Assembly: GCF_000719135.1 (NCBI RefSeq)
Contig: NZ_JOEK01000019.1
Span: forward strand, 62,001-126,000
DNA: 64,000 bases
Direction of reading: 5' to 3'
Source: Streptomyces avicenniae
GTDB taxonomy: Bacteria > Actinomycetota > Actinomycetes > Streptomycetales > Streptomycetaceae
A program made the position numbers and the translations under genes. Positions within the stretch are counted from its first letter, which is position 1. The number at the start of each line of letters is the position of its first letter. Shown piece by piece: positions 1-64,000 of this stretch. The notes beneath the pieces are model-generated. The model was not told where the DNA came from, did no database searches, and saw only the letters and a list, made by a program, of their open reading frames with translations.

Positions 1-1
1 G

Positions 2-1180
2 TACCTCGACGGCTACACGGGCTCCGAGGTGATCGACCCGCAGACGGTCACCGTCACCTTCGACCACCCCAACGTCCAGTTCCTCCAGGGCACGGCCACC
101 ATCACCCTCGGCATCCTCGCGCCCGCCACCCTCGCCCTCACGCCCGAGGAGCGGTGCGCGGGTGACATCGTGGCGGCCGGGCCGTTCGTGATCGACAGCT
201 ACGAACCCGAACAGCGCATCGTGCTCTCACGGCGCGACGGCTACGACTGGGCCTCCCCCGCCGTCGAGCACACCGGCGAGGCGTACGTCGAGACGGTCAA
301 CTTCGAGGTCGTCCCCGAATCGGGCGTGCGCGCCGGGCAGTTGCGCTCCGGCGAGCTGCACATCGACACGATCCCGCTCACCGAGGACGTCCCCAACCTG
401 GAGGCCAGCGGCTTCGGTGTCCTGGGCCGCCCCTACCCGGGCGTCGGCGTGAACCTGGTGCCGAACCTGGAGCGCCCGCTGATCTCGGACGTCAACGTCC
501 GCCGGGCGATCCTGCTGGGCGCGGACCGTGAGGAGATCGTCGCCGGGGTCCTGACCGAGTACGACAAGGTCGCGCAGAACGTCATCACCTCGGCCACCCC
601 CTTCTTCGAACCCCTCGACGGCATCACGTACGACCCGGAGCAGGCCGTGGAGCTGCTGGAGGAGTCCGGCTGGGTCCCAGGCGAGGACGGCATCAGGGAG
701 AAGGACGGGCAGCGGCTCGAACTGCTGGCGCTCTACCACGCGGGGCGGCAGGCGTCGCCCATGATGGAGCTGCTGCAAGGGCAGTTGCGCGAGATCGGCA
801 TCGACCTCCAGATCCGTCTGGAAGCACCGGCCGACCTCGCCGCCGCCGAGGCCAGCGGTGAATGGGACCTGTGGTACACGCCGTTCCACCGCGCCGAGGC
901 GGACGCCGCCCGCGCCGTCTTCGGCGTCACGGGCCGCAACCAGAACCGCGCCCCCGAGCCCCGCCCCGTGGACGACGTGCTCCAGGAGCAGTCGGGCGAG
1001 AGCGACCCGCAGCGGCGGCAGGAGCTGATCACCGAGGCGACGCAGGAGCTGGTGGACCAGGCGTACGCGATCCCGCTGTACGAGCTGGCGGGCGTGATGA
1101 GTTACGCGCCGGTCGTCAAGGGCTTCCACTTCGAGGCGAGTTCGCGCCTCAGCCTCTACGACGTCTGGCTCGACGCGTAA
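2..1180 (+). CDS. ABC transporter substrate-binding protein, family 5 (partial, N-terminus outside window)
   Basis: The reading frame is open from the first bases of the window, so the gene starts upstream; 392 C-terminal residues are visible. They look like the periplasmic-binding-protein family 5 (peptide/nickel/opine binders, usually 500-550 residues): the helix YDPEQAVELLEESGW is the family hallmark, followed by the usual 'KDGQRLELLALY' strand and a C-terminal lobe ending near a tyrosine-rich segment. The signal peptide and lipobox would lie in the missing ~130 residues. The gene is followed 47 bases later by the two matching permeases and a double ATPase, so this is the extracellular receptor of that importer. 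The ligand cannot be read from the sequence; the neighbouring flavin monooxygenase genes suggest a non-peptide small molecule (inference). Confidence 0.9.
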   Translation, partial: YLDGYTGSEVIDPQTVTVTFDHPNVQFLQGTATITLGILAPATLALTPEERCAGDIVAAGPFVIDSYEPEQRIVLSRRDGYDWASPAVEHTGEAYVETVNFEVVPESGVRAGQLRSGELHIDTIPLTEDVPNLEASGFGVLGRPYPGVGVNLVPNLERPLISDVNVRRAILLGADREEIVAGVLTEYDKVAQNVITSATPFFEPLDGITYDPEQAVELLEESGWVPGEDGIREKDGQRLELLALYHAGRQASPMMELLQGQLREIGIDLQIRLEAPADLAAAEASGEWDLWYTPFHRAEADAARAVFGVTGRNQNRAPEPRPVDDVLQEQSGESDPQRRQELITEATQELVDQAYAIPLYELAGVMSYAPVVKGFHFEASSRLSLYDVWLDA

Positions 1181-1227
1181 CCACCGCGCCGCCACCGCCG
1201 CCCGCCCCCGACCCGGAGGACCCGACC

Positions 1228-2172
1228 ATGGCGAAGTATCTCGCCTCGCGCGCTCTTCAGGCGCTGCCCGTGCTGCTGGGGACGTTCACCCTCGCGTTCG
1301 TGCTGCTGTCCGTCCTGCCGAGCGACGCGCTGTCCATCAAGCTCTCCGGCTCGGGGGACTCGGCGCTCAGCCAGGAGGAGATCGCCCGGCTGCGCGCGGA
1401 GCAGGGGTACGACGACCCGCTCCCGCTCCAGTACGTGCGCCAGCTCGGCGGGCTCCTGACCGGCGACATGGGCGTGTCGCTGCACACCGGGTCGCCCGTG
1501 GTGTCGATGATCGGCAGCGCCCTGCCGCACACGGCCCGCCTCGCCGTCGCCGCCCTGCTCGTCGGGGTGACGGCGGGGCTGGTCATCGGCAGCCTGGCGG
1601 CGCACGCCCGCAGCCGCGCGCTGCGTGAACTCCTCATGTCCGTGCCCCCGTTGGGCATCTCGTTCCCGACGTTCGCCGTGGGCCTGGTGCTGATCCAGGT
1701 GGTGTCCTTCCAGTGGCGAGCGCTGCCCTCCGGGGGGACGGACGGGTTCGAGAGCCTGGTCCTGCCCGCCCTGACCCTCTCGCTGCCGGTGACGGCGACC
1801 GTCGCGCAGATCTTCGCGCGCAGCCTGCGCGAGGTGCTGGACCAGGGATACATCGACACGGCGACCGCGAAGGGCGCGGGGCGCCTGCGCCTGCACCTCG
1901 CGCACGCCGTCCGTAACGCCGCCGGGCCCAGCCTGACGGCCACGGGCATGGTGATCGGCAACCTGCTGGGCGGCGCCGTCGTGACCGAGACCGTGTTCTC
2001 CCGGGAGGGCGTCGGGCGGCTCACGGCGGACGCCGTCACCCGCCAGGACCTCCCCGTCGTCCAGGGCGTGGTGCTGCTGTCCGCCCTGGTGTTCGTCGTC
2101 GTCAACCTGCTGGTCGATCTGACCTATCCGCTGCTGGACCGCCGCGTCACCCTCACGGAGGCGACCCGATGA
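1228..2172 (+). CDS. ABC transporter permease, DppB/OppB type
   Basis: A 314-residue inner-membrane permease of the peptide/nickel importer class. The start ATG is preceded by GGAGGA at 1215-1220 with ideal spacing. The N-terminus (MAKYLASRALQALPVLLGTF) is the typical first membrane helix of DppB-like proteins, followed by a large extracytoplasmic loop and then five more hydrophobic segments. The EAA-type loop that docks with the ATPase is seen around YIDTATAKGAGRLRL. The gene ends in an ATGA overlap with the next permease, so the two are translationally coupled and should form the heterodimeric membrane channel. Confidence 0.93.
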   Translation: MAKYLASRALQALPVLLGTFTLAFVLLSVLPSDALSIKLSGSGDSALSQEEIARLRAEQGYDDPLPLQYVRQLGGLLTGDMGVSLHTGSPVVSMIGSALPHTARLAVAALLVGVTAGLVIGSLAAHARSRALRELLMSVPPLGISFPTFAVGLVLIQVVSFQWRALPSGGTDGFESLVLPALTLSLPVTATVAQIFARSLREVLDQGYIDTATAKGAGRLRLHLAHAVRNAAGPSLTATGMVIGNLLGGAVVTETVFSREGVGRLTADAVTRQDLPVVQGVVLLSALVFVVVNLLVDLTYPLLDRRVTLTEATR

Positions 2173-3014
2173 CCCTCACCGACACGCCCGCCGCCGCGCG
2201 GGGGCGCGTCCGCCGCCGACCGGGGCCGGGCGTCGTGCTGTCCTTCCTGGTCCTGGGCCTCGCGGTGCTCGCCGCGTTCGCCCCCGGGCTGCTCGCCCAC
2301 CAGTCGCCGGTCGAGGGCGAGGTGCTGGAGAAGCTGCGCCCGCCGAGCGCCGAGCACTGGTTCGGCACCGACCACCTCGGGCGCGACGTCTACGCCCGGG
2401 TCGTGCACGGCGCGGGGCTGTCGCTGCGCGCGCCGCTGATCGCGGTGGCCATCGCGTTCGGCGCCGGGTGCACGCTCGGCCTCGTCTCCGGGTTCCTCGG
2501 CGGGCCGGTGGACGCCGTGATCATGCGGCTCGTGGACATCCTGCTGGCCGTGCCCTCGCTCCTCCTGTCGCTGGCGATCGTCGCGGCGCTGGGCTTCGGG
2601 ATCACGAACGTGGCCGTCGCCGTGGGCGTGGCGTCCGTGGCGGCGTTCGCGCGGATCACGCGGGCCGAGGCGCTGCGCGTGCGCAGCTCGCCGTTCGTGG
2701 AGGCGGCGACGACGCTGGGCGTACGCGGGCCGCAGGTGCTGCTGCGGCACGTCCTGCCGCACGCCGTCGGCCCGGCGCTCGTGCTGTCCACGCTGGAGTT
2801 CGGCACGGCGATCCTGTCCGTGTCCGCGCTCAGCTTCCTCGGCTACGGGGAGCCACCGCCGACACCCGAGTGGGGCAAGATCGTCAGCGAGGGGCGTGAC
2901 TACCTGGCGACGGCCTGGTGGGTGGCGCTGCTGCCCAGCCTCGTCATCGCGGCGACCGTGCTGGCGACCAACCGTCTCTCCCGCTGGTTCGACGCGCGCG
3001 GGGAGCGGATATGA
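2169..3014 (+). CDS. ABC transporter permease, DppC/OppC type
   Basis: A 281-residue second permease of the importer. The cytoplasmic N-terminal tail is followed by a first hydrophobic segment, the DppC-type block 'HWFGTDHLGRDVYARVVHGA' and further membrane helices; the EAA loop with FVEAATTLGVRG lies near residue 175. It overlaps the upstream permease by 4 bases (ATGA) and the downstream ATPase gene the same way. Its role is to pair with the DppB-type subunit to form the translocation path. Confidence 0.93.
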   Translation: MTLTDTPAAARGRVRRRPGPGVVLSFLVLGLAVLAAFAPGLLAHQSPVEGEVLEKLRPPSAEHWFGTDHLGRDVYARVVHGAGLSLRAPLIAVAIAFGAGCTLGLVSGFLGGPVDAVIMRLVDILLAVPSLLLSLAIVAALGFGITNVAVAVGVASVAAFARITRAEALRVRSSPFVEAATTLGVRGPQVLLRHVLPHAVGPALVLSTLEFGTAILSVSALSFLGYGEPPPTPEWGKIVSEGRDYLATAWWVALLPSLVIAATVLATNRLSRWFDARGERI

Positions 3015-4726
3015 GCGCCGCATCGCCCGGCCGGGGCGTCACCGTCGCGCCCGGCCCGGCCGACGGCGCGGCGGACACCGGCCCGCTGCTGAGCATTGAA
3101 GACCTGCGCGTCACGTACCGCGTGCGCGGCGGGACGCGGGAGGCGGTGCGCGGCGTCAGCCTTGAGGTGCACGCGGGCCAGACCGTCGCCGTCGTCGGCG
3201 AGTCGGGCTCGGGCAAGAGCACGACGGCGCACGCCGTCAACGGCATGCTGGCGCCGGGCGCCCGCGTCACCGGCGGCCGGATCACGTACGCGGGCCAGGA
3301 CGTCGCCGCCCTGTCCCGCGCGGGGCTGCGGCGGCTGCGGGGCGCGGAGATCGGGCTCGTGCCGCAGGACCCGGGCGCGTCCCTGAACCCGACCGCGCGG
3401 GTCGGCGACCAGATCGCCGAGGCGTTGGTCATCCACCGCATCGCGTCGCGCCGTGACGCGGCGGGGCACGCGCTGCGGCTGCTGGCCGAGGTCGGCATCG
3501 ACCGGCCGGAGCTGCGGGCGCGGCAGTTCCCGCACGAGTTGTCGGGCGGGATGCGGCAGCGCGTGCTGATCGCGATCGCTATCGCGGCGGGCCCTCGCCT
3601 GCTGATCGCCGACGAGCCGACGAGCGCGCTGGACGCCACGGTGAGCCGCCGCGTGCTCGACCACCTGGCGGGGCTGAGCGCCGAGCACGGCATCGCGCTG
3701 TTGCTGATCACGCACGACCTGGCGATGGCCGCCGAACGCGCGGACCGCATCGTGGTGTTGCGCGAGGGGCAGGTCGTGGAGCAGGGCGACGCGCGGGAGT
3801 TGATCACCTCGCCACGGCGCGGCTACACGCGCGACCTGCTGGCCGACACCCCCAGCCTGCGCAGCGGGCGGCTGATCCCGGCGCGCGAACGGCGGGACGA
3901 GGGGGAGCCGCTGCTCAAGGTACGCGGCCTGGTGAAGACGTTCGGGAGGGCAGGGAGCGCGGACGCCGTACGGGCGGTCGATGACGTCGGCTTCGACGTC
4001 GGGCGCGGCCGGACGGTGGCCGTGCTCGGCGAGTCGGGCTCGGGCAAGTCCACGACGGCGCGCATCCTGCTCGGCCTCGAACACCCCGATGCGGGCTCGG
4101 TGTTGCTCGACGGGACGGAGCTGACGACGCTCGGTGCGGCCGGGCTGCGGCAGGCGAGGCGGCGGCTCCAGATCGTCCAGCAGAACCCGTACACGTCGCT
4201 CGACCCGCGCTTCACCGTGCGCCGCGTCGTCGCCGAGCCGTTGCGAGCCCACAAGATCGGCACGCCGCGTGAACGGGACGCCCGCGTCGAGGAGATGCTC
4301 GACGCGGTGGCCCTGCCGTCCGACCTGGCCGACCGGCGCCCGCGCGAACTGTCGGGCGGCCAGCGGCAGCGCGTGGCGATCGCGCGCGCCCTCGTGCTGC
4401 GGCCGGAGATCGTGGTGTGCGACGAGCCGGTCTCCGCGCTCGACGTGACGGTGCAGGCGCAGATCCTCGACCTGCTGACGCGGCTCCAGCGCGAGCTGGG
4501 CGTCAGCTACGTGTTCATCTCGCACGACCTCGCCGTGGTGCGGCAGATCGCGGACGAGGTGCTGGTCATGCGGCACGGCGCCGTGCTCGAACACGGCTCG
4601 GCCGAGGCCGTGTTCGCCGAGCCCTCCCACCCCTACACCCGCGACCTGCTGGCCGCGGTCGCCGATCCGTTCCACCAGCCGCGCGCCGAACACCCCGACG
4701 CGGCCGACAGGGAGACCGCCCGATGA
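3011..4726 (+). CDS. Fused double ABC ATPase, DppD-DppF type
   Basis: A 571-residue protein holding two complete nucleotide-binding domains. Domain 1 has Walker A GESGSGKST at residues 63-71 and signature LSGGMRQR; domain 2 has a second GESGSGKST near residue 338 and signature LSGGQRQR, each with a Walker B (LLIADEP, IVVCDEP) and a switch His (THD, SHD). In many bacteria these are separate DppD and DppF genes; here one polypeptide should power the importer. The start ATG overlaps the permease stop (ATGA). The first ~25 residues are Ala/Pro-rich and lie before the first domain. Confidence 0.94.
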   Translation: MSAASPGRGVTVAPGPADGAADTGPLLSIEDLRVTYRVRGGTREAVRGVSLEVHAGQTVAVVGESGSGKSTTAHAVNGMLAPGARVTGGRITYAGQDVAALSRAGLRRLRGAEIGLVPQDPGASLNPTARVGDQIAEALVIHRIASRRDAAGHALRLLAEVGIDRPELRARQFPHELSGGMRQRVLIAIAIAAGPRLLIADEPTSALDATVSRRVLDHLAGLSAEHGIALLLITHDLAMAAERADRIVVLREGQVVEQGDARELITSPRRGYTRDLLADTPSLRSGRLIPARERRDEGEPLLKVRGLVKTFGRAGSADAVRAVDDVGFDVGRGRTVAVLGESGSGKSTTARILLGLEHPDAGSVLLDGTELTTLGAAGLRQARRRLQIVQQNPYTSLDPRFTVRRVVAEPLRAHKIGTPRERDARVEEMLDAVALPSDLADRRPRELSGGQRQRVAIARALVLRPEIVVCDEPVSALDVTVQAQILDLLTRLQRELGVSYVFISHDLAVVRQIADEVLVMRHGAVLEHGSAEAVFAEPSHPYTRDLLAAVADPFHQPRAEHPDAADRETAR

Positions 4727-5301
4727 GCACCCCACCCGCCCCACCACCCACCGGCGAGACCGTCACCCTGAGCGCGCTGCTCGCCGAGGCGGGGCTCGAT
4801 CCGCGCGCCGCCACCTGGCCCGCCGTCCGCGAGGCCGCCGTGCGCGCCGAACGGGCGGGGGCGCACGTGCTGTTGCTGCCGGGCCCTGACGGGCAGCCGT
4901 CCGCGACCGAGGCGACGACGCTGGCCGCCGCGCTCCTGCGCGTCACCGGCACGCTGCGCCTGGCCGTGCCGATCGACCCGGCCCGGACCGCCCCCTACAA
5001 CGCCGCCCGCGTCCTGGCGTCGCTCGCGCACCTGGGCCCGGGACGGGTGCTGCTCGCCCGTGGCGGCGAGGGGGACGCGGAGGGCTGGGCCGAGTACGTG
5101 GCGGCCGTCCGCGCGCTGTGGGACAGCTTCCCGGCCGACGCGATCCTCGCGGACCGCGCCACCGGCCGCTACTTCGACGCGTCGCGGGTGCCCGACACCA
5201 GGTTCACCGGCCGCCGTCACCGCGTGCTCGGCGCGCTGAACCTGCCGACGCCGCCCGGCGGTCCGCTGGGCCTGTGGCCCGCCGAGGAGGACTCCCGATG
5301 A
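4723..5301 (+). CDS. Half-length luciferase-like flavin monooxygenase (NtaA/DszA type N-terminal half)
   Basis: A 192-residue protein that follows the order of an NtaA/SnaA/DszA-type luciferase-like monooxygenase and then stops. Visible blocks are the early 'AERAGAHVLLLPG' strand-helix, a 'TGTLRLAVPIDPARTAPYNAARVLASLAHL' counterpart split over residues ~75-105, and the family insertion 'ALWDSFPADAILAD...GRYFD...' ending in GALNLPTPPGGPL. The usual continuation (RPVIVQAG and the C-terminal barrel half) is missing. It overlaps both neighbours by 4 bases. It could be a remnant or a partner subunit of the full-length enzyme that follows, which lacks just the insertion present here (see findings). 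The function is an inference. Confidence 0.7.
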   Translation: MSTPPAPPPTGETVTLSALLAEAGLDPRAATWPAVREAAVRAERAGAHVLLLPGPDGQPSATEATTLAAALLRVTGTLRLAVPIDPARTAPYNAARVLASLAHLGPGRVLLARGGEGDAEGWAEYVAAVRALWDSFPADAILADRATGRYFDASRVPDTRFTGRRHRVLGALNLPTPPGGPLGLWPAEEDSR

Positions 5302-6521
5302 CCACGCACACCACCGGCCGCCGTATGCACCTGAGCCTCAACATGAGCGGCGTCGGCCGTCACACCGCGGCCTGGGCCCACCCGGCGAGCGTCCCGGGCG
5401 CCGAACTGCGCCCGGACCACTACGTGGAGGTCGCACGGCTGGCCGAACGCGGCCTGTTCGACGCGGTGTTCCTCGCCGACAGCCCGGCGCTCGGCGCCGA
5501 CGAGCGCAGCGTCCCGCACCGCTTCGAGCCGCTGACGCTGCTGACGGCGATCGCCGTGGAGACGCAACGGATCGGGCTGATCGGCACCGTCTCCACGACG
5601 TACAACGACCCGGTGACCGTGGCCGACCGCGCCGCGTCGCTCCAGAACGTCAGCGAGGGCCGGGCCGCGCTCAACGCGGTGGCGTCCACCGGCGACCGGC
5701 TCGCCAGGAACTTCGGCCTCGACCGGCAGCCGGACCACGAGCGGCGCTACGCACGCGCCGACGCGTTCCTCACCACCGTCAGGGAGCGCTGGGCGGCCGT
5801 GCCAGGCGCCGCGCACGGCCGCCCGCTGATCGTCCAGGCGGGCGGCTCCGCCAGGGGCCGCGACCTCGCCGCCCGGCAGGCCGACGTCGTGTACGCGGGC
5901 GGGTACGGCATCGAGGACGCGCAGTCCCTGGACGCGGACATCCGCGCACGCGCCGCGCGGCACGGCCGCGACCCCCGCTCGCTGCGGGTCCTGCCCGGCG
6001 TCATCCCCTATCTCGCCGACACGACGGCGCAGGCCCACCGCCTCGCCGACGAGCTGGACGCCGTGCACCGGGGCGTCATCGACCCGATCCGCTGGCTGGG
6101 CCCGGTCGTCGGCGCCGACCTCGCGGGCCTCGACCCGGACGGTCCGCTGCCCGTGGACGCGCTGCCCACCGACCCCGACCAGGTCGGCGGCGCCAGCATC
6201 GCCGGGCTCGCCAGGACGCTGGCCACGCGCGGCGGGCTGACCGTACGGCAGGTCGCGGAGCGGCTGTACGCCGGTGGCTTCGGCAACATCCAGACGCACG
6301 TCCACGGCACGGCGCAGGAGATCGCCGACACCCTGACCGGCTGGTTCCGGCAGGGCGTGGACGGCTTCAACCTGCTGCTGCCGCTCCAGCCTTCTGGCGT
6401 GGAACGGTTCGTGGAGCAGGTCGTGCCGCTGCTCCAGCGCGCCGGGGTGTACCGGACGGCGTACGAGGCGCGCACGCTCGGCGGGCATCTCGGGCTGACC
6501 GGCGGCGGGGGCGGGTCATGA
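5298..6521 (+). CDS. LLM-class flavin-dependent monooxygenase (NtaA/SnaA/DszA family)
   Basis: A 407-residue TIM-barrel flavin monooxygenase. Family blocks are clear: 'ERGLFDAVFLADSPAL', 'FEPLTLLTAIAVETQRIGLIGTVSTTYNDP', 'NAVASTGDRLARNFG', 'RYARADAF', and 'RPLIVQAGGSARGRDLAARQADVVY'. Members use reduced FMN from a separate reductase plus O2 to hydroxylate or cleave N- or S-containing substrates; two flavin reductase genes sit at the end of this operon. It is about 40 residues shorter than usual (~440-450) because the segment between the RYARA helix and the QAG strand is almost absent. The start codon overlaps the stop of the half-length paralogue (ATGA). The substrate is unknown. Confidence 0.88.
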   Translation: MTTHTTGRRMHLSLNMSGVGRHTAAWAHPASVPGAELRPDHYVEVARLAERGLFDAVFLADSPALGADERSVPHRFEPLTLLTAIAVETQRIGLIGTVSTTYNDPVTVADRAASLQNVSEGRAALNAVASTGDRLARNFGLDRQPDHERRYARADAFLTTVRERWAAVPGAAHGRPLIVQAGGSARGRDLAARQADVVYAGGYGIEDAQSLDADIRARAARHGRDPRSLRVLPGVIPYLADTTAQAHRLADELDAVHRGVIDPIRWLGPVVGADLAGLDPDGPLPVDALPTDPDQVGGASIAGLARTLATRGGLTVRQVAERLYAGGFGNIQTHVHGTAQEIADTLTGWFRQGVDGFNLLLPLQPSGVERFVEQVVPLLQRAGVYRTAYEARTLGGHLGLTGGGGGS

Positions 6522-7588
6522 CGCGCTACGTGGTGATCGGCGCCGGGGCCGTCGGCGGCGCGCTGGCGGCGGATCTGCATCTGGCCGGGGTGCCCGTCGT
6601 CCTGTCGGCCAGGGGCGCGGCGCTCGACGCCGTGCGGGAACGCGGCCTGGTCCGCACCTCGCCGGGCGGGACCGTACGGGTGCCCGTGCCGGTCGTGGGC
6701 GGCCCGGCGGACGTCCCGCTGACGCGCGACGACGTGCTGGTCCTCGCGACCAAGACGCAGGACGCGCACGCCACCCTCGCCGACTGGGCGTGGCGGCCCC
6801 TGGCGGGCGGCGGTCTCGCGGCCGACCTGCCGGTGATCACCCTCCAGAACGGCCTGGACGCCGAACGGGCCGCCGCCCGCCACTTCTCCACCGTCGTCGG
6901 CGGCACGGCGATGGTCGCCGCGCGCTGCCTGGTCCCGGGCGAGGTCGTGACGGGCGCGGCGCCGAAGACCGGGCAGCTCGTCGTCGGCGCCTTCCCGCCC
7001 GCCGCGCCACCGCCGGCAGTCGCGGTCCGGTTCGTCGCCGACGCCGGGGCGGCGGGCTGGCTGGCGCAGGCCGTCGCCGACGTCACGCGCTGGAAGGCGT
7101 GGAAGCTGCTGCACAACGTCACCAACGCCACCGAGCTGTTCACCGGCGCGCCCGACGCGCTGGCCGACGTGCGGCGGCGCGCCACCGAGGAGGCGCGCGC
7201 CGTCCTGGCCGCCGCCGGGTACGAACCGGCCGACCCGGACACCGAGCGCACGTACGACCCGGCGGAGGCGTCCCTCGTGCCGGGCGGCGGCTACGTCCCG
7301 GGCCAGCAGTCCACCTGGCAGAGCTTCGCGCGCGGCACGACCAGCGAAGTCGATTTCCTGAACGGCGAGATCACGCTCCTCGGCCGCCTCCACGGCGTGG
7401 CCGCGCCGGTCAACGCCGCGCTCCAACGGGTCCTCGGCGCCTCGGCCCTGGCCGGGGAACGCCCGGGGGCCCGCGACATCGCCGAGGTGTTCGCCCTGCT
7501 GCCGCCACCCGTCCCGCCCACCGCCACACCCACAGCCCCAGCTTCCGGCCCCGACACCGAAGAGCCGACAGGAGTCCTCACGTCATGA
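6518..7588 (+). CDS. Ketopantoate reductase-like (PanE/ApbA) NADP-dependent oxidoreductase
   Basis: A 356-residue protein with an N-terminal Rossmann motif (VIGAGAVGGALAADLHLAG), a PanE-type central block (LATKTQDAHATLADW, then TLQNGLDAERAAA), and a helical C-terminal domain containing 'WKAWKLLHNVTNATELF' and 'QSTWQSFARGTTSEVDFLNGEITLLG', the region that holds the substrate-binding residues in ApbA-family enzymes. True PanE makes pantoate for CoA; placement between a monooxygenase and a hydrolase, in an operon without other pantothenate genes, suggests reduction of another 2-oxo acid in a catabolic route (inference). It has a 4-base overlap with the gene before it and ends in the ATGA of the next. 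Confidence 0.85.
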   Translation: MTRYVVIGAGAVGGALAADLHLAGVPVVLSARGAALDAVRERGLVRTSPGGTVRVPVPVVGGPADVPLTRDDVLVLATKTQDAHATLADWAWRPLAGGGLAADLPVITLQNGLDAERAAARHFSTVVGGTAMVAARCLVPGEVVTGAAPKTGQLVVGAFPPAAPPPAVAVRFVADAGAAGWLAQAVADVTRWKAWKLLHNVTNATELFTGAPDALADVRRRATEEARAVLAAAGYEPADPDTERTYDPAEASLVPGGGYVPGQQSTWQSFARGTTSEVDFLNGEITLLGRLHGVAAPVNAALQRVLGASALAGERPGARDIAEVFALLPPPVPPTATPTAPASGPDTEEPTGVLTS

Positions 7589-8330
7589 CCGCCACGCCCC
7601 GCTCCGACGCCCCGTCCCTGACCTGGACCGAGCCCGCCGGGCTCCTCCCGCGCGGCACGCTCGTCCTGCTGCCGGGACGCGGCGAGACCCCCGAGGTCTA
7701 CCGGCGGTTCGGCAGCCGTCTGGCCGCCGACGCCTACCGCGTCGTCGCCGTCAGGGGCGGCGACGACGCGCCGGGCGACGCCGCCGCCCTCGTCGAGGCC
7801 GCGCTCGCCGACGACACGACGCCGCGCCCCCTGGTCCTGGTCGGCTCCGACACGGGAGCCCTGCACGCCCTGCGGCTCGCCGCGCGCCACGGCGCGGCCG
7901 TGGACGGCGTGGTCCTCGCGGGTGTGCCCACGCGTGACGCCGACGAACAGGGCGACCTGGACAGCGAGATCGCCGGACGGACGGCCTGCCCCAACCACCG
8001 TCTGGTCCTGGCGCGCGAGGCCACCGCGGGGCTGCGCGACACCCAGGGCATCCCCGAACTGCTCGCCGCCCTGACCCCGGTGGACGTGCCGACGCTGGCC
8101 GTGCACGGCGCGGCCGACGGCGTCAGCCCGCTGCCCGACGCGGTGGCGCTCCACCGCGCGCTGGGCACGTCCTCGCTCGTCGCGATCGAGGACGGGCTGC
8201 ACGACATCCTCAACGACGTGACCCACCGGTCGGTGGCCGCGACCGTCGTGCTGTTCCTCGAACGGCTGCGGCTCGGCGCGCAGGCGCCCGTCATCGCCCG
8301 CGAAGTGCCCCTCGGCGAAACCGCGTTGTC

Positions 8331-8334
<4 letters not shown>
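7585..8334 (+). CDS. Alpha/beta hydrolase with Asp at the nucleophile elbow
   Basis: A 249-residue alpha/beta-hydrolase-fold protein. The oxyanion region is LVLLPGRGE (residues 26-34), the nucleophile elbow is GSDTG (87-91) with Asp89 in the nucleophile position, the acid is probably Asp178 in HGAADGV, and the catalytic His is probably His206 in EDGLHD. Asp at this position is known from haloalkane dehalogenases and epoxide hydrolases; esterases have Ser. The fold is clear, the reaction is not. The gene sits inside the coupled operon with 4-base overlaps on both sides. A Ser one residue earlier (Ser88) could confuse the assignment. Confidence 0.82.
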
Positions 8335-9698
<1,364 letters not shown>

Positions 9699-9766
9699 TG
9701 GCCGCCGCGCCCGGCACCACCTCTTCCGCCACCCCGACCCCCGGCCGTTCAGGAAAGGAACCGCCC

Positions 9767-10300
9767 GTGTCCTCCACCCCGCCGTCCGTCGTCGCGCTCT
9801 CCGGCAACCCCCGCCCCCGATCCCGCACCCTGGCCGTCGCCGAGGCCACGGCGAGGGCCGTCGCGGAACGGCTCGGGGTCACCACGCCCGTGACCACCCT
9901 CGACCTGGCCGACTTCGCGGGCGAGATCCTGACGCCTGAACACCCGTCCGCGGACGCCGCCTTGACGACCCTGGCGCAGGCGCGGATCGCGGTGATCGCC
10001 ACCCCCGTCTACAAGGCGTCCTACACGGGGCTGCTGAAGGCGTTCCTCGACCTGTACCCGGCGGACGGCCTGCTGGGCGTGACGGCGGTGCCGCTCGTCG
10101 TCTCGGGCAGCCCGGCGCACGCGCTGGCCGGGGAGGTCCATCTGCGTCCGCTGCTGGTCGAGTTGGGGGCCGTGGTCCCGGCCCGCGCGTTCGCCGTGAC
10201 GGAGGCGCAGCTCGCGGACAGCGGCCAGGCGATCGACGCCTGGCTGGCGCGTTCGGCGCAGGCGCTGGCGCGTGCGGCCGGTCAGGAGGAGGGCCGATGA
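9767..10300 (+). CDS. NAD(P)H-dependent FMN reductase, SsuE-like flavodoxin fold
   Basis: A 177-residue flavodoxin-like reductase with the phosphate-binding loop 'ALSGNPRPRSRT' close to the N-terminus and 'IAVIATPVYKASYTGLLKAFLDLYP', the typical SsuE/MsuE block. It would supply reduced FMN to the luciferase-like enzymes upstream. The GTG at 9767 is chosen because AGGAAAGGA at 9751-9759 is an excellent ribosome site 7 bases before it and the sequence then starts right at the conserved domain. An in-frame ATG at 9698 overlapping the previous stop would add a 23-residue Pro/Ser/Thr-rich tail and is the alternative. The gene ends in an ATGA overlap with a second flavin reductase. Confidence 0.86.
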   Translation: MSSTPPSVVALSGNPRPRSRTLAVAEATARAVAERLGVTTPVTTLDLADFAGEILTPEHPSADAALTTLAQARIAVIATPVYKASYTGLLKAFLDLYPADGLLGVTAVPLVVSGSPAHALAGEVHLRPLLVELGAVVPARAFAVTEAQLADSGQAIDAWLARSAQALARAAGQEEGR

Positions 10301-10812
10301 CCATCGGCGCGCGCACCGGCGGGGCCACCGTGTCCGCCGAGGAGTACAAGGCCGTCTTCCGGCAGCACCCCGCCGGTGTGGCCGTCGTGGCGCTGCACCA
10401 CGGCGGGCGTCCGGTCGGCTTCACCGCGACCTCGGTGATCTCGGTGTCGGCGGCGCCGCCGCTGCTGGCGTTCTCGCTGGCCGCGACGTCCTCCAGCTGG
10501 CCCGCGATCGCCGCCACCGACACGCTCGCGCTGAGCTTCCTGGCCGACCACCAGGACGACGTCTCCGCGCGGTTCGCCACCAGCGGCATCGACAGGTTCG
10601 CGGCGGGCGGCTGGTCCACGCTGCCCACCGGCGAGCCCGTCATCGACGGCGCGCACGCCTGGATCAGGGCGCGCGTCCTGGAACGGACCGCGGTGGGCGG
10701 CAGTTTCCTCATCTCGCTGCTCGCGCAGCGGGCGGAGGTGCGGGCCGGGGTGTCGCCGCTGGTGTTCCACGACCGCGCCTACCACCGCATCGGCCCGCAC
10801 TCGATGATCTGA
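10297..10812 (+). CDS. Flavin reductase, NtaB/DIM6 split-barrel family
   Basis: A 171-residue flavin reductase-like protein of the NtaB/HpaC type. Visible features: 'YKAVFRQHPAGVAVVALHHGGRPVGFTATSVISVSAAPPLLAFSLA' region (residues ~12-60; FMN/FAD binding) and 'LAQRAEVRAG...PLVFHDRAYH' at the end, which is the usual C-terminal pattern. It is the second reductase in this operon, with a different fold from the SsuE-like protein encoded just before. It is the last gene of the coupled set; 135 bases without a gene follow. Confidence 0.88.
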   Translation: MTIGARTGGATVSAEEYKAVFRQHPAGVAVVALHHGGRPVGFTATSVISVSAAPPLLAFSLAATSSSWPAIAATDTLALSFLADHQDDVSARFATSGIDRFAAGGWSTLPTGEPVIDGAHAWIRARVLERTAVGGSFLISLLAQRAEVRAGVSPLVFHDRAYHRIGPHSMI

Positions 10813-10947
10813 ACCACCGGCGGAGGGCGCGACCGGCTTGTTGTGGCGTCCGGGCCTCGGCATGATGGTGCGCCACGCCACTGCTCTCGTCGCGCCGCCG
10901 TCCGCGTCGCGCGGGGACCACGGCCGACGGGCGACGAGGACGGAAGC

Positions 10948-11589
10948 ATGCTGGGAAAGATCTCCCCGACCGGGAAGCGCTCCGGCCCCGGCTCGCCGTC
11001 CGGGCTCCGCGCCTCTCATTCGGACCGTGACCGGACGGCGGACGTGCTGCGGGTCTCGGCCGGGGAGGGACGGCTGACCGCCGAGGAGCTGGACGAGCGC
11101 TTGGAGGCCGCCCTCACCGCGCGGACCGTGGGCGAACTGGCCGCGCTCACCGCCGACCTGCCGCCCGTAACGGCCACGAGTGGCAAGGACGTCGTCAGGA
11201 TCGAGCGGGTCCACGGCAGCGCGGTCGAGCGCGTGGGGCGCTGGGTGGTGCCGCGGAAGCTGGAGCTTGCCGTGCGGTGGTGCGCGGTGACGCTCGACTT
11301 CACCGATGCGGTGATCACGCACGACACCCTGCGGGTCGAGGTGGCGATGAGAGGGAAGACCCTGACGCTGGTCACGCGGCCGGGTGTCGTGGTCGATACG
11401 GACGGCCTGCGTCTGAGGCACTGCGTGGTGAAGCACCTCAGGGCCGAGGCGCATCCGTACACTCCGGTCGCGCTGCGCGTCGAACTGGTCGGCAGGAAGA
11501 CGCACGGCCGCGTGGTGGTTCGGCCCGCGCGACGTACGTTCGCGCGGCGGCTGCTGGGCAGGTCGGCGCGCCTTTCCACGGGCGGTTGA
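10948..11589 (+). CDS. DUF1707 domain protein
   Basis: A 213-residue soluble protein. Residues ~25-75 form a DUF1707 domain ('VLRVSAGEGRLTAEELDERL' then 'AALTARTVGELAALTADLP'), common in actinobacteria and of unknown function. The rest (~90-213) has no membrane segment and is rich in short hydrophobic strands, probably a beta-rich domain. The ATG at 10948 is preceded by GAGGACGGAAG, a weak ribosome site; no better start is evident. It is monocistronic and convergent with the phosphonatase-like gene. Confidence 0.75.
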   Translation: MLGKISPTGKRSGPGSPSGLRASHSDRDRTADVLRVSAGEGRLTAEELDERLEAALTARTVGELAALTADLPPVTATSGKDVVRIERVHGSAVERVGRWVVPRKLELAVRWCAVTLDFTDAVITHDTLRVEVAMRGKTLTLVTRPGVVVDTDGLRLRHCVVKHLRAEAHPYTPVALRVELVGRKTHGRVVVRPARRTFARRLLGRSARLSTGG

Positions 11590-11594
11590 CCGCC
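11581..11594. terminator. Short hairpin between convergent genes (weak terminator candidate)
   Basis: GGCGGT, a 2-base loop, then ACCGCC, overlapping the end of the DUF1707 gene and facing the convergent HAD gene. There is no T-run, so termination activity is uncertain. Confidence 0.3.
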
Positions 11595-11613
11595 TCGCCC
11601 TGAACGGCCAGGT

Positions 11614-12315
11614 TTACGCCGCCTGTTGGGCGTGGTATGGGATGCCGAGGAGGGCCGGGATGTCGGCGACCCCCGGCAGGAGGTGGGTGTGGCGTTCCGC
11701 GCCGAGCACGGCGGCCGGGGTCTGCCCCGTCAGCACGCCGACGACGTACGCCGCCCCCGCGTGGACGCCCGCGCGCAGATCGCGCGTGGTGTCCCCCGCG
11801 ACGAGGACCCGCGACACGTCGCGGACGCCCGTCGCCTCCATCGCGCGGAAGATCATGTACGGCGCGGGCCGTCCGGCGGGCACGTCGTCGGCGCATGTCA
11901 CCGCGTCCACCGTCCCGCCGTCCCAGCCGAGCGACGCGAGCAGCGCGTCCGTGACCTGGCGGTCGAACCCGGTGGTCAGCGCGACGCGGACCCCGGCGGC
12001 GCGCAGGGCGGCCAGGGCCTCGGGGACGCCGGGCAGCGGCGTCGGCGGGCGGTCGCGGTAGGCGCGGTCGAGGCGGGCGCGGAAGTCGGTGAACACCGCG
12101 CCGACGCGCGCCTCGTCGGGCTCGCCGGGGAGCAGGCTGCGGATCGCCTCCCGCTTGTCCGCGCCCATCCAGCGCTGGATGGCGTCGGCGGACGGCGGGA
12201 CGGGGGACGCCGCGGCCACGGCGTCGGCGAGCGCCTCGTACACGGCGCCGTGCTCCTCGACGGTCGTGCCCGCGATGTCGAGGACGGCGAGTTCTGCCGG
12301 GACGGCGTCGTTCAT
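11614..12315 (-). CDS. Phosphonatase-like HAD hydrolase (TIGR03351 type), copy 1
   Basis: A 233-residue HAD-superfamily enzyme closest in pattern to PhnX (phosphonoacetaldehyde hydrolase). The nucleophile motif is DIAGTT (Asp13), not the usual DxDxT; the cap has Lys54 in MGADKREAI, the position of the PhnX Schiff-base lysine; and 'VLVAGDTTRDLRAG' carries the C-terminal acidic motif. The phosphonatase-like family TIGR03351 has these features and is known to sit with the FAD oxidoreductase family found divergently here. It would cleave the C-P bond of a phosphono-aldehyde (inference). It overlaps the upstream GntR gene by 4 bases, forming a regulator-enzyme operon. Confidence 0.87.
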   Translation of the reverse strand: MNDAVPAELAVLDIAGTTVEEHGAVYEALADAVAAASPVPPSADAIQRWMGADKREAIRSLLPGEPDEARVGAVFTDFRARLDRAYRDRPPTPLPGVPEALAALRAAGVRVALTTGFDRQVTDALLASLGWDGGTVDAVTCADDVPAGRPAPYMIFRAMEATGVRDVSRVLVAGDTTRDLRAGVHAGAAYVVGVLTGQTPAAVLGAERHTHLLPGVADIPALLGIPYHAQQAA

Positions 12316-13076
12316 GTCAGGACGCTTTCTGTGACGGACCCGGAGGCGCGGCCCACCATGGGCGGCGCCTGCTGGGCGTTCTCGATGGTGAAGGTGACCT
12401 GGTCGGGCCGGTAGCGGTCGTCGGAGAACTCGTAGGGCTCCCCGGCGAGGCTGCCCGCGCGGCGGCGTTCGCGCAGCAGCGGCGTCCCGGCCGGGACGCC
12501 CAGCAGCCGGGCGTCGGTGTCGTCGGCCGGGACGGCGTCGAAGACGTGGCGGGCGAGGGCGAGTTCGACGCCGCGCTCGATGAGGTAGGCGTAGATCGAC
12601 CCCGAGTCGAGGTCGAAGTCGAACAGCAGACGGCCGACGTGCTCGACGAAGACGGTGCGTTCCACCATGGCGGGCCGCCCGTCGAGCAGGCGCAGCCGCA
12701 GCAGTTCGACCACGGTCTCGCCCTCGTCCACGGCCAGCGCGTCGGCGACCTCGCGGCGGGCCGGGCGCAGGGCCAGTTCCTGGATGCGCTGGCCGGGCAC
12801 GCGGCCGATCCGCTCGGCCCAGCGGGAGAAGGACAGCAGGGTGTCGAACGGCTGCGGCACCTGCCCGGTGCGCACCTCGGGTGACCGTCCGCGTCCGCCG
12901 CCGATCAGGCCCTCGGCCCGCAGCGTGCCGAGGGCCTGGCGCACGGGCCCGCGGGAGGCGGCCCACTCCTCGCAGAGCCGGGCCTCGGAGGGCAGCGTGG
13001 CGCCGACCGGCAGCTCGCCCGAGGCGATCCGGCGGCGGAGGTCGTCCGCGATGCGTTCGTGCAGGGGCCTGTCCAT
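12312..13076 (-). CDS. GntR-family regulator with UTRA domain (HutC/PhnF type)
   Basis: A 254-residue repressor. The winged helix is at residues 1-70 ('PLHERIADDLRRRIASGELP' then 'LPSEARLCEEWAASRGPVRQ'), followed by a UTRA effector domain (~90-235; 'TVVELLRLRLLDGRPAMVERTVF', 'DRYRPDQVTF'). It probably controls the divergent FAD-oxidoreductase/phosphonate-importer operon and its own transcript. A consensus promoter lies immediately upstream with no room for a leader. The ligand is expected to be a phosphonate or its degradation product (inference from context). Confidence 0.9.
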   Translation of the reverse strand: MDRPLHERIADDLRRRIASGELPVGATLPSEARLCEEWAASRGPVRQALGTLRAEGLIGGGRGRSPEVRTGQVPQPFDTLLSFSRWAERIGRVPGQRIQELALRPARREVADALAVDEGETVVELLRLRLLDGRPAMVERTVFVEHVGRLLFDFDLDSGSIYAYLIERGVELALARHVFDAVPADDTDARLLGVPAGTPLLRERRRAGSLAGEPYEFSDDRYRPDQVTFTIENAQQAPPMVGRASGSVTESVLT

Positions 13077-13084
13077 GGCCGTTG

Positions 13085-13112
13085 ACTATACATCTGGACG
13101 GCGGCAGGGCAA
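13085..13112 (-). promoter_or_regulatory. Promoter for the GntR gene, probably leaderless
   Basis: On the minus strand: TTGCCC (13107-13112), a 16-base spacer, and TATAGT (13085-13090). Only 8 bases separate the -10 from the ATG at 13076, so transcription should start at or next to the start codon. No ribosome site precedes that ATG. Confidence 0.6.
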
Positions 13113-13194
13113 GTGGCGCTTCGGGGCAGAAAGATGGCTGCCACCTGCGACGTAAACGCGAGGTGAACGCGCCGGGACAAGTCGCCTGGACCCC

Positions 13195-13224
13195 TTGACC
13201 GGCCGGTCGCGCCGCCTCGACATT
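13195..13224 (+). promoter_or_regulatory. Promoter and palindromic operator for the FAD-oxidoreductase operon
   Basis: TTGACC (13195-13200), an 18-base spacer and GACATT (13219-13224), 7 bases before the ATG at 13232, again a leaderless layout. The -35 overlaps a perfect 12-base palindrome, GACCGGCCGGTC at 13197-13208, a plausible site for the divergent GntR protein. Confidence 0.45.
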
Positions 13225-13231
13225 TCCTGTC

Positions 13232-14359
13232 ATGACAAGTGGAGTTCCCCAGGAGCACGCCGATCTCGTGGTCGTCGGAGCGGGCATCGTGGGCCTGGCC
13301 CACGCGGTGGCGGCCGTCCGCCGTGGCCTGTCCGTCGTGGTGGTCGAGCGGGACGAGCACGCCACCGGCGCCACCGTGCGCAACTTCGGGCACGGCTGCG
13401 TCACCGCCCAGCAGGGCGCCGCCCTGGAGTACGCGCTGGCCGCACGCGGCGAGTGGCTGCGCCTGGCGCGGGAGGCGGGGGTCTGGCTGCGCGACGCGGG
13501 CACGGTCGTCCTGGCGCGCGCCGAGGACGAGCACGCCGTGCTCGCCGAGTTCGCCGAGGCGCGCCACGGGGACGTCCACCTGCTGGACGCCGCGGGCGTC
13601 GCGCGCCGGGTCCCCGCCGGGCCCGAGGTGACGGGCGGGGCGTGGCTGCCGCTCGACGTGCGGGTCGATCCCCGGCAGGCGGCGCACGCGATCGCCGCCT
13701 GGCTCGCCGGGCAGGGCGTCCGCTTCCTGTGGTCCACGGCCGCCTGGTCGGTGGAGCCGGGACGCGTGCGGACCAGCCGCGGGGAGGTCACCGCCGACGC
13801 GGTGGTCCTCGCCGTGGGCCACGACCTGGACCGGCACTTCCCCGACCTGGCGGAACAGGCGGGCGTGGTCCGCTGCGGGCTCCACATGCTGCGGGTGCGC
13901 GACCCGCGCCCCGGCACACCGATCGACCCGGCCGTCCTCACCGGCTTCTCGCTGCTGCGCTACGCCGGGTTCGGCGACTGCCCCTCCCTGCCCGCCGTCC
14001 GCGCGCGCCTCACCGCCACGCACCCCGACCTGGTGGCCGCCGGACTCAACCTGATGTTCACCCAGCTCCCCGGCGGCGACCTGACCATCGGCGACACCCA
14101 CGCCTACGGCCGCACCCTCGACCCCTACCGTGACGAGGCGCTGGACGAGGCCGTCCTGGCCGAGACCGCCCGTCTGCTCGGCACGGGCCCCCTGACCGTC
14201 CGCGAGCGGTGGCACGGCGTCTACGCGGCGTCCACCGCGCAGGACTTCCTCGTCGCCACCCCCGCCCCCGGCGTCCGCGCCGTGGCCGTGACCTCCGGCA
14301 TCGGCATGACCACCGCGCTGGGCCTGGCCCCGCGCATCCTCGACGACCTCCTTCCCTGA
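13232..14359 (+). CDS. FAD-dependent oxidoreductase, TIGR03364 (proposed HpnW, phosphonate-associated)
   Basis: A 375-residue DAO-type flavoenzyme. The dinucleotide loop VVGAGIVGLAHAVAAVRRG is at residues ~11-29, followed by 'GATVRNFGHG', which is typical of TIGR03364. Known of the family: it clusters with phosphonatase-like HAD enzymes and phosphonate transporters and is proposed to deaminate an aminophosphonate oxidatively. Both partners are adjacent here. The product would be a phosphono-aldehyde for one of the two HAD enzymes (inference). The ATG at 13232 is about 7 bases downstream of a -10 box. It heads a run with a phosphonate importer 22 bases behind. Confidence 0.88.
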   Translation: MTSGVPQEHADLVVVGAGIVGLAHAVAAVRRGLSVVVVERDEHATGATVRNFGHGCVTAQQGAALEYALAARGEWLRLAREAGVWLRDAGTVVLARAEDEHAVLAEFAEARHGDVHLLDAAGVARRVPAGPEVTGGAWLPLDVRVDPRQAAHAIAAWLAGQGVRFLWSTAAWSVEPGRVRTSRGEVTADAVVLAVGHDLDRHFPDLAEQAGVVRCGLHMLRVRDPRPGTPIDPAVLTGFSLLRYAGFGDCPSLPAVRARLTATHPDLVAAGLNLMFTQLPGGDLTIGDTHAYGRTLDPYRDEALDEAVLAETARLLGTGPLTVRERWHGVYAASTAQDFLVATPAPGVRAVAVTSGIGMTTALGLAPRILDDLLP

Positions 14360-14380
14360 CCGCACAGAGAGACACCGCTC

Positions 14381-15313
14381 ATGCGACCCACGCGCCCCCT
14401 CCCGTCCGCCCTCGCCCTGGCCACGGCCGCCGGTCTGCTGCTCACCGCCTGCGGAGGCGGCGACGGCGCCGCCGACGACACGGCCGAGGGCTCCGCCTCC
14501 GCGTCCTGCCCCGGCGGCGAGATCCGTTTCGGCGTCGAACCGTACGAGGACCCGGCGGCCCTGCGCCCGGCCTACGAGGTCCTGGCCCGCGCGCTCCAGG
14601 AACGGCTGGACTGCCCGGTCACCCTCCAGATCGTGGACGACTACAGCGCCGAGGTGCTCGCCATGCAGAACGGCGAGCTGGAGCTGGCCCAGTTCGGCCC
14701 GCTCGGCTACGTCTTCGCCAGCGAGCGCGCCGACGCCGTGCCGGTGGCGTCCTTCGCCGACGGAAGCGGCGAACTCACCACCTACACGGCGGGCATCTGG
14801 GTGCCAGCCGACTCCCCCGTGACCTCGGTCGAGGACCTTCCGGGCCACTCGCTGGCGCTGGGCGGCGTCGGCTCCACCTCGGGCGACGCGCTGCCGCGGT
14901 ACGCGCTGGAGGAGGCGGGCGTCTCCGAGGACGACGTGGAGATCGACTACGCGGGCGGCCACCCCGAGGCGCTGCTCGCGCTGGTCAACGGCCGGGTGGA
15001 CGCGGCGCAGATCAACAGCCAGCAGCTCGCGACGGCCGAGGCCGAGGGCACGTTCGACCCGGCCGACTTCCGGCAGATCTGGACCTCGGACCCGATCCCC
15101 AACGACCCCATCACCGTCGCGGGCGCCCTCGGCACGGAGTTCGAGGACGCCGTGCGCGACGCGCTGCTCGACCTGGCGCCCGAGGACGTCGCGGAGATCG
15201 GCTCCTTCCTCGACGTGGACCCGCCCGGGCCGCTGATCGCCGTCGAGAGGTCCACCTACCAGCCCCTGTTCGACCTGGCCGCCTCGCTCGGCCTGACGGA
15301 AGAGGACGTGTGA
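14381..15313 (+). CDS. phnD: Phosphonate ABC importer binding lipoprotein (PhnD type), importer 1
   Basis: A 310-residue lipoprotein. The signal peptide ends in lipobox LTAC (Cys24), then a Gly/Asp linker and a PhnD-type domain starting 'GEIRFGVEPYEDPAALRPAYEVL'. The blocks 'AVLAMQNGELELAQFGPLGYV' (approximately residues 89-108) and 'HSLALGGVGSTSGDALPRYAL' match the phosphate/phosphite/phosphonate binding family, where the S-T-S-G segment binds the phosphonate group. It is cotranscribed with the FAD enzyme and followed by the importer ATPase with overlapping ends. Confidence 0.9.
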   Translation: MRPTRPLPSALALATAAGLLLTACGGGDGAADDTAEGSASASCPGGEIRFGVEPYEDPAALRPAYEVLARALQERLDCPVTLQIVDDYSAEVLAMQNGELELAQFGPLGYVFASERADAVPVASFADGSGELTTYTAGIWVPADSPVTSVEDLPGHSLALGGVGSTSGDALPRYALEEAGVSEDDVEIDYAGGHPEALLALVNGRVDAAQINSQQLATAEAEGTFDPADFRQIWTSDPIPNDPITVAGALGTEFEDAVRDALLDLAPEDVAEIGSFLDVDPPGPLIAVERSTYQPLFDLAASLGLTEEDV

Positions 15314-16110
15314 GCGTGACCACCGCGACGCCGGACACGACGACCGCCGCGCTGTCGGTGCGCGGTCTGCGCAAGACGTTCGCCGGACGCACGGTGCTGG
15401 ACGGCATCGACCTCGACGTGCGCGCCGGGGAGCTGGTGGCCGTCCTGGGCGCCAACGGCTCGGGCAAGTCCACCGCGCTGCGCTGCGTCATCGGCCTGGA
15501 ACGCCCCGACGCCGGGTCCGTCCGGCTGCACGGCGAGGAGACGGCGGGCCAGGCCGGACGGCGCCCGGCCGCCGTCAGCCGGCGCGCCGCCATGGTGTTC
15601 CAGCACATCCACCTCGTGCCACGCCGCAGCGCGCTGGACAACGTGTGCGCCGGGGCGCTCGGGCGGCTGCCGCTGCGCCGGTCGCTGACGCCGCTGCTGT
15701 TCCCGCGCGAGCTGCGCGAGGAGGCGATGGCCTGCCTGGCGCGGGTGGGCCTGGCCGACCGGGCGGGCGAGGCGGTCGCACGGCTCTCCGGCGGTCAGCA
15801 GCAGCGGGTGGCCGTCGCGCGGGCGCTGTGCCAGCGGGCGGACGTCCTGCTGGCGGACGAGCCCGTCGCCTCCCTCGACCCGGCGGCGACCACGCAGGTG
15901 CTCGACCTCCTCGGCGTGCTGGCGAGGGACGAGGGGCTGGCGGTCGCGGCCGTGCTGCACCAGCCCGCGCTGGCCAGGCGGCACGCGGACCGCATCGTCG
16001 GGCTGCGCGGCGGTGGCCTGGTCATCGACGCGCCCGCGGGCGACGTCCCGGCGTCCGCGCTCGACGACCTCTACAGCCACGGTCCAGGACCGGAAGGAAC
16101 GACCCCATGA
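15310..16110 (+). CDS. phnC: Phosphonate ABC importer ATPase (PhnC type), importer 1
   Basis: A 266-residue ABC ATPase: Walker A LGANGSGKST, Q-loop MVFQHIHLVPRRSALDNV (a PhnC-type feature), signature LSGGQQQRVAVARAL and Walker B VLLADEPVASLDP. The GTG at 15310 overlaps the phnD stop and would give translational coupling; a second in-frame GTG at 15316 is an equally possible start. It ends in an ATGA overlap with the permease gene. Confidence 0.93.
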   Translation: MSVTTATPDTTTAALSVRGLRKTFAGRTVLDGIDLDVRAGELVAVLGANGSGKSTALRCVIGLERPDAGSVRLHGEETAGQAGRRPAAVSRRAAMVFQHIHLVPRRSALDNVCAGALGRLPLRRSLTPLLFPRELREEAMACLARVGLADRAGEAVARLSGGQQQRVAVARALCQRADVLLADEPVASLDPAATTQVLDLLGVLARDEGLAVAAVLHQPALARRHADRIVGLRGGGLVIDAPAGDVPASALDDLYSHGPGPEGTTP

Positions 16111-16916
16111 CCGCCCCGCCCCTCGCCGCCGCCCCGCCCCGGCTGCGCAGACCGTCGGTGCTCGCCGCGCTGACCGTCGTGATCGTCGGCGCCGCGCACG
16201 TGCTGGCCTGGCGCGGCGCCGACGTCTCGCCCGCCGCCCTGGCCGAAGGATGGGAGGGCATGCGGGACTTCCTCGGCGAGGCGGTCCCGCCCGACCTCTC
16301 CTGGTCCACGGTGGTCCGCCCCGGCCTGGACGCGGCCCTGGTGACGCTGTACATCGGGCTGCTCGGGACGACGCTGTCCGTGCCGTTCGCGCTGGTGCTG
16401 GCCGTCCTCGGCGCGCGGACGACGACGCCGAACGCGTTCGTCCAGCAGGCCGCCAGGTCCGTGCTGTCGTTCCTGCGGGCCGTGCCCGACGTGGTGTTCG
16501 CGCTGATCTTCGTGACGGCGGTGGGCCTCGGCCCGTTCGCCGGTGTGCTGGCCCTCGTCTTCCACAACACGGGCGTGATGGGCAAGCTGTGGTCGGAGGC
16601 GATGGAGGAGACCGATCCCGGGGTGCGTGAGGCGCTGCGGACGAACGGCGCGAGCGGCGTGCAGGTGACGTCGCACGCGGTGCTGCCCGCCGTCCTGCCG
16701 CAGCTGGCCGGGCTGCTCCTGTACCGGCTGGACGTGAACGTGCGCTCCTCGCTGGTGCTCGGCCTGGTCGGCGCGGGCGGCATCGGCTTCCTCATCAACC
16801 AGTCGATCCGGCTGTTCCGCTTCGACGAGATGCTGACGTACATCCTCATCGTGCTCGCGCTGGTGATCGCCGTCGATCAGCTGTCCTCGGCGGTCCGCCG
16901 CCGGATCGGCCGCTGA
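16107..16916 (+). CDS. phnE: Phosphonate ABC importer permease (PhnE type), importer 1
   Basis: A 269-residue membrane protein with about six hydrophobic segments. The family blocks 'FLRAVPDVVFALIFVTAVGLGPFAGVLAL', 'EAMEETDPGVREALRTNGAS' (EAA-type loop) and 'YRLDVNVRSSLVLGLVGAGGIG' (split as read) identify PhnE. It forms the channel for the PhnD/PhnC pair upstream and is the last gene of this operon; it converges on the phnM-like gene with only 15 bases between. Confidence 0.93.
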   Translation: MTAPPLAAAPPRLRRPSVLAALTVVIVGAAHVLAWRGADVSPAALAEGWEGMRDFLGEAVPPDLSWSTVVRPGLDAALVTLYIGLLGTTLSVPFALVLAVLGARTTTPNAFVQQAARSVLSFLRAVPDVVFALIFVTAVGLGPFAGVLALVFHNTGVMGKLWSEAMEETDPGVREALRTNGASGVQVTSHAVLPAVLPQLAGLLLYRLDVNVRSSLVLGLVGAGGIGFLINQSIRLFRFDEMLTYILIVLALVIAVDQLSSAVRRRIGR

Positions 16917-16931
16917 CGGCGCGCCGGACGC

Positions 16932-18071
16932 TCAGGCGGGGTGCCACGCCGCGAAGGCGGGCACCCCGCCGACCCATGTCTGCGCGACGGTGGGGCGGCC
17001 CGCCACCCGGTGGCCGACGGCGACCAGGTCGGCGCGTGCCCCCGGCGCGAGGACGCCCCGGTCGGTCAGACCGGCCGCCCCGGCCGGGGCGCGGGTGGCC
17101 AGCGCCACCGCCGTCGGCAGGTCGCACACACCCGCCGCCGCCAGGGCGTAGACGGCGCCCAGCAGGCTCGGCGCGTGGTAGTCGGACGCCAGGGCGCCCA
17201 GGTGCCCCGCGGTCAGGGTCGCGCGCGCGGAGAGGTTCCCGGCGACGTGGCTCGTGCCGCGCACGGCGTTCGGCGCGCCCATCACGGTCAGCAGACCGGA
17301 CGCGGCGGCTGCCTCGGCCGCCTGGGCGGTGACGGGGAACTCGGCTATCCGCGCGCCCAGTTGACGCGCCTGTTCGACCCGCTCCGGGCTGTCGTCGTCG
17401 TGCGAGGCGAGCGGCAGGCCGTGCTCCCGCGCGATCCGCGCGAGCGCCGCCCTGACGTCCGCCGTGAACGGCTGGCGGGCGCGGCGGCGGGCGAGCAGCG
17501 CGTCGAGGTCCGGCTCGCCCGTCGCGGCGTAGTGGGCGCGCCAGTCCGCCTCGTGGCGGAACTGCCCCTGCCCCGGGGTGTGGTCCATGGCGGAGAGCAG
17601 CCCGACGCCCTCCCGCGCCGCGAGCGCGGCGACCACGTCGAGACGTTCGCCGGTCACCTCCACGCGCAGGTGCACCCGGTGGTCGGCCCGCAGGCCGCTC
17701 GCGCCGGTCACGGCGTCCACCGTCCGCTCCGCCTGCGCGAGGGTGCGGTCGCGGCCGGTGTCGTCCTGCACGGTGACGCAGAGGAACTGCGTCGTGATGC
17801 CCCAGGAGACGGCCTCGGTGTCCAGCGCGGCCAGCGTCTCGTCCCAGCCGAACCGGGCCGTGGGGCGCGGGCGTTCCCGTGCCTGCCAGCCGTCCGCGTG
17901 GAGGTCCACGAGGCCCGGCAGCAGGTCGTGGTCCCCGAGGTCGGTCCAGCCGCCGCGCGCGGGCGGCTCAGGCGTCACGGCGGTGAGCAGGGCGCCGTCC
18001 ATCGTCACGAAGCCGGGGGACAGCAGTCCCTCGCCGGTGAGGACGCGACGCGCCCGCAGGGTGACGCTCAT
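16932..18071 (-). CDS. phnM: PhnM-like amidohydrolase (ribose-1-methylphosphonate triphosphate diphosphatase family)
   Basis: A 379-residue amidohydrolase-superfamily enzyme. PhnM-like hallmarks: metal motif GLVDLHADGW (His58, Asp60), 'SAMDHTPGQGQF', 'PLASHDDDSPERVEQA' and 'LGALASDYHAPSLL'. PhnM normally removes pyrophosphate from a C-P lyase intermediate made by PhnGHIL, but none of those genes, nor phnJ, is in this window. It may serve a C-P lyase encoded elsewhere or have another substrate. The ATG at 18071 is chosen; the upstream in-frame sequence is low-complexity. It is divergent from a second GntR gene. Confidence 0.85.
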   Translation of the reverse strand: MSVTLRARRVLTGEGLLSPGFVTMDGALLTAVTPEPPARGGWTDLGDHDLLPGLVDLHADGWQARERPRPTARFGWDETLAALDTEAVSWGITTQFLCVTVQDDTGRDRTLAQAERTVDAVTGASGLRADHRVHLRVEVTGERLDVVAALAAREGVGLLSAMDHTPGQGQFRHEADWRAHYAATGEPDLDALLARRRARQPFTADVRAALARIAREHGLPLASHDDDSPERVEQARQLGARIAEFPVTAQAAEAAAASGLLTVMGAPNAVRGTSHVAGNLSARATLTAGHLGALASDYHAPSLLGAVYALAAAGVCDLPTAVALATRAPAGAAGLTDRGVLAPGARADLVAVGHRVAGRPTVAQTWVGGVPAFAAWHPA

Positions 18072-18150
18072 CGGGGTCTGCCTCCTCCTGGGCCGCCGTC
18101 CGCGACGGCACACCGTACCCGGCCCGGCTGTCGTCCCGGTCCGCGCCGCC

Positions 18151-18171
18151 TTCACCCGGGGTTCACCCGGG
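18151..18171. promoter_or_regulatory. Direct repeat in the phnM-GntR divergent region
   Basis: TTCACCCGGG occurs at 18151-18160 and again at 18162-18171, one helical turn apart, 41 bases before the GntR start. The spacing suits a tandem operator, but no repressor has been tied to it. Confidence 0.35.
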
Positions 18172-18211
18172 CACCGCCTGCCGTCCACCGGGACTGCCGA
18201 GGATCGGTCAC

Positions 18212-18943
18212 GTGGCCGCCACCAAGTTCCGCGAGATCGCCGAGCACCTGGTGCGGGAGATCACCCTGCTGCCGCCCGGGAGCCGGATCGAGGGCGAGCA
18301 CGAGGTCGCCGCCCGGTTCGGTGTCGGGCGCGCCGCCGCGCGGGCCGCGCTCCAGGAGCTGGAGCGGCGGCTGCTCGTCTGCCGGGTGCGGGGCGTGGGC
18401 ACGTTCACCGCGCGGCGGATCGACTACCTGGTCTCGCCCGACCAGCCGCCGTCGTGGAGCCGCACGGTGCGTGCGGCGCACTCCCGGCCCCGGACGGTGG
18501 TCCGCCGGTGCGAGACGGTGCCGATGCCGCCCGAGGTGGCGGGGCCGCTCGGCCGGGAGCCGGGCTCGCCGTGCCACCGCCTCCAGCGCCGTTCGTTCGT
18601 GGACGAACTCCCGGCGTGCTGGGGCACCGAGTGGGTCCCGGCTGACGTGCTGCCGGAACTGGGCGTGGCCCTCGGCGCGTCCGACTCCCTCGACCGCATC
18701 CTGCGCGAGTCCGCCGGGGCGACGCCGCGGCGCGCCTGGTGGCGGGCGGCGCTTGAGTGCGCCTCGGCGGAGACGGCGGCCGAGCTGGGCAGCCGGGCCG
18801 GTGATCCGGCGTGGCTGGTGGAGAGCCTGAACGAGGACGTGCCGTCGGGGCGGCTGCTGTACCTCTCGCACCGCTGGCTGCGCGCGGACACCGTCAGGCT
18901 GGTGCTGGAGACCGGTGGCACGCCGGGACCGCGCCCGGCGTGA
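18212..18943 (+). CDS. GntR-family regulator (phosphonate locus, second copy)
   Basis: A 243-residue regulator with an N-terminal winged helix ('KFREIAEHLVREITLLPPGS', 'GEHEVAARFGVGRAAARAAL') and a UTRA-like C-terminal half ('RTVRAAHSRPRTVVRRCETVPMP' region, then 'LSHRWLRADTVRLVLE'). The pattern is that of PhnF-type regulators of phosphonate genes. The start is GTG. It is transcribed divergently from the phnM-like gene and convergently with the alcohol dehydrogenase, and it probably represses one or both minus-strand operons (inference). Confidence 0.85.
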   Translation: MAATKFREIAEHLVREITLLPPGSRIEGEHEVAARFGVGRAAARAALQELERRLLVCRVRGVGTFTARRIDYLVSPDQPPSWSRTVRAAHSRPRTVVRRCETVPMPPEVAGPLGREPGSPCHRLQRRSFVDELPACWGTEWVPADVLPELGVALGASDSLDRILRESAGATPRRAWWRAALECASAETAAELGSRAGDPAWLVESLNEDVPSGRLLYLSHRWLRADTVRLVLETGGTPGPRPA

Positions 18944-18961
18944 CCACCGGCCGCCGTCACG
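18939..18961. terminator. Hairpin between convergent GntR and dehydrogenase genes
   Basis: CGTGAC (18939-18944) pairs with GTCACG (18956-18961) around an 11-base GC-rich loop, spanning both stop codons. There is no T-run, which is common in such genomes. Confidence 0.4.
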
Positions 18962-20024
18962 GGCGTACGGCCCAGCGGGGTGTACGGGCGGGTGTGCGGG
19001 GCCGGTTGAGCAGGGGCGCGAGGGCGTCGAGCGTCACCGGCTCGGCGACGAGGCCGGTCCACGGGCGCCGGTCACGGGTGCGGGCGAGGAAGTCCACGGC
19101 CGCGACGAGGTGCCTGGGCTCGTAGTTGTGGACGCCGCGGACGGTCTGCCAGCCGCGCACCAGGCGCTGCGGGTCGAGGGGGACGGCGGGCCCCGGCGTG
19201 ACGGAACCGGCCAGCACCGCCGTCCCGCCGACGTCCAGCGCGTCGAGGACGCGCGCGACGGCGGCGGAGGCGCCGGAGAACTCCAGCGCCGCGTCCACCT
19301 CGCCCACCTCGCCGTCCTGCGTGGCGACGACGGTGCGCGTCGCGCCGAACTCCCCGGCCAGCGCAAGGCGTTCGGGCTCCACGTCGAGCGCCACCACCTC
19401 GGCCGCGCCCGCGTCCGCCGCCCAGGCCACCGCCGTCAGCCCCAGCATGCCCGCGCCGCTGACCAGCACCCGCCGCCCGGCGAGTCCTCCGGCCAGCTCG
19501 ACGGCCGCCGCCACCGTCGCCGTCGCGCAGGCCGCCGGGGCGGCGACGGCGTCGGGCAGGCCGGAGGGAACCCGCACCACGGGCGTGCCGCGCGGCAGGT
19601 GCACATGGCTGGCGTAGCAGCCGGACAGCCGCCGGTCCGGCTCGAACGGCCGGTGGCCGATCTTGGTCAGCGACCTGCACTTGGCGGTACGGCCCGCCGC
19701 GCACCGGTCGCACCGGCCGCAGCCCGCGACGACGCCCCATACGACCCGGTCGCCCGGCCGCAGCGGGGCGCCGTCCACCGCGCGGGCGCCCGGCCCGGCG
19801 GCCACGACCTCGCCGACCGCCTCGTGGCCGAGGATGCCGGGGCACGGGCCGGGGCGTCTGCCCGTCACGGTGTGCAGGTCGCTGCCGCAGACGGTGGCCA
19901 GCGCCACGCGTACCAGTGCCTCGCCCGGCTCCGGCTCCGGCAGCGGCACCCGGTGTGTCTCGAACCGTCCGCCGCCCGTCCACACCAGGGCCGCGGCCGT
20001 CACCTCACCTGTCGGCGTAGCCAT
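18957..20024 (-). CDS. Zinc alcohol dehydrogenase, TIGR03366-like (proposed HpnZ, phosphonate-associated)
   Basis: A 355-residue medium-chain dehydrogenase. Catalytic zinc ligands appear in 'ATVCGSDLHTVTG' and 'GILGHEAVGEV'; the structural zinc cysteines are in 'GCGRCDRCAAGRTAKC'; the NAD loop is VLVSGAGMLGLTAV. The family is repeatedly found with phosphonate genes and may oxidise a hydroxyalkylphosphonate to the aldehyde used by the phosphonatase-like enzymes (inference). The ATG at 20024 has a good ribosome site (GGAGAGG) upstream and lies within the end of the permease gene (25-base overlap). Confidence 0.87.
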   Translation of the reverse strand: MATPTGEVTAAALVWTGGGRFETHRVPLPEPEPGEALVRVALATVCGSDLHTVTGRRPGPCPGILGHEAVGEVVAAGPGARAVDGAPLRPGDRVVWGVVAGCGRCDRCAAGRTAKCRSLTKIGHRPFEPDRRLSGCYASHVHLPRGTPVVRVPSGLPDAVAAPAACATATVAAAVELAGGLAGRRVLVSGAGMLGLTAVAWAADAGAAEVVALDVEPERLALAGEFGATRTVVATQDGEVGEVDAALEFSGASAAVARVLDALDVGGTAVLAGSVTPGPAVPLDPQRLVRGWQTVRGVHNYEPRHLVAAVDFLARTRDRRPWTGLVAEPVTLDALAPLLNRPRTPARTPRWAVRP

Positions 20025-21661
20025 CCGGAACACCTCTCCACCACGATCACGACGACGAACACGAGGAGCACGATGCCGCCGGCGAACGCGAAGTTCAGCG
20101 TCCTGACGGCCTCGAAGAGCAGGAACCCGACGCCGCCCGCGCCCACGATGCCCAGGACCGTGGAGGCGCGGATGTTGACGTCGAGCAGGTAGAGGCTCGA
20201 CCCGACCAGTGACGGGACCACCTGCGGCACCACCGCCGTGGACAGCCGCTGCCACCAGCCGCCGCCCACCGCGCGCACCGCCTCAAGCGGCCCGGGGTCG
20301 ATCTCCTCTGCGGCGTCGGCGACGAGCTTGCCGAGGAACCCGACCGAGCCCACCGCGAGCGCCGCGGCCCCGGCCAGCGGGCCGAGCCCGATGGCCGCCA
20401 CGAACACGATGGCGAGGACCAGTTCGGGGATCGCCCGTACGCCGAGGATCGTCGCCCTGGCCCCCCAGTACACGAGCGGGTGCGGCGCCACCGGGTGGGC
20501 GGCGAGCAGCCCCAGCGGTATCGACAGCACCACCCCGGCGGCGGTCGCCACGACGCCGATCGCCAGCGTCTCCAGGAGGGCCGTGGTCAGCGCGCCGCCG
20601 ACGGCCGTGAAGTCGGGCGGCAGCATGCGCCCGGCCATGTCGGCGATGTCGTCGAGCGAGGTGAACACCTCGCGCGGGTCGATCTCCAGGGCGAACAGCC
20701 CGTGGACGGTGACGGCGGCGAGCAGCGCGGCCGAGCCGAACCGGGCGATCCGCTCCCGGCTCCACGGCGCGGTGACCCGTACGGTGTCGCGCGGGGCGGT
20801 GGCCCCGGCCGCACGGCCGGCGACGGGGCGGGTCAGCAGCAGCCGCCGCAGGCCGATCGACAGCAGCTCCATCCCGGCGATGATCACCAGGATGACGACG
20901 ACGATGCCCAGCGCACGGTCGTACACCAGGCCGCGCAGGGCGTCCTGGAGGGCGAAGCCGATGCCGCCCGCGCCGACGAAGCCGAGCACCACGGACGTCC
21001 GCAGGTTGATGTCGATGCGGTAGACGAACAGCGAGATCCACGCGGGCACCACCTGCGGCAGCACCCCGGCTGCCAGTTCCTGCAGGCGCCCGGCGCCCGT
21101 GGCGCGCGCGGCCTCGCGGGGCCCCGGGTCGCTGTCCTCGATGGCCTCGGCGAACACCTTGCCGAGCATCCCCACCGAGTGCAGGCCGAGCGCGAGGACG
21201 CCGGGCAGCACGCCGATGCCCATCGCCCGCACCAGCAGCACCGCGAACACGAGGTCGGGCACGGCGCGGCAGAACGTGATGACGCCGCGCGCGCCTGTCC
21301 GGACGAGGCGGCCGGGGCCGGTGTTGCGGGCCGCGAGGAACGCGAGCGGCACGGACAGCACGGTCGCCAGGACCGTGCCGAGCACGGCGATGAGCAGCGT
21401 CTCGACCGCGAGGTCCACGATCCGGCCGGGTTCGTCCAGCCGGGCGGGCAGCATGCGGTCGATGAGGTTGCCCACGTCCTCGGCGCCCTCGGTGAACGCC
21501 GTCAGGCTCACGTCGAGGGAGACGGCGCTCGTGACGACGGCGGCGAGGGCGAGCAGGACGGCCGCCGTCAGGCGCGCGTGCCGTGCGGTCAGGGGCGGGC
21601 GGACGGGCGGACGGACGGGTGGCCGCGCGGGGCCGGGCCCGGCGTGCCCCGGTTCAGCCAT
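20000..21661 (-). CDS. phnE: Fused double permease of phosphonate ABC importer 2 (PhnE-PhnE)
   Basis: A 553-residue membrane protein made of two PhnE-type halves. Each half has the block VPDLVFAVLLVRAMGIG / IPELVLAIVFVAAIGLG, an EAA-type loop ('AIEDSDPGPREAARATGAGR' and 'AAEEIDPGPLEAVRAVGGG') and a 'VLGFVGAGGIGF / VLGIVGAGGVGF' segment. Importer 1 has a single-domain PhnE, so the two systems are built differently. The ATG at 21661 overlaps the ATPase stop; an in-frame GTG at 21670 is an alternative. The N-terminus holds Pro/Arg-rich repeats (RPPVRPPVRPP). Confidence 0.9.
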   Translation of the reverse strand: MAEPGHAGPGPARPPVRPPVRPPLTARHARLTAAVLLALAAVVTSAVSLDVSLTAFTEGAEDVGNLIDRMLPARLDEPGRIVDLAVETLLIAVLGTVLATVLSVPLAFLAARNTGPGRLVRTGARGVITFCRAVPDLVFAVLLVRAMGIGVLPGVLALGLHSVGMLGKVFAEAIEDSDPGPREAARATGAGRLQELAAGVLPQVVPAWISLFVYRIDINLRTSVVLGFVGAGGIGFALQDALRGLVYDRALGIVVVILVIIAGMELLSIGLRRLLLTRPVAGRAAGATAPRDTVRVTAPWSRERIARFGSAALLAAVTVHGLFALEIDPREVFTSLDDIADMAGRMLPPDFTAVGGALTTALLETLAIGVVATAAGVVLSIPLGLLAAHPVAPHPLVYWGARATILGVRAIPELVLAIVFVAAIGLGPLAGAAALAVGSVGFLGKLVADAAEEIDPGPLEAVRAVGGGWWQRLSTAVVPQVVPSLVGSSLYLLDVNIRASTVLGIVGAGGVGFLLFEAVRTLNFAFAGGIVLLVFVVVIVVERCSGWLRRQVR

Positions 21662-22433
21662 GTCGGTCACCGACCGGCCCGGCGTCCGGCGCGACCTGGC
21701 GGTAGACGCCCATCACCGCGTCGCGGTCCAGCCCGGCGGCGGCGCGGTCGAGCACCTTGACGCCCTGGCGCAGCCCGATGAGGCGGTCCGCCCAGCCGAG
21801 GGCCAGATCGACCTGGTGCAGCGTGCACACCACGGTCATCCGTTCCTCCAGGCACACCTGGACGAGCAGGTCCATCACGACGCGGGCGTTCTCCGGGTCG
21901 AGGGAGGCGACCGGCTCGTCCGCGAGCAGCAGGGCGGGGCGCTGCATCAGCGTCCTGGCGATGGCCACCCGCTGCTGCTGTCCGCCGGACAGCGTGTCGG
22001 CGCGCTGGAACGCCCGGTCGGCGAGGCCGACGCGTTCCAGGTGGTCCAGCGCCTCACGCCGCATGGCCCTGGGGTACGTCGGCACGCCGTAGCGAGGGCC
22101 GCGCAGCCGCCCGAGCCCGCCGACGAGCACGTTCTCCAGGCAGCTGAGCCGCCCGACGAGGTGGAACTGCTGGAAGACGAAGCCCACGCGGGTGCGCAGC
22201 GCGCGCAGTTCCCCGGGGCGGGCGCGGTCCACCCGCACGCCCAGCACCTCGATCTCCCCCGACGACGCAGGGAGGAGCCCGTTCAGGCAGCGCAGCAGCG
22301 TTGACTTGCCCGAGCCCGACAGCCCGAGGAGGACGGTGAGTTCGCCCTCCCCGACCGTCAGGCCGACGTCGTCGAGCGCCGTGGTGCCGCCGAACCGCCG
22401 GGTGAGCGCCCGGGTGGTGATGACCGGGGACAC
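21654..22433 (-). CDS. phnC: Phosphonate ABC importer ATPase (PhnC type), importer 2
   Basis: A 259-residue ABC ATPase: Walker A LGLSGSGKST, Q-loop FVFQQFHLVGRLSCLENV (PhnC-type), signature LSGGQQQRVAIARTL, Walker B LLLADEPVASLDP. The start is GTG, one base after the phnD stop, and the end overlaps the fused permease gene, so D-C-E are coupled. Confidence 0.93.
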   Translation of the reverse strand: MSPVITTRALTRRFGGTTALDDVGLTVGEGELTVLLGLSGSGKSTLLRCLNGLLPASSGEIEVLGVRVDRARPGELRALRTRVGFVFQQFHLVGRLSCLENVLVGGLGRLRGPRYGVPTYPRAMRREALDHLERVGLADRAFQRADTLSGGQQQRVAIARTLMQRPALLLADEPVASLDPENARVVMDLLVQVCLEERMTVVCTLHQVDLALGWADRLIGLRQGVKVLDRAAAGLDRDAVMGVYRQVAPDAGPVGDRHG

Positions 22434-22434
22434 G

Positions 22435-23403
22435 TCAGCCTTCCTCGCACTTGTCCGAGCGGGTCGTCGCGCAGACCCGGCGGACGCTGTCGTAGTCGGC
22501 GTCGGTGGCGGGCACGACGCCCCACGCCTCCTCGCCCGTCAGCAGGCAGGGGCTGTCGCACAGGCCCTCCCCCATCAGGTGGTCGGCGTTCGCCCGCTCG
22601 GTGAAGAGCGTGGTGAGCCGCTCGGTGGCCGCCTCGCCCAGCTCGGAGCGTGCGACGAAGAGCGAGCCGGGGATGACCTCGGAGGTCCACACCTTCTTCA
22701 GGTCGCCCTCGGCGAGGTCGCCGCTGTCGATCAGCGTCTGGTCCACCATGGACTCCATGGCGAAGCCCGCCTCGCAGTCCCCGTTGAGGACGGCCAGGGC
22801 CGAGGCGTCGTGGCCGCCCGCGTACACGGGCCGCAGCCCCGCGGTCAGGTCCTCCTCGCGGGCCGAGTCGATGACCCCGGCCTCGGTCAGCCCGGCGCTC
22901 GGGTAGAGGAATCCCGAGGTGGAGCCCGGGTCCACGAAGCAGACGTCCCGGCCCGCGAAGTCCGCGAGCCCGTCGATCGCGTCGTTGTCGCCCTGGGTCA
23001 GCCCGTAGGAGCGGTACCCGGCCGGTACGCCCTCGGCCGGGGCGACCGCGCCGAGCGGCGTGATCTCGGCGCCGTTGTCCAGCGCGACGGTGTAGGCGAA
23101 GGGGCCGAGGAAGGCGATGTCCACGTGCCCGGCGATCAGGCCCTCGACCACGCCGGCGTAGTCGCTGGCCTGGCGGAACTCGACCTCGGCGCCGGTCTCC
23201 TGGGTGATCAGTTCGATCAGGGGCTCGTAACCCGCCGCCAGATCGGTGGAGTTCTCGTTGGGGATGGCGGCGAGGACCAGCGTCCCCGGCAGACCGTCCT
23301 CGGCGGTGGCGTCCTCGCCGTCGCCGCCTCCGCAGGCGGTGAGGAGGAGCAGGCAGGACAGGGCGAGGGCGGCCGGGCCACGGCCGCGCACGGACGCGTT
23401 CAC
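22435..23403 (-). CDS. phnD: Phosphonate ABC importer binding lipoprotein (PhnD type), importer 2
   Basis: A 322-residue lipoprotein with lipobox LTAC (Cys24) and a Gly/Asp-rich linker. The PhnD-type domain shows 'LVLAAIPNENSTDLAAGYEPL', 'GLIAGHVDIAFLGPFAYTVAL', 'VCFVDPGSTSGFLYPSAGL' and 'VLNGDCEAGFAMESMVDQTL'. It is clearly diverged from importer 1's receptor, so the two may bind different phosphonates. The GTG start overlaps the preceding HAD gene by 4 bases. Several Cys near the C-terminus (LCDSPCLL, VCATTRSDKCE) may form a disulfide. Confidence 0.9.
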   Translation of the reverse strand: MNASVRGRGPAALALSCLLLLTACGGGDGEDATAEDGLPGTLVLAAIPNENSTDLAAGYEPLIELITQETGAEVEFRQASDYAGVVEGLIAGHVDIAFLGPFAYTVALDNGAEITPLGAVAPAEGVPAGYRSYGLTQGDNDAIDGLADFAGRDVCFVDPGSTSGFLYPSAGLTEAGVIDSAREEDLTAGLRPVYAGGHDASALAVLNGDCEAGFAMESMVDQTLIDSGDLAEGDLKKVWTSEVIPGSLFVARSELGEAATERLTTLFTERANADHLMGEGLCDSPCLLTGEEAWGVVPATDADYDSVRRVCATTRSDKCEEG

Positions 23404-24083
23404 GCGGCGACCCCCGCCGTGACGAGGGCGGGCAGCTCGGCGACGGAGTTCAGCACGTGCGTGTGCGGGACGTCCGCGAACTCGGCGGGGCCGTGCGCGC
23501 CCGTCAGCACCCCGGCCACCACACCGGCCCCGGCGCGCGAGCCCGCCAGCAGGTCGCTCGCCGTGTCACCGGCCACCGCCACCGCCGCGACGTCGTCCAC
23601 CCCGAGCCGCAGCACGGCGGCCAGGATCATGTCGGGGAACGGCCGCCCCCGGCCCGCGTCCACCGGCGACAGCGCGAGGTCGATCGCGCCGCGCCAGCCG
23701 AGCGCGTCGATCAGCGCGTCGCGCGTCGCCGGGGCGAACCCGGTGGTCAGCGCCACCTTGACACCCGCGTCCCGCAGCCGCGCGAGGGCTTCGGCGGCGC
23801 CGGGCACCTCCGCGGCGCCGCCGTCGGCCAGGGAGCGGGCGTACGCGTCCTCGAACATCCCGTTCGCACGCCGCGCCAGGGCCTCGTCGCCGCCGGTGAG
23901 GGAGCGGAAGACCTCGATCTTCGACTGGCCCATCGTCGCGCGGGCGTGGTCCTCCGCGCGGCTGTACGCGGGGGTGCCGGGTTCGAGGCCCAGCCCGGCG
24001 AGCGCCGCGCCGAAAGCGGCGAGCACCGAGCCGTCGTCATGGACGGTCGTCCCCGCCATGTCCAGGCAGACCAGCTGCATCAT
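23400..24083 (-). CDS. Phosphonatase-like HAD hydrolase (TIGR03351 type), copy 2
   Basis: A 227-residue HAD enzyme with the phosphonatase-type nucleophile motif DMAGTT (Asp8), cap lysine Lys55 in MGQSKIEVFRSL, and 'VAVAGDTASDLLAGSRAG'. It is the second such enzyme in the locus and heads the operon of importer 2. GAGGAG lies 5 bases before the ATG at 24083 (another ATG follows immediately at 24080). Having one HAD per importer suggests two related phosphonate routes (inference). Confidence 0.87.
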   Translation of the reverse strand: MMQLVCLDMAGTTVHDDGSVLAAFGAALAGLGLEPGTPAYSRAEDHARATMGQSKIEVFRSLTGGDEALARRANGMFEDAYARSLADGGAAEVPGAAEALARLRDAGVKVALTTGFAPATRDALIDALGWRGAIDLALSPVDAGRGRPFPDMILAAVLRLGVDDVAAVAVAGDTASDLLAGSRAGAGVVAGVLTGAHGPAEFADVPHTHVLNSVAELPALVTAGVAA

Positions 24084-24197
24084 CAGTTCTCCTCGCACAC
24101 ACCGGGGCGACGTCCTGTCGCCCCGGCGCCAGCATGGGAAGTCACGCGGAACCGGCCGCGCGCTGCGGATGACGGCGAGGGGAACAGCGGCCGACGC

Positions 24198-24229
24198 GGT
24201 CCGCGGGTTGTCCGGACAACCCACGGACC
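24198..24229. promoter_or_regulatory. 32-base near-perfect palindrome, probable operator
   Basis: GGTCCG (24198-24203) pairs with CGGACC (24224-24229), and inside them GGGTTGTCC (24205-24213) pairs with GGACAACCC (24214-24222); only the 24204/24223 pair mismatches. The core TTGTCCGGACAA resembles the TTGT-n4-ACAA sites of HutC-type GntR repressors (known of the family). It lies 115 bases before the phosphonatase-like operon and 140 before the phosphatase gene, so it may govern either. Confidence 0.6.
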
Positions 24230-24368
24230 ACCGCGCCCGCCGCCGTGCGGCCACCCGGGCGGAATCCGGTACCGCCGTACGACCGGCCGCGGCGGCCGAC
24301 CCGCCGGAACCGTGGGATATTTCTCTCGAATCGGACGCAAGCTCTTTCCCTCGGGAGAAGGACAGGCA

Positions 24369-27281
24369 GTGGCGACCAGTGAGAGCGCGGCCCCTGGCCC
24401 TTGTGAGACCCAGGACACGCGCCTGCGCCTGCTCGGCGAGGCCGTCGCCTCCGAGGACCTGGACACCGTCGAGCTGCTGAGACTCACCCTGGAACAGGCC
24501 GTGATCACCACCGCCGCCCTCGGCGGCACCGCCCACCTGACCAACAGCGGCGACGACACCCTGCACCTCGCCTCCGTCGTGGGCCTGCCGAGGGACCTGG
24601 CGCACCCGTGGGAACGGCTCGGCCCCGACGATCCGGTCGCCCCCGCCCGCGCCGCGCGCGGCGACCAGCCCCTGTGGATCTCCGCCGCCCCCGGCGGCGA
24701 CCGGCCCGCCGTGCTCCCCGTCGAGGGCGCCGCCGGGGCGCTCTGCCTGCCCCTGCGCAGCGACGGGGTGTCCAGCGGCGTCCTGACGCTCTTCACCCTC
24801 TGCCCGCCCGACACCGGGCAGCACGACGCCCTGCGGCGCCTGGCCGCCACCGTCAGCGACGGCCTGGGGCGCGCCCGCGGGCCCGTGACCGGCGTGGTGC
24901 CCTGGTGGCAGGAGTCCGGCTCACGCCTGTCCGAGGCCATGGCGGCCGTCGATGTCGCCACCTGGGAGGTGGACCTCACCGAGCCCAACGGGCGGCTTGA
25001 GGTGGACGAGACCGGGTTCGACGTCCTCGCCCGCGCCGCCGGGATCACGCCGGAGGAGTGGGACGGCCGCCTCGACACGTGGATGCGCCGCGTGCACCCG
25101 GACGACCTCCCCGGCGTCCTCGAACAGTTGCAGGACTCCATCACCCATCCGGGCAAGGTGTACTCCGTCGAGTACCGCGTCACCAACCCCAGGACCGGCC
25201 GGATCTCCTGGGTCGAGCTGCGCGGCCACGTCACGTACGGCCCCGGCGGCGAGCCGCTCCGCATGACCGGCACCGGCTGGGACACCACCACCAGCCGCAT
25301 GACGGAACAGGTCGTCGAGCGCATCCTGCGGCATCTGACCGACCCCGTCCTCATCGTGGACCCGGCGGACAGCTGGCGCGTCGTCTACGCCAACGCGGGC
25401 GTCACCCAGCTCGGGCCGTCCGACGCGGCGGAGCTCGTCGGGCAGGTGCCGTGGGACGCGGTGCCCGGCCTGCGGGAGGCGGAGGAGCACTTCGAGGAGG
25501 CGCGCGGCAGCGACCACCCGTGCGTGGTGGACCTCCGCGTGCAGGGGCGGTGGCAGCGGCTGCGCGTCGTCCGTGCCGACCAGTACGTCGTGGTGTTCCT
25601 GACCGACGTGACGGAGGAGGTGGAGACCGCGCGCGCCGAGGCGGCCAGGGCCGAGCACGTGGAGGCCGTCACCGCCGCGCTCGCCCAGGCGCTCACGACG
25701 CAGGACGTCGTGGACGCCGTCGCCGCGCAGCTCCTCGCCCCGCTCGACGCCGACGGCATGCTGATCCACGCGCTGTCGGGCGGGCGCCTGCGGCTCGTCG
25801 GCAGCGTGGGGCACCCCGACGAGGCCGTCCGGCGGGTCGGGCGGCTCGACCGGGACGACGCGCTCCTCGCCGCGCAGCCCCGCTTCTTCGCGACGCAGGA
25901 GGAGTTCGCCGCCGCGCACCCGCCGTCCCTGGCCGCGCTCGCCCGCGAGGGCGGGGAGCACGCCTGGGCGATGCTGCCGCTGGTCGCGGGCGGGCGGCCC
26001 ACCGGCTCGCTCCTGCTGTCCTTCGCGCAGCCGCACGCGTGGACGAGCGGCGACGAGAGCATGCTGCTCGCCCTCAGCGGCCTGGTCGCCCAGGCGCTGG
26101 AGCGCGCCAGGCTCTACGACGAGGAGCACAGCAGGGCGCAGCGCTGGCAGCGCGCCTGGCTCCCGGCGCTTGAGGACGACCTGCCCGCGCTGGACGCCGC
26201 CGCCCGCTACCGCTCGGCCGGGGGCGAGGAGGCGGGGGGCGACTGGTACGAGGTCATCCCGCTCTCGGGGGAGCGCGTCGCCCTGGTCATCGGGGACGTC
26301 ACGGGCCACGGCCTGCGCGAGGCCACCATCATGGCCCGGCTGCGCGCCGCCTCGACCGCGCTGGCCGTCCTCGACCTGGACCCGGAGGAGATGCTGCTCT
26401 TCCTCACGGAGATCACGGCCCGCCTCGTCGCCGAACTCGACGACGCGGGCGACCCGTTCGACCGCAGGCTGGTCAGCTGCCTGTACGCGGTGTACGACCC
26501 GACGAGCGGCGAGCTGACCATGGCGTCGGCCGGGCACCTGCCGCCGGTCGTCGTCCTCCCGGACGGGCAGCCCGAGCACCCCGAGATCAGCATCGGCCCG
26601 CCGCTGGGCTTCGACCAGCGGCCCTACGAGGCGTCCCGGCTCGTCCTGCCGCCGGACAGCCTGGTCGTGCTGTACACGGACGGGCTCCTCGCCACGGCGG
26701 CGTTCGACCCCGACATCGGCATGCGGCGGCTCACCGACAAGCTGGCCGCCCTCGTCCGGCCACCGGGCCGTCCAGGCCCCGGTGACGACGCGCGGTGGCT
26801 GGCCCGGCTCTGCGACGAGGTGATGACCGGCCTGCCAGGCTCCGGCCGCCGCTCGCAGGACGACGCCGCCATGCTGGCCGTCAGCCTGCGCCGCATCCCC
26901 GCCGACCGCATCGCCGCCTGGGACCTGCCCCTTGAGGCGACGTCGGCCCGGAAGGCGCGCACCCTGGCCGGTGACCAGCTCGGGCGCTGGGGCCTGGAGG
27001 AGCTGGTGATGACGGCGGAGCTGATCGTCAGCGAACTCATCGGCAACACGGTCCGCCACGCGACCGGGCCGCTGCGGCTGCGCCTGATCCACAGCACCAC
27101 GCTGATCATCGAGGTCTACGACGGCAGCGAGGCGACCCCCCGCGTCCGCCACGCCGCGCTCATGGACGAGAGCGGGCGCGGGCTGAACCTGATCAGCACG
27201 ACCACCGCCCGCTGGGGCACCCGCTACACCGCGAACGGCAAGGTCGTGTGGGCGCAGCTGCCCCTCGTCGCGGCGCTGTGA
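24369..27281 (+). CDS. SpoIIE-type PP2C phosphatase with GAF, PAS and ATPase domains
   Basis: A 970-residue soluble regulator. Domains in order: GAF-like (~20-165), PAS (~185-305, with the VHPDDLP motif), a second PAS (~315-415), GAF (~430-580), SpoIIE/PP2C phosphatase (~595-815; 'GGDWYEVIPL', 'VIGDVTGHGLREA', 'VLYTDGL'), and a C-terminal histidine-kinase-type ATPase of the anti-sigma kind (~830-970; 'AELIVSELIGNTVRHA', 'SGRGLNLI'). Such proteins are common in streptomycetes and both phosphorylate and dephosphorylate anti-sigma-factor antagonists, sensing light, redox or small ligands. The GTG start has AAGGA upstream. It is divergent from the phosphonate operon; no partner gene is adjacent. 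Confidence 0.9.
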   Translation: MATSESAAPGPCETQDTRLRLLGEAVASEDLDTVELLRLTLEQAVITTAALGGTAHLTNSGDDTLHLASVVGLPRDLAHPWERLGPDDPVAPARAARGDQPLWISAAPGGDRPAVLPVEGAAGALCLPLRSDGVSSGVLTLFTLCPPDTGQHDALRRLAATVSDGLGRARGPVTGVVPWWQESGSRLSEAMAAVDVATWEVDLTEPNGRLEVDETGFDVLARAAGITPEEWDGRLDTWMRRVHPDDLPGVLEQLQDSITHPGKVYSVEYRVTNPRTGRISWVELRGHVTYGPGGEPLRMTGTGWDTTTSRMTEQVVERILRHLTDPVLIVDPADSWRVVYANAGVTQLGPSDAAELVGQVPWDAVPGLREAEEHFEEARGSDHPCVVDLRVQGRWQRLRVVRADQYVVVFLTDVTEEVETARAEAARAEHVEAVTAALAQALTTQDVVDAVAAQLLAPLDADGMLIHALSGGRLRLVGSVGHPDEAVRRVGRLDRDDALLAAQPRFFATQEEFAAAHPPSLAALAREGGEHAWAMLPLVAGGRPTGSLLLSFAQPHAWTSGDESMLLALSGLVAQALERARLYDEEHSRAQRWQRAWLPALEDDLPALDAAARYRSAGGEEAGGDWYEVIPLSGERVALVIGDVTGHGLREATIMARLRAASTALAVLDLDPEEMLLFLTEITARLVAELDDAGDPFDRRLVSCLYAVYDPTSGELTMASAGHLPPVVVLPDGQPEHPEISIGPPLGFDQRPYEASRLVLPPDSLVVLYTDGLLATAAFDPDIGMRRLTDKLAALVRPPGRPGPGDDARWLARLCDEVMTGLPGSGRRSQDDAAMLAVSLRRIPADRIAAWDLPLEATSARKARTLAGDQLGRWGLEELVMTAELIVSELIGNTVRHATGPLRLRLIHSTTLIIEVYDGSEATPRVRHAALMDESGRGLNLISTTTARWGTRYTANGKVVWAQLPLVAAL

Positions 27282-27286
27282 GCGCC
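27272..27286. terminator. Hairpin at the end of the phosphatase gene, facing a convergent gene
   Basis: GGCGCT, loop GTG, AGCGCC, spanning the stop codon of the phosphatase gene and 18 bases from the end of the convergent DUF1801 gene. There is no T-run. Confidence 0.4.
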
Positions 27287-27303
27287 TGGCAGGGGCGACG
27301 TGC

Positions 27304-27783
27304 TCAGGCCGCCGCCCGCCTGATCAGCTCGCCGACGCGCGCCTCGTCCGCGGCGGTCAGCTCCGTCAGGGCGTAGCTGGTCGCCCACACGTTGCCGTCG
27401 TCCAGGGCGGCCTGGTCGCTGAAGCCGAGCGTGGCGTAGCGGGTCTTGAACTTCTGGCCGCTCTGGAAGAAGCACAGGACCTTGCCGTCCTTGGAGTAGG
27501 CGGGCATCCCGTACCAGAGCCTGGGGACGAGGTGCGGCGCCTCGGACTTCACGAGGGCGTGGACGCGCTCGGCGAGGACGCGGTCGGCCTCCGCCATCTC
27601 CGCGATCTTCGCCAGCACCTCGACCTCGGGGTCCGCCTTGGGGCCGCGCGTGCCGCGGCGGGCGACCTTCCGCAGCTCCTGCGCGCGCTCCTTCATCGCG
27701 CTGCGTTCCTCGTCGGTGAAGCCGTCCGCGTCGTCGTCGGCGGCGGCGTTGCCGGTGGCGGGGGAGGTGGTGTTCTTCTTCAT
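27304..27783 (-). CDS. DUF1801 domain protein
   Basis: A 159-residue soluble protein. The N-terminal ~50 residues are charged and Ala/Asp-rich ('AAADDDADGFTDEERSAMKE'); the DUF1801 domain covers ~55-155 with 'VPRLWYGMPAYSKDGKVLCF' and 'RYATLGFSDQAALDDGNVWA'. The domain family is of unknown function and widespread in soil bacteria. The ATG at 27783 has GAGGAG 7 bases upstream, better than the in-frame start at 27798. Confidence 0.8.
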   Translation of the reverse strand: MKKNTTSPATGNAAADDDADGFTDEERSAMKERAQELRKVARRGTRGPKADPEVEVLAKIAEMAEADRVLAERVHALVKSEAPHLVPRLWYGMPAYSKDGKVLCFFQSGQKFKTRYATLGFSDQAALDDGNVWATSYALTELTAADEARVGELIRRAAA

Positions 27784-27857
27784 CGTGGTTCTCCTCATCC
27801 GTGCGGTTCAAGGGGTACGGGGCGCCGTCGCGCCGGGGGGTGGGGCGTGCGGGGCGG

Positions 27858-28313
27858 TCAGGCGAGCCAGCGTCCGTCGCGCATGAGGTCGCGGCCCGAC
27901 AGTTCGTCGGCCTCCCGCCATGCCTGGATGCGGCGCGGCGTGACCAGGAAGTACTGGTAGGGCTCGGCGAGCGTGCGGGGGTCGAAGCCGGTCCTGGCGG
28001 CGAAGGCGTCGGCCGCCCCCGGGGCGAGGTCGGCCGTGTCCACCGGATCGGCCGCGCCGTCGATGACGACGACGTCGCGGGTCGGGCCGAGGCACAGGCG
28101 GACCCGGCCGTCCGCCAGGAGGTTGCGGGCGGTGACGGAGGCGCGCGGCGTCGAGAGGAGCAGCGCGGCGCCGTCCCAGTGGAAGGAGAGGGGCACGAGG
28201 TGCGGGCCGCCCGCGGCGCCGGAGGTCGCGCCCCACAGATCGACGTCGCCGTCCAGCCTCGCGCGGGTGTCCCGCAGCCTCTCGTGCAGCCCGCGTGGCG
28301 GCGTGGCCGTCAT
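27858..28313 (-). CDS. Pyridoxamine 5'-phosphate oxidase-family flavoprotein
   Basis: A 151-residue split-barrel protein, probably binding FMN or F420. The blocks 'GGPHLVPLSFHWDGAALLLSTP', 'ARNLLADGRVRLCLGPTRDVVVI' and the C-terminal 'YFLVTPRRIQAWREADEL' follow the PPOX-class pattern. GGAGGAGG lies just before the ATG at 28313, which fixes the start; a longer in-frame extension to 28382 is low-complexity. It lies between two unrelated small genes, so no pathway is implied. Confidence 0.8.
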   Translation of the reverse strand: MTATPPRGLHERLRDTRARLDGDVDLWGATSGAAGGPHLVPLSFHWDGAALLLSTPRASVTARNLLADGRVRLCLGPTRDVVVIDGAADPVDTADLAPGAADAFAARTGFDPRTLAEPYQYFLVTPRRIQAWREADELSGRDLMRDGRWLA

Positions 28314-28402
28314 GGCTCCTCCTCCTGTCCGTTCGTGAATTCCGCCCCGGGGGCGCGCAGGCGCCGGGTGGGGCAACAGCATACGAATCGCCGCAAGGGG
28401 GG

Positions 28403-29026
28403 TCAGGGTGCGACGGCCGCCGGGACGGCCTCCCAGGCGAAGCCGTCCGGGTCGGTGAAGGGCTCGGTGCCGCCGCCGAGCGCCAGCCGGTGGGACCCGG
28501 TGCCGTCCTGCGGCACGCCGACGTCCTTGGCCAGCGCGCGCCGCCCGTACAGGGCGAGCTTGACGGGGCTCGACGGGGTGGCGAACTCGACGTACTTGCG
28601 GCCGAAGCTCCGCGCCACGGTCAGGCCGCGGCCGACGTAGAACCGCTTGCTCTCGGCGACGTCGGCGACGCCCAGCAGGAGCACGATCTCGTCGATCCGC
28701 CCGGTGTCGGGGCCGGTGTCCTTCTTCTGCGACGAGGCGACCTTCCAGATCGTCCCGTCGGGCGCCTGCACGATGCCGCCGTAGCCCCAGAAGGACTTCG
28801 CGGCGGGCTTCAGCGGGGTGGCCCCTGCGTCGAGGGCTGCGGTGACGAGGCGGTTGACGGTGGACGGCTGCGCCACGGTGAGCGCCAGCGCGAACCCGCG
28901 GAAGCCGCTCGTCGGCGCCGCGGAGGCCCGCAGGCCCACCTGGGTGCCGAGGCCGAGGGCGGCGTGGAAGCGGGCGGCGGCGGTGGGGTCGTCCACCTCA
29001 AGGGTGACGGATGCGAAGGAGGTCAT
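28403..29026 (-). CDS. VOC/glyoxalase-family protein
   Basis: A 207-residue protein with two VOC-type modules: residues 1-100 ('FASVTLEVDDPTAAARFHAAL' ... 'GIVQAPDGTIWKVAS') and 105-207 ('IDEIVLLLGVADVAESKRFY' ... 'PFTDPDGFAWEAVP'). Tandem modules form the usual metal-binding cup, but the enzyme type (glyoxalase, dioxygenase, resistance) cannot be told. The ATG at 29026 has GAGG just upstream; a GTG nine bases earlier is less likely. Confidence 0.8.
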   Translation of the reverse strand: MTSFASVTLEVDDPTAAARFHAALGLGTQVGLRASAAPTSGFRGFALALTVAQPSTVNRLVTAALDAGATPLKPAAKSFWGYGGIVQAPDGTIWKVASSQKKDTGPDTGRIDEIVLLLGVADVAESKRFYVGRGLTVARSFGRKYVEFATPSSPVKLALYGRRALAKDVGVPQDGTGSHRLALGGGTEPFTDPDGFAWEAVPAAVAP

Positions 29027-29121
29027 GTGCCTCACGCTAGGCGCGGCGCACGCACCGGTGCTTCTCGATTCCTGACCGGTCCCGACGGACCCGTCTCGTC
29101 ACGGTCGCGGGTCGCGCGCCG

Positions 29122-30090
29122 CTATTCGCCATCGGCCGGGGGGTGGGTGCCGAAGGAGCGGCGGTAGGCGGCGGGGGTGGTGTGGACGAGGGTGTGGAAG
29201 CGGCGGCGCAGGTTGGTGGCCGAGGAGAGGCCGACGCGGGCCGCGACCGTCTCCACGGGGAGGTCGGTCGTCTCCAGGAGCGTCCTGGCCGCCGTGACGC
29301 GCTGCTGGAGCAGCCATCGCCCCGGGGTGACGCCGAGTTGGTCGGCGAATCTGCGGGCGAGCGTCCGGGAGGAGACCCCGGCGCGGGCGGCGAGGTCGCC
29401 GAGGGCGAGGGGTTCGTGGAGCCGTTCCGCGGCCCAGTCGAGGACGGGCGCGAGGGAGTCCGGCGGGCGGTCGGCGTGGGGCGGGGCGGCGTACTGGAGC
29501 TGGCCGCCCTCGCGGTGGGGCGGCATGACCATGTGCCGGGCGATCTGCGCGGCGTGGGCGGCGCCGTGGTCGGCGCGCGCGAGGTGCAGGCACAGGTCGA
29601 TGCCCGCCGCGGTACCGGCGCTGGTGGCGACGTCGCCGAGGTCGATGTAGAGGGTGTCGGGTTCGACGGTGACGGCGGGGAAGCGGGCGGCGAGTTCGGC
29701 GGCCATCCGCCAGTGGGTGGTGGCCCTGCGGTGGTCGAGCAGCCCGGCCTGGGCGAGGAGGAAGGCGCCGGAGCAGATGGCGACGGTACGGGCGCCGCGC
29801 CGGTGGGCGCGTGTCAGCGCGTCGAGCACGGCGGCGGGGGCGGGCCGGTCGCGGTGGTGCCAGCCGGGGATCACCACCGTGTCCGCCGTCTCCAGCGCGG
29901 CGAGGCCCTGGCCGACGAGCATGTCGTAGCCGTACGAGGTGGGTACGGCGCCCGGGTGCTCGGTGCACACGTCGAACGTGTACCGGGCGGGCAGGCCGGG
30001 GCGGTGGGCGCCGAAGACCTCGGCGGCGCAGGCCAGTTCGAACGGGGCCTGCGGCGGCAAAACGAGGGCGACCACCCGGTGCGTGCTCAT
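29122..30090 (-). CDS. GlxA-family regulator (DJ-1/PfpI domain plus AraC HTH)
   Basis: A 322-residue regulator. Residues 1-175 are a DJ-1/PfpI-like domain ('VVALVLPPQAPFELACAAEVF', 'VAICSGAFLLAQAGLLDHRRATTHW'), with Cys in the position of the DJ-1 nucleophile elbow. Residues ~215-315 are an AraC-type double HTH ('LGDLAARAGVSSRTLARRFADQL', 'ETVAARVGLSSATNLRRRFHT'). The ligand is unknown. The ATG at 30090 is close behind a TATTTT box, suggesting a short or absent leader. It is divergent from a cupin gene 72 bases away, which may be a target. Confidence 0.88.
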   Translation of the reverse strand: MSTHRVVALVLPPQAPFELACAAEVFGAHRPGLPARYTFDVCTEHPGAVPTSYGYDMLVGQGLAALETADTVVIPGWHHRDRPAPAAVLDALTRAHRRGARTVAICSGAFLLAQAGLLDHRRATTHWRMAAELAARFPAVTVEPDTLYIDLGDVATSAGTAAGIDLCLHLARADHGAAHAAQIARHMVMPPHREGGQLQYAAPPHADRPPDSLAPVLDWAAERLHEPLALGDLAARAGVSSRTLARRFADQLGVTPGRWLLQQRVTAARTLLETTDLPVETVAARVGLSSATNLRRRFHTLVHTTPAAYRRSFGTHPPADGE

Positions 30091-30162
30091 GGCAGAAAAA
30101 TACCCGTACACGTCTTTCCGGTCACTGGGCGGGGGTGGGGCGCGCGGCGGACGATGGGCCGC

Positions 30163-30498
30163 ATGACGCGAGAGCCCGATGACGTCCAGATCCTGCATGT
30201 CGATGACCCCGAGCCCACGGAGGTGGCCCCGGGGATCGTCCGCCGCCGCCTGCCCGCCACGGAGTGGGCGCGGGGCTGGATGTACGACTTCGCCGCCGGG
30301 GCCGAGTGGCCCGAGGTGGACGTGCACGAGGGCGAGGAGCGCTACTACGTGGTCTCGGGGGAGTTCATCGACCGGGGGCGACTGCTCGGGCCGGGGAGTT
30401 ACGTGGTGTTCGCGCCGGGCAGCGAGCACCGTCCGCGGACGGAGACCGGCGCGCGCATGATCGGCATCAGCATCCCGCTGCGACAGCCCGGCAGTTGA
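30163..30498 (+). CDS. Cupin-domain protein
   Basis: A 111-residue single-cupin protein: 'GWMYDFAAGAEWPEVDVHEGEERYYVVSGEF' spans residues ~37-67 and carries the first cupin motif (His and two Glu), and 'GPGSYVVFAPGSEHRPRT' the second (His). Metal binding is likely; the reaction is unknown. The start could also be the in-frame ATG at 30154. It lies between a GlxA-type regulator (divergent) and a TetR gene. Confidence 0.72.
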   Translation: MTREPDDVQILHVDDPEPTEVAPGIVRRRLPATEWARGWMYDFAAGAEWPEVDVHEGEERYYVVSGEFIDRGRLLGPGSYVVFAPGSEHRPRTETGARMIGISIPLRQPGS

Positions 30499-30503
30499 GC
30501 ACT

Positions 30504-30544
30504 TTTTTCTGAGCCAGAAAAATTGCGTGTTCAGAAACTTTCTG
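30504..30544. promoter_or_regulatory. Paired CAGAAA palindromes upstream of the TetR gene
   Basis: TTTTTCTG (30504-30511) and CAGAAAAA (30515-30522) form one inverted repeat, and CAGAAACTTTCTG (30532-30544) is a perfect odd palindrome built from the same hexamers. The second ends 13 bases before the TetR start. They are AT-rich islands in GC-rich DNA, as expected for a TetR self-operator. Confidence 0.5.
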
Positions 30545-30557
30545 GCACGCTGGCCCC

Positions 30558-31178
30558 ATGAGCGAAGCTGTCACCGCGAACGGACTGCGGGAGCGCAAGA
30601 AGGACGCCACCCGGCGGGCGTTGAGCCGCGCCGCGATCCGGCTGGGCACCGAGCGCGGTTGGGACGAGGTCCGCGCCGAGGACATCGCCGCCGAGGCCGG
30701 GGTGTCCACCCGCACGTTCAACAACTACTTCAGGTCCAAGGAAGAGGCGGTCGTCGCCGGTGGCGCCGAACGCGCCGCGCGGGTGGGCGCGGCGCTGCTC
30801 GCCCGCCCGGCGTACGAGCCGTTGTGGGAGGCGCTGACCGCGGCCCTGGTCGCGATGGCCGAGGCGGAGGAACGCGACCTCGGGCCGACGGCCGTCGCGC
30901 ATCTGCGGCTGATCGCCGACCATCCGGCCCTGGCCGCCCAGCAGATCAGGGCCGACCGCCAGGCCGTCGGCACGCTGATCGACGCGGTGGCGGAGCGGGC
31001 CGGTGCCGACAGCGGGCAGGACCTCCTGCCCCACATCGCCGTCACGACGGCGGTCGCCGTCACCCGGGGCGCCGTCGAACACTGGGCGCGCCACGGCGGG
31101 ACGGTCTCGGTGGCGGACACGATCCGCGAGGCGATGGACCTCGTCCGCCTCGTCCCCTACGCCGGTGCCCGCCCGTGA
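30558..31178 (+). CDS. TetR-family regulator
   Basis: A 206-residue protein with an N-terminal TetR HTH ('KKDATRRALSRAAIRLGTERG', 'VRAEDIAAEAGVSTRTFNNYF') and a helical ligand domain. The start ATG follows directly on the paired CAGAAA palindromes. It overlaps the next gene by 4 bases (GTGA), so the membrane protein is its direct target or partner. Confidence 0.92.
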   Translation: MSEAVTANGLRERKKDATRRALSRAAIRLGTERGWDEVRAEDIAAEAGVSTRTFNNYFRSKEEAVVAGGAERAARVGAALLARPAYEPLWEALTAALVAMAEAEERDLGPTAVAHLRLIADHPALAAQQIRADRQAVGTLIDAVAERAGADSGQDLLPHIAVTTAVAVTRGAVEHWARHGGTVSVADTIREAMDLVRLVPYAGARP

Positions 31179-32206
31179 GCGGGAACGGGACGGCAGGTCC
31201 CGGGACCGGCGGCGCGCGGCGGGTGCCCGCGGTCGTCCTCGGCATGACCGCGCTGCTCGGCCTCATGCTGGCCGCGTTCGTCCTCCCGGCCGTCAACTCG
31301 GGGCCGCACGACGTGCCGATCGCGGTGGCCGGGCCGGCGGCGGAGGCGGAGCGGGTCGCCGCCGTGCTGGAGGAGGAGCGGCCGGGCGCGTTCGCGATCC
31401 GTCTGCTCCCTGACGCCGCGTCGGCGCGGGAGCGGATCAGGGACCGCGACCTCTACGGCGCGGTCGTCCTCGCCGCGGACGGCGGCGAGCCGCGGATCCT
31501 GGTCGCCGGGTCGGCCGGGGCGCCGATCGCCGCCGCCCTGGGGGCGCTCGGCCCCACGCTGGGCGGCACGCCGTCAGGACCGGCGGTCGCCGTCGAGGAC
31601 CTGGCGCCGCCGCCCGAGGACGACCCGCTCGGCGCGGGCCTGGCGGCGGGCGCGACGCCGCTCGTCCTGGGCGGCTACATCGCGGCGCTGGTCGTCGTCA
31701 TGGCGCTGCGCCGACCGGTCGAGCAGGTCGCGGCGGCGTGCGCGTTCTCCCTGGTGGGCGGCTTCGCCCTCACCGCGCTGCTGCGCTACGGGTTCGGCGT
31801 GGTCGAGGGGGCGTACGCGGCGACGTCGCTGGGCCTCGCGCTCACCCTCGCCGCGACCTGCTGGCTGATCATCGGCCTGCGCGCGGCGCTCGGCCCCCGG
31901 GGTCTCGTCCTGGGCGCGGCCCTGCTGATCATGGTCGGCAACCCGCTCTCGGGCCTGTCGGGGGGTCAGGAGTGGTTGCCCGAGCCGTGGGGCGCGATCG
32001 GTCAGCTCCTCCCGCCGGGTGCGGGCGGATCGCTGCTGCGAGCCCTGTCCTTCTTCGACGGCGCGGGCATCGGGCAGCCGCTGCTGGTGCTGTCCGGCTG
32101 GCTGGCCGCCGGGGTCGCGCTGTTCGCCCTGGGCAGCCGCCGCGCCGCCCGCGCCGTCACTCCCGGGGCCCCCGCGCGGGGCACGCCCGAGCCCGCGAGC
32201 GCCTGA
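31175..32206 (+). CDS. Membrane protein, ABC-2/YhgE-like layout
   Basis: A 343-residue membrane protein: one N-terminal helix (residues ~18-40), an extracytoplasmic domain of about 125 residues, then five hydrophobic segments between ~170 and 330. This layout is seen in YhgE/Pip-like and ABC-2-type permeases; no ATPase gene is adjacent. The GTG start overlaps the TetR stop. A TetR-controlled exporter or part of one is likely (inference). The exact family is not certain. Confidence 0.7.
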   Translation: MSGNGTAGPGTGGARRVPAVVLGMTALLGLMLAAFVLPAVNSGPHDVPIAVAGPAAEAERVAAVLEEERPGAFAIRLLPDAASARERIRDRDLYGAVVLAADGGEPRILVAGSAGAPIAAALGALGPTLGGTPSGPAVAVEDLAPPPEDDPLGAGLAAGATPLVLGGYIAALVVVMALRRPVEQVAAACAFSLVGGFALTALLRYGFGVVEGAYAATSLGLALTLAATCWLIIGLRAALGPRGLVLGAALLIMVGNPLSGLSGGQEWLPEPWGAIGQLLPPGAGGSLLRALSFFDGAGIGQPLLVLSGWLAAGVALFALGSRRAARAVTPGAPARGTPEPASA

Positions 32207-32267
32207 CGTACCGCGCCCTCCCCGGCGCATTCCCACCACACTTGACCCCGAGAGGTGCGTTCTCACC

Positions 32268-33257
32268 ATGCCCGCGATCCGAGAGACGACCATGCGCGCC
32301 GTGCGCTACCGGAAGTACGGCCCGCCCGAGGTGCTGGAGGTCGCCGAGGTCCCCGTGCCCGCCCCGGCGGCGGGGCAGGTGCTGGTGAAGGTGCACGCGA
32401 GCAGCGTGAATCCCGTCGAGGCGCAGGTCAGGGCGGGCCGGATGCGTCCGGTCAGCGGCTTCCGTTTCCCGAAGGGGATCGGCCAGGACTTCACGGGCGA
32501 GGTCGTCGCCGTCGGCGCCGGGGCGGACGGTTCGCTCGTCGGCCGTGACGTGTGGGGCTGCGTCCTTGCGGTCGGCGCCGCCACCACCGCCGAGTACGTG
32601 TGCGTGAAGGAGTCCCTGGTCGGGGACCTGCCACCGGGGGCCGATCCGGTGGAGGCCGCCGCGCTCCCGACGGTGGGGCTCGCGGCCTTGGCCGCCGTAC
32701 GTGCCGTGGGCGTCGGGCCGGGGCGGCGCGCGCTCGTGGTCGGGGCGAGCGGCGGCATCGGCAGCGTCGCGCTCCAGCTGTGCCGCGCGCTGGGGGCGGA
32801 GGTCGCGGCAGTCTCCGCGGCGGACAACGCGGAGTTCTGCGCGGAGTTGGGGGCCACGGAGACCTACGACTACGCCGACCTCGGCCCGCTCGCCGGGGCG
32901 GCTGCGTTCGACGCCGTCATCGACCTGCACGGCACGTCACTCGGCGCGTACCGCGGGCGGCTCGGGCGCGGGGGAAGGATGGTGACGCTCGCCGCGCGGG
33001 GCATGGGGTACGCCGCGCTGTCCCTCGTGCTGCCGGGGCCGCGGGTGCGCGTCACGCGGGCGAAGGCGTCGCGCGACGGCCTGGCCGCGCTCGCCGGACA
33101 TGTCACACGCGGGGAGCTCCGCCCGGTCGTCGCGAAGGTGTACCCGATGGAGAGGATCGCGGAGGCGCACCGGGCCGCGGAGACCGGCCACAGCCGTGGC
33201 AAGCGCGTCGTCCAGGTCGTCACCGCCCGCCCTGCGCGTTCGCGCGGGGAGGCGTGA
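32268..33257 (+). CDS. Zinc-free quinone oxidoreductase-type dehydrogenase
   Basis: A 329-residue medium-chain dehydrogenase/reductase without zinc ligands, like NADPH:quinone reductases: 'MRAVRYRKYGPPEVLEVAEV' N-terminus, 'HASSVNPVEAQVRAG', 'GIGQDFTGEVVAVGAG', NADPH loop 'ALVVGASGGIGSVALQLCRALG', and the C-terminal 'YPMERIAEAHRAAETGHSRGKRVV'. The first ATG (32268) is used; the ATG at 32292 gives the more usual N-terminus. It lies 61 bases behind the membrane protein gene and may be cotranscribed with it. Confidence 0.88.
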   Translation: MPAIRETTMRAVRYRKYGPPEVLEVAEVPVPAPAAGQVLVKVHASSVNPVEAQVRAGRMRPVSGFRFPKGIGQDFTGEVVAVGAGADGSLVGRDVWGCVLAVGAATTAEYVCVKESLVGDLPPGADPVEAAALPTVGLAALAAVRAVGVGPGRRALVVGASGGIGSVALQLCRALGAEVAAVSAADNAEFCAELGATETYDYADLGPLAGAAAFDAVIDLHGTSLGAYRGRLGRGGRMVTLAARGMGYAALSLVLPGPRVRVTRAKASRDGLAALAGHVTRGELRPVVAKVYPMERIAEAHRAAETGHSRGKRVVQVVTARPARSRGEA

Positions 33258-33324
33258 CGCTCCGCCGCCACCGGGAGAGTTCAGCAGCCTATGAGTTCAC
33301 CCGATCGTGTACTAACGTGGCGGC

Positions 33325-33660
33325 GTGCTGACTGTTGCCCCTGACATCGAGGTGCTGGCGCGGTTCGGTCGCGCGCTGGCCGACCCGATCCGCTGCCGCC
33401 TGCTGCTCGCCCTGCGCGAGGCACCGGCCCACCCCGCCGACCTGGCCGACCGGCTGGGCATCTCCCGTACCCGGCTGTCCAACCACCTCGCGTGCCTGCG
33501 GGACTGCGGCCTGGTCGTGGCCGTCCCGGTGGGGCGGCGCACCCGGTACGAACTCGCCGACCCGCGCCTCGGGCACGCGCTGGACGACCTGCGCGCGGCC
33601 GTGGTCGCCGTCGAGGCGGACCGCACCTGCGCCGACGCCGACGAGAAGGGCTGCTGCTGA
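33325..33660 (+). CDS. cmtR: CmtR-type ArsR repressor (cadmium/lead sensor)
   Basis: A 111-residue ArsR/SmtB-family repressor. Cysteines fall at residues 57 and 61 in NHLACLRDCGLV and at 102 in RTCADAD, the positions of the three Cd/Pb ligands of Mycobacterium tuberculosis CmtR (Cys57, Cys61, Cys102; known). The winged helix is at ~40-75. Extra Cys24 and a C-terminal GCC could add metal affinity. The GTG start has no obvious ribosome site and may be leaderless. It overlaps the transporter gene by one base, so metal binding would release a CmtR-transporter operon. Confidence 0.9.
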   Translation: MLTVAPDIEVLARFGRALADPIRCRLLLALREAPAHPADLADRLGISRTRLSNHLACLRDCGLVVAVPVGRRTRYELADPRLGHALDDLRAAVVAVEADRTCADADEKGCC

Positions 33661-34364
33661 TGGCGGGCATACCCGTGGCCCTGACGGTGGGCCCCTCCCC
33701 GGCGCGGCGCGAGGCGCTGGCCCGCCGGGTGCGGTGGCTCGTCGCCGCGACCATCGCCTACAACCTGGTCGAGGCGGCGGTCGCGCTCACCGCGGGCACG
33801 CTCGCCTCGTCCTCCGCGCTGATCGGCTTCGGCCTGGACTCGCTGGTCGAGGTCTCCTCGGCGGCGGCCGTGGCCTGGCAGTTCTCCGCCGCCGACCACG
33901 CGGTGCGGGAGGCACGGGAGGCGCGGGCCCTGCGCGTCATCGCCGTCTCGTTCTTCGCGCTGGCCGCCTACGTCAGCGTCGATGCCGTCCGCACACTGAC
34001 CGGGGGCCACGCGGCGGACGACTCGCTGCCCGGCATCGTGCTGGCGGCGCTGTCGCTGGCCGTGATGCCGTTCCTGTCGGCCGCCCAGCGGCGGGCCGGG
34101 CGTGAACTGGGCTCCGCCTCGGCGGTCGCCGACTCGCGCCAGACCCTGCTGTGCACCTACCTGTCCGCCGTGCTGCTGGCCGGGCTCGTGGCCAACGCCA
34201 CCCTGGGCTGGAGCTGGGCCGACCCCGTGGCCGCGCTGGTGATCGCGGCCGTGGCGGTGCGCGAGGGCCGCGACGCCTGGCGCGGGGACGCCTGCTGCGC
34301 CGCACCGGCGCCCCGGCAGGCGGAACGCGCCGACGGCTGCGACTGCTGCGCCCCGGCCGCTTGA
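33660..34364 (+). CDS. Cation diffusion facilitator (metal efflux), Cys-rich tail
   Basis: A 234-residue CDF-type membrane protein. 'IAYNLVEAAVALTAGTLASSSALIGFGLDSLVEV' covers the first helices with the metal-site pattern, and 'GSASAVADSRQTLLCTY' (S-V-A-D in the position of the second site HxxxD) resembles the short CDF subfamily. The C-terminal tail (DACCAAP...DGCDCCAP) holds five Cys and probably binds soft metals. It lacks the usual C-terminal cytoplasmic domain. With CmtR upstream, Cd/Pb/Zn export is likely (inference). Confidence 0.85.
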   Translation: MAGIPVALTVGPSPARREALARRVRWLVAATIAYNLVEAAVALTAGTLASSSALIGFGLDSLVEVSSAAAVAWQFSAADHAVREAREARALRVIAVSFFALAAYVSVDAVRTLTGGHAADDSLPGIVLAALSLAVMPFLSAAQRRAGRELGSASAVADSRQTLLCTYLSAVLLAGLVANATLGWSWADPVAALVIAAVAVREGRDAWRGDACCAAPAPRQAERADGCDCCAPAA

Positions 34365-34391
34365 CCTTCGAGCCGGGTCGAAGGTCTACGG
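34361..34391 (+). promoter_or_regulatory. MerR-type promoter/operator
   Basis: The -35 TTGACC (34361-34366) overlaps the transporter stop codon. GACCTTCGA (34363-34371) and TCGAAGGTC (34378-34386) form a perfect inverted repeat, and the -10 region TCTACG/CTACGG gives a stretched 18-19-base spacer, the classic layout for MerR-family activation. The ATG of the MerR gene follows 9 bases later. Confidence 0.75.
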
Positions 34392-34399
34392 TCGGCCGT

Positions 34400-35125
34400 A
34401 TGAGCGCGATGCGGATCTCCCGGCTCGCCGAACGCACCGGCGTCCCGGCGACCACCCTGCGGTACTACGGCGCGGCGGGCCTGCTGCCCGCCGCGCGGAC
34501 GGCCTCCGGCTACCGCGTCTACGGCGAGGACGCCGTGGAGCGGCTGGAGTTCATCGGCGCCGCCAAGCATCTGGGGCTGCCGCTCGAAGAGATCGCCGAG
34601 CTGCTGTCCGTGTGGGAGTCGGGCGCGTGCCGTGAGGTGAAGGCGGAGCTGCGGCCGAGGATCGCCGCCCGGCTGGCGGCGGCCGAGGGGCGCGCGGCCG
34701 AACTGGCGGCCTTCACCGCCGGGTTGCGCGCCGCGCTGGAGCACCTGGCGGCGCTGCCCGACCGCACCGGGCGCTGTGATCCCGGGTGCGGCTTCCTCGC
34801 CCCTGGCCGGGCGACCGCCGTGCCGGAGCGGTGGCGTGCGGCGGCGGTGGCGTGCTCGCTCGGCGGCGGCGCGCGGGAGGAACGCGTCGCCGCTTGGCGG
34901 CGGGCCCTCGACGGCGCACGCCGCGTCGAGATCCCCGAGGGGCTGCGGCTGACGCTGCCCGCGGCGCGCGCCGCGACGGTCGCGGGGCTGGCGGCGGACG
35001 AGCAGGGCTGCTGCCCGTTCCTCGACTTCCGCCTCCACCTCGACGGCCCGGACCTCCACCTGGAGGTCCGCGCCCCGGCCGAGGGCGCCGCACTGCTCAC
35101 CGAACTGTTCACCCCCGCCGCCTGA
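34400..35125 (+). CDS. MerR-family metal-sensing regulator
   Basis: A 241-residue regulator. The HTH ('MRISRLAERTGVPATTLRYYGAAGLLPAAR') is followed by a long dimer helix and a metal-loop-like 'RTGRCDPGCGFL', with another Cys in 'ESGACREV', as in the three-Cys site of MerR-type sensors. The C-terminal ~100 residues are an extra domain ending with 'DEQGCCPFLDFRLHL', seen in some actinobacterial MerR proteins; its Cys pair may also bind metal. It has its own MerR-type operator, so autoregulation is expected. Confidence 0.88.
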   Translation: MSAMRISRLAERTGVPATTLRYYGAAGLLPAARTASGYRVYGEDAVERLEFIGAAKHLGLPLEEIAELLSVWESGACREVKAELRPRIAARLAAAEGRAAELAAFTAGLRAALEHLAALPDRTGRCDPGCGFLAPGRATAVPERWRAAAVACSLGGGAREERVAAWRRALDGARRVEIPEGLRLTLPAARAATVAGLAADEQGCCPFLDFRLHLDGPDLHLEVRAPAEGAALLTELFTPAA

Positions 35126-35275
35126 CCGGCACCGTCCCCTTCGGCATGGTAGGACGGCATATGTCCCACGAGAGGGATGGCCTGTTCCTAGCGAAGGCCG
35201 GAGCAAGGACGGTCGCCCCCGTCACGCACGGTGCTAGCGTTGCCGCCCTCGGTCCCCGAACGGGGGGAGGATGCC

Positions 35276-35545
35276 GTGACGAGGTCATGGGAAGCTGATC
35301 CGGAGACGACATTCGTACGGCGGCTCGGCAAGTCGCCGCAGGAACTGGGAGTCACCTCGGACACCCCCGACTGCCCCGACATGTGGGAGCTGGCCAACGG
35401 CGATGTCGCCGTCATCGGGCGGGACTTGTCGAGTTCCCTCGGCACGAGGCTGCCCGCAGGGGTGTCGATCGGCCCGGACGAACGCCTCGTGGTGATCCCG
35501 AGGAGCATGCTCGTCGCCGCGAAGCCTGACATCCCCGGTGTCTGA
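35276..35545 (+). CDS. Small conserved actinobacterial protein of unknown function
   Basis: An 89-residue protein with a Trp-containing N-terminus and a compact core ('CPDMWELANGDVAVIGRDL', 'GPDERLVVIPRSMLVAAKP'). Proteins of this pattern are frequent in streptomycetes, often near HTH regulators; the function is not known to me. The GTG at 35276 is chosen because GGGGGGAGG ends 5 bases before it; a longer reading to 35231 has no ribosome site. Confidence 0.65.
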   Translation: MTRSWEADPETTFVRRLGKSPQELGVTSDTPDCPDMWELANGDVAVIGRDLSSSLGTRLPAGVSIGPDERLVVIPRSMLVAAKPDIPGV

Positions 35546-35604
35546 CGCGTTCCTCCCCCGCTGAGTCGCGCGCTACCGCGACGACCGTCCGGGACACGAC
35601 GTGA

Positions 35605-36759
35605 TCATGTACGCGCCGTGGGGGCGGTGCGGGGGACGGGGCGCTGGTGGGGGCCGTCGTAGGAGGCGAGCGGCCGGATGAGCGCGTTGTGGGCGAGCTG
35701 TTCGGTGATGTGCGCGGTCCAGCCGGTGACGCGGCTCATCACGAACAGGGACGTGAAGACCGAGGTGTCGAACCCCATGAGGTGGTACGCGAGCCCCGCC
35801 GGGTAGTCCAGGTTGGGGTGGATGCCCTTGCGGGCGAGCATGGCCTCGCGCAGGGCGGTGTGCAGCGCGGCCAGGCGGGCCACGGCGGGGTCGTCCGCGC
35901 GGGCCACCAGGCGGTCGAGCGCGCCCTGCATGACGGGGACGCGCGAGTCGCCGTGCTTGTAGACGCGGTGGCCGAAGCCCATGATCTTGCGCCGGGCGGC
36001 CAGCGCCCCGTCCAGCCACTCCCCCGCCCGCGCGGGGTCGCCGATCTCGTCCAGCATGTGCATGACGGCCTCGTTGGCGCCGCCGTGCAGCGGGCCCTTG
36101 AGGGCGCCCACGGCGGCGGTGACCGCGCTGTGCAGGTCGGAGAGCGTGGAGGTGACGACGCGCGCGGTGAACGTCGAGGCGTTGAAGCTGTGTTCGGCGT
36201 AGAGCGTGAGCGAGATCTCGAAGGCGCGCAGCACTTCGGGATCGGGGACGGCGCCGAAGCACATGTGGAAGAAGTTCTCGGCGTAGCCGAGGCCGGGGTC
36301 GGGCGGGATCGGGGCGAGGTGTCGGCGGCGGCGCTGGTCGGCGGCGACGACGGTGGGCAGTTTCGCCAGCAGGGCCAGGGACTTGGCGCGTTGGGCGACG
36401 GGGCTGCCGTCGTCCTCGGTGGGGTCCTCGGCGCCGAGGAGGCTGACGGCGGTGCGCAGGACGTCCATGGGGTGGCAGGTCTCGGGCAGCCGCGCCAGCA
36501 GTTCGGCGGTGGTGCGGCCGAGCGGACGCAGGGCGCGTTCGCGTGCCTGGAACTCGCGGAGCTGTGCGGCGTCGGGGAGTTCGCCGTGCCACAGCAGGTG
36601 GGCGACTTCCTCGAACGAGCGGTGGGCGGCGAGGTCCTGCACCGGATAGCCGCGATAGGTCAGGGAGTTGGTCTCCTGGATGACGGTGGAGATCTCGGTG
36701 GTATCGACGACGACACCGGCGAGGCCGCGGTGGATCGCGGGTGGGGCGGTGGTGGACAT
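35605..36759 (-). CDS. prpC: 2-methylcitrate synthase (PrpC)
   Basis: A 384-residue citrate-synthase-family enzyme. Signatures: 'SLTYRGYPVQDLA', 'HPMDVLRTAVSLLG', 'EHSFNASTFTARVVTSTLSD' (catalytic His), 'GALKGPLHGGANEAVMHMLD' and 'GFGHRVYKHGDSRVP' (second catalytic His). Short length and the neighbouring prpB and prpD identify it as the methylcitrate type, joining propionyl-CoA and oxaloacetate. It is the last gene of the prp operon, 21 bases after prpB. Confidence 0.93.
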   Translation of the reverse strand: MSTTAPPAIHRGLAGVVVDTTEISTVIQETNSLTYRGYPVQDLAAHRSFEEVAHLLWHGELPDAAQLREFQARERALRPLGRTTAELLARLPETCHPMDVLRTAVSLLGAEDPTEDDGSPVAQRAKSLALLAKLPTVVAADQRRRRHLAPIPPDPGLGYAENFFHMCFGAVPDPEVLRAFEISLTLYAEHSFNASTFTARVVTSTLSDLHSAVTAAVGALKGPLHGGANEAVMHMLDEIGDPARAGEWLDGALAARRKIMGFGHRVYKHGDSRVPVMQGALDRLVARADDPAVARLAALHTALREAMLARKGIHPNLDYPAGLAYHLMGFDTSVFTSLFVMSRVTGWTAHITEQLAHNALIRPLASYDGPHQRPVPRTAPTART

Positions 36760-36780
36760 TGGGAGGGGCCTTCCGGTGCG

Positions 36781-37689
36781 TCAGGTGCCGGGCGGGAGCG
36801 TGAAGTCGTGGACGGACGTGTCGAAGCGCGCGTAGTCCTGGTAGCCGAGGAGTTCGTACAGGCGTGAGCGGGTCTGCATCCGTGGCAGCAGGGATTCCTG
36901 GCTGCCTTCGGCGGCGAGCGTGCGCAGCCCGTTCTCGACGGCGTCCATGGCGAGGCGCAGCAGGGTGACGGGGTAGAGCGCGATGTCGTAGCCCAGGTCG
37001 GCCAGGGTGCGGGTGTCCAGGAGGGGGCTCTTGCCGAACTCGGTCATGTTGGCGAGCAGCGGGACGGGGACGGCGGCGCGGAAGGCGGCGAACTCGGCCT
37101 CGTCGGCGAGTGCTTCGGGGAAGATCGCGTCGGCGCCCGCGTCGATGTACGCCTTGGCCCGGTCGATCGCGGCGTCGAGCCCTTCGACGGCGCGGGCGTC
37201 GGTGCGTGCCATGAGGAGGAAGCCGGGGTCGCGGCGGGCGTCGGCGGCGGCGCGGACGCGGCGGACCATCTCCGCGCGCGGCACGACCGCCTTGCCGTCG
37301 AGGTGGCCGCAGCGCTTGGGGTTGACCTGGTCCTCCAGGTGCAGTCCTGCGAGGCCCGCGTCCTCCATGAGCTGGACGGTGCGGGCGGCGTTCATCGGTT
37401 CGCCGAATCCGGTGTCGGCGTCGATGAGGACGGGCAGGTCGGTGGCGCGCGTCGTCTGCTGGGCGCGGGCGGCGATCTCGGTGGAGGTGGTGAGGCCGAT
37501 GTCGGGCAGTCCGAGGTCGGCGGCGAGGACGGCTCCCGACAGGTAGGCGGCCTCGAAGCCGGTGTCCTGGACGAGGCGGGCGGTCAGCGGGTTGAGGGCG
37601 CCCGGCATGACGAGGAGCCGCCCGGTGGCGAGCCGTTCGCGCAGGCGTCGGCGGCGTTCCTCGGGGGTGGTGCTCGTGTGGAGGAGCAT
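36781..37689 (-). CDS. prpB: 2-methylisocitrate lyase (PrpB)
   Basis: A 302-residue isocitrate-lyase-superfamily enzyme with the active-site loop KRCGH (residues 125-129), 'LIDADTGFGEPMNAARTVQ' metal-binding block and 'LLMARTDARAVEGLDAAIDR'. The ~300-residue length fits PrpB, which splits methylisocitrate to pyruvate and succinate, and not the longer ICL. The ATG abuts the stop of prpD (TGATG), so the two are coupled. Confidence 0.95.
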   Translation of the reverse strand: MLLHTSTTPEERRRRLRERLATGRLLVMPGALNPLTARLVQDTGFEAAYLSGAVLAADLGLPDIGLTTSTEIAARAQQTTRATDLPVLIDADTGFGEPMNAARTVQLMEDAGLAGLHLEDQVNPKRCGHLDGKAVVPRAEMVRRVRAAADARRDPGFLLMARTDARAVEGLDAAIDRAKAYIDAGADAIFPEALADEAEFAAFRAAVPVPLLANMTEFGKSPLLDTRTLADLGYDIALYPVTLLRLAMDAVENGLRTLAAEGSQESLLPRMQTRSRLYELLGYQDYARFDTSVHDFTLPPGT

Positions 37690-39200
37690 CAGAACAGCCC
37701 CTCGGGGAGGCGGGCGTCGAGTGCGGCGATGGCCCGCGTGTCGGTGACGGGGAACAGGCCGTCGAGCCCTGGCGCGTCGAGGGCGGCGAGGCGTTCGGCC
37801 GTGGAGAGGAAGCGGTCCTGGTCGGCTGCGGTGACGACGCCTTCGGCCAGCGTGCGGAACTTGGCGCTGTAGGCGGGGCGGTCGAAGGGGCGGGCACCGG
37901 CCGGGTGGGCGTCGGCGACGGCGAGTTCGTCCTCGATGACCGTGCCGTCGTCCAGGGTGACCACCGCACGGCCGCCGAAGGCGCGGCGGGCCGGGTCGGG
38001 TTCGTGGTAGCGGCGGGTCCACTCCGGGTCCTCGACGGTGGTGATCCGGCGCCACAGCGCGACGGTCGCGGGGCGCCGCGCGCGGTCGGGGGCGTACGAG
38101 CGTTCGTGGTGCCAGGTGCCGTCCTCCAAGGCGACGGCGAGGATGTACGGCAGCGAGTGGTCGAGGGTCTCGCGGCTGGCGGTGGGGGCGTACTTCTGGG
38201 GGTCGTTCGCGCCGGAGCCGATCACGTGGTGGGTGTGGTGGCTGGTGTGCAGGACGACCGAGCGGACGCGCTCCGTGGGGCCGGTGCGCTCGCGCAGCCG
38301 CCGCGCCAGGTCGATGACGGCCTGGGCCTGGTACTCGGCGGAGTGCTCCTTGGTGTACGTGTCGAGGATGGCGCGGCGGGGCTCGTCGGGCGCGGGCAGG
38401 GGCACGGTCCACGCGCCGTCCGGGCCGTCGAGCATCCAGGCGAGGAAGCCGTCCTCGCCCTCGTAGACCGGCGAGGGCGACGTCTCGCCCCGCATCGCGC
38501 GGTCCACGGCCTCGATCGCGGCCTTGGCGGCGAAGGCGGGCGCGTACGCCTTCCAGCTGGAGATCTCGCCCTTGCGGGACTGGCGGGTGGCGGTGGTGGT
38601 GTGCACGGCCTGCTGGACGGCCTGGTGGACCGTCCCGGTCGGCAGCCGCAGCAGCGCGCCGATGCCGCAGGCGGTGGCGGCGGCCAGGTGGGCCACGTGG
38701 TCGATGCGGTGCTTGTGGAGGCAGATGCCCTTGACCAGCGCGACGTGGACCTCGTAGGCGGCGACGATGCCGCGCAGCAGGTCGGCGCCGGTGCGGCCGG
38801 TGTGCTGGGCGACGGCCAGGAGGGGCGGGATGTTGTCGCCCGGGTGGGAGTAGTCGGCGGCCAGGTAGGTGTCGTGGAAGTCCAGTTCACGCACGGCCGT
38901 GCCGTTCGCCCAGGCGGCCCACTCCGGGGAGACGCGGGCGGACGAGCCGAGGACGGACGCGCCGCGCCGCGTGCCCGCGCCGTGGGCGGTGGCCTGGGCG
39001 CGGGCGACGGCGACGGGGCGGCGGTTCAGGGACGCGACGGCCACGGCCGCGTTGTCGATGACGCGGTTGACGGCCATGGCGGCGCTGTCGGCGTCCGGCT
39101 GCCCGGTGGCGGTGGCCACGGCGGCGAGTTTCCAGGCGAGCTGGTCCTCGCGCGGCAGGTGGTCGGCGCTGGGGTGGACCCGGACGTGGTGCTCGATCAC
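37689..39200 (-). CDS. prpD: 2-methylcitrate dehydratase (PrpD, MmgE/PrpD family)
   Basis: A 503-residue dehydratase. The family blocks '[19 protein letters not shown]', '[30 protein letters not shown]' region and '[21 protein letters not shown]' are clear, and the C-terminal lid contains '[16 protein letters not shown]'. It converts 2-methylcitrate to methylaconitate. The GTG start at 39200 has GAGGAG 4 bases upstream. It is the first gene of the prp operon, divergent from its likely regulator. Confidence 0.95.
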
Positions 39201-39328
39201 GGAACTCCTCGCGGGGGGACGTGCGGCGGTGCGGAGGGACGTGATCGAGCCTGCCCGGTGCCCGGCGGCCGGGCCACCGCTCCACGCTGCGGAATCCGTA
39301 CAGCCAGGACCTGCGGATCTGCGGATTC

Positions 39329-39356
39329 TGCGAAAGGTGCGAATGCTATGTTCGCA
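39329..39356. promoter_or_regulatory. TGCGAA repeats in the prpD-regulator divergent region
   Basis: TGCGAA at 39329-39334 and 39338-39343, then TTCGCA at 39351-39356, the last two forming an inverted repeat with a 7-base gap that covers a TATGTT -10-like box (39347-39352). RamB/PrpR-type proteins bind TGCAAA/TTTGCA-like sites (known), so this fits autorepression. CTGCGGAT repeats precede it. Confidence 0.5.
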
Positions 39357-39380
39357 ACGGACGGAGAGGGAGGGGCGCGC

Positions 39381-40820
39381 ATGGCGCGGGAACCGGCTGC
39401 GCGGCGGATCTACGCCGGGGCGAAACTGCGGCGTCTGCGCCGCGAGCACGGCATGAACCAGGTCGCCATGGCGCGCGCCCTGGGGATCTCCACCAGCTAC
39501 GCGAACCAGATCGAGCAGGGCCAGCGCCCGCTGACGGCGCCCGTGCTGCTGCGTCTGGCGGAGGCGTTCGGCATCGACGCGGCGTTCTTCTCCGAGGCGG
39601 ACGGGGAGCGGCTCGCCGTCGATCTGCGGACCGCGCTCGCCGACGAGGCGTGCGGGGTGCCGCTGCCCGCCGACGAGGAGATCGCGGAGGCCGCGCGCGA
39701 CCACCCCGAGGTGGCGCGCGCCCTCGTCGCCCTGCACCGCCGCTACCGTGACGCCGCCGAGCAGGCCGCCGCGCTGGCCTCGCCGGGGACGCGGGCGCCG
39801 CTGCCGCCGTCGGAACCGCACGACGAGGTACGGGACTTCTTCTACGCGCACCACAACCACTTCGAGCCGCTGGACAGCGAGGCCGAGCGCGCCGCCGCCG
39901 CCCTCGCGCCCCGCCCCGGCCGCGCCGCCGACCCGCTGATCAGGCACCTCGCCGGGCGGCACGGCGTGCGGGTCGTCGAGACGTCGCAGGGCGGGTCGGC
40001 CGACGCGCGGCGCTTCGACCGGGAGAGCGGGCTGCTGTTCCTCTCCCCCTGGCTGAGCGACGGCCAGCGCGCCTTCCAACTCGCCACCCAGCTGGCCCTG
40101 TTGGAACACGGCGCGCTCCTCGACCGCCTCGGCGACGGCGCGCGCGGCCTGTCCTCGCCCGAGTCACGGGCCCTCGCGCGCATCGGCCTCGCCACCTACT
40201 TCGCGGGCGCGCTGCTCATGCCCTACACCGCGTTCCACGCGGCGGCCGAGGAGACGCGCTACGACGTCGAGCTGCTGTCCGCGCGCTTCGGCGTCGGCTT
40301 CGAGACGGTCTGCCACCGGCTGAGCACGCTCCAGCGCACGGGCCGCCGCGGCGTGCCGTTCTCGTTCCTGCGCGTCGATCGCGCGGGCAACATCTCGAAG
40401 CGCCAGTCCGCGACCGACTTCCACTTCTCCCGGCTCGGCGGCACCTGCCCGCTGTGGACGGTGTACGAGGCGTTCTCCTCGCCGGGCAGGACCCTGACGC
40501 AGGTCGCCGAGATGCCGGACGGCAAGCGGTACTTCTGGATCGCGCGGACCGTCACGCGCGGCGGCCCTGGACACCACGCCGCGCGCGCCGAGTTCGCCGT
40601 CGCGCTCGGCTGCGAGGTGCGGCACGCGCACCGTCTCGTGCAGGCCGAGGGCATCGACCTGGACGCCCCGCGCGCGGCGACACCGATCGGCCTCGGCTGC
40701 CGGATCTGCGAACGCCGCGACTGCGCGCAGCGCGCCCGTCCCCCGGCCGGGGGACGGCTCGCCATCGCCCCGGACCGGCGCACGTACGTGCCCTACCCGG
40801 TGGAGACGCGCGCCCGTTGA
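39381..40820 (+). CDS. RamB/PrpR-type regulator (XRE HTH plus short-chain acyl-CoA domain)
   Basis: A 479-residue regulator. The XRE HTH is at ~10-65 ('[20 protein letters not shown]', '[20 protein letters not shown]'), a peptidase-like (ImmA-type) core lies in the middle ('[23 protein letters not shown]'), and the C-terminal domain has '[20 protein letters not shown]' with the clustered Cys that in M. tuberculosis PrpR bind an iron-sulfur cluster (known of the family). It controls glyoxylate and methylcitrate genes; divergence from prpDBC makes these its target. The ATG at 39381 has GGAGGG upstream; an earlier in-frame ATG at 39348 overlaps the operator and is unlikely. Confidence 0.9.
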
Positions 40821-40826
40821 GGGCGC
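40810..40826. terminator. Hairpin between convergent prp regulator and response-regulator genes
   Basis: GCGCCC, loop GTTGA, GGGCGC, spanning the stop codon of the regulator. There is no T-run, but it lies in an 11-base convergent gap. Confidence 0.45.
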
Positions 40827-40830
40827 ACGC

Positions 40831-41439
40831 TCACAGCCAGCCGCGGTCGCGTGCCGTACGGGCCGCCGCGTGGCGGTTCTCCGCGCCCAGCTTCGCGGCG
40901 GCGGCGGAGAGGTAGTTGCGGACGGTGCCGGGGGCGAGCGAGGCGCGGGCGGCGATCTCGGCGATCGGGGCGCCGTCGGCGGCGAGGCCGAGGAGTTCCG
41001 TCTCGCGGTCGGTGAGGGGCGAGTCACCGGCGCTGATGGCGTCCGCCGCGAGTTCGGGGTCGATGTAGCGGGTGCCCGCGTGGACGAGGCGGATGAGCTC
41101 CGCGAGCCGCTGCGCCGAGACGGTCTTCGGCAGGAAACCGCGGACGCCCGCCGCCAGCGCCTGCTTGAGGGCGGCGGGGCGGCCGTGGCTGGTCACGATC
41201 ATGACGGCGCAGCCGGGCAGCAGGGTCCGCAGCTCGGCGGCGACGGACAGCCCGTCGCGCCGGGGCATGTGCAGGTCCACGACGGCGACGTCGGGCTGGT
41301 GGGCGCGGGCCATGGCCAAGGCCTCGTCGCCGTCCGCCGCCTCGGCGACCACCTCCAGGTCGTCCTCCAGGGCGAGCAGCGCGGCCAGCGCGCCGCGGAT
41401 GAGGTGCTCGTCGTCGGCGAGCAGGACGCGCAGGGTCAT
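40831..41439 (-). CDS. NarL/DesR-type response regulator
   Basis: A 202-residue response regulator. The receiver is at 1-120 (acidic pocket 'LLADDEH', phosphoacceptor Asp in 'VAVVDLHMPRRDG', Thr/Ser 'MIVTSHG', Lys 'FLPKTV'), and the LuxR-type HTH is at ~140-200 ('LTDRETELLGLAADGAPIAEIAARASLAPGTVRNYLS' region). It overlaps the kinase gene by 4 bases and probably binds the operator upstream of the operon. Confidence 0.95.
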   Translation of the reverse strand: MTLRVLLADDEHLIRGALAALLALEDDLEVVAEAADGDEALAMARAHQPDVAVVDLHMPRRDGLSVAAELRTLLPGCAVMIVTSHGRPAALKQALAAGVRGFLPKTVSAQRLAELIRLVHAGTRYIDPELAADAISAGDSPLTDRETELLGLAADGAPIAEIAARASLAPGTVRNYLSAAAAKLGAENRHAAARTARDRGWL

Positions 41440-42707
41440 CGCTCCTCCTGGCGGGGGACGGACGCGGTGAGGACGAACGTGCCGTCCTGCGCGTGCGTGG
41501 TGAGGGTGCCGCCGAGGGCGGCGAGCCGTTCGCCGAGGCCGGCGAGCCCGGTGCCGCCGCTCGACGGGGCGGGGGCGGGGGCGGGGGTGCGGGCGCCGTT
41601 GTTGGCGACGGTGAGGACGGCCCGCTCGCCCTCGACGCGCAGCCGGATCTCGCAGCTCGCGGCGTCGGAGTGCCGCAGGACGTTGGTGATCGCCTCGCGG
41701 ACGACCCAGCCGAGGGCCACCTGCACGGACGGCGCGAGGGTGGCGGCGACGGCGCCTTCCGGGCCCGGCGTGTCGATGGCGCAGTCGATGCCCGCGGACT
41801 CCAGCACGCCGCGTGCGCCGGAGAGTTCGGTCGCCAGGTCCGCCTCGCGGTAGCCGCGGACGACGGCGCGGATCTCGGCCTGCGCCTCCCGGGCGATGCG
41901 CTGGACCTCCTCCATCTGGCCGACCGCCGCGTCCGTGGCGCCGCGCCTGGCCAGTTGGGCGGCCAGTTCGCTCTGGAGCGCCAGGACGGACAGGTTGCTG
42001 CCCATGACGTCGTGCAGGTCGCGGGCGAACCGCAGGCGCTCCTCGGCCACCGCGAGCTGGGCGCGCGTGTCGCGGGCGTCGAGCAGTTCCCACATGATCT
42101 GCATCATCCAGCCGGACGTCCTGCTGAAGAAGACCGAGGCGAGGGCGAACCACAGCGTGGCCCAGAAGTTCACGAACACCGCCACGGCCGGGAGCCCGGC
42201 CGCCAGGCTCCCGGCCGTGACCAGCGCGACGACGAGCGTCACGAGGGCGGCGATCCTGCGCGCCGGGAGGGCCTGCACGGTCAGCACCGCGACCGGGAGG
42301 ATCGCGCTGCCGAGGGCGAAGACGTAGCCGGTCGCCTCGTCGCGGGTCGGGTCCGACGGCTGTCGGGCCAGGACGAGGAGCAGGACGGCGGCGCCCGCCA
42401 GGACCGCCGCGGCGATGAGCACGGTGGGGCGGGCGCGGCGGCCCACCGCCCAGCGCAGGGCCTGGGAGGCGGCCGTTCCGCCGAGCACGCCGTACGCGAA
42501 GAAGAGGAGCACGGCCGCCGTGTCGGCCCACGTCGCCCGCAGGCCGTCCGTCACGACGGCGGCCCCGGCGACGCCGAACCCGACGGCGTAGGCGTAGAAG
42601 CCCCAGTGGGTGATCAGCTCGACCCGGGCAGGGCCCGACCGGCCGGTCCACCACCGGAACCAGCCCGGTCCGGCCGCCGCCCCGCGCCGCGTACGGTCGT
42701 CCGGCAT
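41436..42707 (-). CDS. DesK-type sensor histidine kinase
   Basis: A 423-residue membrane kinase. Residues ~25-170 hold about six hydrophobic segments, then the HisKA_3 dimerisation box 'EERLRFARDLHDVMGSNLSVLALQ' (phosphorylated His in RDLHD) and a small HATPase ('VVREAITNVLRHSDA', 'GGTGLAGLGERLAALGG'). It is encoded with an ABC-2 exporter and its response regulator, a common set for sensing membrane or antibiotic stress. The short extracytoplasmic loops suggest it senses within the membrane. Confidence 0.95.
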   Translation of the reverse strand: MPDDRTRRGAAAGPGWFRWWTGRSGPARVELITHWGFYAYAVGFGVAGAAVVTDGLRATWADTAAVLLFFAYGVLGGTAASQALRWAVGRRARPTVLIAAAVLAGAAVLLLVLARQPSDPTRDEATGYVFALGSAILPVAVLTVQALPARRIAALVTLVVALVTAGSLAAGLPAVAVFVNFWATLWFALASVFFSRTSGWMMQIMWELLDARDTRAQLAVAEERLRFARDLHDVMGSNLSVLALQSELAAQLARRGATDAAVGQMEEVQRIAREAQAEIRAVVRGYREADLATELSGARGVLESAGIDCAIDTPGPEGAVAATLAPSVQVALGWVVREAITNVLRHSDAASCEIRLRVEGERAVLTVANNGARTPAPAPAPSSGGTGLAGLGERLAALGGTLTTHAQDGTFVLTASVPRQEER

Positions 42708-42740
42708 GACGTCTCCCGCTCCCGTGTCGCGTCCGTGGCC

Positions 42741-43583
42741 TCAGCCGCGCGGTTCCCAGCGGAACCAGCGCCGCACGGCGAGGACCGACACTACCGTCCA
42801 GGCCAGCGCCGTCCCGAGCGCGCGCAGCGTCCCGGCGGAGTCGAGGCCGCCGACCCAGCCGCCCCTGACGAGATCGACGATCGGGGCGAGCGGCAGGACG
42901 CGCAGCACGTCGGCCACGCCCGAGGGGAACACTTCGAGCGGGACGGCGATGCCCGACCCGGCGAACGCGACGACGAGCAGCGGGAGCGCCGTCACCTGCG
43001 CGCTCTCCACGGTCCTGGTGACGGCCGCCGTCGCCGCGGCGAGCGCAGCCGTCATCACGGTGCCGAGGGCCACCCCGGCGAGCATCAGGTCGGGACGCTC
43101 GGGCAGCTGCCCGTCCCACAGGGCCGTGCCGAGGGCGACGAGCAGCAGGATCTGGAGCAGGGCGATCACGACGGCGGGCAGGGCGGTGGCGCCGAGGATC
43201 TCGGGGTCCCGCACCTCGCCGGTGCGCAGCCGCTTCAGGACCAGCTCCTCGCGGCGGCTGACGTACGCGGCGACCAGCGTCGTGTAGACGACCAGCGCCA
43301 GCACCGTCACGATGCCGCCCGTCAGGAGGACCTCGGCCGTGCTGAGGCCGGTCTCGGCGGGGATACCGGCGCGGTCGAGCGTCGTCCGCGCGGAGACGAT
43401 CATCACCGGGGGCATCCCCAGGGCGGTGAACAGGGCGGTGCGGTTGCGGATGAGCAGCGTCACCTCCGCGCGGGCGAGGGCGGCCATCCGTCCGGCCGAC
43501 GTCGTGCGCCGTGCCGTGCCCGCGCCCGCGTCGTGCGCCGGGGTCGGGTGGGTCGGGTGGGTCGTGCGCGTGGTCGTGCTCAT
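42741..43583 (-). CDS. ABC-2 type exporter permease
   Basis: A 280-residue membrane protein with a Thr/His/Pro-rich N-terminus and six hydrophobic segments; 'REELVLKRLRTGEVRDPEIL' is the typical ABC-2 loop after the second helix, and 'EVFPSGVADVLRVLPLAPIVDLVRGG' the loop before the last. It overlaps the ATPase gene by 4 bases, pairing with it as exporter. The gap to the kinase gene is 33 bases. Confidence 0.92.
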   Translation of the reverse strand: MSTTTRTTHPTHPTPAHDAGAGTARRTTSAGRMAALARAEVTLLIRNRTALFTALGMPPVMIVSARTTLDRAGIPAETGLSTAEVLLTGGIVTVLALVVYTTLVAAYVSRREELVLKRLRTGEVRDPEILGATALPAVVIALLQILLLVALGTALWDGQLPERPDLMLAGVALGTVMTAALAAATAAVTRTVESAQVTALPLLVVAFAGSGIAVPLEVFPSGVADVLRVLPLAPIVDLVRGGWVGGLDSAGTLRALGTALAWTVVSVLAVRRWFRWEPRG

Positions 43584-44527
43584 CGGGCGGCCACCTCCGC
43601 TGCGGCGTCGTCGTACCGGCTGTCACCGGCGATGGCGAGGAACGCCTCTTCGAGCGAGGCCGTGCGGGCGTCGAGCCCGGTGAGCTGGACGCGGTGGTCC
43701 CGCGCCCACAGCAGGAGGCCGGTGAGGGCGCCCTGGAGGTCGTACGTCTCGATCCGCACGTCGTCCCCGACGCCGCGCGCGCCGAGCGCGGCGGGGAGCT
43801 GCCAGCGCGCGATGTCCTCGGGGAGGCGGAAGCGGATGTGGGAGGGGCCCTGCGCCGTGACCGACTTCGGCGTCCCTGACACGGCGATCCGGCCCTTGTG
43901 CATGATGGCGAGGCGGTCCGCCAGGGCCTCCGCCTCCTCCAGGTAGTGCGTCGTGAGGAGGACGGTCGTGCCCTGGCCGAGCAGGTCGCGGACGACCTGC
44001 CAGGTCGCGCGGCGCGCCTCGGCGTCCATGCCGGTGGTGGGCTCGTCCAGGAACAGGACCTGGGGGCGGCCGAGCAGGGCGAGCGCCAGGTCGAGGCGCC
44101 GCCGCTCGCCGCCGGAGAGCTGCCCGACGCGTACGTGGGCGCGCTCGGCGAGGCCGACCGTCTCCAGGGCCTCCCGCACGGGGCGGGCGCCGCTGGTGCA
44201 GCCCGCCCACATCCTGGCGGTCTCCTCGGCGGTCAGGTCGGAGGGGAAGCCGCCCTCCTGGAGCATGATCCCGATGCGCGGCCGTACGGCGGCGCGCTCG
44301 GCGTACGGGTCCTTGCCGAGGACGCGTACCGTCCCCCGGGTGGCCTGAGCCAGGCCCTCCAGGACTTCGAGGGTGGAGGTCTTCCCCGCGCCGTTGGTGC
44401 CGAGGAGGGCGAACAGCTCGCCCTGCCCGACCTCCAGGTCGAGGCCCCGTACGGCGTCGAACCCGGCGTCGCCCGTGGGGCCGTACCTGCGCCACAGGCC
44501 GCTCGCGCTGATAGCTGTGTCCGTCAT
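43580..44527 (-). CDS. ABC exporter ATPase (DrrA/CcmA type)
   Basis: A 315-residue ATPase: Walker A LGTNGAGKTS, signature LSGGERRRLDLALAL, Walker B VLFLDEPTTGMDAEARR, and His switch LTTHYLEEAEAL. The C-terminal ~80 residues are the extension typical of drug-export ATPases. It is the first gene of a four-gene operon (ATPase, permease, kinase, regulator). A likely response-regulator operator lies upstream. Confidence 0.95.
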   Translation of the reverse strand: MTDTAISASGLWRRYGPTGDAGFDAVRGLDLEVGQGELFALLGTNGAGKTSTLEVLEGLAQATRGTVRVLGKDPYAERAAVRPRIGIMLQEGGFPSDLTAEETARMWAGCTSGARPVREALETVGLAERAHVRVGQLSGGERRRLDLALALLGRPQVLFLDEPTTGMDAEARRATWQVVRDLLGQGTTVLLTTHYLEEAEALADRLAIMHKGRIAVSGTPKSVTAQGPSHIRFRLPEDIARWQLPAALGARGVGDDVRIETYDLQGALTGLLLWARDHRVQLTGLDARTASLEEAFLAIAGDSRYDDAAAEVAAR

Positions 44528-44570
44528 GCCTCAAGCCTTCCGCGGCGCGGGGCGGCGTGGACATGCGGAC

Positions 44571-44598
44571 TGTCATGACCTCGCATGACATCTGTCAT
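44571..44598. promoter_or_regulatory. TGTCATG inverted repeat, probable response-regulator operator
   Basis: TGTCATG (44571-44577) and CATGACA (44584-44590) with a 6-base gap, then another half-site TGTCAT (44593-44598). NarL-type regulators of this class often bind such sites and autoregulate their exporter operon (known). It lies 44 bases before the ATPase start and 39 before the divergent ComB-like gene. Confidence 0.55.
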
Positions 44599-44636
44599 CC
44601 CTCTGCTTCGGGCCGGGTATGCGGGATCATGGCCGG

Positions 44637-45332
44637 ATGGGCGCGCGTTTCCTCGGCATCGCCGATCTGGTCGAAGTCCCGCGCGTGGCGGTCGTGGTGG
44701 ACGTCATGCGTGCTTACACGGTGGCTGCCTGGGCTTTCGCGCGAGGGGCGGAGAGGATCGTGCTCGCCGGGTCGTCGGACGAGGCTCTGGCGCTGAAGGC
44801 CCGCCACCCGGACTGGGTGGCGCTCAAGGACGGTCCTCCCGCGCCGGGGTTCGACGCCGTCAACTCGCCCGGCCTGCTGCGGTCGATGGACCTCGGGGGG
44901 CGGACCGTCGTGCAGAAGACCACGGCGGGGACGGTCGGCGCTCTCGCCGTGAGGGACGCGCCGCTGGTGCTGTGCGCGGGCTTCGTGGTCGCGGAGGCGA
45001 CCGCACGGCTCCTGCGGGCGCGCGGCGGCGGCGACATCACGTTCGTGGTCACCGGGGAGGACGGGCGGGCCGACGAGGACCTGGCCTGCGCCCGGTACAT
45101 CGCGCGCAGAGCCGCCGGGGCCGCGACGGACGCGGCGCCGTACCTCCGCCGCGCGGGCGCGTCACGCGCCGCCGCCGAGCTGACGGAGGGCGTGCGGCAG
45201 GGAACCCATCCCGACGACGTCGCGCTCTGTCTTGAGCTGGACCGGTTCCCCTTCGCCATGGTGGCGGCCCCGGAGGGCTCCCTCATGGTCCTGCGCCCGC
45301 ACACCGTGACTCCGGCGCTCGAACCCCGCTGA
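44637..45332 (+). CDS. 2-phosphosulfolactate phosphatase family protein (ComB-like)
   Basis: A 231-residue protein that follows the ComB fold: '[25 protein letters not shown]' (family: VVIDVLRATT), 'AVNSPGLL' and '[15 protein letters not shown]' (family: TTNGT). True ComB acts in coenzyme M synthesis in methanogens; actinobacterial relatives have unknown substrates. The Arg/Asn pattern of the last motif differs (TTAGT for TTNGT), so the activity may differ. The ATG at 44637 is used; one at 44619 is also in frame. Confidence 0.75.
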
Positions 45333-45384
45333 ACGTGCCGGATCGAGCGTCGAGAAGTGGCGCATCAGCACACCACGGCGGTGC

Positions 45385-45804
45385 TCATCCGGCGTCCTCG
45401 GGGTCGAGCACCGCCGTGAGACGAGCGAGGGAGGACGCCGCCTGTTCTCTGTCCCCCGGGTCGGTCCAGCTACGCCACCACCAACTGTCCTCCGGAAGTG
45501 TCACGGTCAAGGCGTCCCGTGCGAGTGCGGGCAGTCCGACGGGCAGCGGCTTGTCCAGCCACTCGGTGATTCCCGGGACGCCGCTGTTCCAGGGCAGGTC
45601 CGCTCCGTCGGGCAGGTTGGCCGCGACGACGACGGCAGCCGTGATGACCTCCTCCACCAAGACATCCGCGGACTCGTCGAGGGGTGGATCGCTCAGGATC
45701 CGCGTGATCGAGTCCAACCGCTGGGCAGGGGAGGCTTCGGCGTACTCCTCCAGCACGTCCTGGGCGGTGTCGTTCTCCAGAAGGCCGCTTCCCCACGTCC
45801 CCAT
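45385..45804 (-). CDS. DUF4259 protein, candidate immunity protein for the Rhs toxin
   Basis: A 139-residue soluble protein. The N-terminal 'MGTWGSGLLENDTAQDVLEEYA' is the DUF4259 pattern; the rest is helical and acidic. It is encoded 60 bases downstream of the Rhs toxin gene on the same strand, the usual place of an immunity gene for the toxin tail (inference by position). An acidic protein facing a basic nuclease domain would fit, but DUF4259 proteins also occur without toxins. Confidence 0.65.
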   Translation of the reverse strand: MGTWGSGLLENDTAQDVLEEYAEASPAQRLDSITRILSDPPLDESADVLVEEVITAAVVVAANLPDGADLPWNSGVPGITEWLDKPLPVGLPALARDALTVTLPEDSWWWRSWTDPGDREQAASSLARLTAVLDPEDAG

Positions 45805-45864
45805 GAACTGTCCCTCGCTGTCCTCGGTCGGATGGAATCCGGCGGACTTTCCGTGCTCCGGCCG

Positions 45865-48800
45865 TCAGATGTAGCCGCCGAACGGCACGTGGATCTCCGG
45901 GTCCCGACGGTTGAGCAGCGTGACGCCGGCGCCCTTCCATCCTTCCATGACGGACTGCTCGACGCGTCGTGCCGTCGTTCGGGTCACACCGGCGGGAAGC
46001 TCGAACCAGGTCACGTTCGCGACATTCGCGGTCGTGTGGCCGCGGCTGCCCACCGCGTGACTCGCGCTCATCGACGCGGTGACCCGCGCGTTGATGTTCG
46101 TCGTTGACATGCCGACGTACTTCGTCCCGTTTCCGAGGTGGATCGTGTACACGCCGGGGCGGCGCGGCACGCCGAACATGTCGCCCAGGTCGTGCGCGGC
46201 CAGCCCCAGCGGATCCATCCACGTGTGCGGGTTGTGGGGATAGCTGAACGGGTTCGGCGCCGGTAGCAGTCCCAGCGGGTCGAGTGTCGTGTAGCGGCCG
46301 GTCGCCGGGTCGTAGTGTCGCTGGAAGTTGTAGTGCCAGCCGGTCTCCTCGTCGGCGTACTGGCCAGGGAACCGCAGCGGCGTGGACGCCGCGCCCGCAG
46401 CGCGACGGGTGGGGGCGCCCCACACCGTGGCGTGTGCCCGCCATGCCGTTCCGCCGTGTTCGTCGATCAGCTCGACAGGGGTGCCGATGAGGTCGGTGAC
46501 GATGGCGTAGAAGCGTTCGTCGATCCCGCCATGCCGTTCGGTCTGGCACAGGGGCCGCGACTGGTCGTCGTAGTCCCAGGTCAGCGTCGTCGAGGGGCAC
46601 GCGGGGTCGGCGGTGCGGGTCGTCGCCTCGACGAGGGTCGTGTCATGCCAGGTGAACGTCGTTTCCTCGGCGACGGTCTCACCGTCGGGTGCCAGGCGCA
46701 GTTTCGCGGTGCGTCGTCCGAAGGGGTCGTACGTGTAGCGCCACTCGGTGCCGTCAGGCGTGATGACCCGGGTGAGGCGGTCCTCCGCGTCCCAGGTGTA
46801 ACGCCAGGTGTCGGGCCTGCGGGACTCCCGCTTGCGCTGACGGAGAACGGTGCGGCCCGCGGCGTCGTACTCGTATCGCAGGTTCCCGGCACGGGTGAGG
46901 AGGGTGCCGGTGTAGGCGCGGCGGCCGGTACCGGTCGCGGGCTGCCGCTCGGCGGGGGCCGGCCACTGGGCGGCGACCTGATCGCCGAGGAAGTTGTAGA
47001 CATAGCTTTCCCTCCCCTCGGGACCCGTTGCGCCGGTGATGCGTCCGGTCTCGTCCAAGGCGAATTCAGCGGAACCTGACAGTCCGTGGACGGCGCTGAG
47101 GTAGCCGTCCGCCCGGTAACGGTAGGCGCGTCGCCACAGGACATGGCCGGGGTGCGAGGCGCGTGTGACGGCGGATTCGATGAGCCGCATGGTGTCCCAG
47201 CGCTGTGTGAGGCGCAGGAGATCCTGTCCGGTGTGGTCGGCGACAAGAGTGTCGGTGCGGCGGCCTGCGGCGTCGTGGGTGAAGCGGAACGAACGCCCGG
47301 CGGTGGTCAGCATGGTCGGCGGCCCGTCCGCGGCGTGCGTCCAGGCACTGCTGTGTCCCTGGGGGGTGGTGCGGCGGAGGAGGCGGCCGAAGATATCGGT
47401 CTGTACGCCGAGAACGCGGCCGTTGACGCGCTCTTCGAGGAGGTTGCCCACCAGGTCGTAACTGCGCCTGATCTCGCAGTCGGACGAGGTCGCGCGGACG
47501 ATGCGGCCGTCTTCGTCGTAGGTGAACCGGGAGGTGTGGCCGTCGGACGTGGTCTTGGCGGTGAGCCGTCCGACGGGGTCGTACTCAGAGGAGACGTACT
47601 GGCCCGCCGCGTTGCGGGTGAGGACCGTTCGCCCAGCGGCGTCGAGTGTGTGGCGCGTGCTGCGCCCGTCGAAATCCGTCTCCTGCGTCAGCCGGCCCGT
47701 GGCGTCGTACGTGTTGCGCCAGGTCCGCCCGTCAGGTGCAGTGACCTCGACGAGACGCAGCTCGGTGTCGCGGTGGAAGAGGTAGCGCGCTCCGTCGGGG
47801 CGGGTCTCGGACGTGGGGAGATCGAAGGGGCCGTAGGTGAAGCGCGTGGTGGCGCCGTGCTCATCGGTGGCGGCCAGGAGGTTGCCCTCACCGTCCCATC
47901 TCCAGGTGCGGGAGCCGCCTGCCGGGTCGGTCTGACAGAGGGGCTTGCCCTCCGGTGTCCAGGTGATCAGCGTGGTGGCGCCGAGCGGATCGGTCATCCG
48001 CACGGGCTGGCCGAAGGCGTCCCGCTCGCAACGGGTCAGCGATCCTCGGGGGTCGGTCACCACGATGGGAAGTCCGGCTCTGTCGCAGTCGAGACGCACC
48101 ATGTCGCCCAGGGGATCGGTGACGGTGATCAGCGCGCCGTTCTCCGCGTACCCGAACCGGGTGCGGTTTCCCGCCGGATCGACCAGGACAGTGCGATTGC
48201 CGCGCGCGTCGAACGCCTGCCGCCAGACCGCGCCACTGGCCAGCCGCACCTCGACAGGCAGGCCGAGATCGTTGTACTCGCCCCGTCCCCAGGCACCGTC
48301 CGGCCCCGTCACCGTGATCAGGCGGCCCACGTCGTCGTAGACCCGGGCCGTGGTGTGGCCGAGCGGGTCGGTACTGGACCGCAGGCGGTCGTAGCGGTCC
48401 CACGCGTAGGTCGTCGTGTTGCCGAGTGGATCGGTCTCGGCGATGAGCTGGTAGCTGTCGTTGAACTGGTAGACCGTGACGTGGCCGAGGGAGTCGGTGA
48501 CGCTGGTGCGGTGGTTCTCCGCTTCGTACCGGTAGCCGTACTCCAGTACGCGGTCGGTGCCTGTGGTCCCCACGCAGCGGCCCTGCGGGTCGTAGCGGTA
48601 GCTGTACCAGTAGCCGTTGCGGTCCTCCCATCGGGCGATGCGGAACTGATCGTCGTAGCCGAATACGAGCGGCCGGCCCGACGAGTTGTGGACCTCGGCG
48701 AGGTTCCCCGCGTCGTCATAGCCGTAACGCTTCAGCACCGGCCGGTCGGGCGCGCTGAGCAGGCGTAACTCGGTGACGGTGCCCCGCTCGGTCGTGACCC

Positions 48801-50118
48801 CGATGTGGTAGCCCCCGCTGTGGACGACGTCGGTGGGCGCGCCGTGTTCGCTGTACAGGATGCCGATCCGGTTGGCGTTGCGATCGGTGAGGGCACACAG
48901 CGGTAGATCGGTACCGGCGCGTCCGCTGACGGGCTCGAAGTGGAGCGCGTGCCCGGTCTCGGGCTGCTCGACCGTTATCGGAGCCCCGGGCCGACCATCC
49001 CAGGAAAGCGGCCAGCGGGGACCTTCGACCGGGAGAACAGGCTCCCCGGGGATGGGCCGCGGATACAGCAGCGTCATCCCGTCGGCGGTGAACAGGCGTA
49101 CTCCATGGTCATCGAGCACGAGCCGCTGGTCGAGCGTGGACGTCCAGGAAGTTCCGAACCAGCGGCCGGCACGGTAACTGGAGATGTGATGCCGTTCCAG
49201 CACCAAGGGCAGCACACCGGGCAGTTCGACATCGATCGCCGACATCAGCAGCTCGCCGGTGGCGACATCCACCGGGTCACCGCACTCGTTGCGCGCCTGC
49301 ATGGGAACTCCGTCACCGCGCGTGCGGCGGCCCAGACGCAAAGCACCTTGCCGTAATCCGCGTAGCCCCGTCGAAGCGAGTCCTCGCATGCCGCGGGCGA
49401 GGCCGCCGAGGGTGGTGAGGCCCTTCATGCCCGGGATGCAGTCGAGGGCGGCGAAGGCGACGTCCCAGAGGGATGCTTCGCCGCGCGCATACTTGATCAA
49501 CGTATCGGCGAGGACGACCAACGCCGCCGCAAGCACAAGGAGCGCGAGCGGCCCACCGATGATCATCACGACGACGCCGAGCACGGCGACGATCACCCTG
49601 CACACGTCAACGATGGTGTCCCAGTTCTCCGTCACCCAGTGGACGGCGTCCTGCCACCACTTGCGGTTCTGGATCCCGGCGTCGGACGCCTCGTCGATGT
49701 CACGGGCCGCCTCGCGAGCGGCCTCCTCGCGCATCTCCCTTGCCTGAACGGCGAGTTCACGGGCGGCGTCCAGGCTGTCCTGCGCGGCATCCACACGCGC
49801 CTGCGCCGCCTCGCGGGCGGAGTCGGCCGCCTGACGATCACGGGTGGCCGCGCGGACCTCCGCCTCGTCCGGCGGCGGGGCGTTGTCCCGTTCGCCCTCG
49901 CGCTGGAGCCGGTCCGACTCGTCACCGGCCCGCGACACCCAGTCCTGCGCATCCCCCAACGAGCCCTGCGCCGACGTCAGATCCGCCTGCGCAGCGATCG
50001 CACGATCCAAGGCACGATCCGCCTGGCCCTGCGCCGTCTGCAACTTCGGCCAGTACGTGTGCAACGCCTGCGCACATAAGTCGTAGGAATCCCGCAGCTT
50101 CTCCAAGTTCCCCGGCAC
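45865..50118 (-). CDS. Rhs polymorphic toxin with GIY-YIG-type nuclease tail
   Basis: A 1417-residue protein. Residues 1-150 are charged and helical, probably coiled coil; ~165-205 form two hydrophobic segments; a DUF6531-type block ('NECGDPVDVATGELLMSAIDVELP') starts the Rhs shell near 280, followed by many YD repeats and the Rhs core ending at 'YDPATGRYTTLDPLGL' and 'WMDPLGLA' near 1308. The ~109-residue tail is variable: GVYTIHLGNGTKYVGMS plus 'NINARV', and a later Glu and Asn (RRVEQS, LLNRRD), match the GIY-YIG nuclease pattern. Secretion by a type VII-like route is typical for such N-termini (known). The GTG start has no in-frame alternative before an upstream stop. Confidence 0.88.
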   Translation of the reverse strand: MPGNLEKLRDSYDLCAQALHTYWPKLQTAQGQADRALDRAIAAQADLTSAQGSLGDAQDWVSRAGDESDRLQREGERDNAPPPDEAEVRAATRDRQAADSAREAAQARVDAAQDSLDAARELAVQAREMREEAAREAARDIDEASDAGIQNRKWWQDAVHWVTENWDTIVDVCRVIVAVLGVVVMIIGGPLALLVLAAALVVLADTLIKYARGEASLWDVAFAALDCIPGMKGLTTLGGLARGMRGLASTGLRGLRQGALRLGRRTRGDGVPMQARNECGDPVDVATGELLMSAIDVELPGVLPLVLERHHISSYRAGRWFGTSWTSTLDQRLVLDDHGVRLFTADGMTLLYPRPIPGEPVLPVEGPRWPLSWDGRPGAPITVEQPETGHALHFEPVSGRAGTDLPLCALTDRNANRIGILYSEHGAPTDVVHSGGYHIGVTTERGTVTELRLLSAPDRPVLKRYGYDDAGNLAEVHNSSGRPLVFGYDDQFRIARWEDRNGYWYSYRYDPQGRCVGTTGTDRVLEYGYRYEAENHRTSVTDSLGHVTVYQFNDSYQLIAETDPLGNTTTYAWDRYDRLRSSTDPLGHTTARVYDDVGRLITVTGPDGAWGRGEYNDLGLPVEVRLASGAVWRQAFDARGNRTVLVDPAGNRTRFGYAENGALITVTDPLGDMVRLDCDRAGLPIVVTDPRGSLTRCERDAFGQPVRMTDPLGATTLITWTPEGKPLCQTDPAGGSRTWRWDGEGNLLAATDEHGATTRFTYGPFDLPTSETRPDGARYLFHRDTELRLVEVTAPDGRTWRNTYDATGRLTQETDFDGRSTRHTLDAAGRTVLTRNAAGQYVSSEYDPVGRLTAKTTSDGHTSRFTYDEDGRIVRATSSDCEIRRSYDLVGNLLEERVNGRVLGVQTDIFGRLLRRTTPQGHSSAWTHAADGPPTMLTTAGRSFRFTHDAAGRRTDTLVADHTGQDLLRLTQRWDTMRLIESAVTRASHPGHVLWRRAYRYRADGYLSAVHGLSGSAEFALDETGRITGATGPEGRESYVYNFLGDQVAAQWPAPAERQPATGTGRRAYTGTLLTRAGNLRYEYDAAGRTVLRQRKRESRRPDTWRYTWDAEDRLTRVITPDGTEWRYTYDPFGRRTAKLRLAPDGETVAEETTFTWHDTTLVEATTRTADPACPSTTLTWDYDDQSRPLCQTERHGGIDERFYAIVTDLIGTPVELIDEHGGTAWRAHATVWGAPTRRAAGAASTPLRFPGQYADEETGWHYNFQRHYDPATGRYTTLDPLGLLPAPNPFSYPHNPHTWMDPLGLAAHDLGDMFGVPRRPGVYTIHLGNGTKYVGMSTTNINARVTASMSASHAVGSRGHTTANVANVTWFELPAGVTRTTARRVEQSVMEGWKGAGVTLLNRRDPEIHVPFGGYI

Positions 50119-50260
50119 ACCGTCGAACTCGTTGCGGAACGCTATCGACGCAGGAGCCAGGACGGGAGTTCCGCGTCATCGCCGACGGAGACCGGCCACG
50201 TCACGCGCACCCCGCGACGGCCGGGCCGTCGCGGGGTGCAGGAGAGGGGTGCGGGAGGGG

Positions 50261-53200
50261 TCACGTCCTGCGGGTGACCGGCCGGGAGCGCGTCAGGCGG
50301 AGCGTGCGGATCTCGAAGGGCCGCAGCCGCAGGGCGACGGCGCCGGTCGGGGTGAGGGGTTCGGGGTCGGGCGCCGGGTTCTCCAGCAGGTCGCAGGTGT
50401 ACGCCTCCCCCAGCGCGAAGGACGTCCCGAGCGTGACGGACGCGGCGCCGCCGTGCGCCTCGTAGAGCCGCACCACGAGGTCGCCCGAGCGGTCGTCCGC
50501 CAGTTTCACGGCCTCCACGACCACCTGGTCGTCGTCCAGCGCGACCAGGGGTTCCGCCACGGCGCGGCCGGGCACGGCCCGCAGCGGGATGTTCAGGTCG
50601 TGCCCCCCGGCGAGCGCGGCGCCCAGGTCGGCACCGGCCTCCAGGGCGTACGTGAACCGGTGGCGGCCCGCGTCGGCGAGCGGGTCGGGGCTGTGCGGGG
50701 AGCGCAGCAGGCTGAGGCGTACGGTCGTCGTCGTGCCGCCGTCGGGCCGGGTGTCGCGGGCGACGTCGTGCCCGTAGGTGCTGTCGTTCAGCAGCGCCGC
50801 GCCCCAGCGGTGCTCGCCCACGTGGACCCAGCGGTGGTTCCACAGTTCGTGACGCGCCGCCTCCCAGCTGGTGTTGGTGTGCGTGGGGCGCCGTACGTGG
50901 CCGAACTGGATCTCCGCGCTCTCGTGTTCCGCGTGGACGTCCATCGGCCAGGCGGCCTTGAGCACGGTGTCGCGTTCCTGCCAGTCGATGTCGGTGCGCA
51001 CCGTCAGGCGCCTGCTGCCCGCGGCGAGTTCGAGGTGCTGGACGAGGAGTGAGTCGCCGAAGGCACGCTCGACGCGGACGGCGGCGACGTACGGCCCGGC
51101 GTCCGCGAGGGTGACGGACTTCGCGTCCGTGAGGTCCGTGACGGTGGCGCGGTAGGTGTGGTCGAGGTTCCAGGCGCTCCACTTGGTGGGCAGGTCGGGG
51201 TGGAGCTGGAGCAGGTTGCCCGCCGCGCCCGGGGCGATGACGTCGCGGTCGGCCGTCCGGTCGTACACCGAGCGCACGAGCCCGTCGCCGTCGATCCGCA
51301 CGCGCAGCAGGCCGTTGTCGAGGACGATGCCCCCGGCGGTGGTCCCGGCCTCCACGCCCAGGGGCGCGCCGCCCGTGGCGCCGCCGGCCGGTGCGGCCCC
51401 GGCCGCCGGTACGTCGGCGGGGACGGCGATCCGTCCGTCGGACAGCCGCTGCGCCCCGGCGGGCGCGGAGGTCCCGGCCGGGAGCAGGGCGACGCCTTCG
51501 CGGCGGAACGAGCCCGCGTTGAAGACGCTCAGCGCGCCGTCGCCCGGCGTGCCGGTGGTGAGGGCGGCCAGCGCGGTGGCGACGATCTCCTCAAGCTCCG
51601 CGTGGATCTCGCCGTAGGAGCGCTCCGCCTCCTGGTGCACCCAGGCGATCGACGTGCCGGGCAGGATGTCGTGGAACTGGAGGAGCAGGACGCGCTGCCA
51701 GAGCCGTTCGAGCCGTTCGTACGGGTACTCGGCGCCCGTGCCGAACGCCGCGGTGGCCGACCAGAGTTCGGCCTCACGCAGCAGCGCCTCACTGCGCCGG
51801 TTGCCGCGCTTGGTGCGGGCCTGGCTGGTGTACGTGCCCCGGTGGGTCTCCAGGTACAACTCGCCGCGCCACACGGGCGGGTCGGGGTACTCCTCGCGTG
51901 CGGCGGTGAAGAAGGCGTCGGGGGACTCGACGCTGACGCGGGGCGAGCCCTCCAGGTCGCGCAGCCGCCTGGCCCGTTCCAGCATCTCGGGGGTGGGCCC
52001 GCCGCCGCCGTCGCCGTGGCCGAAGGGGGCGAGCGAGCGGGTCGCGACGCCCTTGTCGGCGAAGTTGCTCTCGGCGTGGGCGAGTTCGGCGCCGGTGAGT
52101 TCGGCGTTGTAGCTGTCGATGGGCGGGAAGTGCGTGAACACGCGCGTTCCGTCGATGCCTTCCCACTGGAACGTGTGGTGGGGCAGGCGGTTGGTCTCGT
52201 TCCAGGACAGTTTCTGGGTGAGGAACCAGTTGGCGCCCGCCAGCTTGGCGAGCTGCGGGTAGGCGGCGGTGTAGCCGAAGGAGTCGGGCAGCCACACGCC
52301 GTCGGTCTCGACGCCGAGTTCGCGGGCGAAGAAGCGGCGGCCGTGGACGAGTTGGCGGGCCAGGGCCTCGCCGCCCGGCAGGTTGCCGTCCGCCTCGACC
52401 CACATGGAGCCGACCGGGGCCCAGGTGCCGTCGGCGACGGCCTGCTTGACGCGGGCGAAGATCTCGGGCCTCGCCTCCTTGATCCAGGCGTACTGCTGGG
52501 CGGAGGAGCAGGCGAAGACCAGCTCGGGGTACTCCCGGGCGAGGGTCGTCATGTTGGTGAAGGTGCGGGCGCACTTGCGGACGGTCTCGCGGATCGGCCA
52601 CAGCCAGGCGGAGTCGATGTGGGCGTGGCCGACGGCCGTGATCCGGTGGGCGGACGCGTGGGCGGGGCGGGACAGGACGTCGGCCAGGGCCGCGCGGGCG
52701 CGGTGCGCGGTGCCGGGGATGTCGCGGCCGTCGATGGACTCGACCGCGTCCTCCAGGGCGTGCCTGATCCCGTGGCGGCGGGGGCTGTCGGCGGGGAGCT
52801 GCCGCATCAGCTCGTCGAGGACGGTCATGTCGTGCAGCAGATGCCACACGTCCTCGTGGCGGACGGCGATCTCGGCGGTCCGCAGCCGGTACAGCGGGGT
52901 GTCCCCGGCGGTGGCGAGGTCGCCGAAGTGGGTGCCGATGCCCGCGCTGCCGATGATCGGCGGGTTGGCGGCCAGCTCGATCAGGAGGTCGATCGGGTCG
53001 CCGCCGGTGGCGTTCTCGGTGAGCAGGACGGTGCGGTGGTAGGGGTGGAGGCCCTGGAGGGGGGTGCCGTCCGCGAGGTGGACGAGCCCTTCCGCCTGGC
53101 CGCCCGGCCCCTTGGTGTAGTCGAAGTCGAGGTCGAAGACGCCTTCGACGCGGCGGCCCGCCCACGCGGCCGGGACGGTGGCGCGGGCGCGCAGCCAGGT

Positions 53201-53404
53201 CGTGGCCCAGGGTCGGCCCCAGGTGTCGCCGAGGGTGAACGGCTCGTAGGCGGCGGCCTGCGCCTCCGCCAGCGTGACGGGTTCGCCCGGCACGCGCCAG
53301 GCCGACAGGTCGAACGGGACGGGCGGGCCGTGGAGGGCGGGGGTGAGCCGGGTGCGCAGGAAGGTGGCGATGCGGTCTTCGGCGAGGTGGCGATGGTCGT
53401 GCAC
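50261..53404 (-). CDS. Alpha-mannosidase, glycoside hydrolase family 38
   Basis: A 1047-residue enzyme. The GH38 metal-site signature AVGHAHIDSAWLWPIRETV lies near residue 260 and the nucleophile motif WLPDSFGYTAAYPQ near 375 (Asp of PDSFG), followed by the helical domain ('ILPGTSIAWVHQEAERSYGE') and a long C-terminal beta region with 'FGHVRRPTHTNTSWEAARHE' and 'NHRWVHVGE'. It should hydrolyse alpha-mannosides inside the cell after import by the adjacent CUT1 system. There is no signal peptide. The GTG at 53404 has GGAGG upstream and is close behind the DUF2264 gene. Confidence 0.93.
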   Translation of the reverse strand: MHDHRHLAEDRIATFLRTRLTPALHGPPVPFDLSAWRVPGEPVTLAEAQAAAYEPFTLGDTWGRPWATTWLRARATVPAAWAGRRVEGVFDLDFDYTKGPGGQAEGLVHLADGTPLQGLHPYHRTVLLTENATGGDPIDLLIELAANPPIIGSAGIGTHFGDLATAGDTPLYRLRTAEIAVRHEDVWHLLHDMTVLDELMRQLPADSPRRHGIRHALEDAVESIDGRDIPGTAHRARAALADVLSRPAHASAHRITAVGHAHIDSAWLWPIRETVRKCARTFTNMTTLAREYPELVFACSSAQQYAWIKEARPEIFARVKQAVADGTWAPVGSMWVEADGNLPGGEALARQLVHGRRFFARELGVETDGVWLPDSFGYTAAYPQLAKLAGANWFLTQKLSWNETNRLPHHTFQWEGIDGTRVFTHFPPIDSYNAELTGAELAHAESNFADKGVATRSLAPFGHGDGGGGPTPEMLERARRLRDLEGSPRVSVESPDAFFTAAREEYPDPPVWRGELYLETHRGTYTSQARTKRGNRRSEALLREAELWSATAAFGTGAEYPYERLERLWQRVLLLQFHDILPGTSIAWVHQEAERSYGEIHAELEEIVATALAALTTGTPGDGALSVFNAGSFRREGVALLPAGTSAPAGAQRLSDGRIAVPADVPAAGAAPAGGATGGAPLGVEAGTTAGGIVLDNGLLRVRIDGDGLVRSVYDRTADRDVIAPGAAGNLLQLHPDLPTKWSAWNLDHTYRATVTDLTDAKSVTLADAGPYVAAVRVERAFGDSLLVQHLELAAGSRRLTVRTDIDWQERDTVLKAAWPMDVHAEHESAEIQFGHVRRPTHTNTSWEAARHELWNHRWVHVGEHRWGAALLNDSTYGHDVARDTRPDGGTTTTVRLSLLRSPHSPDPLADAGRHRFTYALEAGADLGAALAGGHDLNIPLRAVPGRAVAEPLVALDDDQVVVEAVKLADDRSGDLVVRLYEAHGGAASVTLGTSFALGEAYTCDLLENPAPDPEPLTPTGAVALRLRPFEIRTLRLTRSRPVTRRT

Positions 53405-53406
53405 GG

Positions 53407-55386
53407 TCAGCGTGCCTCCGTCGGGTGGGGTGCGGCGGGGAGGACGAGGGTGTCGTGGGTCCCGTCCGGCCAGGCGAGCGTGATGTCGCTCTCCGGTCCG
53501 CCGTCGGCCGCCGGGGTGACGGCGAGGGTGGGCAGGTGTGCCGCGTCGAGCGGCGCGCCGCCGAGGTGGACGGCGGCGGCGTGGACGACGCCGAGGCGTA
53601 CGGCGCCGGTGGTCGTGAGCTGGGGGACCGCGGAGCGCGGGCCGAGGGGGCTGGTGTTCTCGGACGGTGTCACGGCCGCCCGCCCGAGCCCGCGCAGGCC
53701 CGCCACGGTCGAGGTGAGGCCGCCCGTACCGGTGACGGCCGCGTGGGCGGGCGCGCCGGGGGCCTCGTCGCGGGCCGTGCCGCCGTCGTGGCCGGTGAGG
53801 GGCCAGCCGCCGAACCTGAGGGTCAGCGGCAGGTCGTGGTCGCCGGGGCCCGCCGGGTCGGCGCGCGCGAGCCGGATCTCGACGGGGCCGCGCAGCACGG
53901 AGGCGACGGTCAGCCACGGGCCGAGGCGGTGGTCGGTGTCGGGGCCGCCGAACGGGTCCCACTCCTCGTCGGCGGGCCAGTGCGCGCGGCTGCGGGAGAC
54001 GCCGGTGGTGACGGTGTGCCGGAGGCGTTCCAGCGGTCGGCGGTGGGCGGCGCGGCCGTCGGCGTCCACCAGCGTCACCGTGGAGTCGAGGGGCCCGCCG
54101 GCGGGGTCGGCGGGCATCTCGGGGGACGTGTGGGTGGAGTGGGCGAGGCGGGCGTAGACCGGGTCGTCGGAGACGAGGCGGGCCGGGTCGGCGTGGTCGC
54201 TGCCGTGGTTGACGACGCGCACGACGCCGTCCGCCGCCGTGCCGACCGCCGTCCAGCCGGGCGCGGTGAGGACCCGGGTGAAGTCGGCCTGTTCGACGGG
54301 AAGGGGCGCGTGGGGCGCGGTCCAGACGGGGTGGTCGGGGGGCAGCAGCAGCCCGGCGAAGCCCTTGGACGCCCAGTAGGGCGAGGCGGGGCCCGAGTAG
54401 ACCTGCGTGATGCGGGAGAACGCGTGGTGCCAGCCGAGGCTGAGCAGGCCGTCGCCGTCCACGGCGCCGTGGTCGAGGAAGTGGCCGAGCATGCCGTCCG
54501 TGATGCGGTGGGTGAGGCCGGGCTCCAGCGGTGTGGCGTCGAACAGGGCGCCGGTCCAGACGGGGGCGAGGGCGGCGAACCGGTAGGTGAGGGAGCGGCC
54601 CTGGATCAGCGGGGAGCCGTTGGCGCCGATCAGGTGGGCCTGGTCGGTGAGGAAGCGGCGCAGCCGGGCGCGGTAGCGGTCCAGGAGCCCGGGGGGCGCG
54701 TCGGGGCCCAGGATGCGGCAGAACCACAGCGGGTAGAAGTGCATGGCCCAGCCGTTGTAGTGGTCGTAGTTGCGGTGGGCACCGCCGCTGAGGCCGTCGG
54801 AGTACCAGCCGTCGCCGGTGTACCACCGGTCGGTCAGCTCGACGGTGCGTTCCAGGTCGGCGGGCGACCAGGAGCCGCCCGCGGTGCGGGCGAACGCCTC
54901 GGTGACGGCCTGGAACCAGATCCAGTTGTTGCCGGGCATCGCGTCGCCGACCATGTGGCCGAGCCAGGTGAGGACGTGCTCCTGGGTGCGGGGGGTGAGC
55001 CGGTCCCAGATCCAGGGGCGGGTCTCGTGCAGGGCGAGGGCGATGGACGCGGCCTCGACCTTTGCCTGGTTGCGTTCGTCGAAGCGCGGCCAGCGTTCGG
55101 GGCTGTCGGGGTCGGCGCCCGCGGCGAGGCCCTCGGCGTACCACTCGGCGAGGTGGTCGGGGTCGGCGCCGCCCGCGCCCGCGAGGCGGAACGCGGCCAG
55201 CAGGAACGTGCGGGCGAAGCCTTCGAGGCCGTCGCTCCAGCGGCCGTTGGCGCTGGCGGGTCCGGGGAGGTGGACGAGGGCGTGCCGCTGGGTGGCGTGC
55301 GCGCGGGGGGCGCGCAGCAGGGTGTCGGCCGTCCGCGTCCACCAGGCGTGGTCGCGGGGGGCCGGGGGGTCGGTGGGGCTGGTCAC
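53407..55386 (-). CDS. DUF2264 domain protein, probable glycan-processing enzyme
   Basis: A 659-residue soluble protein. The DUF2264 part (~20-370) shows 'GRWSDGLEGFARTFLLAAFR', 'MVGDAMPGNNWIWFQAVTEAF', 'DRWYTGDGWYSDGLSGGAHRNYDHYNGWA' region and 'PLIQGRSLTYRFAALAP', rich in aromatic and acidic residues like an alpha/alpha barrel of a polysaccharide lyase or hydrolase. The C-terminal ~250 residues are beta-rich. The activity is not established to my knowledge. It is coupled to the binding protein (GTGA) and 2 bases from the mannosidase, so it is likely to act on the same imported sugar. Confidence 0.8.
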   Translation of the reverse strand: MTSPTDPPAPRDHAWWTRTADTLLRAPRAHATQRHALVHLPGPASANGRWSDGLEGFARTFLLAAFRLAGAGGADPDHLAEWYAEGLAAGADPDSPERWPRFDERNQAKVEAASIALALHETRPWIWDRLTPRTQEHVLTWLGHMVGDAMPGNNWIWFQAVTEAFARTAGGSWSPADLERTVELTDRWYTGDGWYSDGLSGGAHRNYDHYNGWAMHFYPLWFCRILGPDAPPGLLDRYRARLRRFLTDQAHLIGANGSPLIQGRSLTYRFAALAPVWTGALFDATPLEPGLTHRITDGMLGHFLDHGAVDGDGLLSLGWHHAFSRITQVYSGPASPYWASKGFAGLLLPPDHPVWTAPHAPLPVEQADFTRVLTAPGWTAVGTAADGVVRVVNHGSDHADPARLVSDDPVYARLAHSTHTSPEMPADPAGGPLDSTVTLVDADGRAAHRRPLERLRHTVTTGVSRSRAHWPADEEWDPFGGPDTDHRLGPWLTVASVLRGPVEIRLARADPAGPGDHDLPLTLRFGGWPLTGHDGGTARDEAPGAPAHAAVTGTGGLTSTVAGLRGLGRAAVTPSENTSPLGPRSAVPQLTTTGAVRLGVVHAAAVHLGGAPLDAAHLPTLAVTPAADGGPESDITLAWPDGTHDTLVLPAAPHPTEAR

Positions 55387-57002
55387 TGGAAGCTCTCCCA
55401 GGATTCCTCGAACTCGGCGCGGATCTGGTCTCCGGCCTCGCGCCGCCAGTCGGCGATGACGCCGTCGAAGGAGGCGACGGAGGCCCGGCCGCGCATGACG
55501 GCCTTCACCTCGTCCAGCACGCGCAGTTCGAGCTGGTCGCCGCGCGAGACGGCGGTGTCGGAGTAGAGCCCTTCGGCCGGGTTGGGCGTCAGGACGTCCA
55601 CGGCGCGCTGGTGGAAGCTGTGCTGCCGTTGGACGACGTCGGGCCATTCGGGGAGGTAGAGGGCGCCGGGCGCGTCGGTGACGAAGAGGGTCGGCAGGGT
55701 GGTCTCGACGGCGCCGGTGTCGGTGAGGATGGGGTCGGTGCCCTCCAGTTCGTGGTCCACGCCGCGGACGCCGTACTTGCGCAGCAGGTAGGCGTCCGTG
55801 CCGAACGGGGCGGCGAGCGCGTCGAAGGCGCGCAGCAGTTGGCGTATCCGCGCGCGGGGTGCCTTCTTGAGGACGAGGGTGGCGAAGCTGGAGAGCCCGG
55901 CCCAGTGGGTGCCGGTGCCGCCGTCGTAGCCGGGGGCGATCATGCCGTCCACCTCGAAGGGGCCGTCGGCGGTGGCGGCGTAGTTCCGGTAGTAGTCGTT
56001 CCAGGCGACGTTGCCGTCGTAGTTGATGGCGATCTGGCCGCTGGCGAACCAGTCCTTGAAGCGGCCGATGACGTTGAAGCCGTCGGGGTGGATGACGCCC
56101 GCCTCGTTGAGGCGGCGCATGGACTCCAGGGCGAGGCCGACCGTCTCGTCCTCAAGCCACCACTGGAAACGGCCGTTCTCCTCGCGCCACTTGTTGGGGG
56201 CGCCGAGCATTTCGAGGACGAAGTAGAACGTCGTCAGCGGGTCGCCGACGGCGTAGCGGTGCTGGTCGCGGTCGGTGAGGCCGATGCACAGCTCCTCGAA
56301 CTCGGCGAAGTTGGCCGGCTGCGGGTTGAGCGACAGTTCGGCGACGCGGTCGGCGCGGTAGTACATGACGGACCCGGCGGCGGCGCGCGGCATGGGCAGG
56401 CCGTAGATGCCGCCGTTGTAGACGGTGGTGGCCCACGAACGGGTCGGTATGTTCGCCAGGTTGGGGTAGTCGCGGATGGCGCTGCCCGACAGGTGCTCGG
56501 TCAGGTCCTCGAAGAGCGCGTGGAACATGGCGGGGCGCTGCCCGGTCTGCGGCACGATCGCCATGGCGTCGGGCAGGTCGCCGCCCGCGACGACGACGGC
56601 GGTCTTGTTGGCGTAGTCGTTGACGGAGACGATCTCGAAGTCGAGGTCGGTGCCGAGGCTGTCGTTCAGGGCGCGCCAGTAGGTGTTGCGGTCGGGGGGC
56701 GGCGGCACCGGGTTGAAGATCAGCGTCATGACGGAGATGCCGTCGCCGCGCGCGGGCGGGCCGTCGGGGAAGGCGACGACCGGCTCGGCCGGGTAGTGGG
56801 CGTAGCCGCTCGGCACACCGGCCGCGGTGCCGGGCAGCGTGGTGGGGACGCCGTCGAACGGGATGTAGTCGGGCAGCTGCACGCGGGAGTTGAGGGAGGC
56901 GGGCGGCAGCTGCGGGCCGTCGCCGCAGCCCGCGAGGGCGAGTCCCGCGGTGAGGCCGAGGCCGCTGCCGAGGAGGGACCGGCGGGTCAGGCCGTGCCGC
57001 AT
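55383..57002 (-). CDS. ABC sugar-binding lipoprotein (LipO/LplA type)
   Basis: A 539-residue binding protein. The N-terminus has a Tat-like LTRRSLLGSG and lipobox LAGC (Cys26). The mature part shows 'YWRALNDSLGTDLDFEIVSVNDYANKTAVVVAGGDLPDAM' region, 'IYGLPMPRAAAGSVMYYRAD' and other LipO-type blocks. It is the receptor for the two permeases encoded upstream. It overlaps the DUF2264 gene by 4 bases. Confidence 0.92.
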   Translation of the reverse strand: MRHGLTRRSLLGSGLGLTAGLALAGCGDGPQLPPASLNSRVQLPDYIPFDGVPTTLPGTAAGVPSGYAHYPAEPVVAFPDGPPARGDGISVMTLIFNPVPPPPDRNTYWRALNDSLGTDLDFEIVSVNDYANKTAVVVAGGDLPDAMAIVPQTGQRPAMFHALFEDLTEHLSGSAIRDYPNLANIPTRSWATTVYNGGIYGLPMPRAAAGSVMYYRADRVAELSLNPQPANFAEFEELCIGLTDRDQHRYAVGDPLTTFYFVLEMLGAPNKWREENGRFQWWLEDETVGLALESMRRLNEAGVIHPDGFNVIGRFKDWFASGQIAINYDGNVAWNDYYRNYAATADGPFEVDGMIAPGYDGGTGTHWAGLSSFATLVLKKAPRARIRQLLRAFDALAAPFGTDAYLLRKYGVRGVDHELEGTDPILTDTGAVETTLPTLFVTDAPGALYLPEWPDVVQRQHSFHQRAVDVLTPNPAEGLYSDTAVSRGDQLELRVLDEVKAVMRGRASVASFDGVIADWRREAGDQIRAEFEESWESFQ

Positions 57003-57069
57003 GACGGGTTCCTTCCGTGGAGGCGGGTGGGAGCGGGGCGCAGGGGCGCGCGGAGGTCGGCCGGTGGCG

Positions 57070-57969
57070 TCATCCCTTGACCGCCCCGAGCATGACGCCC
57101 TTGTTCATGTGGCGTTGCAGGAAGGGGAAGATGAGCGCGACCGGGACGACGGACAGCACGAGGATCGCGGCCTGGAGCGCGTAGGAGGGCGGCAGCGCCG
57201 CGCCCGCGGCGGACGCCTCGCCCGCGCCGATCGTCGCGTTGTTGACGACGTAGGTGCGCAGGACCAGCTGCATGGGCCACTTGGCGGACTCGTTCATGTA
57301 GAGCATGGCCTGGAAGAAGGAGTTCCAGTACGAGACGGCGTAGAAGAGGCCGACGACCGCCAGGGACGCCTTGGACAGCGGTATCACCACGCGCCACAGG
57401 GTCTGGAGTTCCCCGGCGCCGTCGATGCGCGCGGAGTCGAGCAGTTCGCGCGGCACGCTCATGAAGAACGAGCGGAGCACGATCACGTTGAAGGCGTTGA
57501 TCATCATGGGCAGGATCAGCGCCCAGTAGCTGTTGATGAGCCCGAGTTCCTTGACCAGCAGGTAGCTGGGGATGACGCCGGGGACGAACAGCATGGAGAG
57601 GATCAGCAGCAGGAGGACGGGCCGGTGCCCGAACGAGCCGGGGCGGCTGAGGCCGTAGGCGAGGGAGGCGGTCGCGGCGAGGCTGAGGAGCGTGCCGACC
57701 AGGGTGACGCCCACGCTCACCGTCATCGCCCGCGACACCGTGCCGCCGTTCAGGATGGCGCGGTACGCGTCGAGCGACGGGTTGTCGGGCCACAGGACGT
57801 AGCCGCCGGTGGAGTTGACCTGCTGCGCGTCGGCGAGCGAGGTCGAGACGACGGATAGGAACGGGATGATCACCAGGAGGCAGCAGGCCAGCAGGACCAG
57901 GGACTTGAGGACGCGCCAGGCGGGCGGGGCGGGGGCGAGGCCCGGGACGGCGGATGTGGGACGGTTCAT
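57070..57969 (-). CDS. CUT1 sugar ABC permease (LplC type)
   Basis: A 299-residue membrane protein with six hydrophobic segments. The CUT1 EAA loop is 'VPRELLDSARIDGAGELQTLWRVVIPLSKAS', and the C-terminus 'FPFLQRHMNKGVMLGAVKG' is the LplC/YtcP pattern. It overlaps the other permease gene by 4 bases (ATGA). No ATPase gene is in the locus; in streptomycetes such importers usually share a distant MsiK-type ATPase (known). Confidence 0.94.
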   Translation of the reverse strand: MNRPTSAVPGLAPAPPAWRVLKSLVLLACCLLVIIPFLSVVSTSLADAQQVNSTGGYVLWPDNPSLDAYRAILNGGTVSRAMTVSVGVTLVGTLLSLAATASLAYGLSRPGSFGHRPVLLLLILSMLFVPGVIPSYLLVKELGLINSYWALILPMMINAFNVIVLRSFFMSVPRELLDSARIDGAGELQTLWRVVIPLSKASLAVVGLFYAVSYWNSFFQAMLYMNESAKWPMQLVLRTYVVNNATIGAGEASAAGAALPPSYALQAAILVLSVVPVALIFPFLQRHMNKGVMLGAVKG

Positions 57970-58937
57970 CGCTTCTTGTAGATCCCTTCCTCGCCCATCA
58001 GGTGGGCGATCTTGTTGGCTCCGAGGACGAGGGCGATGCCGACGATCCCCTTGACCAGCCCGACGGCGGCGCTCGCGCCCCACTGCCCGGCGACCAGGCC
58101 GTTGTTGTAGACGTAGGTGTCCAGCACGTCGCTGTCCTCGATGCCGATGGCCGTCTGCTGGAGGATGATCTGCTCGAACCCGACGCTCAGCGCGTCGCCG
58201 AGGCGCAGGATCAGCAGGAGCACGATCAGGCCGCGCAGCGCGGGCAGGGTGACGTGCCACGTCTGCCGCATGCGGCTCGCGCCGTCCATGGCGGACGCCT
58301 CGTACAGCTCGTTGTCCACGCGGGACAGGGCGGCGAGGAAGAGGATCATGCCCCAGCCCGCGTCCTTCCAGATGACCTGGGAGGTGAGGAGGGCCATGAA
58401 CAGGTCCGGGTTGCCGATGATGTTCCAGGTGCCCATGTCCCGGGCCTGGAGGAACACGTTCACCAGCCCCGAGTTGCCCAGCATCTGCTGGAAGATCGCG
58501 ACGACGACGACCCAGGACAGGAAGTGCGGCAGGTAGAGGATGTTCTGCACGACGCGCTTCACGCGTTCGCCGACCATCGTGTTCAGCAGCAGGGCGAGGG
58601 CGATCGGCACGGGGAAGACGAACACGACCTGGATCAGCGTGAGTTGCAGCGTGTTGGCCAGGGCCCGCAGGAACGCGTCGTCGCCGTTGAAGATGATGTC
58701 GAAGTTGTCGAAGCCGACCCACCGGCTGTCGGCGATGCCGATGAACGGCTGGTAGTCCTGGAACGCGATGACGTTGCCGAGCAGCGGGACGTAATGGAAC
58801 AGCAGGAGCACGGCCGTTCCCGGCAGGACGAACCAGAACAGCGCCATGTCACGCCGTGTGCGGGTGCGCCGTGCGCGTCCGGTGGCACCCGCCGGATCGG
58901 GGGCACGGCGCCTGGCCGGTCGTTCGATGGTGGTCAT
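57966..58937 (-). CDS. CUT1 sugar ABC permease (LplB type)
   Basis: A 323-residue membrane protein. An Arg/Ala-rich cytoplasmic N-terminus leads into 'MALFWFVLPGTAVLLLFHYVPLLGNVIAFQDY', typical of LplB, and the EAA loop is 'ELYEASAMDGASRMRQTWHVTLPAL'. The ATG at 58937 has AAGGGGA upstream. It is the first gene of the sugar operon and divergent from the transposase-ROK fusion gene, which probably represses it. Confidence 0.94.
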   Translation of the reverse strand: MTTIERPARRRAPDPAGATGRARRTRTRRDMALFWFVLPGTAVLLLFHYVPLLGNVIAFQDYQPFIGIADSRWVGFDNFDIIFNGDDAFLRALANTLQLTLIQVVFVFPVPIALALLLNTMVGERVKRVVQNILYLPHFLSWVVVVAIFQQMLGNSGLVNVFLQARDMGTWNIIGNPDLFMALLTSQVIWKDAGWGMILFLAALSRVDNELYEASAMDGASRMRQTWHVTLPALRGLIVLLLILRLGDALSVGFEQIILQQTAIGIEDSDVLDTYVYNNGLVAGQWGASAAVGLVKGIVGIALVLGANKIAHLMGEEGIYKKR

Positions 58938-58990
58938 GCCGTCCCCTTCGGTCCGCGGTGTCCGCGAGGTGGCCCCGTGCCACGCGCCGG

Positions 58991-59049
58991 TCATGTAAAT
59001 CCAATGGATTGACTCTCGTCAATGGTTCTGACTTCGGATATTTACATGA
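58991..59049. promoter_or_regulatory. Nested palindromes at the promoter of the sugar operon
   Basis: An outer inverted repeat TCATGTAAAT (58991-59000) / ATTTACATGA (59040-59049) encloses AATCC-n3-GGATT (58998-59010) and ATTGAC-n4-GTCAAT (59008-59023). On the minus strand, TTGACG with a 17-base spacer and TTTACA could be the permease promoter inside this block. This AT-rich cluster between two divergent genes is a strong operator candidate. Confidence 0.55.
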
Positions 59050-59067
59050 GGGCCAAGACCTGCCCGC

Positions 59068-59081
59068 TCAATAGGCATTGA
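59068..59081. promoter_or_regulatory. TCAAT inverted repeat
   Basis: TCAAT (59068-59072), AGGC, ATTGA (59077-59081): the same half-site as in the nested palindromes just upstream but in opposite orientation; possible secondary operator. Confidence 0.35.
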
Positions 59082-59143
59082 TCACCAGAAAACGACCAGC
59101 GGGTAAGTGACCGCGGCCAGCGATCCACACTCGGTGGCCAGTT

Positions 59144-59156
59144 AGTACTTTTGCGC
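59144..59156 (+). repeat. CTTTTGCGC motif before the fusion gene
   Basis: AGTACTTTTGCGC, 14 bases before the start codon, resembles AAGTCTTTTACGC at 61408-61420 and the inverted copy at 61525-61537 beyond the same gene. Confidence 0.4.
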
Positions 59157-59170
59157 GCGGCGGAAGAACG

Positions 59171-61390
59171 GTGTTGTATGTGGCCATGCATGACGTCCCG
59201 AAACTGGTCCTGACGCCCATCCAGCGCGAGGCGCTGCGCAGTTGGTCGCGCGAGCGGCCGGGCCGGGACGTCCGGGCCCGGATCGTCCTGGACGCGGCGG
59301 ACGGCGTCCCGGTCTCCGACAGCGCCCGCGCGCTCGGCGTGTCCCGGCCGACGGTCTCCTCCTGGCGCGCCCGGTACGCGGACCTGGGGCTCCCCGGCCT
59401 CGAACACCGCCCGCGCGCGGGCCGTCCGCCCCGTATCGACGAGGCCGAGGTCGTCGCCTCGACCCTGGCCGGGCCTCCCCCGCCGCGCCCCTCCTGGTCG
59501 GCACGCTCCCTCGCCGAACACCTGGGGATGTCGCACACGACGCTCGGCGCCGTCTGGCGCCGCTGGGGCGTGGACGGCGAGGGCGCCTCCCCCGTCACCC
59601 TGCCCACCTCACCCCCGCTGACCTGCCGGGAGCCGCTGCTGCTCGGCCTGTGGCAGCAGGCGGACTCGGCGGTGGTCCTGCTGGCCGAGGTGCCGCCGGG
59701 CCGTTCCGTCGCCGCGGCGGCGCCGTTCGTGCCCGCCCCGGCGGACGAACGGCAGGCGCTCGCCGCCACGCTCGCCGCCGCCCTCCCGGGCACGGGCACG
59801 GGCGCCGACGCCGACGCGGAAGCCGTCACCGACGGGGTCACCGAGGAGGGCGGCGCCGCGCTGTCCGGGCTGCTGGCCGCCGTGCGCGACGAGTACCGCG
59901 GCCTGGCGGTGCACGCGATCGCCCTCGGCGGCGCCGCCTCCGCCACGGCGCGCGGCGGTCAGCGCGCGGCGGGCCCGGAGACGTGGCACACGGCGGGCGA
60001 GTCCATGAGCTGGGCCGCGACGCTGGCCGTCGTCTGCCAGTTGCAGCTGCGCCACAGCCCGTCGTCGGCGGGGCCCGTCCACCACTCGCTGGTCGAGGCC
60101 CTGCACGCCCGCGCCGGTCGGGCGCTGGTGTGGCGGCGGCCCAGCGGCGGGGCCGTGACCGAGCCCCAGGCCCTCGCGCCCCGCGCGTTCGACCAGTTGG
60201 CGCTCGGCTCGTTCAACGAGAAGCTGGTCATCGAGTCGATCAGGGAGGCCGGTTCGCTCAGCCGCGTGGAGATCGCCCAGCGCACCGGGCTCACGCCGCA
60301 GGCGGTCTCCCGTATCACCCGCAACCTGCTGACCTCGTCGTTCCTCGTCGAGGACACCGTGCGGCCCGGCATCAAGGGCAAGCCGCGGGTGCCCCTGCGG
60401 CTGCGGGCGGACGCCGCCTGCGCCCTCGGCATCCACCTCGACCCGGAGATGATCACGCAGGTGGTGGTTGACCTGTGCGGCGGCGTGCGTGACCAGCGGG
60501 TCCTGCCGCTGCACGGGCGCACGGACCCGGCCTCCGTCATCGACAGCATGACGCGCCTCGCCCGCGAGGCCATCGCGTCGGGGGCGGTCTCCGACCCGCT
60601 GCTCGGCATCGGCGTGGCCGTGCCTGGCCCGCTGGACGCGGGCGCCGGAGTGCTCTGCGACCCGCCGCTGTTCGAGGGCTGGCGCGACGTGCCGCTGCGG
60701 GCCGCGCTCACCGAACGGCTCGGCGTGCCGGTCACCGTCGAGAAGGACGCCACGGCGGCGGCCATCGGCGAGCGCTGGATCGGCGCGACCGAGCGCTCCG
60801 GGGACTTCATCTACCTCTACCTGGGCACGGGCGCCGGGGCGGGCGCGTTCCTCAACGGCGACGTGTACCGGGGCCGCACCGGCAACGCGGGCGAGTTCGG
60901 CGAGCTGTGCGCCCTGTCGCTCGGGCTCGCCGACCCCGAGGCGGAGCAGCGGGTCAGGGTGCCGGAGTGCGCGCCCATGTCGGCCGCCCTGGGGAAGGCG
61001 GCGGCGGCCGGGCTGCGGCTGCCGGACGCGCCGGGACGGTACGAGCGGCTGTGCGCGGCGGCGGCCGAGGGCGACGAGCGGGCCGTGACCGCGATCCGGG
61101 AGGTCGCGAAGGTCCTGGCCAGGGGGGCGACGGGGATGATCGACCTGCTGGACACGACGCTGCTGATCGTGGGCGGGCCCGCCGTGCCGCCGTCCGTGGT
61201 GGACGTGTTCCTCACCGAGATGTCCGCCGCGGTCAACCGTTTCCCGCTGGCCCGCCGTCTGCGGCGCGTGCGCGTGGAGCACTCGGTCCTGAACGACTCG
61301 GCGGCTGCGGTCGGCGCGGCGTCGGGCGTCTTCCACTCCGCCTTCGCGCCGCGGCTGCGCACGCTGTCCCGCGCGGAGGCGGCCGTCTGA
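59171..61390 (+). CDS. ROK regulator fused to an inactivated IS630-type transposase
   Basis: A 739-residue protein of two parts. Residues ~10-325 follow an IS630-family transposase from end to end: HTH ('SDSARALGVSRPTVSSWRAR'), 'GLEHRPRAGRPPRIDEAEV', 'SWSARSLAEHLGMSHTTL', 'LLLGLWQQADSAVVLLAE', 'LAVHAIALGGAAS', 'WHTAGESMSWAAT' and 'RALVWRRP', matching GLYL-PP-ALVLCVDEK, DVHLILDNYATH, HFTPT-SSW and PFVWT in order. All three catalytic acids are lost (AE, GG, AAT). Residues ~335-739 are a complete ROK repressor: winged helix ('LSRVEIAQRTGLTPQAVSRI') and sugar-kinase fold ('GVAVPGPLDAG', 'EKDATAAAIGE', 'LGTGAGAGAFLNG'), without the ROK GH and zinc-Cys motifs. It probably represses the divergent sugar operon. 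The GTG start has GGAAG 4 bases before it; the ATG at 59186 is also possible. Confidence 0.85.
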   Translation: MLYVAMHDVPKLVLTPIQREALRSWSRERPGRDVRARIVLDAADGVPVSDSARALGVSRPTVSSWRARYADLGLPGLEHRPRAGRPPRIDEAEVVASTLAGPPPPRPSWSARSLAEHLGMSHTTLGAVWRRWGVDGEGASPVTLPTSPPLTCREPLLLGLWQQADSAVVLLAEVPPGRSVAAAAPFVPAPADERQALAATLAAALPGTGTGADADAEAVTDGVTEEGGAALSGLLAAVRDEYRGLAVHAIALGGAASATARGGQRAAGPETWHTAGESMSWAATLAVVCQLQLRHSPSSAGPVHHSLVEALHARAGRALVWRRPSGGAVTEPQALAPRAFDQLALGSFNEKLVIESIREAGSLSRVEIAQRTGLTPQAVSRITRNLLTSSFLVEDTVRPGIKGKPRVPLRLRADAACALGIHLDPEMITQVVVDLCGGVRDQRVLPLHGRTDPASVIDSMTRLAREAIASGAVSDPLLGIGVAVPGPLDAGAGVLCDPPLFEGWRDVPLRAALTERLGVPVTVEKDATAAAIGERWIGATERSGDFIYLYLGTGAGAGAFLNGDVYRGRTGNAGEFGELCALSLGLADPEAEQRVRVPECAPMSAALGKAAAAGLRLPDAPGRYERLCAAAAEGDERAVTAIREVAKVLARGATGMIDLLDTTLLIVGGPAVPPSVVDVFLTEMSAAVNRFPLARRLRRVRVEHSVLNDSAAAVGAASGVFHSAFAPRLRTLSRAEAAV

Positions 61391-61403
61391 CGGCGGCGCG
61401 GCA

Positions 61404-61540
61404 GGGAAAGTCTTTTACGCACCACCCGGCGCCCGCGCGGCCCCGGGCCGTCGTCGCTCCTGGTCAGCAACGAGCGTCGGGGCCGCGTACAGCCTGCCCC
61501 TGACGCCGAGCCACCGCCCGTCAAGCGCAAAAGACTTCCC
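61404..61540. repeat. 137-base nested inverted-repeat element
   Basis: GGGAAAGTCTTTTACGC (61404-61420) pairs with GCGCAAAAGACTTCCC (61525-61540) with one bulge and one mismatch. Inside, CGCGGCCCC (61436-61444) pairs with GGGGCCGCG (61479-61487), and CGCTC (61455-61459) with GAGCG (61472-61476). The whole gap between the fusion gene and the GNAT gene could fold into one long stem. It may be a MITE-like remnant, a structured RNA or a terminator. Confidence 0.5.
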
Positions 61541-61574
61541 GTCCACCGCGGACGAGGGCCTACCATGCGCCGTC

Positions 61575-62018
61575 GTGACCACTTACCGCGCGCACGACGA
61601 CGGCTACGAGATCGACACCGACCCCGCCCGCCTCGACCTCGCCAGGGTGCACGACTGGCTCTCGACGGACGCCTACTGGGCCCTGGGCCGCAGCCGGGAG
61701 ACGGTCGAGCGGGCGGCGCGCGCGTCCCTCAACTTCGGCGTGTACGCCCCGGACGGCGCGCAGGTCGCGTACGCGCGCGTCGTCACGGACCAGGTGACGT
61801 TCGCGTGGCTCTGCGACGTCTACGTCGCCCCCGCGCACCGCGGGAAGGGCCTCGGCGTCCGGCTGGCCGGGACGATCCGCGACCACCTGGCCCCGTACAA
61901 CCTGAAGCGGGTGATGCTCGCGACGTACGACGCGCACGCCGTCTACGAGAAGGTGGGCTTCGGCCCCCTGCCCGAGCCGGAGATACTGATGGCCCTGCGC
62001 CCCGCCGAGGGCACGTGA
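61575..62018 (+). CDS. GNAT-family N-acetyltransferase
   Basis: A 147-residue GNAT enzyme: 'WLCDVYVAPAHRGKGLGVRL' holds the acetyl-CoA loop (R-G-K-G-L-G), followed by 'RDHLAPYNLKRVMLATYDAHAVYEKVGF'. The substrate is unknown. The GTG start is 8 bases behind a TACCAT -10-like box, suggesting a leaderless transcript; the right arm of the repeat element overlaps its likely -35 region. Confidence 0.88.
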   Translation: MTTYRAHDDGYEIDTDPARLDLARVHDWLSTDAYWALGRSRETVERAARASLNFGVYAPDGAQVAYARVVTDQVTFAWLCDVYVAPAHRGKGLGVRLAGTIRDHLAPYNLKRVMLATYDAHAVYEKVGFGPLPEPEILMALRPAEGT

Positions 62019-62030
62019 CCCACCGCCGCC

Positions 62031-62044
62031 CCCGGCAGGCCGGG
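62031..62044. terminator. Hairpin between convergent GNAT and monooxygenase-like genes
   Basis: CCCGGC, 2-base loop, GCCGGG in a 34-base convergent gap; there is no T-run. Confidence 0.4.
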
Positions 62045-62052
62045 CCCTGGAC

Positions 62053-62406
62053 CTAGCCGCGCGTCCGCGGCCCCACCTCCCGCGTGACCGTGTAGGTGGG
62101 GACGCCGCTCATGCGCGGTTCGGCCTTGCCCGAGAGCCCTTCGAGCGCCGTCACGATGGCCGCCATCCGGCCCTCCGTGTCGGAGGTCTCGACGAAAGCG
62201 CGGTAGTCGGCCTCGCTCGCCCAGTGCACGATGTTGTAGACGCGCGTGCCGTCCGTGCTCACGTGGAACCTGGCGGAGCGATAGCCGGGGTAGAAGCTCA
62301 CCCAGCGCTCCTGGATCTCGGCGAAGACCTCGACCAGTTCCGCCTGGGTCGAAGGGCCATCGACGGTGTAGTCGATGATCGAGTAGAAACCGCCGTCGGT
62401 GCTCAC
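62053..62406 (-). CDS. Antibiotic-biosynthesis-monooxygenase-like (ABM-fold) protein
   Basis: A 117-residue ferredoxin-like-fold protein. 'GFYSIIDYTVDGPSTQAELVEVFAEIQERWVSFYPGYRSARFHVSTDGTRVYNIVHWASEADYRAFVE' (residues ~6-72) follows the ABM/EthD-like pattern in order. The function is unknown (heme or quinone chemistry is possible in this fold). The GTG start has AGGAGAA upstream. It is monocistronic. Confidence 0.75.
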   Translation of the reverse strand: MSTDGGFYSIIDYTVDGPSTQAELVEVFAEIQERWVSFYPGYRSARFHVSTDGTRVYNIVHWASEADYRAFVETSDTEGRMAAIVTALEGLSGKAEPRMSGVPTYTVTREVGPRTRG

Positions 62407-62530
62407 AACTGTTCTCCTGCTGCCGGTGGGAAGGGGCCGGACGAGGCGTCCCGCGAGGGCGAGTCTGCGACCTGAACATGGCTTGAGGTCAAGCGCACCC
62501 CTGCGGCCCGGCCGGGCCCACTCCCCCCCG

Positions 62531-63823
62531 TCACCCCAGCGCGGCTGCCTTCCGCAGCAGCACGGCGCGCTCCGTGACGTTCCGGCACAGCCGGGCCGCC
62601 AGCTCCAGCTCGGCCCGCGCCTCCGCCGTCCTGCCGAGCCGCGCGAGCAGTTCGCCGCGCACCCCGGGGAGCAGGTGCGAGCCGGAGAGACGGCCCGACG
62701 CGGCCAGGTCGTCCACCAGCGCGAGCGCCTCCCCCGGGCCCTCCGCCATCGCCAGGGCGATGGCCCGGTTCAGCTCCACCACGGGCGAGGGCGCCACCCG
62801 CCCCAGCGCCTCGTACAGCAGCACGATCCGCCCCCAGTCGGTCTCCCCCACGGTGGGCGCCGCCGCGTGGCAGGAGGCGATCGCCGCCTGGAGCCCGTAG
62901 GGGCCGAGGCCCCGGCCCCCGGCGAGCGCGTGGCCCAGCTCGGCCACGCCCCGCCGGATCGCGGAGCGGTCCCACAGCCGCCGGTCCTGGTCCTCAAGGA
63001 GCACCGCCTCGCCGTCAGGCCCGGTGCGCGCCGGGAAGCGGGCGGCCGTCAGCTCGAAGAGCGCCAGCAGCGCGTGCGCCTCCGCCTCCTCCGGCACCAG
63101 CACGACCAGCGTGCGGCACAACCGGACCGCTTCGTAGGCGAGTTCGGGGCGCAGCAGCCGCTCGCCCGCCGTCGCGGTCGAACCCTCGGTGAAGATCACG
63201 TAGAGGACGCTGAGGACGCCGCCGAGCCGTTCGCGGCGCTCGTCGGCCGGGGGCAGCTCGAACGGCACACCGGCCGCCGCGATCGTCCTCTTCGCCCGTG
63301 TGATCCGCGCCTGCACGGTCGGCACGGGGACGAGGAACGCCCGTGCGATCTCCTCGCTCGACAGGCCGCCGACCGTGCGGAGCGTCAGCGCGACGCGCGC
63401 CTCGGGCGACAGCACGGGATGGCAGGCGATGAACATCAGCGCCAGGACGTCGTCCTCGATGCGGTCCGGGTCCCAGGGCAGGTGCTCCGTCCCGGCGGCG
63501 GCCGGGGCCGTCTCCCCCTCGGTGAGCCCGGCGGCGAGCGCCGCGTACCGCTCGTCGAGCGCGGAGCGGCGGCGGAAGACGTCGATGGCGCGCCGTCTGG
63601 CGGTCGCGAGGAGCCAGCCCACCGGGTCGCGCGGCGGGCCGTCGCGTGACCAGCCGACGAGTGCCTCGGCCAGCGCCTCCTGGGCGACGTCCTCGGCGAG
63701 CGGGAAGTCGCGCGTCCAGCGGGCCAGCGCGCCGACGATGCGGGCGGACTCTATCCGCCAGACGGCCTCGACGGCCCGCCGCGCCGCGTCACCGCCCGGC
63801 GGGCCGTCGTAGACCTGCGGCAT
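62531..63823 (-). CDS. ECF sigma factor, ECF42-like with C-terminal TPR-like domain
   Basis: A 430-residue sigma factor. Region 2 is at ~15-90 ('RIVGALARWTRDFPLAEDVAQEALAEAL', 'PVGWLLATARRRAIDVFRRR') and region 4 at ~130-190 ('ALTLRTVGGLSSEEIARAFLVPVPTVQARITRAKRTI'); the remaining ~240 residues are helical and repeat-like ('LLRPELAYEAVRLCRTLVVLVPEEAEAHALLAL' and following), typical of ECF42. These sigma factors are known to sit with YCII/DGPF-domain genes and no anti-sigma factor; the partner is adjacent here. The ATG overlaps its stop by one base (TGATG). Confidence 0.9.
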   Translation of the reverse strand: MPQVYDGPPGGDAARRAVEAVWRIESARIVGALARWTRDFPLAEDVAQEALAEALVGWSRDGPPRDPVGWLLATARRRAIDVFRRRSALDERYAALAAGLTEGETAPAAAGTEHLPWDPDRIEDDVLALMFIACHPVLSPEARVALTLRTVGGLSSEEIARAFLVPVPTVQARITRAKRTIAAAGVPFELPPADERRERLGGVLSVLYVIFTEGSTATAGERLLRPELAYEAVRLCRTLVVLVPEEAEAHALLALFELTAARFPARTGPDGEAVLLEDQDRRLWDRSAIRRGVAELGHALAGGRGLGPYGLQAAIASCHAAAPTVGETDWGRIVLLYEALGRVAPSPVVELNRAIALAMAEGPGEALALVDDLAASGRLSGSHLLPGVRGELLARLGRTAEARAELELAARLCRNVTERAVLLRKAAALG

Positions 63824-64000
63824 CAGAGCTGACCGGTCCGCTCGCGCCAGGCGCGCTCCCGGACGATCCACTCGTTGTCCTGCGGGAACTCGTCGATGCC
63901 GGGGACCCGGCGGACCTCGCACTTGGAGCCGGGGAAGGCCGGGAGGCGCTTGCCCCACTCGACGGCCTCCTCCTTGGAGGCGACGTCGATCAGGTAGAAG
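63823..64000 (-). CDS. YCII/DGPF-domain protein (partial, start outside window)
   Basis: The open frame runs in from the right edge; 58 C-terminal residues are visible, starting 'FYLIDVASKEEAVEWGKRLP' and ending 'WIVRERAWRERTGQL'. The 'FYLIDVASKEEAVEW' block is the second half of a YCII-related (DGPF) domain, the usual partner of ECF42 sigma factors. Its TGA overlaps the sigma factor ATG. Confidence 0.85.
   Translation of the reverse strand, partial: FYLIDVASKEEAVEWGKRLPAFPGSKCEVRRVPGIDEFPQDNEWIVRERAWRERTGQL

Follow-up and report, generated by a model that had tools for sequence, protein, structure and literature searches.

Repressors of the ROK family, such as Mlc, NagC and Lmo0178, regulate sugar operons, and regulators that derive from transposases are a familiar feature of animals and plants; in SETMAR and other animal host-transposase fusion regulators, a transposase DNA-binding domain is joined to a host protein. 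The protein analyzed here is encoded in a 64,000-nucleotide stretch of Streptomyces avicenniae DNA (hereafter, the window). It shares the winged helix and the ROK sugar-binding domain with Mlc, NagC and Lmo0178 but, unlike these repressors, contains a transposase module. With the IS630/Tc1/mariner transposases, it has in common the two-part N-terminal HTH and the order of motifs up to PF.W; it differs from them in that the catalytic triad is missing, that it is joined to a ROK regulator, and that the second full-length copy in its own genome is only 68% identical (over residues 2-735). SETMAR and its kin are animal proteins with other partner domains, whereas this fusion is bacterial.

Several published cases resemble the window protein in one respect and differ in another. 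The HTH of Tc1/mariner is captured by F-box genes, which likewise combines a transposase DNA-binding domain with a host protein, albeit in animals and with another partner (PMC12062965); TldR proteins are TnpB-derived repressors, i.e., transposon proteins converted to bacterial repressors as here, but are RNA-guided and involve no sugar-repressor fusion (PMC13418256); and WhiA is a bacterial regulator in which an HTH is linked to the domain of a homing endonuclease, not of a transposase (PMC11701221). The regulator passages of a review on mobile elements recruited by prokaryotes deal with Ner, antitoxins and RHH proteins, and the term IS630 does not occur in the excerpts of that review (PMC8987985). 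In agreement with the original prediction that the architecture is undescribed, no description of an IS630-ROK fusion was found in open PubMed Central papers.

Architecture of the fusion protein

The region 59171-61390 of the plus strand is a single open frame with the following parts (residues in the 739-aa numbering):

59186..61390, plus strand: IS630-ROK fusion gene, 734 aa from ATG 59186 or 739 aa from GTG 59171, with a paralogue in the same genome
59216..59566, plus strand: IS630-type two-part HTH module, residues 16-132 (Pfam, structure model, hhalign)
59576..60169, plus strand: degenerate IS630 catalytic region, residues about 136-333 (profile comparison, residue columns)
60176..61387, plus strand: ROK repressor part, residues 336-739, with the winged helix at about 346-400 and the ROK domain at 474-718 (Pfam)

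The start codon is most likely ATG 59186, because the database entry for the fusion protein (P0001) has 734 aa and a -10-like box, TTGTAT (59174-59179), overlaps with GTG 59171; the box is placed like the -10 element of a leaderless transcript beginning at this ATG.

The C-terminal part is a ROK regulator with its own winged helix, as had been proposed: the ROK domain (PF00480, E 1.2e-32) covers residues 474-718 and is preceded by a second HTH (HTH_24 and MarR_2, about 351-388), structures of ROK repressors match from residue ~346, and the best Foldseek match is 5f7q (E 3.8e-22). The ROK zinc motif, CxCGxxGC, is absent from the window protein on reading of the sequence; this label is not the sole basis for assigning a repressor function.

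The N-terminal HTH module consists of a tri-helical unit (residues 16-72) and further helices (91-132), within which HTH_23/28/29/32 are found by Pfam (33-129), and, with a mean pLDDT of 86.9, the N-terminal part is modeled confidently. The assignment of this part to IS630 holds in that the best sequence matches are to IS630. The NCBIfam IS630 transposase model covers residues 35-134 only, with a score under the model cutoff, and the profile of 46 N-termini aligns with that of 40 intact IS630 transposases (of 41, P0119 being left out) over 316 columns, up to the PF.W block (Prob 99.9 and E 4.5e-31 in hhalign, run without a reversed control). However, there is no Foldseek match at E <= 0.001 for the N-terminal part; in the fold searches (Foldseek, VIA) its matches cover the HTH alone, none extending over the presumed RNase H-like region, and DDE_3 is not among the 25 of 29 Pfam matches listed for the window protein.

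The origin of the middle region was assessed with a separate IS630-GntR/FCD family. Among 120 matches listed of 339, 80 contain GntR and/or FCD and 40 a DDE domain; two of these 80 proteins (P0085 and P0086) have no IS630-type HTH models. One such fusion (L026, G001:C590, minus strand) is a 626-aa frame that combines a dead IS630-like N-terminus with GntR/FCD, the HTH, GntR and FCD domains all being confirmed. With the HTH removed, the direct comparison of the ROK-fusion middle with IS630 gave Prob 0.15 for 25 sequences, where the reversed control was higher (0.29), and a weak match for 70 sequences (Prob 4.3, E 0.0096; reversed 0.07). The ROK-fusion middle matches the GntR-fusion middle with a Prob of 91.9 and an E of 7e-7 (reversed control 0.48), and the latter matches IS630 with a Prob of 99.2 and an E of 7.5e-20 (reversed control 0.15), 30 of 77 GntR fusions having been dropped by a motif filter beforehand. 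Judged by these profiles, the IS630 origin of the middle region apart from the HTH is firm only via the IS630-GntR fusions as an intermediate. Side observations include a 1120-aa LuxR/MalT-like protein with IS630-type HTH models (P0174) and two stand-alone IS630-like frames, L033 (346 aa) and L020 (344 aa), both counted from the first Met, which contain HTH models and have no DDE match at E 0.01.

The N-terminal part had been described as a complete IS630 transposase with the order and spacing of its motifs kept and all three catalytic acids gone. The order is indeed retained up to the PF.W block; the spacing is not, given that the segment separating catalytic position 1 from position 2 is shorter and has been rebuilt according to the structure model. 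With the reservation that the alignment register beyond the HTH may be one column off, position 2 corresponds to Leu252 (D in 0/46 N-termini; D in the next column in 5/15 of the window's clade) and position 3 to Ala286, whereas position 1 aligns with Glu173, so that, in the window protein, the loss applies to two of the acids rather than to all three. Position 1 is E in 14/15 and D in 1/15 sequences of the window's clade and T, G or Q in 31/31 of the other clade. This acid would be compatible with an N-terminal part that still recombines or cuts DNA, but such an activity appears extremely improbable: an acid is missing from both position 2 and position 3 in 46/46, the catalytic core is rebuilt, and no transposon-end-like inverted repeats flank the gene among the 25 pairs listed of 44 (58700-61800). 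Thus, the N-terminal part is almost certainly catalytically dead, as judged from its residues.

Conservation and origin of the fusion

A frameshift artefact joining two genes had been considered; it is excluded by the second copy in the same genome and by the same join in many other genomes, so that the fusion is, virtually beyond doubt, real and conserved. The same architecture is found in Streptomyces, Actinacidiphila, Streptacidiphilus, Catenulispora, Actinospica and Nonomuraea. The ROK domain is present in 25/26 homologues from one search and in 52/55 from another (P0026, which lacks it, was excluded from the alignment), and the acids at catalytic positions 2 and 3 are missing from all 46 N-termini. 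Among 295 Streptomyces-genus genomes, 16 have a match at E <= 1e-25 and at least 12 of these match both modules, one of the 12 with the gene split over two contigs; with six candidates scored per genome, these counts are lower bounds.

The locus collection (80 of 94 retained) comprises 24 unfused ROK genes and 57 fused loci, i.e., 56 of the 80 plus L002. Counted as fused are five loci cut by a contig end (L091, L095, L099, L110, L139), two without the first HTH in frame (L072, L073) and one with a broken frame (L106); the HTH is in frame at 49/57, by motif or, for L114 and L002, by reading. At one locus, an unfused ROK gene adjoins the fused one, next to a GH38 gene (L094:12129-13334).

Across 12 close pairs, omega lies at 0.01-0.20 in the HTH and 0.04-0.21 in the ROK part, compared with 0.14-0.51 in the linker. 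The IS630 HTH is therefore as constrained as the ROK part and evolves under strong purifying selection, which supports the view of the gene as a domesticated transposase. These values, along with HTH residues that are invariant in both fused clades (A and B, below), argue against the IS630 part being a structural or stabilizing passenger with all DNA binding performed by the ROK winged helix. A passenger would fit the similar operators at unfused ROK relatives and the two loci, L072 and L073, that lack an in-frame first HTH and yet retain both the operator and GH38; on balance we regard it as unlikely, and consider it quite likely that the HTH binds DNA.

In the ROK tree (87 rows), clade A (19, including the window), clade B (38) and the unfused genes (24) each form a single group, with the unfused genes as the sister of clade B (support 97, quick method); the AU test does not reject a single clade of all fused genes (p 0.167). 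In the HTH tree (68 rows, to which 8 of 16 genome loci and L020 contributed none), the two fused clades come together (98/93), apart from the GntR fusions (74/91); the IS630 sample was drawn largely from the GntR search, which limits the reading of the wider origin of the HTH. The simplest reading of these trees would be a single IS630 capture for all ROK fusions.

The GH38 operon and its operator

Divergently from the fusion gene, the window encodes transporter components, a DUF2264 protein and a GH38 alpha-mannosidase, preceded by the predicted control sites:

50261..53404, minus strand: GH38 alpha-mannosidase
53407..55386, minus strand: DUF2264 protein
55383..57002, minus strand: ABC solute-binding protein
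57070..57969, minus strand: second ABC sugar permease
57966..58937, minus strand: ABC sugar permease, likely start ATG 58937 (ATG 58994 falls inside the operator)
58993..59014, minus strand: operator (motif 1), ATGTAAATCCAATGGATTGACT on the plus and AGTCAATCCATTGGATTTACAT on the minus strand, with a -10-like TTTACAT at its end
59017..59022, minus strand: -35 box TTGACG of the transporter promoter
59136..59155, minus strand: motif 2, CGCAAAAGTACTAACTGGCC on the minus strand, just upstream of the fusion gene

GH38 is encoded at 50/57 fused loci, four of the seven exceptions having less than 5 kb of DNA, versus 0/24 unfused relatives (tblastn with the GH38 of the window as the query). The operator is a palindrome located between the -35 and -10 elements. 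With up to three mismatches, it occurs at three places in the 6,478,703 bases (6.48 Mb) of the genome, namely in the window, in front of the second fusion gene and in front of the GH38 gene beside the latter, compared with none for the reversed control. Both the linkage and the placement of these sites support the original proposal of control over an alpha-mannoside operon and indicate that the fusion protein very probably regulates the GH38 operon.

In clade A, motif 1 matches with at least 27 bits at 17/17 loci (the matrix was built without four of these, L060, L062, L063 and L069), and TTGAC is found at constant spacing in 26/27 sites in promoter orientation, the sites of L069 being left out of the 27. 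In clade B, a related operator, TTGATAACACnCnTGGTTTTACAT, lies behind TTGAC in 23/27 GH38 promoters. Weak operator-like sites are detectable at a low threshold in 15/24 unfused loci, including L129 and L138. Given that unfused relatives have similar sites, it is probably the ROK winged helix that reads the palindromic operator.

The second motif and a proposed two-module model

A 20-bp motif 2 is present just 5' of the fusion start in 14/17 clade A loci, 12 of which served to derive the matrix. In clade B, two inverted copies of TGTCAGGCGAATTA, exactly 42 bp apart from start to start, lie upstream of the operator in 18/37 loci, or in 21/37 with a matrix trained on the first 18; the pair is found in 0/24 unfused and 0/17 clade A loci. 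The clade A matrix has its best match on one arm in 19/24 clade B promoters; shuffle p is <= 0.05 in 10/24, compared with 2/19 in the unfused control (combined p 0.32). The presence of the second motif is not independent evidence because the matrices were derived from the same promoters that were scored, and the loci are related. A single arm-like site (L089:13966) precedes a gene whose GH99 match is weak and below the cutoff (E 0.0028; GH99 was tested in L089 only), and such sites also occur at similar places in L076, L082, L097, L100, L101, L104, L106 and L110. Downstream (3') of the fusion gene in the window, there is a motif 2-like inverted pair (61391-61420 and 61525-61554; 30 nt, 73% complementary, 104 nt apart).

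The second conserved motif is a candidate site for the IS630 part that also resembles a ROK site. It is reasonably probable that the motif and the 42-bp pair are secondary ROK sites or belong to another regulator, e.g., an IclR-type protein whose gene lies upstream in clade B. Indeed, the motif 1 matrix scores the clade B arms in L075 (14.9) and L078 (15.6), the motif 2 matrix gives scores of 5.5-11.0 for motif 1 in 9/13 loci, and an IclR gene is present in 20/21 loci with the pair. However, the arms are asymmetric in comparison with the ROK palindrome, the IclR gene is also present at five loci without the pair (L087, L088, L090, L092, L102), and the arms are not repeated at this gene. Binding of the second motif by the HTH is best regarded as possible but rather doubtful. 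A tentative idea builds on TGTCAnnnnAnTTA, the 20-bp asymmetric motif that occurs twice upstream of clade B GH38, the two copies being inverted and separated by exactly 42 bp (four helical turns): the dead transposase might hold this pair like transposon ends while a ROK dimer holds the core promoter, together forming a promoter loop. In the window's clade, the single related motif before the fusion gene would serve. If true, this would be synapsis turned into gene regulation.

Taken together, we propose, with a probability of roughly 70%, that the protein is an IS630-ROK two-module repressor of the alpha-mannoside/GH38 promoter. Under this model, an IS630-type transposase joined in front of a ROK regulator would have yielded a sugar-responsive repressor in which the transposase part lost catalysis, with its paired-type HTH kept under selection. 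The ROK part, probably as a dimer, would occupy the palindromic operator between the -35 and -10 elements of the alpha-mannoside transporter/GH38 promoter and block RNA polymerase until it is released by an alpha-mannoside or by a product of alpha-mannoside breakdown. A further contact with DNA, made by the IS630 HTH, would increase specificity or reach across to a distant site. Architecture, catalytic-residue loss, purifying selection, GH38 linkage and the operator form the sequence basis of the model; DNA binding by each module, repression, the dimer and the ligand are the parts that we infer.

The present case is that of a bacterial sugar repressor with a gained transposase HTH, kept by purifying selection in several actinobacterial families. 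The combination of a sugar-operon repressor with the DNA-binding end of a dead transposase, beside genes for the breakdown of mannose sugars, suggests that bacteria, like animals, build regulators from transposases, and the operators identified here make the two-module idea directly testable. Because the ROK fusions and the separate GntR/FCD group carry the same kind of module, joining a transposase DNA-binding domain to a one-component regulator may be a recurring actinobacterial route to transcription factors.
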